37,987 bases of DNA from Ignavibacteriales bacterium (lineage in GTDB: Bacteria; Bacteroidota; Ignavibacteria; Ignavibacteriales; Ignavibacteriaceae): the NCBI GenBank assembly GCA_012517155.1, contig JAAYVN010000077.1, positions 1 through 37,987 of the forward strand. Direction: 5' to 3'. The notes under the pieces were generated by a model. That model did no database searches, was not told where the DNA came from, and was given only the letters and a program-made list of their open reading frames with translations. The translations under genes and the position numbers were made by a program. How positions within the stretch are numbered: the first letter of the stretch is position 1; the number at the start of each line of letters is the position of its first letter. Below, in pieces: positions 1-37,987 of this stretch.

Positions 1-2190
1 GGCGGTAAACCTTCAAAGGTTGCCCTCGCACTTCCTTTGAATAACGAAGTCATTTGCACAGGTAATTCTGTTACTCTTAAATGGTTCAAAGCCATTTCTT
101 GTGCATCACCAACTTATAGACTTCAAATAAATAAAAATAGTCCAACTGGAACTTTGGTTAAGGATACAACCCTCACGGATACTCTCTTTACTTGGACATT
201 TACTCCGCTTGATTCCTTCTATTGGAAAGTAACTGCCTCTAATTCATTTGGCGCTGGTACTCCTTCTGATCTTTGGAAGTTCAAAATGTGTGCTACTCCG
301 CAGACACCTCAGCTCGTTAGTCCGTGTCAGCAGAATAATATTAATAACGCTCCGGTTCAGTTTATCTGGAGAAAAGCTCAGTATGCTACACATTATATAT
401 TCAGACTATATCAGCATCTGAATCCTGTCCCGTTTATTGCCACAACCCTTACGGATACAATTTACACCGCTGCACAAATACCTATGTGCACACAGTTCAC
501 TTGGACAGTAGCTGCATATAATCCTTATGACACAAGCGCTACATCAACATGCACATTCTCAACTTCTTGTCCGCCAATGCATGGTAACCTCTGGCTCATA
601 GATCACCCGGTTGGGCAGCCCGTCGTTGCAGATACATTTAAACTTACTTTCGGTATTGATGCTAATGCTTCTGATGGACTCGACTTAACTTTCGGTGAGT
701 TTAACGCTACAGTTATCCCGGCACCTATTAGCGGTTTCTTCCAGCTCCCCGTTGCCGGAAATCTTAGATCATTTATCGAATTTAGGGATACCGCAGATTA
801 TATCGTCTGGAGATATAAATTTACTCCTAAAAAATACCCCATGCTGATATATTGGGATCTTAACACTCTCCCGACTGATGGCGACTTCACTATGCGTGGA
901 TTCAATAATCCTAATGTCGGCAACATTAACATGAGAACTGTTAATTACTTTAATGTAACTGACACAACTGTAAAAGAACTCGAAATTGTCTATAGCAAGC
1001 GACTATGCGTTGATTGCGATCTTAGACACGGCTTCCAGTTCGTATCAGTCCCTCTGCGTCTCGATAAAATGAAAAATTACCAGAACACATTCACAAATGC
1101 TGCACTAAATCTCTATGTCTGGGATCCTACCGCAGTTGGTGGTGCTGGTAACTATTACCTCCTCGACACTAATTATGTCATGCAGAACGGTGCCGGTTAC
1201 CTCCTCTTTATGAATATTCCTGCTCCTCCTTATACCAAAACCGTTCAGCTTTGTGGACTCAGAGTTCCCGATACTACCAAGATTTATCTGAATCAGGGTT
1301 GGAACTTGTTCGGTATATTCAATCGTCCGGTCCTTCTTGGAAAACTTAAACCATCAACCACTAATCTTCTTAGCACAGGACTCTTCTATAAATACTTTGA
1401 CTCACAATCCGGACAGGTTTACGATCCCGTCGCCACCTCCTTCGATCCTGCTGTCGGTTACTGGGTAAAAGCTAATACCTCTGGATATCTCTATATCGAC
1501 AATACTTTGGTAACCAATAATGATGCTACTCTGCACGCTCAGGTTACTCTCAAAGTTCAAGATAACTGGGGCAAACTCGTTGTCACAAATCCCGATAACC
1601 TCGTCAGAAATCTCTATATAAAGACTGACGATAATAAGGACGTATTCGAACTGCCTCCGGCACTTCCGTCCCAGGTCTTTGATGCTCGATTTGCTGACGA
1701 TACTTATGCTCAGAATCTTGATAAACCCCAGAGGATAAGAATTAACGGAAACAAATTCCCGATTACTCTCAAGGCTGATGGTATTGACCTTGAAATTCGC
1801 GATGCCCAGTCCAACGGAAAGAACCTTAAAGTCTCCCTTCGAAACGGCGAGTCCTTTACTCTTTCCAATGCTTCGTTCACCGAACTCCTGATTTCCAAAC
1901 TCGATGTTCCTACTGAGTTTGCTCTGTCACAGAACTACCCGAACCCCTTCAACCCAACCACCATGATTAAGTTCGGTATTCCTGTTGACTCTAAAGTCAC
2001 TCTTAAGGTATTCGATATGCTTGGTCAGGAAGTTAAGGAAGTCTTCTCCGGCGAAATTAAGACTGGCTGGCATGAAATTGAATTCAATGCAACAGGCTTG
2101 GCTACCGGTATGTACATTTACAGAATAGAAGCAAAGGGAGTTAATGGTCAGGACTTCTTCTCAACAAAGAAAATGCTCCTCATAAAGTAG
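1..2190 (+). CDS. T9SS type A sorting domain protein, 5' end cut by window edge
   Basis: The frame is open from the first base, so this is the last 729 residues of a longer secreted protein; the TTG at 37 is only the first possible start and is not believed to be the real one. Seen: two fibronectin-III-like modules in roughly residues 1-95 and 100-190 (repeating pattern of TDTLFTWT / QFTWTVAAYNPY), then beta-rich modules with the FELPPALPSQVFDARF stretch common in large exported proteins of this group, and a C-terminal sorting domain of about 90 residues starting at QNYPNPFNPTT and ending in KKMLLIK. Known: such C-termini direct cargo through the type IX secretion system to the cell surface. 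No catalytic domain is visible in the part present; it may lie upstream. The coding strand is unusually C-rich compared with genes further right. Confidence 0.9.
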   Translation, partial: GGKPSKVALALPLNNEVICTGNSVTLKWFKAISCASPTYRLQINKNSPTGTLVKDTTLTDTLFTWTFTPLDSFYWKVTASNSFGAGTPSDLWKFKMCATPQTPQLVSPCQQNNINNAPVQFIWRKAQYATHYIFRLYQHLNPVPFIATTLTDTIYTAAQIPMCTQFTWTVAAYNPYDTSATSTCTFSTSCPPMHGNLWLIDHPVGQPVVADTFKLTFGIDANASDGLDLTFGEFNATVIPAPISGFFQLPVAGNLRSFIEFRDTADYIVWRYKFTPKKYPMLIYWDLNTLPTDGDFTMRGFNNPNVGNINMRTVNYFNVTDTTVKELEIVYSKRLCVDCDLRHGFQFVSVPLRLDKMKNYQNTFTNAALNLYVWDPTAVGGAGNYYLLDTNYVMQNGAGYLLFMNIPAPPYTKTVQLCGLRVPDTTKIYLNQGWNLFGIFNRPVLLGKLKPSTTNLLSTGLFYKYFDSQSGQVYDPVATSFDPAVGYWVKANTSGYLYIDNTLVTNNDATLHAQVTLKVQDNWGKLVVTNPDNLVRNLYIKTDDNKDVFELPPALPSQVFDARFADDTYAQNLDKPQRIRINGNKFPITLKADGIDLEIRDAQSNGKNLKVSLRNGESFTLSNASFTELLISKLDVPTEFALSQNYPNPFNPTTMIKFGIPVDSKVTLKVFDMLGQEVKEVFSGEIKTGWHEIEFNATGLATGMYIYRIEAKGVNGQDFFSTKKMLLIK

Positions 2191-2216
2191 TTAGTTAGAC
2201 AATACCTCCCAAAGGT

Positions 2217-2246
2217 AAGGATGCGGTTCGCCGCATCCTTTTTTTT
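2217..2246 (+). terminator. Rho-independent terminator of the first T9SS gene
   Basis: A 10-bp perfect stem (AAGGATGCGG / CCGCATCCTT) closes a TTCG tetraloop and is followed by a run of T. It lies 26 bases after the stop codon. A UUCG-type loop on a GC-rich stem with a U-tract is a textbook intrinsic terminator. Confidence 0.95.
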
Positions 2247-2396
2247 ATCCTTACCCTGCAAAAACCTCCTCGTTTATTCAATAAATCTCCGAATTCCTTC
2301 CTGCGCACCCATGTCGATGACATTGGAATTAATCCGCAAATCCATAAATACCGCCACCTTACCCCAAAATCCCTCTTATATTATCCCTCCATTACT

Positions 2397-2440
2397 GTAA
2401 AGCCGTGGTAAAACCGTACTAAAGCCGTGGTAAAGCCGTG
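2397..2440. repeat. Four tandem 11-bp units
   Basis: Units are GTAAAGCCGTG, GTAAAACCGTA, CTAAAGCCGTG and GTAAAGCCGTG, head to tail without spacers; units 1 and 4 are identical. The period of 11 bp is the same as in two unrelated-sequence arrays at the other end of the window (36530-36595 and 36703-36746). Confidence 0.9.
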
Positions 2441-2597
2441 CTTAAGACCTCATAAGCCCACTTTTCAAACCCCTCTCGGTCCCCCCAAAAGACCGGTTTA
2501 CCAGGGCAAATCTAAACTTATCCCCTAATCCCGGTCCCCCGATACCACATCTTTTTCTTTTTTTCTCTTTGGTCTCGCTTAATATCCGAATTTTCTT

Positions 2598-2605
2598 TAT
2601 ATTTG
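2598..2605 (+). promoter_or_regulatory. Possible Bacteroidota-type -7 element (TATATTTG)
   Basis: TATATTTG matches the TAnnTTTG consensus exactly and sits about 140 bases before the ATG of the C39-like peptidase gene. There is no TTTG at the expected 19-bp distance upstream (the bases are TCGC), so the assignment is weak. Confidence 0.3.
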
Positions 2606-2745
2606 AACCGCTTTTTTAATAAACTGAAACTCGGTTAATCTGCAGTTCCTGGTTTTCAGGGATTTTGCAACTTCAGGATTTTGTAAGCAACTTTATTAAT
2701 ACTTTTAACTAATAACAGGAAAAATAATTTACATCTTTCACTAAA

Positions 2746-3582
2746 ATGAGTTTTTACCCTCAACCCTATAAATATCAGTGCGGACCATTTGCTCTTAAAT
2801 ATGCCCTCGTTATGCTTGGACAATTTAAAGATGAAAAAGAAATTAGCCTTAAAGCAGGCAGCAGTTGGTGGTATGGAACAGATGAAATCGGCCTTGCCAA
2901 AGCAGCTCGTAGTAATAAATGCAAAATGAAACATTTCAAAAGTGAAAAAAAAGATGAAGCACTCCGCATTCTGATTAATCACTTAAAAGAAGGATACCCC
3001 TCCATTCTTAGCGTTGAAAATTGGGAACATTGGTTGACTGTTATAAGCTATCACAAGAATAAATTCATTGCCATAGATAGCGACCTCGATAAAGTTATTG
3101 TGATTTATTCCCCTAACCAGCTGCTTAAACGCTGGAAATATTCTGACTCTGATTCCGGCGAGGTAAGCTACGATGGCTATGCAGTTATTCCCAAATACAA
3201 AGTTCGCACCAAAGCCCACTTCTCCCTTGAACAGGCCAGATATGTCATGCGCGAATCAAATCGTGAACTTGCTGAAAAATGGGATAAGTATTTTAACGAC
3301 CTCATCAACATCTGTAAACCGATGAATGGCTATCTCCAGCGGACTATCTCATTTGCTGAGTTCCTTCGACGATATGAAAAACTCCTCGTTACCCAAACTG
3401 CTAATTGGCACGGTAGCCCAACATATCCCGAACTTAAAAAGATACTTAAATATATGCGCTTCGTTGCCGAGGTATACGATTTGGTCATTTCAATTAAAGA
3501 TCAGAAAAAAACCCTGGTGGATATCGCTCTTCTTCTTATGATGTACTCCTGCGGTAAATACGGAATGGATAAAATATATTAA
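2746..3582 (+). CDS. C39-like (papain-fold) cysteine peptidase family protein, cytoplasmic
   Basis: 278 residues. The N-terminal half reads as a peptidase C39-like domain: the oxyanion Gln and nucleophile in YQCGPFALKYA (Q11, C12), the histidine in ENWEHWLTVIS (H95) and the acidic partner in FIAIDSD (D111 or D113), in the order and spacing of the papain fold. There is no signal peptide or membrane segment and no attached ABC transporter, unlike classical C39 bacteriocin-processing peptidases. The C-terminal 120 residues are helical and not recognised. The gene opens a run of plus-strand genes (methyltransferase 16 bases downstream, then glycosyltransferases). Substrate unknown; it could be a peptidase or a transglutaminase-like relative with the same fold. 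Confidence 0.75.
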   Translation: MSFYPQPYKYQCGPFALKYALVMLGQFKDEKEISLKAGSSWWYGTDEIGLAKAARSNKCKMKHFKSEKKDEALRILINHLKEGYPSILSVENWEHWLTVISYHKNKFIAIDSDLDKVIVIYSPNQLLKRWKYSDSDSGEVSYDGYAVIPKYKVRTKAHFSLEQARYVMRESNRELAEKWDKYFNDLINICKPMNGYLQRTISFAEFLRRYEKLLVTQTANWHGSPTYPELKKILKYMRFVAEVYDLVISIKDQKKTLVDIALLLMMYSCGKYGMDKIY

Positions 3583-3598
3583 CAATTTGCATATTATT

Positions 3599-4195
3599 AT
3601 GAAACAAAACTGGGAAGAAAGATACGGCAGTTCGGATTACGTCTATGGAGTCGAGCCAAACGATTACTTCCGCCAGGAATTATCCAAACTCAAACCCGGA
3701 ATGCTCCTCCTGCTAGGGGAGGGAGAAGGCAGAAATGCAACTTTCGCATCCAAGAATGGCTGGTCTGTCGACGCTGTCGACTGGAGTGAGGAGGCTCGCA
3801 ATAAGGCACATCGCCTCTCACGCTCACATAACGTCATCTTTAATTATATTGTGGCAGATATTACCCAATATACCCCCGATACCGAAAAGTTTGATGCAGT
3901 TGCATTGATTTATATCCACTTGCCTGAGTACGAAAGACAAGAACTATTTAAGAAAATTTTCAATGCCCTCAAACCTGGTGGAAAACTCATCTTGGAAGCT
4001 TTCGATATTGACCAGATCAAATATAAATCCGGTGGACCCTCTTCCCCTGATTTACTTTACTCTCTCGAAGATATTGTGGAACTATGTATCGATTACAACT
4101 TTGACAACTTCAGCAAGGAAGTTATTCAACTTTCAGAAGGCAGGTTGCATAAAGGTGATGCAGCGGTTATCCGCTTTACCGGAACCAAACCCTGA
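3599..4195 (+). CDS. Class I SAM-dependent methyltransferase (TehB-like)
   Basis: 198 residues from the ATG at 3599; an in-frame TTG at 3587 would add four residues but has no better ribosome site. The N-terminus (WEERYGSSDYVYGVEPNDYF) and the SAM-binding motif I LLLLGEGEGRNATFA are typical of the small cytosolic methyltransferases related to TehB; motif II (VDAVDWSEEA), motif IV (FDAVALIYIHLP) and LKPGGKLILEAF follow in the right order. The acceptor substrate cannot be told from sequence. It sits 16 bases after the C39-like gene and 20 bases before a glycosyltransferase, so it may modify an envelope sugar or a small molecule, but this is inference. Confidence 0.85.
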   Translation: MKQNWEERYGSSDYVYGVEPNDYFRQELSKLKPGMLLLLGEGEGRNATFASKNGWSVDAVDWSEEARNKAHRLSRSHNVIFNYIVADITQYTPDTEKFDAVALIYIHLPEYERQELFKKIFNALKPGGKLILEAFDIDQIKYKSGGPSSPDLLYSLEDIVELCIDYNFDNFSKEVIQLSEGRLHKGDAAVIRFTGTKP

Positions 4196-4215
4196 CTTAT
4201 GATTAAAAATAAAAA

Positions 4216-5469
4216 ATGAAAGTACTATTCTTTACATATTATTGGCCCCCCTCTGGTAAGGCATCTCTTCATTTACCCTTGAAGATTATTAAGTACTTTC
4301 CCGACTTTGAAATTGAACCTATTGTGGTTACGGTAAAGAACGATGGGTTTAGTCGTCGCGATGAATCCCTCTTGCGCGAAGTCTCCCCATCCTTGCCCGT
4401 CTTCAAAACTAAAGTACTGGAACCTTTTGGAATTTATAAGAAATTCCTTGGGAAAAAAGATGATGATGAACTTGTTCCATCAGAAACAATCTCTAAGGAA
4501 AACAAGTCTCTCCGTCACCGTATCTCCGTTTGGATAAGAATGAACCTCTTTATCCCCGATGCACGTGTTGGATGGTACCCCTTTGCCGTAAAAAAAGGGA
4601 AAGAACTTATTAAACAATTTAATCCCGATGCAATAATCACACTTGGTCCCCCCCATTCCACACATTTAATCGGTTTGCGTCTCAGTAAAAAATTCCGGCT
4701 CCCCCACATCCCCCTTTTTATCGATCCCTGGGTGGATATTGTTTACTATGCTGGCTTCAAAAGAAATTTCATAACCCTCGCATTCGACAACTATCTCGAA
4801 AAGCAGGTACTCCTTAATTCAAGGAAAGTAATGTTTGTTACAGAAACAATGAAGTCTGATTACCTCAAAAAATTCCCTGCACTTGACTCCAAATCACACA
4901 TCCTTTATTGGGGTTATAGCGAGGATGAGTTCTCCGGCTTTGCATCAACCTCTCCTCCCGAAGAGACTATCGTTCACGCGGGGAATATCTTCGACTACCA
5001 AAATCCCCCCAATCTGTGGAAAGAAATCAAAAAACTTAACGACAACAATAGAAAAATAAATCTAAAATTTATTGGTACAGTCAGTCCCCTCATTCGTAAG
5101 GAAATAGAAGACAACGGACTTGGTAATGTCACCAGTTATCTGGGTTTTCTTCCTTATAAACAGATGCTCGCAGAACTTCACCGCGCTTCATATCTGCTCG
5201 TCTGTGCCTCCGAAAAACGGCACCTCCCCGGAAAACTCTTCGAATATCTACGCGTGGGCAAACCTGTTTTAGCATTCGGTGATGACAATAAGGAAGTTGA
5301 ACAAATTCTCTTAAAGGCAAACGCAGGAATGATTTTCGGTTATAATGATGACGTCTCCCCCTTCTTTTCTGCAACTGATCGCTTCCATACCAATTATGAA
5401 GTGATAAAGAATTTCGACAGAAAACAGTCAACGGCATTTTTCTCTCAGCTTCTTAAGGAAATAAGATGA
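4216..5469 (+). CDS. Glycosyltransferase family 4-like protein
   Basis: 417 residues. N-terminal Rossmann half begins MKVLFFTYYWPPSGKAS, as in GT-B fold transferases that act on the cytoplasmic side; the C-terminal half has the nucleotide-sugar binding pattern around residue 335 (HLPGKLFEYLRVGKPVLAFG), the GT4 version of the E-x7-E region. Sugar donor and acceptor are not predictable. Its stop overlaps the start of the next gene by four bases (ATGA), so it is translationally coupled to the two GT9 genes; together they probably build a surface glycan such as LPS core or O-antigen. Confidence 0.88.
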   Translation: MKVLFFTYYWPPSGKASLHLPLKIIKYFPDFEIEPIVVTVKNDGFSRRDESLLREVSPSLPVFKTKVLEPFGIYKKFLGKKDDDELVPSETISKENKSLRHRISVWIRMNLFIPDARVGWYPFAVKKGKELIKQFNPDAIITLGPPHSTHLIGLRLSKKFRLPHIPLFIDPWVDIVYYAGFKRNFITLAFDNYLEKQVLLNSRKVMFVTETMKSDYLKKFPALDSKSHILYWGYSEDEFSGFASTSPPEETIVHAGNIFDYQNPPNLWKEIKKLNDNNRKINLKFIGTVSPLIRKEIEDNGLGNVTSYLGFLPYKQMLAELHRASYLLVCASEKRHLPGKLFEYLRVGKPVLAFGDDNKEVEQILLKANAGMIFGYNDDVSPFFSATDRFHTNYEVIKNFDRKQSTAFFSQLLKEIR

Positions 5470-6503
5470 TAAAGAAATCCGGAATAAATAAAATTCTTAT
5501 CATCAAATTAAAAGGTATCGGCGACGTTGTCCTTTCAACCATAGTCCTCAAAAATCTTAAGACGGATTTTCCGGAAGCGGCAATAGACTTCCTTACCGAA
5601 CCACCCAGCGTCCTTGTTCTTGAGGGACTTCCCCAGATAAATAAAATACTCCTATTTCGCAAGAAAGAAAAACTGAGCGGGTTAAGGACTATTTTGGAAG
5701 TCATGAAAAACAGATATGATTTGATAATTGATTTTTACTCTAACCCAAGAACGGCACTGATTACCCTTCTTAGCCTTGCAAAATACCGGGCTGGTTTTCC
5801 CTATCGCGGAAGGAAATATGCTTATAACCTTTTCGGTCCTTCTGAAAGGGGTGTGCACCACTCCGCTGATCTTCACCTCGAATTTCTTAAATCAATTCAG
5901 ATATATGCTCAGGAAAAAGAACTTCTCTTTCCCCTCAGTCAGGAAAGTAAAAAGTTTGCCGTGGATTATTTTAACCACACATTTTCTCCGGATGACTTTG
6001 TAGTTGCAATCAGTCCCTCAGGTGGCTGGGAATCTAAAAAATGCCCGCCGGAAGTATTTTCCCAAATAGCTGAAAAATTAATCGGGAAATTCAGAGCTAA
6101 AATTCTCATCATTTGGGGACCGGAGGATTATGATGAAGCTGTTAAAATAAAAGATGGTATTGCAGAAAATCTTATCTCGTCCGTATTTCTCGCACCCCGG
6201 ACTACCGTGCTTCAGTCGGCAGCCATTATCTCCCTGTGCTCGGTTATGATCTCAAACGATAGCGGACCTATGCACATCGCTTCAGCCCTGAAAACTCCTG
6301 TACTTGGATTGTTCGGTCCCACCAGCCCTTTTATGCATGGACCTTATGGTTCTGCCAACGGTTGGGTCAGGCATGATCAACTTGACTGTATTGAATGCAA
6401 TCTTTTAACATGTCCTATAAATAAAAAATGCTTTTATGACTTACCCATTCTAAAAATAATTGATAAATTTGAGTTGCTGATAAAAGAAATTATTCCTAAA
6501 TGA
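5466..6503 (+). CDS. Glycosyltransferase family 9 (heptosyltransferase-like), first copy
   Basis: 345 residues, the usual length of the ADP-heptose:LPS heptosyltransferase family. Start pattern ILIIKLKGIGDVVLSTIVL is the GT9 N-terminal signature; the C-terminal donor-binding motif SNDSGPMHIASALKTPVLGL with FGPTSP follows near residue 263. No signal peptide; acts at the inner face of the inner membrane. Four-base overlaps link it to the GT4 gene before and the second GT9 gene after. The precise sugar (heptose or other) is inferred from family only. Confidence 0.9.
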   Translation: MIKKSGINKILIIKLKGIGDVVLSTIVLKNLKTDFPEAAIDFLTEPPSVLVLEGLPQINKILLFRKKEKLSGLRTILEVMKNRYDLIIDFYSNPRTALITLLSLAKYRAGFPYRGRKYAYNLFGPSERGVHHSADLHLEFLKSIQIYAQEKELLFPLSQESKKFAVDYFNHTFSPDDFVVAISPSGGWESKKCPPEVFSQIAEKLIGKFRAKILIIWGPEDYDEAVKIKDGIAENLISSVFLAPRTTVLQSAAIISLCSVMISNDSGPMHIASALKTPVLGLFGPTSPFMHGPYGSANGWVRHDQLDCIECNLLTCPINKKCFYDLPILKIIDKFELLIKEIIPK

Positions 6504-7564
6504 AAAAAGTCGAAATATTCTTCAGAAAATTCCTCCTCAAACTCCTCATCCTCCTGAACAGTGCGGATAAGAAGCCGGGTAAGGTGAATCTTTCTAAAGA
6601 CTCAAAAGTATTGTTCATAAGATTGAATCGTATCGGGGATGCACTGGTTACCACCCCCCTCATTTACGCAGTTAAAAATGAAATTGGTTGCCGGGTCTTT
6701 GTTCTTGCTGACGCTAAAAACTATTTTGTCTTCAATAGCCCGAAATTAGCAGACGAAATATTGATTTTTGAAAAAGGCTTTTTCCCATTGTGGGACTTGA
6801 TTAGAAAAGTCAACAAACTGAAATTCGATGCGGTTATTGATTTGCACGATGATGTGTCAACAACCGTAAGCTATCTGCTCGCTTATATCAGAGTACCTAA
6901 CAAAATTGGCTTGCAAAAAGAAAACTCCAAACTCTACACAAATACGGTTCCCAGACTCGACTCTAGGAAACACCATGTCATTGAAAGAGTCATGAATCTC
7001 TCTTCCATAATTAATCTTAACGGATTTAGTAAGGATATTAATATAAAATATTTCCCGGTTCAGGGAGCACTCCGGAAAGTCGATTCGTTTATTCAGAATA
7101 ATTATCCATCGAAAAAATTCATCGTTGGTATTAATATCTCCGCCGGAAGCGATGCTCGTTTCTGGGGAATCGAAAATTTCCGGAAACTTACAAACTTGTT
7201 GAAAAATTACCCGGTGGACTATCTGATTCTCTCCTCCACCCGTGACCTTAATCATGCTTTCCAGATTTCTCATGATAAAAAGAAGATTTTCTATTCTCCT
7301 TCTTTTGATGAGTTTACATGTATTATATCGAAAATTGATCTTCTCTTCTCTCCGGATACGTCCACTATTCATCTTGCATCTTTATATAAAAAACCCGTTT
7401 TCGGACTTTATGTACAATACAACACGGATGATATTATCTGGTATCCCTACAGATCAGATTATGAAACCGTTGTAACCAAGGAACCAACTCTCGAAAACAT
7501 CTCCTTTGAGAGCGTTTTAGAAAAATTTATTCCATTTTTAGAAAAACAACTTAGACAAAAATGA
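6500..7564 (+). CDS. Glycosyltransferase family 9, second copy
   Basis: 354 residues. VLFIRLNRIGDALVTTPLIY near residue 35 and SPDTSTIHLASLYKKPVFGL near residue 285 are the GT9 N- and C-terminal signatures; Asp-Thr-Ser-Thr replaces the more usual Asp-Ser-Gly-Pro seen in the neighbour, so donor or acceptor may differ. The two GT9 proteins are clearly diverged, not a recent duplication. Overlaps both neighbours by four bases (ATGA), consistent with one transcript. Confidence 0.88.
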   Translation: MKKVEIFFRKFLLKLLILLNSADKKPGKVNLSKDSKVLFIRLNRIGDALVTTPLIYAVKNEIGCRVFVLADAKNYFVFNSPKLADEILIFEKGFFPLWDLIRKVNKLKFDAVIDLHDDVSTTVSYLLAYIRVPNKIGLQKENSKLYTNTVPRLDSRKHHVIERVMNLSSIINLNGFSKDINIKYFPVQGALRKVDSFIQNNYPSKKFIVGINISAGSDARFWGIENFRKLTNLLKNYPVDYLILSSTRDLNHAFQISHDKKKIFYSPSFDEFTCIISKIDLLFSPDTSTIHLASLYKKPVFGLYVQYNTDDIIWYPYRSDYETVVTKEPTLENISFESVLEKFIPFLEKQLRQK

Positions 7565-8490
7565 TCCAATTAAATCCTTTTTCATTAGCAGCAAGAATTA
7601 AAAGACCATTGATTCTTGATGGTGCAACTGGCAGCATTCTTCAAAAAAGAATCGGTATTGATAAATCACCTCTCTGGACCTCCGAATATAACATTACTTA
7701 TCCTGAGGAAGTCCTCAGACTTCATTCCGAGTATATAGAATCGGGTGCAGACATTATAACCACAAATACTTTCAGAACAAATCCCCTGGCAGTTAAACTC
7801 GCCGGTACTTCCAGATCATATAAACAATATCTTAACAAAGCAGTCAAGATTGCTCTGGAAGCTGCTGCCGGAACTCCGGTGCTGGTTGCTGGATCCAATC
7901 CCCCTGCTGAAGATTGTTATAAGGAAGATAGAACCATCTCTAATGATGAACTGATTGATAACAACAAAAAACATATTTCGGCTTTGATGGATGCAGGTTG
8001 TGATTTTGTCCTCAACGAGACGCAAAGTCACATGGATGAAATACGCATCATCCTCGAATTTTGCTCAAAAAAGGAAATTCCTTTTATTATCTGTTTATAC
8101 CTGACCGATGAACTCAGACTTCTCAGCGGTGAACCTCTTCATGAAGTAACCGCGGAAATTAAACAATATAATCCTATGGCTGTTGGATTTAACTGTATTT
8201 TTGGACTGACCTTCGGAAAATTAGTAAATAAAGAAATTTTTAACTATAATTGGGGGTACTATTTAAATTGCGGTAGTGGCAATTTTACATATAAGGAAAT
8301 TAAATGTGACCTCAGCCCCATAAACTATGCGGAGATTATTTCTGATTCGCTGAAATATGATCCTTCTTTCGTTGGCGGTTGTTGTGGTTCTTCACCCTCT
8401 CATATTAAAACCATTAGGAGGTTATTTAATGAAAAAAGTAACTATAAAATCTCAGGCAAAAATCAACTTCGGCCTGAACGTCGTTTCTAA
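7561..8490 (+). CDS. Homocysteine S-methyltransferase family protein
   Basis: 309 residues. Seen: LDGATGS (residues 19-25), GADIITTNTFRTNP, and the three zinc-binding cysteines of the family, one in VGFNCIFG (C212) and two in VGGCCGSSP (C274, C275). Known: these TIM-barrel enzymes move a methyl group to homocysteine from S-methylmethionine, betaine or, when fused, methylcobalamin, making methionine. No cobalamin domain is attached, so it is MmuM-like or a general thiol methyltransferase. It overlaps the GT9 gene by four bases, an odd place for methionine synthesis. Its last 20 residues, after the conserved end of the barrel, are coded by the 62 bases shared with ispE in another frame. Confidence 0.88.
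   Translation: MIQLNPFSLAARIKRPLILDGATGSILQKRIGIDKSPLWTSEYNITYPEEVLRLHSEYIESGADIITTNTFRTNPLAVKLAGTSRSYKQYLNKAVKIALEAAAGTPVLVAGSNPPAEDCYKEDRTISNDELIDNNKKHISALMDAGCDFVLNETQSHMDEIRIILEFCSKKEIPFIICLYLTDELRLLSGEPLHEVTAEIKQYNPMAVGFNCIFGLTFGKLVNKEIFNYNWGYYLNCGSGNFTYKEIKCDLSPINYAEIISDSLKYDPSFVGGCCGSSPSHIKTIRRLFNEKSNYKISGKNQLRPERRF
8415..8421 (+). promoter_or_regulatory. Shine-Dalgarno that fixes the ispE start
   Basis: TAGGAGG lies seven bases before the ATG at 8429, inside the homocysteine methyltransferase gene. It decides for 8429 against an in-frame start 72 bases upstream, which would add a non-conserved hydrophobic leader. Confidence 0.8.
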
Positions 8491-9280
8491 AAGGGAAGAT
8501 AATTATCACAATCTGGAAACTATTTTTTATCCGGTCTCTCTTTCGGATATAATGATCTTTGAAAAAAGTGATAATTTCTATTTCGAAACTGATTCTGAAG
8601 AATTGAATGCAACAATAGACTCAAATCTTATCTCACGTGCTGTAAGAGCACTTGAACAGGTTTCCCGGAAAAAGATGAACATAATAATCCACCTCCAGAA
8701 ACATATACCCATAGGTGCGGGACTTGGAGGAGGGAGCTCTAACGCAGCAACTACACTTTTAGCTCTCAACGAATTGCTGCATCTGAATATAAGTAACGAT
8801 AAAATCAGGGAACTGGCTCTCTCCTTGGGTTCGGACGTCCCCTTCTTTCTCAAACCCAAAACATCTTATGCTGAAGGAAGAGGTGAAATCCTTCACCGGA
8901 TCCACTTCGAAATTCAGAAACCGGTGCTTATTGTGAATCCGATGATTCATATCTCATCCCGCTGGGCATATTCCAAAATAACTCCCAAACCCTCGGAGTT
9001 TAATCTGAAGACCCTGGATAAAAACAAGATAGTCAACTTCTCCGAACTGAAAGGAAAAGTCAAAAACGATTTTGAGGAAGCAGTCTTTATCGAGTATCCG
9101 GAGATAGCTGAACTCCATGGTAAACTTTATGAACTCGGTGCTGAGTTTGTTTTGTTATCCGGCAGCGGCTCATCATTATTTGCAATCTTTCCGGATATTC
9201 ACAGTGCTCATTCTGCAAGCATGCAAATGCCCGAGAATTATTTTAAGTATATCGAAAATCCCGAAAAAGAGGAGTTTTAA
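8429..9280 (+). CDS. ispE: 4-diphosphocytidyl-2-C-methyl-D-erythritol kinase
   Basis: 283 residues, the usual IspE length. GHMP-kinase fold: N-terminal SQAKINFGLNVVSKREDNYHNLET, the ATP-binding glycine loop PIGAGLGGGSSNAATTLL, and the late motif LLSGSGSSLFAIF. It phosphorylates CDP-methylerythritol in the MEP route to isoprenoid precursors (for undecaprenyl carriers and quinones). The start is set by a strong Shine-Dalgarno inside the previous gene, with a 62-base overlap; the amidase gene follows after two bases. Undecaprenyl phosphate supply links it loosely to the glycosyltransferases upstream. Confidence 0.95.
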   Translation: MKKVTIKSQAKINFGLNVVSKREDNYHNLETIFYPVSLSDIMIFEKSDNFYFETDSEELNATIDSNLISRAVRALEQVSRKKMNIIIHLQKHIPIGAGLGGGSSNAATTLLALNELLHLNISNDKIRELALSLGSDVPFFLKPKTSYAEGRGEILHRIHFEIQKPVLIVNPMIHISSRWAYSKITPKPSEFNLKTLDKNKIVNFSELKGKVKNDFEEAVFIEYPEIAELHGKLYELGAEFVLLSGSGSSLFAIFPDIHSAHSASMQMPENYFKYIENPEKEEF

Positions 9281-9282
9281 GA

Positions 9283-9870
9283 ATGTATAAATATGCCATA
9301 TTTATTCTGTTAAGTCTGATATTCTTTTCTTGCTCATCAGTTAAAGAACTTAATTTTGTTAGCAGGGAAGGCTGGAATGCAGATACTCAAAAACCCTTTC
9401 CCAAGCATGTTCCGGAAAGGATAACAATACATCATGAGGGAACAATCTTCGATCCTTCTAAAGAGTCCGCCGCAGTTCATATTAAAAACGTACAAAAGTG
9501 GGGAATGAGTGAAGCAAGAAACTGGGCAGATATTCCGTATCATTTTATTATTGACTTTGACGGAAATGTGTTCGAAGGACGGAATGTTTTTACCGTAGGG
9601 GAGACTGCGACAGAGTATGACCCCACAGGTCATCTCCTGATAACTTGTCTGGGGAATTTTGAAGTACAGGAACTCCCTGAGGCTCAGTATAATGCACTGG
9701 TGGAGCTTATTGCACACTGCTGTGACAAATACCGGATTGCACCCGAAACAATGAAGGGGCATAAGGACTTCGCAAAAACCGATTGCCCGGGAAAGAACCT
9801 TTATTCATTTCTGCAAAACGGTAAATTGCTAGAGGATGTGAAAATCAGGTTGGCAGAAATTCAAAAGTAA
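9283..9870 (+). CDS. N-acetylmuramoyl-L-alanine amidase (Amidase_2/PGRP fold), lipoprotein
   Basis: 195 residues. The first 17 residues form a lipoprotein signal ending LIFFSC, so Cys17 is probably lipidated; the -3 Phe is not the classical lipobox residue. Amidase_2 features: ITIHHEG (zinc His50 or His51), YHFIIDFDGNVFEGR, and GHKDFAKTDCPGKNLY (zinc His160, Cys168). It would cleave the lactyl amide bond of peptidoglycan in the periplasm, in cell-wall recycling or remodelling. Two bases after ispE, presumably cotranscribed. Confidence 0.9.
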   Translation: MYKYAIFILLSLIFFSCSSVKELNFVSREGWNADTQKPFPKHVPERITIHHEGTIFDPSKESAAVHIKNVQKWGMSEARNWADIPYHFIIDFDGNVFEGRNVFTVGETATEYDPTGHLLITCLGNFEVQELPEAQYNALVELIAHCCDKYRIAPETMKGHKDFAKTDCPGKNLYSFLQNGKLLEDVKIRLAEIQK

Positions 9871-9935
9871 ACTAATCAAAAATAACTTTTATCAGGGGAG
9901 GGTTTCCCTTCTTAATTTATTTTAAAGGACTATAG

Positions 9936-12137
9936 ATGAACATACCCCAAGTAATCGCAAAAGAATTAAACATTAAAGTTAACCAGGTGGAAGCTGTCAT
10001 CACTCTTTTCGGCGAAGGAGCCACTATTCCGTTTATTGCACGTTATAGAAAAGAGCGAACCGATGGACTGGACGAGGAGATTTTAAGAGAAATAGAAGAA
10101 CGACTGAATTACCTTACTCTGCTTGAAGAAAGAAAAGAAACCATACTTAAAACAATTGAAGAACAGGGAAAACTGACCCCTGAACTGGAAGGGAAAATCA
10201 GAGCGGCACTTAAACTTCAGGAACTTGAAGACCTCTACCTTCCTTATAAACCCAAGAGAAAAACCCGCGGTACTGTTGCAAAAGCTAAGGGACTTGAACC
10301 ACTTGCTTTATTCATTCTCGGGAATCCGAAGTTTGAGGGGGATCTTAACGAGAAGGCTGCGGAATTTATCAATCCGGAATTGGGGGTTAACTCCTTTGAA
10401 GAGGCAATCGCGGGAGCTAAGGATATAATTGCCGAAATGATAAGCGATGATGCGAATGTAAGGGGAGTCCTGAGGGAATTTATTTCATCCGAAGGGATGA
10501 TCAGCTCACTGAAAACCAAAGATAATGTGAATGAAGATAGTGCAAACGAGAAACTTAAAAGCAGGGAGACTAAGGATGTTTACAGAATATACTACGATTT
10601 CCGGATAGAAATCAGAAGAATAAAACCCTATCAGGTGTTAGCCCTTAACCGGGGGGAAGAAGAAAAGATCCTGAAAGTTGATGTCGTTACAGATGAAATA
10701 ACCGCACACAGACTTATCAGAGAGACCTATTTCAAATACAGCGAAACGGTATTCGAAGAGCTATTGCAGACAGTTATTGAAGATTCCTACAAGCGGCTAA
10801 TCTTCCCATCACTTGAAAGAGAAACAAGAAATAAACTTACCGAAACATCCGATTTGCATGCAATTGAGATATTTGCCGGAAACCTTAAGCAGTTGCTGCT
10901 CCAGCCCCCCTTGCTTGGAAAGAAGATAATGGGAATTGATCCCGGATTTTATTCGGGAAGTAAAGTTGCGATTATTGATGAGACCGGAAAATACCTTGAG
11001 GGGAGTACTATTTATCCTCATCCGCCTCAAAGTAAAATAGCAGAAGCAAAAAAAGAAGTCACCAGACTTGTTAAAAAGCATAACTCCGAAGTGATAGCTA
11101 TCGGAAATGGAACAGCAAGCCGGGAAACGGAACTTTTTATTGCTGAACTTATTAAAGAACAAGATCTCAAGTGCCATTACATAATTGTAAGCGAAGCAGG
11201 CGCCTCGGTTTATTCAGCGTCGGAAATTGCCAAGAAAGAATTTCCCGATCTCGAAGCCAGTCAGCGGGGAAATGTTTCAATCGCCAGAAGACTGCTTGAT
11301 CCTCTCGCCGAACTCGTAAAGATAGATCCTAAGTCTATTGGTGTGGGATTATACCAGCATGATGTTGACCAGAAACTCCTGATGAAAAAACTGGAGGATG
11401 TGGTAATCAGCTGCGTGAATTTTGTGGGTGTGGATGTGAATACTGCTTCAGCCTCTTTACTCACTCATGTATCGGGGCTGAATAAACGGCTTGCGGATAA
11501 TATAGTCAAGTTCAGAGATAAAAAGGGTAAATTTGAAAGACGCGATGAGTTGATGGAAGTAACCGGGATAGGGGAAAAAGCATATGAACAGTCAGCAGGA
11601 TTCCTGAAGATAAGGGATGGTGAGAATGTGTTTGACAACACTTTTATACACCCGGAGTCTTATGATGTGACCGAAAAACTTCTCAAACTGGTAAATATTC
11701 CAAAAGAAAAAGTGACCGAATCCGGAGGGTTGATAGAATTCGTCGTAACTAAGAAGGGGCTCGACAAAGTGGCAGCAGAACTCAAGTGCGGCATTCCGAC
11801 GCTTTCCGATATAATTGCAAATTTAAAGAGACCGGGAAGAGACCCGCGAGAAGAAATGCCCAAACCGATTCTTAGAAGCGATGTCCTTAAAATGGAGGAC
11901 CTGCGCGAAGGAATGAGGCTGAAAGGAACGGTCAGGAACATTGTTGATTTTGGGGCGTTTGTTGACATCGGTGTAAAGCAGGATGGTCTGATTCATGTTT
12001 CACAAATGAAAAAGAAATTCGTCGCAAACCCTATGGAAATCTTAAAAGTCGGTGATGTCATTGATGTGACAATAATCTCTATAGATTCAGACAGGGGCAG
12101 AATCGGACTTTCGATAAGAGAGGGAGAAGAAAAATAA
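9936..12137 (+). CDS. tex: Tex family S1 RNA-binding transcription accessory protein
   Basis: 733 residues, normal for Tex. Domain order: N-terminal helical Tex domain (IPFIARYRKERTDGLDEE near residue 35), YqgF/RuvC-like domain from about residue 325 (GIDPGFYSGSKVAIID), helix-hairpin-helix region around 490-560 (HVSGLNKRLADNIVKFR and TGIGEKAYEQSAGFLKI), and an S1 domain at about 650-725 (GTVRNIVDFGAFVDIG). A cytoplasmic nucleic-acid-binding factor affecting transcription; the exact biochemical role differs among species. It stands 65 bases after the amidase gene and may be read through from it or have its own promoter. Confidence 0.96.
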   Translation: MNIPQVIAKELNIKVNQVEAVITLFGEGATIPFIARYRKERTDGLDEEILREIEERLNYLTLLEERKETILKTIEEQGKLTPELEGKIRAALKLQELEDLYLPYKPKRKTRGTVAKAKGLEPLALFILGNPKFEGDLNEKAAEFINPELGVNSFEEAIAGAKDIIAEMISDDANVRGVLREFISSEGMISSLKTKDNVNEDSANEKLKSRETKDVYRIYYDFRIEIRRIKPYQVLALNRGEEEKILKVDVVTDEITAHRLIRETYFKYSETVFEELLQTVIEDSYKRLIFPSLERETRNKLTETSDLHAIEIFAGNLKQLLLQPPLLGKKIMGIDPGFYSGSKVAIIDETGKYLEGSTIYPHPPQSKIAEAKKEVTRLVKKHNSEVIAIGNGTASRETELFIAELIKEQDLKCHYIIVSEAGASVYSASEIAKKEFPDLEASQRGNVSIARRLLDPLAELVKIDPKSIGVGLYQHDVDQKLLMKKLEDVVISCVNFVGVDVNTASASLLTHVSGLNKRLADNIVKFRDKKGKFERRDELMEVTGIGEKAYEQSAGFLKIRDGENVFDNTFIHPESYDVTEKLLKLVNIPKEKVTESGGLIEFVVTKKGLDKVAAELKCGIPTLSDIIANLKRPGRDPREEMPKPILRSDVLKMEDLREGMRLKGTVRNIVDFGAFVDIGVKQDGLIHVSQMKKKFVANPMEILKVGDVIDVTIISIDSDRGRIGLSIREGEEK

Positions 12138-12160
12138 ATCCCGGACATTACATCCGGGAT
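12138..12160. terminator. Hairpin between convergent genes, possible weak terminator
   Basis: ATCCCGGA and TCCGGGAT form an 8-bp stem with a 7-base loop directly after the tex stop codon. There is no T-run on either side, so it may only protect the 3' end or work with Rho. The minus-strand gene ends 23 bases further on. Confidence 0.45.
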
Positions 12161-12182
12161 CGCAAATTAAATAGGAACCGGA

Positions 12183-12701
12183 TTATTTTCCCTTAATAAA
12201 GGTTTTGAACTTTCCATTTTGCTCTTTCTGAGTATATACCTCGTGCCCTTTTTCCTTAAGGATATCGATTAAAGGTGCCGGAACAAAGCCCGTGACAAGA
12301 CAAAAAACCTCATCGGATTTAAGACCTGCCGCCTCCTTGGTAACCCTGGCAACCGGATGGATACCGTTGTTAAGATCCTCTGTGGCATCATACTCTGTCG
12401 TTATTGCAGAATTCGCAAGCCAGACCGGTCCGGACTCTGCGGAGTCATCTTTTTTTCCGAGATATTCTGTATCCTGTCCCACGGCACTTCGAAGTTTATT
12501 AATTAATACAGCGAGGTCCAGATTTCCCACTCGCGCTGCCTGTTTAAGTGAAGTAACGCGGGCAATTGTTCTTCTTAGTACCGGATTATTAAGTTTAACA
12601 AATTCGGGGGCCAGTGAAATAAGAACTTTCTCAAGCTCGGGGAAATTATTAAGAAGTTCAGCAACCTTGGTATCGGGGGTAATCAATTTATTCTCTTTCA
12701 T
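12183..12701 (-). CDS. DUF1858 - DUF2249 domain protein
   Basis: 172 residues. The first ~60 (ITPDTKVAELLNNFPELEKV, APEFVKLNNPVLRRTIARVT) match DUF1858, the domain found at the N-terminus of ScdA/RIC iron-centre repair proteins. The last ~65 (GIHPVARVTKEAAGLKSDEV to GHEVYTQ) fit DUF2249, a TusA-like ferredoxin-fold. Both domains recur beside hemerythrin proteins and nitric-oxide stress genes. It follows the DUF438/hemerythrin gene by 8 bases on the same strand, so the two act together: probably sensing or repair under O2 or NO. A cysteine is seen only in the VFCLVTGF strand. Exact function unknown. Confidence 0.75.
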   Translation of the reverse strand: MKENKLITPDTKVAELLNNFPELEKVLISLAPEFVKLNNPVLRRTIARVTSLKQAARVGNLDLAVLINKLRSAVGQDTEYLGKKDDSAESGPVWLANSAITTEYDATEDLNNGIHPVARVTKEAAGLKSDEVFCLVTGFVPAPLIDILKEKGHEVYTQKEQNGKFKTFIKGK

Positions 12702-12709
12702 AATCGCCT

Positions 12710-13942
12710 CTATTTGTCATAAGTCAAGAGGCGTCTTTCCCCCTCAACCTTTTTATATTCATTAATATCCTGAGTTAATTCAAGCGTTCCAAGGTACTCT
12801 CCTTTTTCATTTCTTACTGCATAGTAAGCGATGTGGACGTACATGCCTTTATAGCTTATCCAGAATTTTGCCGAATCCTGGGCGCCGCTCTTAAAATCGT
12901 TGATGATCTTTTCAACTATGTGAACACTCGATGGGGGATGACAGTATTGAACCTGTCGTCCGAGAATCGCCTTGCTCCTTTCGAAGATCCTCTCCTTTCC
13001 ATGTGAGAAATAAGCAACTTTGTCTTCGTGGTCAACAAATGTTATATCCAGCGGAATAGAGGCAAAGATCGCCTCGAGTTGATCTTTCGAAAAAGAGCCG
13101 CTAGATAATTGAATCCGTTCGGGATTAATCGGTTCCGGTTCTTTACCGGGAGCGATTTCGGGTTTCCATTCAACTGCCGGTGCAGCAAGCGTATATCCAA
13201 TTGAATCGCTTTGACGGTAAATCTCATACCATTCGATTTCTGTAAGCGTGTCCATGCACATCGGGAAAAGGATATTCTCTTCCTTGTAAATCATCTCATG
13301 GATAGCTGTTACGGTGGGTTCAAACATCATTTGAACAAAGTCAGTGAGTGTTTCAACCGTAATAGCTTCTTCGGTACGAACAAGTTGCAGGGAGGATTTC
13401 AGATACTCCCTTATTTCATCATGCTTGCCCCACATAACGGCGGGGGGTCCGGTAATACCGGCTTTTTCAAGATATGGGAAAAGAAGATTTTCCTTCCGGA
13501 CGTAATGTTTTTCCAGATCAGCAAGTTTGTTGAACTCCTCTCTGAGTTCCATAAGAACGGAATTTGCGGGTGTGTCCTTATCGAGTCCATAAATCTTAAG
13601 AAAGATTTTCCTGACAGACTGAAGAACAGTTTCAACTGCCCGGTTTTCCAGTTTAAAGGTATCCACGGGGTGACCTTCGGGAGTTGTTTTTGCATGGGAC
13701 AGGTCAATCTTCCCTTTTAATGCTTCTGAATGGATGTCGCAGAACTTTAAAATCTCCTCCTCGGGAAGTCCTTCCGAGATAAGTTCCTGTTCCGCTTGAA
13801 CGACTTCTCCGTAGGGGACGGAGCCAAGCATTTCTGTAAGCTTTTTCTTTGTTTCATCAACGGATATACCGTTATGAAGATCCAGGATAAGTTTTTTTAG
13901 TTCATCCCTTCTTTTTTGACTGTTGTTTATTATTTCACTCAT
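12710..13942 (-). CDS. DUF438 / hemerythrin / PAS domain protein
   Basis: 410 residues. Order: DUF438 (about 10-80: LHNGISVDETKKKLTEML), hemerythrin HHE domain (about 85-235) with iron-ligand motifs EKHYVRKENLLFPYLE, WGKHDEIREYL and HEMIYKEENILFPM, and a C-terminal PAS domain (about 285-400: LDITFVDHEDKVAYFSHGKE, LGRQVQYCHPP). Known: this architecture is widespread in anaerobes and facultative bacteria and suggests a di-iron centre that senses or reacts with O2/NO. No kinase, cyclase or DNA-binding output is attached, so the signal must pass to a partner, perhaps the DUF1858-DUF2249 protein. A Bacteroidota-like promoter lies upstream. Confidence 0.88.
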   Translation of the reverse strand: MSEIINNSQKRRDELKKLILDLHNGISVDETKKKLTEMLGSVPYGEVVQAEQELISEGLPEEEILKFCDIHSEALKGKIDLSHAKTTPEGHPVDTFKLENRAVETVLQSVRKIFLKIYGLDKDTPANSVLMELREEFNKLADLEKHYVRKENLLFPYLEKAGITGPPAVMWGKHDEIREYLKSSLQLVRTEEAITVETLTDFVQMMFEPTVTAIHEMIYKEENILFPMCMDTLTEIEWYEIYRQSDSIGYTLAAPAVEWKPEIAPGKEPEPINPERIQLSSGSFSKDQLEAIFASIPLDITFVDHEDKVAYFSHGKERIFERSKAILGRQVQYCHPPSSVHIVEKIINDFKSGAQDSAKFWISYKGMYVHIAYYAVRNEKGEYLGTLELTQDINEYKKVEGERRLLTYDK

Positions 13943-13986
13943 TTTGTTCCTTTAATATAAGATAGAATTATCTGATTATATAACAG

Positions 13987-14017
13987 AAAATGTACGTAAA
14001 TAGTGCAACAAAACAAA
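13987..14017 (-). promoter_or_regulatory. Predicted promoter of the hemerythrin operon (TTTG-N19-TACATTTT)
   Basis: On the minus strand TTTG (14017-14014), 19 bases, then TACATTTT (13994-13987) matches the Bacteroidota pattern TTTG-N19-TAnnTTTG except for the last base. It lies 45 bases before the start codon, which has an AAAGGA ribosome site. No clear FNR- or DNR-type palindrome was found. Confidence 0.5.
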
Positions 14018-14112
14018 TAAAATTGCTTTATACAATCTCATTCATAAAAGAAATTTGATTTTTTTACTGCAAAAGTTTAAATTGCTACCTTAAAATTTTA
14101 TTATTTGATTAT

Positions 14113-14958
14113 ATGAAAAAGTTCAGAGTTGGTACCTGTTCCTGGAACTACGAGTCATGGCTTGGGTTGGTTTATTCTTTTAAGTGGAAAACAAGTGCTC
14201 CTTATCTTGTTGAGTATTCAAAACACTATAAAACAGCGGAGATAGACAGCTGGTTTTATAATCTTCCCGAACCTGATGAAGTTAAGGAATACAAAGAAAA
14301 TGTTCCAAAGGATTTTACGTTTACCCTTAAAGTCCCGCGCGAATTAACTATGACCCACATCCCCTTACCCGGTGGGATTACTTCAAATTCCCATTTCCTT
14401 TCAATGGAATTTTTTGAAGTTTTTTATAGTAGAATTGAGGAACTGCTTCCTCAGGTAACCGGGATAATATTTCAATTTCCCTATTTTGAAAACGATAAAA
14501 TAAGTTCGCTTTCACAATTCCTATTCAGAGCAAAGAGTTTTTTCCCGAATCTTCCCAAGGAACTCCCTATAGGAATAGAGGTTAGAAATAAAGACTTCTT
14601 AAATGACAATTATTTCGATTTTCTTACCGAGAATAATATCATTCCCGTTTTATCCGAAATGAAAATGCTCCCCACAATTACCGAAACCTATGAAAAAAAC
14701 AAGTTGAGAATTGGGGATAACATAATTATTCGTTTGCTGGGGGGTGATAGAAAAGAGATCGAATTAAGAACGAAGAAGATATGGGATGAAATAAGACTTC
14801 CAAAGATGCAGAATCAGGCTATCGCCGAAATGATAGTTGAAATGCTGGAAACTAAAAATGTGATTCTTAACGTCAATAATCACTACGAAGGAAGTGCGCC
14901 AAAGACAATTCAGGCAATTCTGGAATTTATGAAGCAGGCGGGATACAAGGAAAAATAA
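14113..14958 (+). CDS. DUF72 (YecE-like) family protein
   Basis: 281 residues. Start pattern FRVGTCSWNYESWLGLVY, then YSKHYKTAEIDSWFYNLP and FTFTLKVPRELTMTH are the typical N-terminal blocks of the DUF72 TIM-barrel family; PIGIEVRNKDFL and the late NVNNHYEGSAPKTI also fit. No enzymatic role is firmly established for the family. First gene to the right of the divergent AT-rich region 13943-14112; the start ATG has no obvious Shine-Dalgarno. The DUF2334 gene follows after 17 bases. Confidence 0.88.
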   Translation: MKKFRVGTCSWNYESWLGLVYSFKWKTSAPYLVEYSKHYKTAEIDSWFYNLPEPDEVKEYKENVPKDFTFTLKVPRELTMTHIPLPGGITSNSHFLSMEFFEVFYSRIEELLPQVTGIIFQFPYFENDKISSLSQFLFRAKSFFPNLPKELPIGIEVRNKDFLNDNYFDFLTENNIIPVLSEMKMLPTITETYEKNKLRIGDNIIIRLLGGDRKEIELRTKKIWDEIRLPKMQNQAIAEMIVEMLETKNVILNVNNHYEGSAPKTIQAILEFMKQAGYKEK

Positions 14959-14975
14959 TTTTCCCCGCTGAATAT

Positions 14976-16094
14976 ATGAAAACCTTCTTATTTTTTTTAT
15001 TCCTGCTCTGCAACACTTTTGCCGGGCAGGAGGATACCCTCCTTTTTATCATCCGCGTTGATGATATTCTGTCACGAAATGTAACCACACTCCCAAGAAG
15101 AATAAAAGATTTTCAAAACGCAGTTGAGCTGCGGGGTGGAAAAGTTACCTGGGCAGTAATTCCTCACAGATTGATTGAATCACAAAACCTGGACGGTGTT
15201 GTTGCGCAAGAATTGAGGGAAACCTTACAAAACGGGCATGAAATTGCTATGCATGGTTATAACCACATTTGTTTACTATGTGGTCAGTCGGGACACGAAA
15301 TGTTCTGTACTGTCAATAATCATCAATTTTCCTATGAACATCAGGTGGCTTTAGTAGATAGTGGACTCCGGCTTTTACTTGACACGGTTGGTATTACTCC
15401 CCGTACATTTGTTCCCCCCGCACATGTGGCAGACTCAATAACATATAGTGCATTGCTGGACAGGAGTTTTAATTTGCTCTCATCAACCGGACAAACCAAG
15501 AGTTTTATCTATCGCAATCTGTATAACCTAGCCCCGAACAATGAATATACGTGGCAATTAACAACCTCTCAGTACTCATCCAGACTTGCCTCGGCACTTA
15601 ATGATATTAGAAATACCGGAGCATCAAACGGCTATTACTGCCTTCTTTTGCACGATCCCTTTATCAGGCAGGGTTACGAGAACGGACTCGTGGTCAGATG
15701 GACTGGCGAATTACTCGATTCACTTAACATATATTTCGGTGGCAGGATCAAATATGTAACTTTGCAGGAGGCATTCCAAAGTTTTAATCAACCGGCAAAT
15801 ATTATTAAACAGGAGTCTGTACCCGGAACTTTTTCTCTAAGCCAGAACTATCCTAATCCTTTCAATCCGAGCACTGTTATAAAATATCAACTGCCGGCAG
15901 ACTGCAGAGTTACATTAAATTTATTTGATATTCTTGGGAACAGAATAGCCATGCTTGTAGATGAATATAAGCAAGCCGGAATTCACAGTTATGAATTGAG
16001 GATATCGGATTACAATATAACCTCGGGAATTTACTTTTACGAGATCAACGCAGGGAACTTCAGAAATGTGAAGAAAATGATATTTATTAAGTGA
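14976..16094 (+). CDS. DUF2334 / polysaccharide deacetylase-like protein with T9SS sorting domain
   Basis: 372 residues. A signal peptide (FLFFLFLLCNTFAG) precedes a deacetylase-like barrel: FIIRVDDI (D29, D30), VTWAVIPHRLI and the metal-site region HEIAMHGYNH (H93, H97). From about residue 283 a T9SS type A sorting domain begins with QNYPNPFNPSTVIKY and ends in KKMIFIK. It is therefore a cell-surface or secreted enzyme, likely acting on a polysaccharide. Directly after H97 comes a short segment with C99, C102, H107 and C111 that resembles a zinc knuckle and is not part of the core fold. Substrate unknown. Confidence 0.85.
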   Translation: MKTFLFFLFLLCNTFAGQEDTLLFIIRVDDILSRNVTTLPRRIKDFQNAVELRGGKVTWAVIPHRLIESQNLDGVVAQELRETLQNGHEIAMHGYNHICLLCGQSGHEMFCTVNNHQFSYEHQVALVDSGLRLLLDTVGITPRTFVPPAHVADSITYSALLDRSFNLLSSTGQTKSFIYRNLYNLAPNNEYTWQLTTSQYSSRLASALNDIRNTGASNGYYCLLLHDPFIRQGYENGLVVRWTGELLDSLNIYFGGRIKYVTLQEAFQSFNQPANIIKQESVPGTFSLSQNYPNPFNPSTVIKYQLPADCRVTLNLFDILGNRIAMLVDEYKQAGIHSYELRISDYNITSGIYFYEINAGNFRNVKKMIFIK

Positions 16095-16139
16095 TCCGCC
16101 CCCCATTTCTACATAAAAGCAGTTAAAATCCCTTTTTTT

Positions 16140-16155
16140 GCCTTTTTCTAAAGGC
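16140..16155 (+). terminator. Small hairpin, possible terminator upstream of bamD
   Basis: GCCTTT and AAAGGC pair around a TTCT loop about 45 bases after the DUF2334 stop; it is preceded by seven T and followed by TCTTATTATC. The stem is short and the tail is not a clean T-run. Confidence 0.35.
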
Positions 16156-16199
16156 TCTTATTATCTATCTTTACTAATTAAATTAAAATTAAATTAGAT

Positions 16200-16961
16200 A
16201 TGAAAAAAACCTATTGGATTATACTCTTTTCGCTAATAATTGCGGGATGTTCTGCCACTGTTGATACAGCAAATATGCAACCACAGGACAGGCTTAATTA
16301 TGCAATAAAACTCTATGAAGAAGAATCTTATGAGCAAGCCGTTATCGAGTTCGAAGCAATAATGCTTCAATATCCCGGAAGTGAATTCGTGGATAAAGCT
16401 CAGTATTATCTGGCAATGACGCGTTTTAAACGCAGCGAGTACATTATTGCTGCCTCCGAGTTCAGCCGCCTTATCAGGAATATGCCGTCAAGCGTCCATG
16501 TTCCCGATGCGCAGTTTATGCTTGCAGATTGTTACTTTACCCTATCCCCCAAGTTTGCGCTTGATCAGCGTTATACTAAACAGGCGATTCAGGAGTTTCA
16601 GTCTTTTATTGACTTTTTCCCAACCGACTCTCGGGTAGCGCAAGCCGAGGAGAAAATATCATTTCTGAATTCCAAATTAGCCGAGAAGGAATTTAATAGT
16701 GCATACATATACGAGAAACTTGATTATTACAATGCGGCACTGCTTTACTATGACAATGTTCTTTCGTTTTATCACGATACACAATTTGCTCCCAAGGCAA
16801 GTTATAATAAAATTTATATATTGATTGAGAAAGAAAGGACTTTGGACGCGCTGACCGAAGCAAATAATTTTTTATTAAAATATCCGCAAGATTCAAATTA
16901 CTCAAACATACTGAAAATAAAAGAAACCCTGGAAAACAAACTTAAAACATCGGAAAATTAA
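16200..16961 (+). CDS. bamD: Outer membrane protein assembly factor BamD
   Basis: 253 residues. Lipoprotein signal with lipobox LIIAGC (Cys17) followed by tetratricopeptide-like repeats: YAIKLYEEESYEQAVIEFEA, YLAMTRFKRSEYIIAASEFS, then TKQAIQEFQSFIDFFPTD and LDYYNAALLYYDNVL. This is the pattern of BamD/YfiO, a periplasmic lipoprotein of the Bam complex that helps fold outer-membrane beta-barrels. Its stop overlaps the thioesterase start by one base (TAATG). Upstream, TATCTTTA at 16166-16173 resembles a -7 element, with no matching -33. Confidence 0.9.
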   Translation: MKKTYWIILFSLIIAGCSATVDTANMQPQDRLNYAIKLYEEESYEQAVIEFEAIMLQYPGSEFVDKAQYYLAMTRFKRSEYIIAASEFSRLIRNMPSSVHVPDAQFMLADCYFTLSPKFALDQRYTKQAIQEFQSFIDFFPTDSRVAQAEEKISFLNSKLAEKEFNSAYIYEKLDYYNAALLYYDNVLSFYHDTQFAPKASYNKIYILIEKERTLDALTEANNFLLKYPQDSNYSNILKIKETLENKLKTSEN

Positions 16962-17425
16962 TGACACCCAAAAAAGTTTCTGATTCAACCACAATAATGA
17001 CCGAACTGGTTCTGCCTCAGCACACCAATACCCTGGGTAATCTTCTCGGTGGAGAACTGATGCATTGGATTGATATCTGTGCGGGAATTTGTGCTTTCAG
17101 ACATGCCCAGAATGTTTGTGTGACGGCAGCTGTTGACAGCATACATTTCCATCACCCTATAAAACTCGGGCAGATCGTTACACTTAAAGCTTCCATTAAC
17201 CGGGCATTTAATTCGTCGATGGAGATTGGTGTCGAGGTTTTCTCCGATTCCTATACTGACGGGAAAGTCGTGCTCAGCAATTCGGCTTTCATAACTTTTG
17301 TCAGTATTGATAAAGATGGGAAACCGCTCCGGGTTCCCCCGGTTACTCCCGAAACACCAGAAGAACAGAAGAGGTTTGATGAGGCGCTTGGAAGAAGGGA
17401 AAAAAGACTTCAGGCTGATAGGTAA
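16961..17425 (+). CDS. Acyl-CoA thioesterase, hotdog fold (YciA/BACH-like)
   Basis: 154 residues, a single hotdog domain. The motif GNLLGGELMHWIDICAGICA carries the conserved Asp of the acyl-CoA hydrolase family, followed by VTAAVDSIHFHHPIKLGQIV and the typical tail SAFITFVSIDKDGKP. It hydrolyses acyl-CoA esters in the cytoplasm. Linked to bamD by a one-base overlap and to the FG-GAP gene by a 47-base overlap, so all are probably translated from one mRNA; a metabolic link with its neighbours is not evident. Confidence 0.9.
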   Translation: MTPKKVSDSTTIMTELVLPQHTNTLGNLLGGELMHWIDICAGICAFRHAQNVCVTAAVDSIHFHHPIKLGQIVTLKASINRAFNSSMEIGVEVFSDSYTDGKVVLSNSAFITFVSIDKDGKPLRVPPVTPETPEEQKRFDEALGRREKRLQADR

Positions 17426-19538
17426 ACATTTTTTGCTGGTTTTTTTAATTATCGCTCCGGCTACCCAGAGTCAGATTTATTTTAATGGTCTCTGCCGGTA
17501 TGCTGTGCACGATATTGAACCGGGATTAACCTCCCTGATATCCTTGAATTTTAATAATGATTATTATACCGATCTTGCAGCTTTCTCCGGTTCAGGCAAT
17601 AAAATTATTACTCTGCACGGTGCTGAAAAAGGGAACAAAATCAGGAAAACTGTTGTGAATAATTCGGCTTCTCCCGATAAAATATTGCCCGTTACGGACG
17701 CAGCTAATAACGTGAAGGAATACCTTTATGTTTCCCGTAAAAAACGCACAGCAGGATTAATGAATTTCAATCAGGGAGGATATCCAATATTCGGTACACC
17801 GGTCCGTTTTAATACTTATCCTTCCAATATATCAGTTGGGAATACCGATAATGACCCCGAAAAGGAGTTTCTTATCTCCGGCGATTCGTTTGCAGGTATG
17901 GAATTACTGAAACACAAAAAGGGAAGGCTTGTTAGGAGTCAAATAGTAAAGGACCATATTTATCCACTCGCAATCCTTGTTGACCTGAATTCGGATGGAT
18001 TTGCGGATATACTTGCATATAATCTAATCGAAAATAAACTTGAATTTTTTTATAATAATTCAAACGGTAAATTCGCACTCGTAAAGCAAACACCGGTAAG
18101 CGGAAAAGTCAATCATCTATATGCATACAACATTAATTCGGACTTCTTCACGGATATACTTTTTTCCATCGGAAACAACATCCACTTTTTACTTGGAGAT
18201 TCTTCCTCATCATATAAAAGACAATTTACCCTGCGAACGAATTATGAAGTGCACAAATTTATTCCCGGCGATTTTAACCGGGATGGCTTGACTGATCTTT
18301 GCTACCTTAACACCCGCAACTCTGTGGTATCTGCAGTTTTTCAAAAAGATGATCTTACTTTTTCAAAAGAACTTCTTTATCTTGAGAAAGAAGGGCTTGA
18401 GGACTTGATACCATATTACAGCCGGTTCATTGAGGGTTTTGCTGCTTTAAGCAATAAAGGGCAGATATTTACACTTGCCCGCGAATCCTTTTTAGGGTCA
18501 AATAACACAATTAAATTGGCGGGAAATGCCGATATAATAGTTCCGGTATCCCGTCCCGGTACCTCCGCGGCAGATATCGGTTATCTTGATACGACGAGGA
18601 AAGTTTTTAACCTTGTCCTCAGAAATGAAGACCAAATGCCCGGGATTCTCTTTTCAACACCCGTGAATGCAAATTACAAAAACATAAAAGCAGAAAGTAT
18701 AAGTAATTCGGAAAAAATCTTTTACTTTTATTCTCAAAAGGATAGAATGATTGAGGTAGTACTGCTTGATTTAAACAATTTCAGACTTAAGAGGGAATTT
18801 GTTAATTGTGAGGGGGAAATAAAAGAAGTCTTTTTACGAAAGAGAGAATCCGAAATATACCCCGAGCTTTATGTGTTCCAGAATATATCCGGCAAGAAAG
18901 TGGTTGCACATTATAATTATCCTCAGAAACGGTATCGCAAGACAGGAGAAACAATTCTTTTCCCTGAGGCAATCGATATAAATGTGCAAGGAGGAGAGTT
19001 ATTCAGCTGGACTTCCGATTCTTCACATACAACCCTGCAGCGTTATATGGAAAACTTCAGCCAGCCGCTTGAGGTGGTATCACTGCCGGTAAAATACTCC
19101 TACCGCAAAAGTATTTCATTCGATTTTCTAAATAATGGGCAGAACCGGCTGTTGACTTTCTTCGCAGAGAAAGGGACATCTTTTCTGCAGATACTTCCAC
19201 TCAACAAAGAAATTACAAGAAAACTTGCCGGGAAAAAATATCTTCTGAAACAGATTGAATTAAGGGAGAAAGAAAACCTGACCAGTGAAGATTTTTTCAA
19301 CAACCTGTATATTGGAAAAATAAATCACCCATTGTCACCAAAGATATACTTTCATTCCGCTTACTCAGACTTACTTTACAGGCTTGATATTACCGGACGA
19401 GGCCGGTACGTTGCGTTAACTCCGCTTGCTGAAGTTCAGAACACAGGAAGTTACTTCGTAGAGAACAGATTAAGAAACCGGAGATTTGTGGTATATTCGG
19501 ATAAAGAATTAAATTGCATTCGGTCTGTAAAAATATGA
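17379..19538 (+). CDS. Exported FG-GAP/VCBS-like repeat protein
   Basis: 719 residues from the ATG at 17379, chosen because AGAAGAGG lies just upstream and the result is a good signal peptide (LIGKHFLLVFLIIAPATQSQ); in-frame starts further up would place the signal internally. Four calcium-loop-like motifs of FG-GAP/VCBS type are seen: LNFNNDYYTDL near residue 55, VDLNSDGFADIL near 200, YNINSDFFTDIL near 250 and GDFNRDGLTDLC near 298; the later part is beta-rich without clear motifs. There is no T9SS sorting domain or membrane anchor, so it is probably periplasmic. Overlaps the thioesterase by 47 bases and the metalloprotease by four, suggesting a partnership with the latter. Confidence 0.75.
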   Translation: MRRLEEGKKDFRLIGKHFLLVFLIIAPATQSQIYFNGLCRYAVHDIEPGLTSLISLNFNNDYYTDLAAFSGSGNKIITLHGAEKGNKIRKTVVNNSASPDKILPVTDAANNVKEYLYVSRKKRTAGLMNFNQGGYPIFGTPVRFNTYPSNISVGNTDNDPEKEFLISGDSFAGMELLKHKKGRLVRSQIVKDHIYPLAILVDLNSDGFADILAYNLIENKLEFFYNNSNGKFALVKQTPVSGKVNHLYAYNINSDFFTDILFSIGNNIHFLLGDSSSSYKRQFTLRTNYEVHKFIPGDFNRDGLTDLCYLNTRNSVVSAVFQKDDLTFSKELLYLEKEGLEDLIPYYSRFIEGFAALSNKGQIFTLARESFLGSNNTIKLAGNADIIVPVSRPGTSAADIGYLDTTRKVFNLVLRNEDQMPGILFSTPVNANYKNIKAESISNSEKIFYFYSQKDRMIEVVLLDLNNFRLKREFVNCEGEIKEVFLRKRESEIYPELYVFQNISGKKVVAHYNYPQKRYRKTGETILFPEAIDINVQGGELFSWTSDSSHTTLQRYMENFSQPLEVVSLPVKYSYRKSISFDFLNNGQNRLLTFFAEKGTSFLQILPLNKEITRKLAGKKYLLKQIELREKENLTSEDFFNNLYIGKINHPLSPKIYFHSAYSDLLYRLDITGRGRYVALTPLAEVQNTGSYFVENRLRNRRFVVYSDKELNCIRSVKI

Positions 19539-21211
19539 AGATTGGTATAAAACACATTGCGCTCTTAGTGGTTTTATTATCGGGTTCCACCTTATCCCAG
19601 CGGATGGATTCAATATTCAACGATTTTACCCGGATGAGACTTCCAAATGAAATTCCTGATTCTCCATCCGGACCATTGCATGATGAACGGAAATGCGGTT
19701 TCGGGATAACCGCACAAGTCCGTTTTAATATTGACGGTTTTTCGCCCACACAGCAAGCTATACTCAAACGACTGCTTGAAAGACCGGTAACTTCAACCAG
19801 CATTGTTTCACCCAGAGGATTCTTCAAAATTCACTTCGATGAGTCGGGTTATAACAAGCCCACCTATAGTGCACTTGAACTTGCAATTGCACTTGATTCA
19901 TCATACGCGGTTGAAGTTGAACGAATGGGATTTCCTCCGCCACCTCCGGATAATGGTGCCGGTGGAGATAATAAGTACGACGTTTATATACAGGCGCTTG
20001 GCGGAACATATGGTTATACAATGCCGGAAAATGAAATAACTCCAGGTTCGGATCAGTACACTTCATACATAGTAATCAACAGCGATTTCACCGGTTTTTA
20101 TACGTCCGGTATTAACGCGGCAAGAGTAACTGCAGCGCATGAGTTCCACCACTCAATACAAATGGGGAACTATGCATATAAAGAAGTAAGCGGAGAAATT
20201 GAAGATCTTTTCTTCTATGAGCTGACCTCGACATCAATGGAAGAATTCGTATTTGACAATGTGAACGACTACTATGGATATATGAAAAGTTTCTTCACAT
20301 ATCCGGACAAGCCTTTACAACTCCAGTCCGGCTATAATCTAGCCATTTGGAATATTTTTCTGAAAGAGAGAGTCGGGGAAGGGGTTTTTGTTAAACAATG
20401 GGAGCAGTTTAAAACCAAACGAGCACTTACTTCTATAGATATCGCACTTAACAGTTACAATACTTCTTTCTATGATGAGTTCAAGGAATTTGCTGTGTGG
20501 GCTTATTTCACGGGATACCGGTCGGTTTCCGGAAAATATTTCAAAGATGCGGCAGAATTTCCCGCTACCCTTAAACCGCTCGTTACCGCTCAGGTAAATT
20601 ATCCTTTTACCGAGTTAAAGTTTTCAGATTCAAAACCGACTGCAATCAATTATCTCCGGTTCTACAAAAAAGATGCAACAACCAACGATACAATCGCCGC
20701 ACTGATAGTCAATGCCGATATTCAGAAAGGGATAATTCCCAAGGGGGGTATAATTCCTTCGATTCCGTTCAGTTATACACTTGCCCCATCATCACTTAAT
20801 GGATTTTATACCGTGATTGATGGTCAGTATTATGCAAAACTTGAGTCAACAGAAATGCTGTCTTTTTCGAACAGTGAAATCGTGAACGATCTGTTAGCGA
20901 ACAGCGGCAGTTCAATCAAGCGACAGGTTGACTTTGTTTATCCCTCACCTTTTAACTATTCAAAACATACCTATCTGAACTTCGCACTTCCACCTTCCGC
21001 CGAGGGATACTGTGATCTCCACATTTTTGATATAAACTCGAATCTGATCTACTCAGGAACCGTACCGGTAAAAAACAACATTGGAATGAGGACTATTCAA
21101 TGGAATGGAATGAACAACCGTGGAGAAAAAGCGGGAAGCGGAGTTTATCTTTATGCAATCAGAATTCAGGGAGAAACACTTTCGGGAAAATTAGTGATTG
21201 TAAATGAATAG
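19535..21211 (+). CDS. Exported zinc metalloprotease, MXAN_6640-like, with diverged T9SS-type C-terminus
   Basis: 558 residues. Signal peptide IGIKHIALLVVLLSGSTLSQ; zinc motif HExxH in TAAHEFHHSIQMG (H202, E203, H206) with a downstream acidic segment FFYELTSTSMEEF that may give the third ligand. The N-terminal part (YSALELAIALDSSYAVEVER, DNKYDVYIQALGGTYGYT) and the AHEFHH signature fit the MXAN_6640 family of putative metalloproteases. The last ~90 residues (VYPSPFNYSKHTYLNFALP ... GVYLYAIRIQGE ... GKLVIVNE) are a diverged sorting/FlgD-like domain: YPSPFN replaces YPNPFN and the final Lys is missing. Four-base overlap with the FG-GAP gene, eight-base overlap with ccmA. Confidence 0.82.
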   Translation: MKIGIKHIALLVVLLSGSTLSQRMDSIFNDFTRMRLPNEIPDSPSGPLHDERKCGFGITAQVRFNIDGFSPTQQAILKRLLERPVTSTSIVSPRGFFKIHFDESGYNKPTYSALELAIALDSSYAVEVERMGFPPPPPDNGAGGDNKYDVYIQALGGTYGYTMPENEITPGSDQYTSYIVINSDFTGFYTSGINAARVTAAHEFHHSIQMGNYAYKEVSGEIEDLFFYELTSTSMEEFVFDNVNDYYGYMKSFFTYPDKPLQLQSGYNLAIWNIFLKERVGEGVFVKQWEQFKTKRALTSIDIALNSYNTSFYDEFKEFAVWAYFTGYRSVSGKYFKDAAEFPATLKPLVTAQVNYPFTELKFSDSKPTAINYLRFYKKDATTNDTIAALIVNADIQKGIIPKGGIIPSIPFSYTLAPSSLNGFYTVIDGQYYAKLESTEMLSFSNSEIVNDLLANSGSSIKRQVDFVYPSPFNYSKHTYLNFALPPSAEGYCDLHIFDINSNLIYSGTVPVKNNIGMRTIQWNGMNNRGEKAGSGVYLYAIRIQGETLSGKLVIVNE

Positions 21212-21833
21212 ATACGAACTAAAACTTGACTCGCTGACAAAATATTTCGGGAGAAGACTCGTTTTCCGTGACTTGAATATTGAATACTGTCAATGCGGTA
21301 TCTATGGCATATCCGGTCCGAACGGATCAGGAAAATCAACACTATTGAAAATAATTGCCGGGATTTCAACTCCCTCAAAAGGAAAAATAATCCATACTGC
21401 TGAGGGAAAAGAAATCGATACGGCTGAGATTCACGAACGCATCGGTTTTGTGTCCCCCTACCTGGTTCTATATGAAGAATTTTCATGCCGGGAGAATATT
21501 GAGATAATGGGAAAGATCAGAGGCATAGAACCTGACGAGCCTCATATCACAAGACTGCTTGAGACTTTTGGCCTTGCGGACAGACAAAATGACCGGCTCA
21601 AATTCTATTCCTCGGGTATGAAACAAAGAATGAAGTTTATTTTTGCACTCCTGCATAAGCCGGCTTTATTAATTCTTGATGAGCCGACCGAAAATCTGGA
21701 TAATGAGGGGAAAAACAAAATTTATGAATTAATAAAAAACTATTCAGCATCAAATATTGTTCTAATAGCATCTAATGAAGATTCGGATTTGCAATTATGC
21801 ACATCTTCAATAAACCTGCTGGAGCATAAATGA
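21204..21833 (+). CDS. ccmA: Heme exporter ATP-binding protein CcmA
   Basis: 209 residues, the size of CcmA. Walker A GPNGSGKST, ABC signature FYSSGMKQRMKF (SSGMK, a CcmA-type variant of LSGGQ) and Walker B ALLILDEPTENLD are seen. With CcmB it forms the ABC module that powers release of holo-CcmE in cytochrome c maturation. Assigned by the ccmB gene overlapping its stop by four bases and by the following ccmC-D-E-F. The start ATG lies within the end of the metalloprotease gene (eight-base overlap). Confidence 0.9.
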   Translation: MNRYELKLDSLTKYFGRRLVFRDLNIEYCQCGIYGISGPNGSGKSTLLKIIAGISTPSKGKIIHTAEGKEIDTAEIHERIGFVSPYLVLYEEFSCRENIEIMGKIRGIEPDEPHITRLLETFGLADRQNDRLKFYSSGMKQRMKFIFALLHKPALLILDEPTENLDNEGKNKIYELIKNYSASNIVLIASNEDSDLQLCTSSINLLEHK

Positions 21834-22489
21834 AAGCATATCATTTATTCAGGAAGGATTTATTTTCCGAGATACGGAACAGATACGCCATAAATTCCCT
21901 GGCAATGTTTATTATCGTCACGATAAGTGTGATCCTCTTCTCCGTGGGAGAGGAGACGATTTCCGATTATCTGAGCGGCGGGTTGTATTGGGTGGTTGTC
22001 TTTTTTACCGGAATGTCGGGACTGGCGCGAGTGTTTGTTTCTGAAGAAGAACGTGGAACAACCCTTACACTTCAGCTGATTGCGAGACCCGAAACAGTAC
22101 TCAGCGGGAAACTGATTTTCAATTTAGTTCTTACACTTGCGATGAACATTGTGATAACTTTTCTGTATTCGGCGCTTTTCCCGGCGTTTGTTATCAAAAG
22201 CTTAATGCTGTTTTTCATAACATTTATTCTGGGGACATTGGGAATTGCAATTTCATCCACGATTATTGCGGCTATAATTTCAAAGGCAGGTTCAAAAGGG
22301 ACACTGTATCCCGTATTATCCTTCCCGATTCTCCTGCCGCTAATATTGATTTTAATAAATCTTACAAAGATTTCGATGGACGGAACGCCATTTGGCGAAG
22401 CAATCATGGATGTTTTATTCCTGGCTTCCTACGATGTTGTGATGTTGTCCGTTTCTTACTTACTATTTGATTTTATATGGAAGGATTAG
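21830..22489 (+). CDS. ccmB: Heme exporter membrane protein CcmB
   Basis: 219 residues with about six hydrophobic segments. LFRKDLFSEIRNRYAIN at the N-terminus, the cytoplasmic loop VSEEERGTTLTLQLIARPE and the region FILGTLGIAISSTIIAAII are typical of CcmB. It is the permease partner of CcmA in the inner membrane. Overlaps ccmA by four bases; ccmC follows after nine bases. Confidence 0.92.
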   Translation: MKAYHLFRKDLFSEIRNRYAINSLAMFIIVTISVILFSVGEETISDYLSGGLYWVVVFFTGMSGLARVFVSEEERGTTLTLQLIARPETVLSGKLIFNLVLTLAMNIVITFLYSALFPAFVIKSLMLFFITFILGTLGIAISSTIIAAIISKAGSKGTLYPVLSFPILLPLILILINLTKISMDGTPFGEAIMDVLFLASYDVVMLSVSYLLFDFIWKD

Positions 22490-22498
22490 AATAAAAAC

Positions 22499-23197
22499 AT
22501 GATCTGGAAAATAATACTCTTTTTATTGATGAGTTATGTGATAATAGCAGGCATATCATTTCCGATTGTAGAAAAACCGGAAGCCTGGTATCACTTTCCG
22601 CTCATTCCCGGACTTGGAGAAAATGCAAAGATTATTTTCTTCCATGTTCCGACTGCGTGGATAACCGTTTTGGCATTCCTGATGTCGACGATATTCAGTA
22701 TCAAGTATTTGAGAAAAAAAGATCTGGATGATGACGGGAAATCGCAGACTGCGCTTGAACTTGGAATGGTATTTTGCATACTTGCGACGGTTACCGGTGC
22801 GGTATGGGCAAAGTTCACCTGGGGAGAATACTGGAGCTGGGATCCAAGGCAGACGAGCATCTTCGCACTGCTTTTAATATACGGTGCGTTGTTCGCTTTA
22901 AGATCGGCAGTTGAGAACGAGGAAAAGCGGGCTACACTCTCGGCGGTTTATTCAATAATCGCATTTGTCACAGTACCGTTTTTTGTTTTTATCATGCCAA
23001 GGATCATGAAGGGGCTGCATCCAGGTTCGGCAGACGATACAAATGCCGGTCCGGTGGTCAATTTTAAGATGAATTCAAACATGTATCTGGTTTTTGTACT
23101 TTCTGTCGTTGCATTCACAATTTTATATTTCTGGATGTGGCGAGTGGGATCCAGGTCATTAAATATTAAAGAAAAACTTTTAAAAAATTACAGATGA
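22499..23197 (+). CDS. ccmC: Heme handling protein CcmC
   Basis: 232 residues, about six membrane helices. The tryptophan-rich heme-handling motif WGEYWSWDPRQT is at residues 108-119, and the two flanking axial histidines are present in FFHVPTAW (H49) and KGLHPGS (H174). CcmC loads heme onto CcmE at the periplasmic side of the inner membrane. Part of the ccmA-F run. Confidence 0.94.
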   Translation: MIWKIILFLLMSYVIIAGISFPIVEKPEAWYHFPLIPGLGENAKIIFFHVPTAWITVLAFLMSTIFSIKYLRKKDLDDDGKSQTALELGMVFCILATVTGAVWAKFTWGEYWSWDPRQTSIFALLLIYGALFALRSAVENEEKRATLSAVYSIIAFVTVPFFVFIMPRIMKGLHPGSADDTNAGPVVNFKMNSNMYLVFVLSVVAFTILYFWMWRVGSRSLNIKEKLLKNYR

Positions 23198-23205
23198 GGT
23201 AAAAA

Positions 23206-23358
23206 TTGGAAGGATTATATTTGTTCCTCGAAAAAAACAGTATTTATATTGTAATGATTATTGTTCTGATAGTCTGGGCAGGTGTGTTTCTGTACAACTT
23301 AAAACTGGACAAGCGTTTAAAGTTTATTGAGAAAGAAATGAAGGAAGGAAAAAAATGA
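23206..23358 (+). CDS. ccmD: CcmD-like small membrane protein, TTG start
   Basis: A 50-codon frame starting at TTG (23206), with GAGG seven bases upstream, and ending in a TGA that overlaps the ccmE start (ATGA). The product has a short N-terminal segment (EGLYLFLEKN), one membrane helix (IYIVMIIVLIVWAGVFLY) and a basic C-terminal tail (LKLDKRLKFIEKEMK), which is the CcmD pattern and lies at the ccmD position between ccmC and ccmE. CcmD joins the CcmABC complex and is needed for release of CcmE. Easily missed because it is short and lacks an early ATG. Confidence 0.85.
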   Translation: MEGLYLFLEKNSIYIVMIIVLIVWAGVFLYNLKLDKRLKFIEKEMKEGKK

Positions 23359-23735
23359 AAAATAAATATATTTTCGGGGGGATTATTGTTGCCGTCTTTT
23401 TAACACTGATGATATATCTTTTCACACAAACCAACGTTCAGTACGAGAGCGACTTTACGAAAGTTATGGAAAAGGGGCGTACAGTAAAAGCCACCGGAAG
23501 CTGGGTTAAAGAGAAGAATTATGAAATTGACAAAGTCAACAAGACGTTCAGTTTTTTCATGCGTGATGAGAAGGGAAATGAAATGAAAGTAGTCTGCCCC
23601 GGAACCATCCCGAACAATTTTGAATCAGCAACAAGCGTGGTGGTCACCGGTGAATATACAAACGGATACTTTGCAGCAAAGGATATTCTGACTAAATGTC
23701 CGTCGAAGTATGAATCCCCAAACAAGTCTTCTTAA
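23355..23735 (+). CDS. ccmE: Heme chaperone CcmE, Cys-type variant
   Basis: 126 residues: one N-terminal membrane helix (about 5-23) then the periplasmic OB-fold (VKATGSWVKEKNYEID, FSFFMRDEKGNEMKVVCPG, VVVTGEYTNGYFAAKDIL). In classical CcmE heme is bound covalently by the His of H-x3-Y; here the site reads LTKCPSKYESP, so Cys115 replaces His and Tyr119 is kept. This C-x3-Y form is known from Desulfovibrio and archaea and defines System I*. A second Cys (C81, VVCPG) is also present. Overlaps ccmD by four bases. Confidence 0.95.
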   Translation: MKNKYIFGGIIVAVFLTLMIYLFTQTNVQYESDFTKVMEKGRTVKATGSWVKEKNYEIDKVNKTFSFFMRDEKGNEMKVVCPGTIPNNFESATSVVVTGEYTNGYFAAKDILTKCPSKYESPNKSS

Positions 23736-23774
23736 AGCAACCCGAAATGATAATATGAAAAACCCGGAGTTTAA

Positions 23775-26168
23775 ATGATTGGTAACCTGATTCTCTCACT
23801 TGCCCTTGCATTCAGCATATTTTCAATGATAATGTATGTTTTTACATTCAGAGGGGCAAGGAACACCCTTGGCATCGCTCGACTTTCTTATCACGCAATG
23901 ACCATGCTGGTAATAACGGCAAGCGTATATCTGAGTTTCAATATAATCACGCATAACTATGAGTTTGATTATATATACAACTACAGTAATGATCAGTTGT
24001 CACTTGGCATGCTTCTCTCGACATTCTGGGCGGGGCAGGAAGGCAGTTTTCTTCTTTGGGTGCTATTCGCAGCACTTATAGGAGTTTTTCTGCAGTCCTA
24101 TACTTCCAAAAGGGAGGATCTGGAACCGACGGTCATGTTCAGTTATACTGCGGTAGTTTCCTTTCTTTTACTGATGGTTTCTCCACTGTTAAAAACGCCG
24201 TTTGCCTATCTTTGGGCGAATGAGATATACATTGAAGCGGCAAAAATCAACCAGCAGTTTTTAAGTTTAAGTATCCTTCAGCCATTTCTAATGAGCGATG
24301 GTCAGTCGGGACAATTTTACGTAAAAGTCAATAAAGAACTTTACTCACTCCTAGCCGGGCAGGGGATTGAATTCAACACTTTCATTATCCAGGGGAAGGG
24401 TTTAAACCCGCTGTTGCAGAATTTCTGGATGCAGATACATCCCCCGATTTTATTTGCCGGATTTGCACTAGCGACAGTTCCGTATGCTTTTGCAATTTCA
24501 GCGCTCATGAAAAATTACTATAAAGACTGGGTTAAACAGTCATTCCCATGGTCGCTTGGCGCGGGCGGGGTGCTGGGATTGGGTATTATGCTCGGGGGTT
24601 ACTGGGCATACGGCGTGCTGGGCTGGGGAGGTTACTGGGCATGGGATCCGGTTGAAAACTCGAGTCTCATACCGTGGATTATTCTTGTGGCAGTTATACA
24701 CACTATGATAGTTCAGCGCAAAGAACAGAAGCAGGGAAAAGAGATCGGCAGATTTGCCAAGACAAACTTAATACTCAGCATAACCGCTTTTGTGCTGGTT
24801 ATTTACAGCACATTTTTAACAAGGAGCGGAATACTTGGGGATTCTTCAGTCCACTCATTTGTGGATCCGGGTTCACTGGTTTATCTCTTCCTGGTTATTT
24901 TTCTGCTTACCTTCCTGATTGCGGGTGTAGGGCTAGTAATATACCGATGGAAAAATCTTTCGGATGAGCATAATGCGAATGAAAATATATGGTCGAGGGA
25001 ACTGTCGCTTTTCAATGCAGCATTGATTTTGTTAGCCTCGGCAATAATCGTTTTCTTCGGAACATCTGCTCCGATTTTCGGGGTTACCGTGGAAATCTCC
25101 TTTTATGATGAGATGCACATACCCCTTGCGATTGTTATGCTGATCCTGAATGCCTTAAGTCTGGTGTTAAAATGGAAAGAGACGGAAGGGAAGGAAATTT
25201 TCAAGGGTCTTCGCCTGTCACTGGTCCTTACTTTAGTTTTCGCGATTCTCTTTATTTTTGTTGCCGGGGTAAAAGACTTTATGATGATACTGCTTGGAGT
25301 ATCGGCAGCATTCGCATTTTTCATCAATGTGGAAATTTGTATAAAGGTAGTTGCAAAGAATTTCAAAAAAATCGGGTCATATCTTTCGCATATAGGGATT
25401 GCGATTTTCGTTCTGGGGGTTATTGGATCGGGAGCCTACTCAAAGCATGCCGATGTGGATCTGGTCAAAGGAGAAAAACAGAACGTACTTGTTTATGATA
25501 TGGTTTTTACAGGCTATGAGCCGTTTGAAAATAATACCAAGTACAGATTTAACGTCGTTGTTACGGACGGATCGGATAAGAAAGTAGTATCTCCCGTAAT
25601 GTATATAAGCGATTTTAATCAGAGCATGATGAGGGAACCGGATATTGTTGAGGGTTTCACGAACGACATTTATATTTCCCCGGTAGGATATGAAGATAAT
25701 GAAGGATCTTCAAGCGGACAGGAGATTATTAAAATCAATCCGGGTGAAGAAAAAGTTGCGGGAGAAAAAATAATTGTAAGGTATGTGGATTTTATAAAGC
25801 CGGATATGACTGTTATGGCTCAGGGGGGCGATTTTGAGATGGGGGCGAATGTAATTGTTCAATATGAAGATAAAATCGAAGAGATCCGGCTGGTATCCCG
25901 AAAGTCCGGTGAAGGGCTGACAAATATTCCGGTGGAGATCAAAGCACTTGGGGCAGTACTGACATTAAACCATATTGATCCAATGACCAAAGCTGCGGAG
26001 ATTATTTTCCAAAAGCAAGCGGAGCAACCGCAAGGGCAAAACGTTAAAAAAGAAGTCCTTTCCATTCAGGCGAGCATCAAACCGTTTGTAAGTCTGGTCT
26101 GGATAGGGGTTTTCTTCACAGTACTCGGTTTTATAATTGCAATGATTAAAAGAAGCAAAGAAGAATAA
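23775..26168 (+). CDS. ccmF: Cytochrome c heme lyase subunit CcmF
   Basis: 797 residues, more than ten membrane helices. The WWD heme motif WGGYWAWDPVENSSLIPWI is near residues 282-300; LLSTFWAGQEGSFLLW, MQIHPPILFAGFA and the C-terminal periplasmic domain (from about 590) followed by a last helix (LVWIGVFFTVLGFIIAMI) are as expected. CcmF transfers heme from CcmE to apocytochrome c. It lies 39 bases after ccmE. No ccmG, ccmH or ccmI follows; the next gene encodes a beta-barrel protein. Confidence 0.95.
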   Translation: MIGNLILSLALAFSIFSMIMYVFTFRGARNTLGIARLSYHAMTMLVITASVYLSFNIITHNYEFDYIYNYSNDQLSLGMLLSTFWAGQEGSFLLWVLFAALIGVFLQSYTSKREDLEPTVMFSYTAVVSFLLLMVSPLLKTPFAYLWANEIYIEAAKINQQFLSLSILQPFLMSDGQSGQFYVKVNKELYSLLAGQGIEFNTFIIQGKGLNPLLQNFWMQIHPPILFAGFALATVPYAFAISALMKNYYKDWVKQSFPWSLGAGGVLGLGIMLGGYWAYGVLGWGGYWAWDPVENSSLIPWIILVAVIHTMIVQRKEQKQGKEIGRFAKTNLILSITAFVLVIYSTFLTRSGILGDSSVHSFVDPGSLVYLFLVIFLLTFLIAGVGLVIYRWKNLSDEHNANENIWSRELSLFNAALILLASAIIVFFGTSAPIFGVTVEISFYDEMHIPLAIVMLILNALSLVLKWKETEGKEIFKGLRLSLVLTLVFAILFIFVAGVKDFMMILLGVSAAFAFFINVEICIKVVAKNFKKIGSYLSHIGIAIFVLGVIGSGAYSKHADVDLVKGEKQNVLVYDMVFTGYEPFENNTKYRFNVVVTDGSDKKVVSPVMYISDFNQSMMREPDIVEGFTNDIYISPVGYEDNEGSSSGQEIIKINPGEEKVAGEKIIVRYVDFIKPDMTVMAQGGDFEMGANVIVQYEDKIEEIRLVSRKSGEGLTNIPVEIKALGAVLTLNHIDPMTKAAEIIFQKQAEQPQGQNVKKEVLSIQASIKPFVSLVWIGVFFTVLGFIIAMIKRSKEE

Positions 26169-26249
26169 AGCATAAAGAACCTTTTGCAGAGTTTTGAAAT
26201 TTCGTTAATATTCTAAGTCAAATATTTATAATTACTGCATGGAGTTAAA

Positions 26250-26954
26250 ATGAGACGGAACTTTATTGTTATGTGTGTACTGAGCCTGTTTTTATTTAAC
26301 CAAAACGTTACAGGTCAATCCCTGGGGCTTAATTTATCCTTCGCATTTCCACAGGGAGATTTCAAGGAAAATCTCGACACATTCGGATGGGGAGGAGCGC
26401 TTGAAGGGCTTTTACCGCTTCATCCGGTAGTATCAGCCGGGTTAAATGTGGGTTTTTATAACTACGGCAATGAGACAAGAAATGAACCATGGAGCATGAC
26501 GATTCCGGATGTTACATTAGAAGTTACCCGTTCGAACAATATAGCAAACTTCCATTTATTCCTGAGGCTTGCCCCGCCAAACATGACCTTCAAACCTTAT
26601 CTGGATTTGCTTGCCGGCGGGTCATATTTATATACAGAAACATCAGTTTATTCTGAAAAGGGAGTATATCAGAACAATGAAGAAATAGCCTCAACGAACA
26701 CAATAGACGATTTTGCCTGGAGTTACGGGGTGGGAGCGGGCTTCATGTTCAAAGTTATGGATCTGCCAAGTCAGCAGGAAGGAATGGATGCCGAGTTATA
26801 TATTGATCTAAAGGCAAGGCATCTGTGGGGGACAGAGGCTGCGTATCTGAGAGAGGGAGATGTGACAATTGCCAATGGTAAAGTCTATTTCAAGCCACGA
26901 GAATCCAAAACAGACCTCCTCACTATCCATCTGGGAGCTGTTGTGCTCTTCTGA
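26250..26954 (+). CDS. Outer membrane beta-barrel protein
   Basis: 234 residues with a signal peptide (FIVMCVLSLFLFNQNVTGQ). The mature part alternates in the way of an 8- to 10-stranded barrel (GLNLSFAFPQGDF, AGLNVGFYNYGNE, FHLFLRLAPPN, SYGVGAGFMFKV, ELYIDLKARHLWG) and ends in an aromatic residue, LGAVVLF, as recognised by the Bam machinery. Function unknown; similar to the OmpA-like/porin-family barrels common in Bacteroidota. It has 81 bases of upstream spacer and its own strong terminator, so it may be a separate transcript. Confidence 0.8.
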   Translation: MRRNFIVMCVLSLFLFNQNVTGQSLGLNLSFAFPQGDFKENLDTFGWGGALEGLLPLHPVVSAGLNVGFYNYGNETRNEPWSMTIPDVTLEVTRSNNIANFHLFLRLAPPNMTFKPYLDLLAGGSYLYTETSVYSEKGVYQNNEEIASTNTIDDFAWSYGVGAGFMFKVMDLPSQQEGMDAELYIDLKARHLWGTEAAYLREGDVTIANGKVYFKPRESKTDLLTIHLGAVVLF

Positions 26955-26974
26955 GAATTAAAAAAACAGGAAAT

Positions 26975-27006
26975 AAAAAAGCCCTTTCAGAGAAAGGGCT
27001 TTTTTT
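26975..27006. terminator. Bidirectional intrinsic terminator
   Basis: AAAAAAGCCCTTTC, loop AGA, GAAAGGGCTTTTTTT: an 8-bp GC-containing stem flanked by A-run and T-run. It serves the plus-strand barrel gene and the minus-strand YebC gene that converge here. Confidence 0.95.
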
Positions 27007-27020
27007 ATTAAAGTGTAAGT

Positions 27021-27740
27021 TTATTCGGTTTGCGCCACATTGTGGTAAACACCCTGAACATCCTCATCATCTTCGAGTGCGTCAATTAGTTTAGTCACCT
27101 CTTCAGACTGTTCGGGGGATAATTCCTTGAAGTTATTGGGGACCCATTGAAACTCCGAGCTAACAACCTCGAGATTATTTTCCTCGAGAGCTTTCTGCAT
27201 ACTGCCGAAATCCTCAAACATTGTATAAATATAAATTGATTCATCATCGTACAGAAGTTCATTAAGACCGAAGTCAATCAGTTCAAGTTCAAACTCGTCA
27301 ATATCGGAAACGGCAGCCCGGTTAATTTTAATTAGTGCCTTGTGTTCAAACATAAAGGAGATACTTCCGTTACTTCCGAGATTCCCCTCAAATTTTCTAA
27401 AAAGATGGCGTACGTTTGCCACAGTCCTGGTGGGGTTATCGGTTGCACATTCTACCATTATAGCAACAGCATGAGGACCATAACCCTCGTACACAATTTC
27501 AGAATAACCGGTTGTATCCTTGCTGGAAGCGCGTTTAATTGCAGCTTCGACCCTGTCCTTGGGCATATTCACACTTTTAGCGTTCTGTAGAGCAATGCGA
27601 AGACGTGCATTCCCTTTGGGATCGGGACCACCGGCTTTCACGGCTATTTCTATTTCTTTTCTTACGCGGTTGAATGCCTGCGACATTTTAGCGAAGCGCG
27701 CAAACATTTTATGTTTTCTTTTTTCGAATATTCGTCCCAT
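27021..27740 (-). CDS. YebC/PmpR family protein
   Basis: 239 residues, full length. N-terminal FARFAKMSQAFNRVRKEIEI, then GGPDPKGNARLRIALQNAKS, NMPKDRVEAAIKRA, YEGYGPHAVAIMVECATDN and NVRHLFRKFEGNLGSNGSIS are the conserved YebC blocks. Known: some members act as transcription regulators and others assist translation at the ribosome (for example relieving stalling at proline-rich sites); sequence does not decide between them. It ends close to the shared bidirectional terminator. Confidence 0.95.
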   Translation of the reverse strand: MGRIFEKRKHKMFARFAKMSQAFNRVRKEIEIAVKAGGPDPKGNARLRIALQNAKSVNMPKDRVEAAIKRASSKDTTGYSEIVYEGYGPHAVAIMVECATDNPTRTVANVRHLFRKFEGNLGSNGSISFMFEHKALIKINRAAVSDIDEFELELIDFGLNELLYDDESIYIYTMFEDFGSMQKALEENNLEVVSSEFQWVPNNFKELSPEQSEEVTKLIDALEDDEDVQGVYHNVAQTE

Positions 27741-27839
27741 ATAACCTTACATAGATTTGTAAAAATTGTAATTAAGAAAGAAAAAACGAAATCTTTCCTT
27801 ATTATTTTATTAAGTTTTTGCGGAGCATAAAAGATACTT

Positions 27840-28115
27840 TCATACCGGAATTGCCTCGCTTAAAACAAATTTGCTAATACGGGATTTCAAAGAACTTTTC
27901 ATTACCAAGTCAACTTTGATTCCCAGAGTGTCGGAGAGATAATACTTTAATGATAAGAATTTAATCAATCCGGGAACCTTTGAAAAAGTCACCAGCAAGT
28001 CCAAATCGCTATTCTCGTTCTGTTCGTTCCTGACTAAGGAGCCAAGGACTTCCAGAGACTTTACAGAATAAACTTTCGAAAGATAGGGCATCATTCCCTT
28101 AATTTCAGTAAGCAA
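27840..28115 (-). CDS. MNT-type nucleotidyltransferase domain protein
   Basis: 91 residues from a TTG at 28115; the frame can extend only nine codons further and holds no ATG, so a rare start is needed. Seen: the nucleotidyltransferase motif VLGSLVRNEQNENSDLDLLV (G25, S26, D37, D39) and third acidic residue in KVDLV (D69). Small proteins of this kind usually pair with a HEPN protein as MntA antitoxin (an AMP-transferase acting on the HEPN toxin). No HEPN gene is next to it here: YebC lies 100 bases downstream, a coiled-coil protein upstream. It is an orphan or a relic of such a module. Confidence 0.75.
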   Translation of the reverse strand: MLTEIKGMMPYLSKVYSVKSLEVLGSLVRNEQNENSDLDLLVTFSKVPGLIKFLSLKYYLSDTLGIKVDLVMKSSLKSRISKFVLSEAIPV

Positions 28116-28203
28116 TATATCAAGTTTTTTTTGTATAAGAAATTATGACAGACTAAAAATTAAAATCAAACCGTAATGGAATATATCTCCGGAACCGCTC
28201 AAT

Positions 28204-28458
28204 TTAAGCGGGGGGGTTCCAGGTTTCGAGGAGCAATTGTTTTTCCTCAGCGATGCTGTTTTTAACTTCCTGAATCCTGAAAACGGTTCTGTTAAGCATG
28301 GTATAGAGATTATCCACGTATAATCTGAGTTCTTCAAGTTCATTTCCTTGTGGTTTCAGGTGTATAGCTTCCACCATGTCGGAATATACCGTATCAAGGA
28401 TTTCAATATCTTTATTTAATTTTTTCCCAAGTTCATTAATTGCTTGCGACTTTTCCAT
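28204..28458 (-). CDS. Small coiled-coil hypothetical protein
   Basis: 84 residues from the ATG at 28458, chosen because CGGAGA lies seven bases upstream; a longer in-frame version from 28554 would begin upstream of the promoter described at 28501-28531. The protein is acidic and helical (QAINELGKKLNKDIEILDTV, NELEELRLYVDNLYTMLN) and has no known domain. It stands alone under a near-perfect promoter. A GGAACC/GGTTCC hairpin overlaps its stop codon (28191-28220) but lacks a T-run. Function unknown. Confidence 0.65.
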   Translation of the reverse strand: MEKSQAINELGKKLNKDIEILDTVYSDMVEAIHLKPQGNELEELRLYVDNLYTMLNRTVFRIQEVKNSIAEEKQLLLETWNPPA

Positions 28459-28500
28459 AAAATATCTCCGTTTGGTTGTATAATCGATTTTTTCCGGACT

Positions 28501-28531
28501 CAAATATAAATTAAAAAGGGAAAATAACAAA
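28501..28531 (-). promoter_or_regulatory. Perfect Bacteroidota-type promoter (TTTG-N19-TATATTTG)
   Basis: On the minus strand TTTG (28531-28528), exactly 19 bases, then TATATTTG (28508-28501), identical to the consensus TTTG-N19-TAnnTTTG used by the primary sigma factor of Bacteroidota. Transcription would start near 28494, giving a leader of about 36 bases with a Shine-Dalgarno-like CGGAGA. Confidence 0.75.
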
Positions 28532-28629
28532 TTGCAAATTTGAGATTTATGCAAGTTTTGTTATTTTAACAGAATTAATAGAAATTTTTAATAGCAAAAG
28601 GATTGAAAACGCTAGCCGGGAAAAAATCG

Positions 28630-29397
28630 ATGACGGAAATAAGGCTGATTGAGTTCTTCACGAATGTGGGAGGGCTGATGCAATTCAGTTTGCGGTTTTT
28701 TAAATACTGCTTTCTGCCTCCGTATGAATTCAGCGAGATTAAGAAACACATGGACGAACTTGGGGTGAAAACCCTGCCGATCGTAAGTGTGACCGGAATA
28801 ATAATCGGATTAGTATTAACCCTTCAAAGTCAGCCAATACTTGCGCGTTTCGGGGCGGAGGGATTTCTTCCCTTCATGGTTTCGATTTCCGTAGTCAGGG
28901 AATTGGGACCGGTAATTACAGCATTAATATTTGCGGGGCGGGTAAGTTCAGGAATAGGTGCGGAGCTTGGTTCAATGCGGGTTACCGAACAGATAGACGC
29001 CATGGAAGTCTCTGCAATTGATCCGTTCAAATACCTGGTAGTAACAAGAGTAATTGCCACCACTTTAATACTTCCGCTGTTGGTAATGTACGTAAACTTT
29101 CTGGCGATTGTGGGATGTTACGTAGCTATACTGCTTGTTAACGATATAACTTTACAGCTATATATTAATCAGGTAATAGAAGCGGTTAAATTCGGTGATC
29201 TTATACCGGGAATTTCGAAAACACTTGTATTTGGTTTTATTGTGGGGATAGTTGGTGCGTACAAAGGATACACAGCCGATAAAGGAACAGAGGGGGTAGG
29301 GAAAGCGAGCACTACTTCTGTCGTAATTGCATCCCTGCTGATTTTAATATTTGACATGATTTTAGTAAAAGTCTCGTTGTGGTTATGGCCGATGTAA
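28630..29397 (+). CDS. mlaE: MlaE family ABC transporter permease
   Basis: 255 residues from the ATG at 28630; a TTG at 28603 would add nine residues but its AAAGGA would touch the start codon. Seen: VTGIIIGLVLTLQSQPIL, VVRELGPVITALIFAGRVSSGIGAELGSMRV (the conserved MlaE core), TEQIDAMEVSAIDP and the late GIVGAYKGYTADKGTEGVGK. Known: inner-membrane permease of the Mla/MCE system moving phospholipids between inner and outer membrane. First of three coupled genes mlaE-F-D; the next gene overlaps its end by 13 bases. Confidence 0.92.
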   Translation: MTEIRLIEFFTNVGGLMQFSLRFFKYCFLPPYEFSEIKKHMDELGVKTLPIVSVTGIIIGLVLTLQSQPILARFGAEGFLPFMVSISVVRELGPVITALIFAGRVSSGIGAELGSMRVTEQIDAMEVSAIDPFKYLVVTRVIATTLILPLLVMYVNFLAIVGCYVAILLVNDITLQLYINQVIEAVKFGDLIPGISKTLVFGFIVGIVGAYKGYTADKGTEGVGKASTTSVVIASLLILIFDMILVKVSLWLWPM

Positions 29398-30146
29398 AAG
29401 TTGTTGAAGTAATAAACCTGTCTAAATCATTTGGAGATTTCACAGTGCTGGACAACATCTCTCTTACAGTGATGAAGGGGGAGAATCTGGTGATATTCGG
29501 CAGAAGCGGAACCGGGAAGAGTGTTTTATTAAAATGCATGGTTGGGCTGCTGATACCCGACAACGGAGATATCTTTATACTAGGGGAAGAAGTAAGAAAA
29601 TTAAAGATAAAAGGATTAAACGAACTACGCAAAAACATCGGTTTTTTATTTCAGAGTGCGGCGTTATATGATTCAATGAGCGTGAGGGAGAATCTTGCAT
29701 TTCCGCTGATAAGGAATTTCAAATTCAGCAAAGAGGAAGTAGAAGAAAAAGTAGTCCGGGCACTCGAAAACGTGACGCTGCTTGACTCAATAGACAAAAT
29801 GCCTTCGGAATTGTCCGGGGGTATGAGAAAGAGGATAGGTTTGGCGAGGTCAATAATTACGGAGCCGGCGCTTATGCTGTATGATGAGCCAACCACAGGA
29901 CTTGATCCGATAACGACCAAAGAGATAAGTTATTTAATCAGGGATTTGCAGGAAAAGCTGGACATGACCTCGATGGTTGTAACGCACGATTTACTTTGTG
30001 CACAAATAATTTCAGATAAGGCAATCGTCTTAAAGGACGGAGGATTAAAGTATAAAGGAAAGCTGGATGAACTTACGAAATCATCCGATCCTTTCCTTAA
30101 AGATTTTTTCAGTTTTGAAAAGAACGAGGAAACCCCGGGAGTTTAG
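29385..30146 (+). CDS. mlaF: MlaF family ABC transporter ATP-binding protein
   Basis: 253 residues from the ATG at 29385 (a non-ATG start two codons earlier is possible). Walker A FGRSGTGKSVLLK, Q-loop FLFQSAALYDSMSV, signature LSGGMRKRIGLARS and Walker B ALMLYDEPTTGLDP are complete; LSGGMRKR and FQSAALYDS are typical of the MlaF subgroup. It supplies energy for the MlaE permease. Overlaps mlaE by 13 bases and is followed by mlaD after one base. Confidence 0.93.
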   Translation: MADVKVVEVINLSKSFGDFTVLDNISLTVMKGENLVIFGRSGTGKSVLLKCMVGLLIPDNGDIFILGEEVRKLKIKGLNELRKNIGFLFQSAALYDSMSVRENLAFPLIRNFKFSKEEVEEKVVRALENVTLLDSIDKMPSELSGGMRKRIGLARSIITEPALMLYDEPTTGLDPITTKEISYLIRDLQEKLDMTSMVVTHDLLCAQIISDKAIVLKDGGLKYKGKLDELTKSSDPFLKDFFSFEKNEETPGV

Positions 30147-30147
30147 A

Positions 30148-31185
30148 ATGGAAAAAAAGATGTCAACAGTAAGACTCGGAATATTCATATTTTTAGGAGC
30201 GGTGTTGCTTATAGGGTCGATTATGTTAATTGGCAACAAGGAGTCGATGTTCACGCCGACCTTTGATGTTTACACATATTTTGAGAACATAGAAGGACTA
30301 AGAAGCGGGGCGGCAGTGCGGTTAAGCGGAATAAGTGTGGGGAGCATCAGCGACATCCGGATTGATCCGAATTCCAAGGGAAAAGTCATAATCAAAATGA
30401 GGCTAAACAGCGACATCCAGAAATTTATAAAAACCGATTCAAAGGCATCAATCGAGACAGAGGGACTGGTTGGCAATAAGGTGGTTGTGATAAGAGTAGG
30501 TAGTGCAGGGGCACAACAAGTAAGTGATGGCGGATTCATTCAATCCATTGAGCCGCTGGGATTTGCGGCGATTATTGCCGAGACTCAGGGGATAATGGAA
30601 TATACAAAAGAGATGACCCGCAACCTTTCGGAAATAGTAGCCAAGGTGAATGAGGGGGAAGGATCGATAGGAAAATTAATAAACCGGGATGATCTTTATC
30701 AGAATACAAACCGGCTGATAATAACCGCCGACAAGAGTCTTCAGGCAATTTCATACAAACTGGACACACTGACATATATAATCAACACCATGGGGAGCTC
30801 TGCACAATCGATACTTGTCACGGCGGACAGTGTGGTTGCGAGGGTAGATAACCTGTTAGCCAGGATGCAGGGGGGAGAGGGGCTTATTGGTTCGCTAATG
30901 GCGGACAGCAGCAAGATAAACAAGCAGGTTGCCGAAGTTTTCCACAACATAATCAAGATAACCGAAGAGACAAAAGCGGGAGCCGAAAAGTTTGCGGAGA
31001 ATATGGAAGCGCTCAAGAGGAACTGGCTCTTCAAATCTTATTTCGAGGAACGGGGCTATTATGATAAAACCGATTACGAGCAGAAACTCGAAAACTACAT
31101 TGAGCAGATAAACACACGCCTCTTCCGACTCGATGAAAAAATCAACGAGTTAAAAGCTCTAGAGAAAAAAGTTCAGAGCAAATAA
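30148..31185 (+). CDS. mlaD: MCE domain substrate-binding protein, MlaD-like
   Basis: 345 residues from the ATG at 30148, preceded by GGGAG; a longer in-frame version would run back into mlaF. One N-terminal membrane helix (LGIFIFLGAVLLIGSIMLIG) is followed by the MCE domain at about 35-115 (YFENIEGLRSGAAVRLSGIS, VGSISDIRID, ETEGLVGNKVV). The long C-terminal part is helical, ending in a coiled coil (NTRLFRLDEKINELKALEKK). It forms the periplasmic lipid-binding ring of the Mla system. MlaB and MlaC are not present in this window. Confidence 0.92.
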   Translation: MEKKMSTVRLGIFIFLGAVLLIGSIMLIGNKESMFTPTFDVYTYFENIEGLRSGAAVRLSGISVGSISDIRIDPNSKGKVIIKMRLNSDIQKFIKTDSKASIETEGLVGNKVVVIRVGSAGAQQVSDGGFIQSIEPLGFAAIIAETQGIMEYTKEMTRNLSEIVAKVNEGEGSIGKLINRDDLYQNTNRLIITADKSLQAISYKLDTLTYIINTMGSSAQSILVTADSVVARVDNLLARMQGGEGLIGSLMADSSKINKQVAEVFHNIIKITEETKAGAEKFAENMEALKRNWLFKSYFEERGYYDKTDYEQKLENYIEQINTRLFRLDEKINELKALEKKVQSK

Positions 31186-31193
31186 AGTAAAGT

Positions 31194-33770
31194 TTATTTA
31201 AGCAGGACCATTTTTCCCGAAGCGGTGTGACCTCCTGCGTTAATCTGATACAGGTATGTGCCGGTTGAAACCGGAACGCCATTCATATCTTTACCTTCCC
31301 AGCGGGTAAGATAATTCCCAGCGGGGAGTTCTTTATTTATCAACTCCGCAATAAATTCACCCCTTATTCCAAATATCTTTAAGGTAACCCTTGAGCCGGT
31401 AAGCGATTCGGGAATGGTGAAGTTTATCAGCGTTGAGGGATTAAAGGGGTTAGGATAATTATTTGAAACAATCAGATTTTTGTTAAGCGGGAGTTGGGTT
31501 AAAGCGTCCTCCACCGAAGTTAGAAGATTATTTCCTGACGGTTTAATATTTCCATTAGCATCGGCAAGGTAGAGATTTGTGAAAGAGGGGCGGGTAGAAT
31601 TTGCATAATAAGTAGCTACCCACTCTTCATCCGTCAGGCGGAGAAAATCAGTGGTAGTGAATTCATGATAACTGTGAACCGGTCCGATAAAAGCGACCCA
31701 CTGGTCATTTTGCCGGGCGACCCAAACCCCAAGATTCACCATTCCGGTTCCGGCATGTTTAACCCAGCCGACCCAGTTTCCGGCTGCATCCGTCGGGGCG
31801 GTATGAACATCCGCGACAATCAACTCCTCTTTTTTCAGTCCATCGTCCCCCTGTGGATCAAGGAAAAAGAGCTTAGGATACCAACCGCCGTAAGGAGGAT
31901 CGCCGCTGCCGGTTGTCTGGTTATAGATCATCTTTTTCAGGAAGTCCCGTTCAGTTGTTGTCAGGTTAGTGCCGGCAAGTTCCTTTTCGGAAATCATTCT
32001 GAGAGTATCCATTGTGGCAGAAAAAGCGTTAAAGTAGTCGATTACCTGAGTAACAAACCAGGGTTGGAATAAAGTCAGTGACTGGAATTTCTGTACTGCT
32101 TTTATCCCAAGCAGTTTAAGGTTAGCAAAGAATTCGGGGAAGGGTTCCACATAACTATGCGGATAGGAACAGATTGTACCTGCGGAGTAAGATTGTTTAG
32201 CATAAAGAAGATTATCGTGCCTGAGTTGTGCCCAGGAGAAAAGCTGGGTATTCATTTTTTCCTGCCAGAAAGCGGCAGTTTGCATGAAGAGAGGAAGGTC
32301 CGACCTATTAGCAGGGGGATTAAGTTTCCTGAGGCTATTTAACCAGAGGTTATAGATAGTTCCCTCCCAGAAAGAATTATCGTAAGAGTCGACAAGGTAT
32401 CTGAGACCCGCAAGATTGGGGGAGTAAAAATACTGATCCAGTTCCGGCTGAAGCAGTTGGGCGGCTGCATCATTACCAAGTCCAAAAAGAATATCGAGGG
32501 AGTTAGGCAACATTCTTTTAATCCTGTTGCCGTCGTGAATAATTTTGTCATAAACGACGTGGGCAAAAATATAAGAATCAATAACAAACCTTTGACCGAA
32601 AAGGAGGAAAGCCGAAGCGGGAACAACAGAATCGGCGTCAGTGCTGACCAGTATCTGACTTAAAATTTTCTGATAAGCGAAGTCATTTGTCAAGAGAGAA
32701 TCCCGGAAGCGGAAATAGACAAGCGAGTCGAGAATATCGCTTGCGAGGGTGATTTGTGCCGCATTTTTAAGATAGTCTATATTCTGAAAATTAACATTAT
32801 CGGACTCTCCGACAAAGAACCTCAGGACCTCCTCAATTTCGTCATAAGCCGGAAAAGCATTAGCAAGATCCATAGCCTCACGCAAAAGGAGCACAGTAAC
32901 AGTCTGTCTTTGGAGGTCGCTAGTATTAGGCATCGGGCAGGGGTAGCCCATAGCGCGAGGGGCGGTGAGATAGAGTTCAATTCTACCCAGCCACATCATA
33001 GCCCGGAAGTATTTAGCGAGCTGAGGGTACTGGGGGTCGGTGTAATGAGATCTGGGGGTGAACTGACTAAAATCAATAACCCTGCAGGTTGAGTCGGAGA
33101 AGAGAGTATAAGTTGACATCTGCTGAGCCATAACAAGGGCGATGAGTTCATTAACTGTGGCTGAATTTGCGGGGTATGCGGGATTAACAGACTCGCCGAG
33201 CAATTTAAGGGGGACAGTCAGAAAGACGTCAAGATCCATCAAGGATTTATTCATTCCGGGAGTTGCGGCATATTTCGTGATTAAATCGGGAATTTTGTTT
33301 TTAAGATTATACAAAACCGATTTAACCTGATCAATCAGAAATCCGATCTCAGCGTTCTTAAGAATCCGGTCGTAAGAAAAATGTAGGGGATGCAAAATTG
33401 CGTCGGTTGAGACAAACACAGGGAGGTCCTTGTTATAGATCTCCAGGAAAGAATGACCGAAACTTTGTCTTGTAAGCCGTTCAGAGACCATAAAACCGTG
33501 ATTACAGATCAACTCAATTTCAGGGGGGGTGAGGGAGAAATCAGTGGTTATCTGGTTATTAAAGAGGGCGGAATCCCACGGGGCGAAAACTTTACTTGCG
33601 AAGGCGCCGGCATTGTGCATTTGCAACAACTGGGGAGTTGTCAGGTTCTGGTTTGCGGCGAGGAATTGTCTGTATTGCTGAACATTAAAATTCGACTGCG
33701 GAAGGATAACTTCCGCAAAAATCAGAAGCAGGGAAAGTGAGAAAAACGATGTTAGAAATCTGTTCATCAT
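31194..33770 (-). CDS. DUF3160 domain protein with T9SS sorting domain
   Basis: 858 residues (or one fewer, since the gene begins ATGATG after GAGAGG). Signal peptide LTSFFSLSLLLIFAEVILPQ. The body matches DUF3160: GHSFLEIYNKDLPVFVSTDA, ILHPLHFSYDRIL, a long helical section, VEPFPEFFANLKLLGIKA, and VADVHTAPTDAAGNWVGWVK. It ends in a T9SS type A domain (NNYPNPFNPSTLINF to ASGKMVLLK). So it is a large surface or secreted protein; no catalytic role is established for DUF3160. Its coding strand is C-rich, like the genes at the far left. Confidence 0.9.
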   Translation of the reverse strand: MMNRFLTSFFSLSLLLIFAEVILPQSNFNVQQYRQFLAANQNLTTPQLLQMHNAGAFASKVFAPWDSALFNNQITTDFSLTPPEIELICNHGFMVSERLTRQSFGHSFLEIYNKDLPVFVSTDAILHPLHFSYDRILKNAEIGFLIDQVKSVLYNLKNKIPDLITKYAATPGMNKSLMDLDVFLTVPLKLLGESVNPAYPANSATVNELIALVMAQQMSTYTLFSDSTCRVIDFSQFTPRSHYTDPQYPQLAKYFRAMMWLGRIELYLTAPRAMGYPCPMPNTSDLQRQTVTVLLLREAMDLANAFPAYDEIEEVLRFFVGESDNVNFQNIDYLKNAAQITLASDILDSLVYFRFRDSLLTNDFAYQKILSQILVSTDADSVVPASAFLLFGQRFVIDSYIFAHVVYDKIIHDGNRIKRMLPNSLDILFGLGNDAAAQLLQPELDQYFYSPNLAGLRYLVDSYDNSFWEGTIYNLWLNSLRKLNPPANRSDLPLFMQTAAFWQEKMNTQLFSWAQLRHDNLLYAKQSYSAGTICSYPHSYVEPFPEFFANLKLLGIKAVQKFQSLTLFQPWFVTQVIDYFNAFSATMDTLRMISEKELAGTNLTTTERDFLKKMIYNQTTGSGDPPYGGWYPKLFFLDPQGDDGLKKEELIVADVHTAPTDAAGNWVGWVKHAGTGMVNLGVWVARQNDQWVAFIGPVHSYHEFTTTDFLRLTDEEWVATYYANSTRPSFTNLYLADANGNIKPSGNNLLTSVEDALTQLPLNKNLIVSNNYPNPFNPSTLINFTIPESLTGSRVTLKIFGIRGEFIAELINKELPAGNYLTRWEGKDMNGVPVSTGTYLYQINAGGHTASGKMVLLK

Positions 33771-33790
33771 AACCTCTCATAAATCGATTA

Positions 33791-33821
33791 TAAATGTACA
33801 ATAAATTCAGAGCAAAATCAA
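33791..33821 (-). promoter_or_regulatory. Possible promoter of the DUF3160 gene (TTG-N20-TACATTTA)
   Basis: On the minus strand TTG (33821-33819), 20 bases, then TACATTTA (33798-33791), 5 of 6 fixed positions of TAnnTTTG. It lies about 20 bases before the start codon region. Spacing is one base longer than ideal. Confidence 0.4.
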
Positions 33822-33940
33822 GGGAGAAGCGGATAATATTTCCGTTTTATTATTCTATCATGAAACATAAGAAAATGAACCCCGGGAAGAGGTTTTGCTT
33901 ATCCGGGGAGTTTGCACGATAGTGAGGCAAATTTGCCTGA

Positions 33941-36439
33941 TTATTTCAGCAGAATCATTTTCCTGGTACTTACGAAACCTCCTGCCTGAAGGCGGCAGAG
34001 ATAAACGCCGGCGGCGAGGTTGCCCGCATCAAAATAGAGAGAGTGGGGACCTGCATTCTGATGTCCGTTCACCAATACCGCGACTTCATTTCCGATAATG
34101 TCAAACAGTTTAAGAGAAACAAAACCGGCGCCCGGCAGCTGATAATCGATAGTCGTACCCGGATTAAAGGGGTTGGGATAATTTTGTGAAAGCCGGAAGA
34201 CCGCGGGGTGGATTTCGTCATGAATATCCGTTGGGGCAGGTTCAAAAATTGCCCTGATAGTACCATTGCCTGAAGGAGTAATAGTCAATTCGGGAACAGC
34301 ATTAGAAAATACCCCTTCCCAGCGGACAAATCTATAGCCGGGATTTGGTTCAGCTTTTAGCCTGAGGGGGATATTTTTGAAATAGATGTTTGTGGAGTCA
34401 TTGAATTTTATTTCCACCGAGTTAGTAAAAATCTTTCCATAGAGAGGATTATTCCTGCCGATAAAGAGAGAACAGACCCCGGGAATTGAGAATTTGGAAT
34501 TAAAGAAGCCGCGGATGGCGTCGGCACGCTGATAAGCAAAATCCCGCATCACCTTAACATTTGTAGTCCATACACTTCCCATCGAAATAGACTGAGGCCA
34601 GCGGGCTTTATGGCGGGGGATCTCATCTGCAATCTGCTGAGCGAGGCTGTCAATAAGATTATTTACAGTAGTAAAACGAAAAGTAGTGTTAACATGTGCT
34701 GCGAAGCGCTGAATAAATTCATTTCTAAAAGAAGAATTCTCCAGTAATTTTCTGAGGATGAGGGTTGACCATGGTGGATTGGGCCATTCCGGACCATTTG
34801 TGGCAGTAGCCTGGGCGAGAGTGTTGGTGTTATAGAGACCCTGGGCATTTCCGCCGAAAGTGAAGTCGAGGTCATAAAGAATCCAGCGCCACTTACTTCC
34901 CGGTTTACGTTCACGCCAGAGTTTAACATTGGCACCGGGCCAGTCGCCATTTGCGGAATATATCTGGACGCAGTTATAGTCAATAAAATCGTCAATATCA
35001 ATAATCGATTTAGCATAGTCAAAATTTGCGGGAAGGGAAAGATCGTTATTAGTGAAGAAATCTATCATATTGTTATAAGCAATCAGGTCGCCGTTATTTG
35101 CAGTTATTCCTTTGCTGATCTCGACCAGATCAACGCTATCCTCATTAACGCCGTAATGTTCGTGGAGGAAATGTTCATTGATTTTCTCCCGGATATTATG
35201 AATGCCCCAGTAGTGACCATTGAGGAAAAGAACGGAGGGGCGGTAGTTCTGGCGGGCGAGGTTAGTATTCATACCAATAAGCGTCTGTACCATGCCATCC
35301 CTGAACATAGTGCGCCACCAGTCCTGGGCAGAGCTACGCAGGACAAAGTTGTTATACTCATTGAGCGGCTGCCAGGGGAACAACTTATAATTCAGTTTGC
35401 CATAACCATATACACCTCTAAAATAAAATGCAAGGGACTTTTGGGCATACAGCCTTGAGCAGCCACCGAAAATCTGCACTCCGGAAGAGACAGAGAAGGC
35501 GAGATTGCGGTCCTTCTCAAAAAACTGAATATCAACGGGGCGCTCCCAATCCTGATTCCAGTTCCGGGGGACTGTGCTGCAATTACCGATTATCCCGTTA
35601 GTTCCAGCGACATAAATGCCGGATGTATCGCTAAAAAAGTTAACAGGATCGGTGACGAGAGAAAAAACCGGGAGCAGGGTGGATTCATTAATAAAATAAG
35701 ATGCAGTAACAGAACTGCTCTGAAGGAAACCGGACTTAAAGGCAGCGGATCTGATAACGGTTGTAGAGTCGACATTGATGGGAGCAGAAAAGACCGGGCT
35801 ATTTTCAGTGGGGGTACTTCCGTCGGTGGTAAAGCGGAGAGTAACAGACGAATCGGGATGAGAAATCAGAACCGAAACAGGGGAATTATAAAATCCGGGC
35901 TGAAGAGAGAGGGTGGGCTGAGATAAGCGATTATAAATATGAATTTCGAGATTCGGGGAGCCGGGAGAAGCCGGGGAAAAGTAGAACCAATTATTTGCGG
36001 CATCAGGAAAGCGTCCGCGGGAAATGTCGTCCGACTGCTCGCCAAAAGTCAGGGTATCGATGAGCGAGCCGGCGGGGCTGAAGAGACCGATACTTTCCCC
36101 GGATGCGCTCAACTTAAAATTAGTGTGGGGACCGGTATTGCGATCGTCGGTCCAGATAATTACATAACCCCCGGCAGGGACGAAAACATCAGTTAAAAAG
36201 CGGTACTTCTGGGGATTATTGAGATTGTCGGTAATAAAGTGGTTCTTTAAGTTGACGAGGGTATCGCCGGGATTGTATAGTTCAACCCAGTCGGCGTAAT
36301 CGTTATAGTCAGGGTCTTTTATAGTAGAAGAGTTGGCGGCCATAAATTCATTGATGCGGAGGTTTTGGGGGAGAGCCCAAATTTGGAAAAAAAAGAGAAA
36401 AAACAGGGTAAAAACGGGGCAAAATTTATATGTGTGCAT
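33941..36439 (-). CDS. Lamin-tail / CotH kinase-like protein with T9SS sorting domain
   Basis: 832 residues from the ATG at 36439, which gives a clean signal peptide (FTLFFLFFFQIWALPQ); upstream in-frame codons reach 36511 but add a second hydrophobic stretch. Domain order: lamin-tail domain (about 26-145: LRINEFMAANSS, DYADWVELYNPGD), chitobiase-like beta domain (about 165-245: RFTTDGSTPTENSPVFS), CotH-kinase-like domain (about 255-600: YWGIHNIREKINEHFLHEHY, WRWILYDLDFTFGG), an InlB-like repeat (NPGYRFVRWEGVF) and the sorting domain (QNYPNPFNPGTTIDYQLPG to TRKMILLK). CotH-family proteins phosphorylate secreted proteins in sporeformers; whether this one is an active kinase is unknown. TACATTTT at 36466-36459 resembles a -7 element. 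Confidence 0.9.
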   Translation of the reverse strand: MHTYKFCPVFTLFFLFFFQIWALPQNLRINEFMAANSSTIKDPDYNDYADWVELYNPGDTLVNLKNHFITDNLNNPQKYRFLTDVFVPAGGYVIIWTDDRNTGPHTNFKLSASGESIGLFSPAGSLIDTLTFGEQSDDISRGRFPDAANNWFYFSPASPGSPNLEIHIYNRLSQPTLSLQPGFYNSPVSVLISHPDSSVTLRFTTDGSTPTENSPVFSAPINVDSTTVIRSAAFKSGFLQSSSVTASYFINESTLLPVFSLVTDPVNFFSDTSGIYVAGTNGIIGNCSTVPRNWNQDWERPVDIQFFEKDRNLAFSVSSGVQIFGGCSRLYAQKSLAFYFRGVYGYGKLNYKLFPWQPLNEYNNFVLRSSAQDWWRTMFRDGMVQTLIGMNTNLARQNYRPSVLFLNGHYWGIHNIREKINEHFLHEHYGVNEDSVDLVEISKGITANNGDLIAYNNMIDFFTNNDLSLPANFDYAKSIIDIDDFIDYNCVQIYSANGDWPGANVKLWRERKPGSKWRWILYDLDFTFGGNAQGLYNTNTLAQATATNGPEWPNPPWSTLILRKLLENSSFRNEFIQRFAAHVNTTFRFTTVNNLIDSLAQQIADEIPRHKARWPQSISMGSVWTTNVKVMRDFAYQRADAIRGFFNSKFSIPGVCSLFIGRNNPLYGKIFTNSVEIKFNDSTNIYFKNIPLRLKAEPNPGYRFVRWEGVFSNAVPELTITPSGNGTIRAIFEPAPTDIHDEIHPAVFRLSQNYPNPFNPGTTIDYQLPGAGFVSLKLFDIIGNEVAVLVNGHQNAGPHSLYFDAGNLAAGVYLCRLQAGGFVSTRKMILLK

Positions 36440-36529
36440 GAGATTAATAAAAATGTTTAAAATGTAAAAGCAAGGTAAGGAAAAAAAATGAAAAAATAGA
36501 TGGGGGGGCAAGGGTTAAGTGGGCATTAA

Positions 36530-36603
36530 TAGTCATTAAGTAGTCATTAAGTAGTCATTAAGTGGTCATTAAGTGGTCATTAAGTAGTCATTAAGTGGTC
36601 ATT
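36530..36603. repeat. Six tandem 11-bp units plus flanking partial units
   Basis: Units TAGTCATTAAG or TGGTCATTAAG occupy 36530-36595, varying only at the second base (A or G). A degenerate unit precedes them (36520-36529) and a partial unit (TGGTCATT) continues directly into the hairpin at 36601. Confidence 0.95.
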
Positions 36604-36618
36604 CCAACTCGTTGGAGT
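36601..36618. repeat. Hairpin/palindrome, copy 1 (ATTCCAAC-TC-GTTGGAGT)
   Basis: An 8-bp stem with one G-T wobble around a two-base loop, fused to the end of the 11-bp array. A second copy with the same outline is at 36843-36861. It is REP-like in size and shape. Confidence 0.8.
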
Positions 36619-36691
36619 AGTCATTTATTGTAAGAACCGAGGTTGTTTGTTGAAAAATTCTTAGTGGAGGGGGAAAGAGGAGTAGAGCAAA

Positions 36692-36746
36692 TAGGCTGTT
36701 TATACCTTATTTGTACCCTATTTATACCTTATTTGTACCTTGTTTA
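36692..36746. repeat. Four tandem 11-bp units of a second family
   Basis: TACCTTATTTG, TACCCTATTTA, TACCTTATTTG and TACCTTGTTTA fill 36703-36746; a degenerate fifth unit (TAGGCTGTTTA) precedes them at 36692-36702. The sequence is unrelated to the other 11-bp arrays; only the period is shared. Confidence 0.9.
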
Positions 36747-36842
36747 TATAGTAATTTGGGAGAAATGGAGGACGGAGGGGCGGAAGAAAGAGAAAAAGAT
36801 TAAAAGGTGTGAACGGTGAAGAGCGAACAGTCATTTATAGTC

Positions 36843-36861
36843 ATTCCGACTCAGTCGGAGT
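36843..36861. repeat. Hairpin/palindrome, copy 2 (ATTCCGAC-TCA-GTCGGAGT)
   Basis: Same outline as the copy at 36601, including the T-G wobble at the second pair and the preceding AGTC. One inner pair has changed from A-T to G-C on both arms, so pairing is preserved. Confidence 0.8.
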
Positions 36862-36897
36862 CGTTTGTAACGGAAACTGGGGACGGATGAAAAAAAA

Positions 36898-36921
36898 GTG
36901 GAACAGTGAAACAGTGGAACG
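36898..36921. repeat. Three tandem 8-bp units
   Basis: GTGGAACA, GTGAAACA, GTGGAACG in direct succession. Similar purine-rich words (GTGTGAAC, GCGAACAG) occur just upstream around 36807-36830 without clear register. Confidence 0.8.
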
Positions 36922-37050
36922 GGCATTAGGTTGAATGGATGAATTATTTTTAGAAAAGAATTGGAAAATTTCTTTTTTATAAATAAATTTGTAACATAAA
37001 TAATTTGAAGTTGGAGACAGAATTCCAACGAGGTAAAATAATCTTAATAA

Positions 37051-37127
37051 TCACGTGGATCCATGTGACTTACCCGACGGAGCATTCCCAAAACCGTAAA
37101 TGATTCTCAAAACATTTGAGAGGACGG
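37051..37127. other. Foldable segment upstream of the first four-helix-bundle gene
   Basis: Two elements: an 18-base palindrome TCACGTGGATCCATGTGA (37051-37068; one G-T mismatch pair) and a two-tier hairpin at 37094-37127, outer stem CCGT/ACGG and inner stem TCTCAAA/TTTGAGA around ACA. No known RNA family was recognised. Confidence 0.55.
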
Positions 37128-37134
37128 AAAACAG

Positions 37135-37182
37135 AGGTAGAGGTAAAGGTAGAGGTAAAGATAAAGGTAAAGGTAGAGCAGG
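37135..37182 (+). repeat. Hexamer tandem array ending at a start codon
   Basis: Seven units of AGGTAG or AGGTAA (one AGATAA) run from 37135 to 37176, then a degenerate unit AGCAGG abuts the ATG at 37183. The units contain AGG, so the array itself supplies the purine-rich ribosome-binding region of the gene. Every unit carries a stop codon in the frame of that gene. Confidence 0.9.
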
Positions 37183-37542
37183 ATGTATCATAGTTTTAAG
37201 GAAATGTCAGTTTGGAAAAATGCAATGATAGTTGCTGAAAAGATTCACGACATGACCGACCAATTACCCAAGAAAGAAGATTACGGTTTTACATCTCAAA
37301 TAAGACGATCAGCATTGAGCATTTCTGCGAACGTGGCAGAAGCATACGGAAGAGAGCACTCAGCAGATTAAATAAATTTTTATTTTTATGCAAGAGGATC
37401 AGTAAAGGAAACCCAAAGTCATTTGGAATATGGTCAAAGAGTAAAATATATTACAGAGACTAACTTCGAATTAATTAACGCTGAACTGATTAAGATATAT
37501 AACGAATTAAATAAAATAATAAAGACCTTAAAAAACAATTGA
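37183..37542 (+). pseudogene. Four-helix-bundle (23S rRNA intervening-sequence type) protein gene with in-frame stop
   Basis: The frame from the ATG at 37183 reads FKEMSVWKNAMIVAEKIHDM, QIRRSALSISANVAEAYGRE and then meets TAA at 37369-37371. The same frame continues for 56 more codons to TGA at 37542 with the expected second half of the family (INFYFYARGSVKETQSHLEY ... ELIKIYNELNKIIKTL). The stop stands where family members usually have Lys (AAA to TAA is one change), so the gene is most likely a recent nonsense mutant; together the two parts make 118 residues, the usual length. Members occur in 23S rRNA intervening sequences, as Avd accessory proteins of diversity-generating retroelements and, mostly, as isolated genes of unknown role. 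Read-through or a sequencing error is not excluded. Confidence 0.85.
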
Positions 37543-37860
37543 ATTCCTTTCAAGATATTCTAAATATTTAGCTATGATAAATACTTTGTGATATAATCTG
37601 CACTCCATATTCCGGTATCCGGATTCCATATAATTAAATTCTTCATACAGTTTTGTTGCTAATCACACGAAAAAATTATTTTAAAAACAACCTATTATCT
37701 TTAGAAAAATTTTAGTAAATTAGCCAATTAAAATATGCGGAATTCAAGAAAAGTGTTGAATTTTGCAACAAAAACCGGGTGTCGCAAAACGAGGATGTGA
37801 CTCACGCGGCGGAGCTGTGAGAAAAAGTCCCGCCACAGCGTAGGAAGAGTGAATGGATGA
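37543..37860. other. Intergenic region between the two four-helix-bundle genes
   Basis: AT-rich and without a convincing gene up to about 37740; two overlapping minus-strand frames of about 25-33 codons occur but cannot be supported. CCGGTATCCGG at 37612-37622 is a small palindrome. From 37741 the composition changes to GC-richer foldable DNA described separately. Confidence 0.6.
37741..37840 (+). other. Foldable segment upstream of the second four-helix-bundle gene
   Basis: AATTCAA/TTGAATT (37741-37747 with 37756-37762); TTTTGCAACA/TGTCGCAAAA (37761-37770 with 37780-37789, nine of ten pairs); CTCAC/GTGAG (37801-37805 with 37817-37821). The loop of the last hairpin holds GGCGG (37808-37812), complementary to CCGCC at 37830-37834, which would make an H-type pseudoknot; alternatively GCTGTG (37814-37819) pairs with CACAGC (37834-37839). 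The foldings compete. No known RNA family was recognised. Confidence 0.5.
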
Positions 37861-37878
37861 ATGAGTGAATGGATGAAT
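37847..37878 (+). repeat. Tandem 8-bp units (2 x 16 bp) running through a start region
   Basis: GAGTGAAT and GGATGAAT alternate four times. The candidate start codons of the truncated four-helix-bundle gene (ATG at 37861 and 37873) lie inside the array. Confidence 0.9.
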
Positions 37879-37987
37879 GAAGAACTTTTAAATAGAAACA
37901 AAAATATTAACCGGGGTTATAGAAAACTGGAAGTTTGGAAAGAATCCATAGAACTGTTTATAATAGTCAGAAAAAAGATTAGAGAAC
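37861..37987 (+). CDS. Four-helix-bundle family protein, 3' end cut by window edge
   Basis: From ATG at 37861 (stop TGA directly upstream) or ATG at 37873 the frame stays open to the window end and reads NRGYRKLEVWKESIELFIIV then RKKIRE, the first helix of the same family as the interrupted gene at 37183 (compare YHSFKEMSVWKNAMIVAEKI). The first residues come from the tandem repeat. The two copies share only family-level similarity in helix 1, so they are not a fresh duplication. Function unknown. Confidence 0.7.
   Translation, partial: MSEWMNEELLNRNKNINRGYRKLEVWKESIELFIIVRKKIRE

Follow-up and report, generated by a model that had tools for sequence, protein, structure and literature searches.

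Two genes for small four-helix-bundle proteins lie at the end of the DNA analyzed here, each with a short tandem repeat that runs into its start codon. Do such a repeat and such a gene form a unit, and if so, of what kind? The window, by which we mean the whole stretch of 37,987 nt, is an entire contig (G000:C149), and its end falls inside the second gene. Our reading, to which we give a probability of about 0.6 as a whole, is that the window carries two copies, both of them damaged, of a small element made up of a short degenerate repeat array, a PF05635 gene and an inverted array. This element would be a non-rRNA counterpart of the intervening sequences (IVSs) of rRNA, and its two arms would be kept matched mainly at the DNA level. 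The features discussed are as follows.

37063..37082, plus strand: copy 1 of the 20-nt word ATGTGACTYACSCGRCGGAG, before element 1; thought not to be part of the element
37135..37182, plus strand: 5′ arm of element 1, eight AGGTAR-type hexamers, the last one touching the start codon
37183..37542, plus strand: gene 1, encoding a PF05635 four-helix-bundle protein; nonsense codon at 37369-37371, 3′ arm not found
37795..37814, plus strand: copy 2 of the same 20-nt word, before element 2; thought not to be part of the element
37847..37880, plus strand: 5′ arm of element 2, four 8-bp units; inverted partner beyond the window at C145:737-801 (minus-strand match)
37861..37987, plus strand: gene 2, N-terminal part of a PF05635 protein; truncated by the contig end and interrupted on C145 by a GIY-YIG ORF (L008:258-500)

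The eight-hexamer array that a first-pass annotation had described before gene 1 was confirmed. It reads AGGTAG AGGTAA AGGTAG AGGTAA AGATAA AGGTAA AGGTAG AGCAGG, i.e., six exact AGGTAR units, one AGATAA and one degenerate unit, and it abuts the ATG at 37183. According to a profile search, residues 1 to 62 of gene 1 match PF05635 (23S_rRNA_IVP) with an E value of 5.8e-19; two solved structures, 2GSC and 2RLD, match the same profile. This result bears out the annotation of gene 1 as a four-helix-bundle gene, though its frame is broken by an in-frame TAA at 37369-37371, after which it stays open to 37542. No array complementary to the 5′ array of gene 1 was found within 3 kb (arm score, 21; the scoring is described below). 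Over 38 nt, however, the 5′ array showed 92% complementarity to the 3′ arm of L002, an intact two-armed paralogue of gene 1 on contig C145 with an arm-pair score of 48. The two loci were 85.5% identical over 392 nt and had the 5′ array and the gene in common, and not the 3′ arm. With the stop position excluded, dN between gene 1 and L002 was 0.071 and dS was 0.760; the break in gene 1 is therefore probably recent. Gene 1 appears to be a decaying copy of the element.

The repeat at 37847-37880 consists of GAGTGAAT GGATGAAT, twice (TRF period 16, 100% matches, score 68), and the candidate ATGs of gene 2 fall within it, in agreement with the four 8-bp units annotated earlier. Contig C145 and the end of the window overlap by exactly 141 nt. 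On the joined contigs, the arms of gene 2 gave an inverted pairing score of 47, and the best of 96 mismatched downstream flanks gave 34. The annotation of gene 2 as a four-helix-bundle gene held in part. Two PF05635 pieces were present on C145, at 21.4 and 24.2 bits, both below the family cut-off of 33.8. A GIY-YIG ORF (E value, 3.9e-13) lies in the frame, where it separates profile position 47 from position 49 and interrupts the most conserved part of the gene. A perfect 12-nt inverted repeat, CCCCGTGAAATA / TATTTCACGGGG, flanks the insertion (L008/C145 215-513). When the 12-nt boundary word was searched genome-wide with one mismatch, 14 occurrences were found versus 11 for the backward control, so that there was no excess. 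Gene 2 appears to have been invaded by the GIY-YIG gene. The same contig (L008) has a GxxExxY gene (TIGR04256) at 1468-1839 and, at 1998-3436, a small-gene island adjoining the window, which carries a type VII toxin-antitoxin pair of the MntA/HepT kind along with two short ORFs that we take, by eye, to be HicA/HicB-like. Elsewhere in the genome, G000:C76:7836-8076 (L360) is a direct array of about 240 nt with a unit nearly that of the gene 2 arm; it has no PF05635 gene and ends in a palindrome.

The layout proposed in the first-pass annotation was a foldable element followed by the repeat and the gene. However, the supposedly palindromic, foldable DNA before the two genes, at 37051-37127 and 37741-37840, folded no better than dinucleotide shuffles (z, −0.99 and −0.72, respectively), and 37045-37130 had no second copy elsewhere in the genome at an E value of 0.1. 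We therefore rejected it as part of the unit; what recurs is an arm, a gene and an inverted arm. The 20-nt word ATGTGACTYACSCGRCGGAG was rejected as a marker of the element as well, since a third near-copy with one mismatch, at G000:C83:8118-8137, precedes a gene that we take, by eye, to be cas6-like. The gap before gene 1 also holds two 11-bp tandem arrays and TCCGAC..GTCGGA-type palindromes (36515-36603, 36699-36748, and 36841-36862), and similar palindromes occur within arrays on C145. With 26 TRF rows in the window, short tandem repeats are no rarity in this DNA, and a repeat in front of a gene counts for little by itself. The pairing of inverted arms on either side of the gene, by comparison, is well above chance.

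This downstream inverted arm had been overlooked in the earlier annotation: the reverse complement of the upstream repeat follows such genes. The genome to which the window belongs has seven PF05635 matches, and L002, L004, L005, and L007 each have an upstream short repeat with its reverse complement downstream, the unit being different in each. The arm scores of L004 and L005 were 51 and 55. PF05635 was found in 53 of 59 relatives, with up to 20 matches per genome among the matches listed. To obtain the arm score, up to 400 nt upstream of the gene were aligned locally with up to 400 nt downstream of it, the latter in reverse complement. As a threshold we used 34, which is about the 99th percentile (33.7) of mismatched pairs from the first 37 loci; those 37 are also among the 93 loci scored. 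The relatives' set of 97 loci comprised the 7 from the genome of the window and the best-ranked next 90, with strong matches over-represented, and seven pairs among them were less than 3 kb apart. Loci with short flanks or missing gene bounds were left out (4 of 97 PF05635 loci, 4 of 30 cold-shock loci, 2 of 30 GIY-YIG loci, and 2 of 80 GTDB loci). Gene starts were placed by a simple rule, with some ATGs off (by 24 nt in L002 and L003).

Inverted arms with a score of at least 34 were found at 44 of the 93 best-ranked PF05635 loci from relatives. That score was reached by 1.4% of 2325 mismatched pairs and, in direct orientation, by 4 of the 93 loci. In a GTDB set with named organisms, taken as the best 80 of at least 589 PF05635 loci, 34 of 78 loci had inverted arms and 12 of the 78 reached the threshold in direct orientation; among 1950 mismatched pairs, 1.3% did so. 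On viral contigs (L302-L323), inverted arms were found at 16 of 22 PF05635 loci, five of the 16 being near-copies of two elements; the level for mismatched pairs was 4.5% of 462. About half of the PF05635 loci stayed below this score (49 of 93 in relatives and 44 of 78 in the GTDB set). None of the 26 cold-shock genes from the same genomes had inverted arms, and GIY-YIG genes from these genomes scored mostly in direct orientation (23 of 28, versus 7 of 28 inverted). The comparison of homologues that had been proposed with the first-pass annotation therefore gave an enrichment of arrays and inverted pairing around PF05635 genes over both mismatched pairs and these two gene families, and not upstream regions like any others. 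GxxExxY genes (30 loci, L102-L131) had inverted arms at 13 loci and direct ones at 7, with 5.3% of 750 mismatched pairs. Their inverted arrays have a CACGGAG/CGCAGAG-like sequence without a 7-nt period, and these genes may constitute another class built on the same plan. For GIY-YIG genes, four tandem arrays of constant spacing were observed, with equal scores within each array: G018:C1:120132-122135 (450 nt), G001:C1:2945594-2947066 (315 nt), G025:C1:1733881-1734727 (317 nt), and G025:C1:1384667-1385513 (323 nt).

The elements sit, as a rule in sense orientation, between co-directional genes, several of them inside recognizable operons. Taking as the neighbor the longest ORF within 900 nt, which is a rough rule, both neighbors were co-directional with the PF05635 gene at 73 of 82 loci in relatives and 68 of 75 loci in the GTDB set (loci with both neighbors called). 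The corresponding numbers were 7 of 25 for cold-shock genes, 10 of 26 for GIY-YIG genes, and 24 of 27 for GxxExxY genes. On viral contigs, PF05635 genes were co-directional with both neighbors at 2 of 20 loci and antisense to both at 11 of 20. Judging from translations by eye, we place L015 between nuoA-nuoB-nuoC and nuoD-nuoH, L283 between fadB-like and fadA-like genes, and L061 downstream of isocitrate-dehydrogenase-like and HD-like genes, with an aconitase-like gene following it.

The closest described kind of element is the 23S rRNA IVS, and the present elements, as a non-rRNA variant of it, may work alike. No Rfam match at gathering thresholds was found in the window or in 20 tested of 199 PF05635 loci. 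Without an rRNA match, their location led us to file them as a non-rRNA variant and not as rRNA IVSs. REP/REPIN-RAYT and IS200/IS605-type elements are small intergenic units bounded by hairpins. Our elements share these features with them, but in gene 1 and L002 only PF05635 / TIGR02436 scored above the cut-off; the searches against Pfam and NCBIfam matched no transposase family, the Y1 (HUH) transposases included. In the parts of the Coxiella burnetii report drawn on here, the 23S rRNA IVS has a 28-bp terminal inverted repeat with the S23p ORF in the loop and, before the ATG, two or three GACAGAT heptamers depending on the strain; RNase III cleaves the stem, and the authors consider it unlikely that the S23p protein is produced in vivo (PMC4990558). 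As far as those parts describe it, the likeness extends to the protein family, short tandem repeats at the ATG, and ORF decay and, for gene 2, L002, and somewhat under half of the family loci but not for gene 1, to inverted repeats around an ORF (PMC4990558). Unlike that IVS, the present elements lie between protein genes, and their arms are arrays differing from element to element. TAACTGA-type heptamers, in the passages of PMC4679880 concerned, form degenerate direct arrays, often just before start codons and long between genes. Degenerate heptamer arrays often upstream of start codons are common to both, whereas the arrays here are inverted pairs around one gene family and those in the passages of PMC4679880 are direct; the term "four helix" is absent from the main text of that paper. 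Avd of diversity-generating retroelements resembles PF05635 as a remote relative, according to a passage of PMC10053308, but gene 1 and L002 were far below its cut-offs (bAvd, 15.6 of 40 bits; DivGenRetAVD, 19.6 of 80). In the passages retrieved from the open-licence PMC literature, we found no description of inverted repeat arms around chromosomal PF05635 genes.

Arms at shared sites were also compared. Loci with both flanks in common formed site groups, 236 direct pairs giving 24 connected groups, and within each group arm pairing in 120-nt flanks was compared within an element and across elements. Independent drift of the arms since insertion would give equal within and cross pairing. The arm match was higher within than across elements in 239 of 268 comparisons, which are not independent of each other, with 22 the reverse and 7 ties. 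By site group, within exceeded cross in 17 of 24, with 5 the reverse and 2 ties. Of four large site groups placed on a quick tree, three were not single clades, namely the nuo group (4 changes), the fad group (9 changes), and one more (8 changes), and thus repeated insertion or replacement may contribute to this excess. A branch with support 97 separated the TCA-operon group, with the ungrouped row L041 inside it, from the rest of the quick tree; the arm pairing of this group was 41.0 within versus 22.0 across elements, a difference for which 5 of 5040 permutations were as high. Arms at the same site thus differ between species and match within each element. Sharing of arms across a genome was rejected, since cross-element scores of at least 34 were reached by 2.4% of the 250 pairs taken from one genome and by 0.8% of the 8680 pairs taken from different genomes. 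Between PF05635 genes at the same site, dN/dS was 0.04 to 0.66, many dS values being near saturation; the protein is under purifying selection.

At what level are the arms kept matched? They could be selected as a stem in operon mRNA, acting as an RNase III site or in stability or translation control, with the DNA match as a by-product. The co-directional sites favor such selection, and so does the cutting of the Coxiella IVS stem by RNase III, as given in part of that report (PMC4990558). In predicted RNA, the arms paired in all 34 elements tested (at least 12 pairs; median, 43), and with a swapped downstream arm at least 12 pairs were formed in 21 of 34 (median, 18). A register test gave P values of ≤0.05 in 22 of 35 elements, a count biased because high-score elements were chosen and the best-aligned stretch was shuffled. 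However, selection for an RNA stem should favor G-U mismatches, and these were not above A-C mismatches: counted in sense RNA over 119 elements with a score of at least 30, three near-copies left out, there were 118 G-U and 122 A-C mismatches (G-U share, 95% interval 0.43 to 0.56). Upkeep of the arms at the RNA level is not supported by this even balance, and the arms are therefore more likely kept matched at the DNA level. The copies on viral contigs, being mostly not co-directional, also speak against RNA-level selection, which we consider unlikely.

The first-pass annotation had suggested a mobile unit, and occupied and unoccupied sites as well as copy pairs gave support to this. Thirty nuoC-nuoD junctions in relatives were inspected. 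The element was present in six (448 to 575 nt), another PF05635 element in one (1400 nt), and in one a remnant (127 nt) that by eye has a four-helix-bundle-like frame end and a 3′ array. Eighteen junctions were only 1 to 111 nt long, and four were left unscored since the nuoC motif used did not match. Copy pairs were filtered for at least 75% identity and flanks of more than 250 nt with no other match, and 29 pairs passed. Among these, L074/L078 and L002/gene 1 were the only pairs matching through the gene or to its last few codons; the homology covers arm-gene-arm in the first pair and arm-gene in the second. The 84% identity of L074 and L078, which lie in the same genome, begins 53 nt upstream of the gene and stops 32 nt downstream of it; their flanks were unrelated, with no match beyond the arm-gene-arm stretch. 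A third pair, L028/L033 (99.5% over 386 nt, in two genomes), was set aside as proof of mobility, both genes being near contig ends.

The arrays of PF05635 genes have a period of their own. Autocorrelation peaks were found at 7, 14, 21, and 28 nt in the upstream flanks and at 7, 14, and 21 nt in the downstream flanks of all three PF05635 sets; no 7-nt series was found in the flanks of the three control families (GxxExxY, GIY-YIG, and cold-shock genes). The arm units in the window are 6 and 8 nt, compared with this 7-nt period of the family. TRF found tandem repeats on both flanks of 32 of 97 PF05635, 2 of 30 GxxExxY, 5 of 30 GIY-YIG, and 0 of 29 cold-shock genes. In 400 kb of G001 there were 13 intergenic heptamer arrays; 2 were within 300 nt of HMM-found PF05635 genes, 3 were near more divergent PF05635 ORFs, and 8 were without a PF05635 gene. 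In the same genome, the start of an AT-rich contig (G001:C1:1-7500, L371) is GC-rich and may be foreign or the product of misassembly; near 2832-2990 it has, by eye, a gene-free pair of inverted heptamer arrays with a short loop.

Could the inverted arrays be ordinary dispersed repeats, with PF05635 genes inserted or tolerated in their loops and the arms not belonging to these genes? Arrays without a PF05635 gene do occur (C76 and G001), and GxxExxY genes are also found between inverted arrays (13 of 30). However, the 7-nt period is tied to PF05635 and not to GxxExxY, GIY-YIG, or cold-shock genes, L074 and L078 have arms and gene in common and nothing else, and in the unoccupied nuoC-nuoD junctions, mostly 1 to 111 nt long, no array was noticed. 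We regard such landing in existing repeats as quite improbable. It is far less probable again that the unit is a contingency locus, in which slippage of the upstream copy number tunes translation and the inverted downstream copy is secondary; the repeat does abut the start codon in the window, and the number of heptamers varies by strain in the Coxiella IVS as partly reported in PMC4990558, but the inverted downstream copy and the joint change of the arms are left unexplained. Least credible of all is a match by composition between purine-rich repeats before starts and unrelated pyrimidine-rich ones after stops, for although repeats are common in the window and upstream flanks of PF05635 genes are C-poor and G-rich, mismatched pairs of the same composition reached the threshold in just 1.3 to 1.4% (two large sets), and mismatched pairs scoring as high as true pairs were looked for and not seen.

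We therefore return to a small element whose arms and gene belong together. The family of such elements is widespread in bacterial genomes, and its tiny members are probably mobile. Transcription, cleavage, movement, and re-copying are each steps that we infer from sequence. The element would move as one arm-gene-arm unit and ride on the transcript of its host operon, in which the arms would pair as a stem and leave the gene in the loop between them. By analogy with the rRNA IVS, this stem may be cut by RNase III. The match of the arms would be kept mainly at the DNA level by re-copying of one arm from the other, through template switching in a hairpin; alternatively, the matching at the DNA level might reflect a DNA hairpin used in mobility. 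A more far-reaching reading, possible but put forward tentatively, sees self-templating mobile elements that carry a four-helix-bundle gene in a DNA hairpin and whose fast-drifting arms are continually re-copied from each other. Each insertion would then have its own arm sequence, with the 7-nt period common to the whole family, the rRNA IVS would be just the case that landed in rRNA, and the GxxExxY genes would be a parallel second class.

PF05635 is named for its rRNA home, and here its genes are found, with a similar architecture, between protein genes, including those of nuo-, fad-, and TCA-type operons. The element lends itself to testing as a unit: its ends are defined, its sites are found both occupied and empty, and its two arms change together. 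Three separate matters may be linked by it, namely the rRNA IVSs, the heptamer arrays found ahead of start codons, and the functionally uncharacterized "four helix bundle" genes. Should the arms indeed be re-copied from each other, this would be an unusual way to keep the ends of an element matched.
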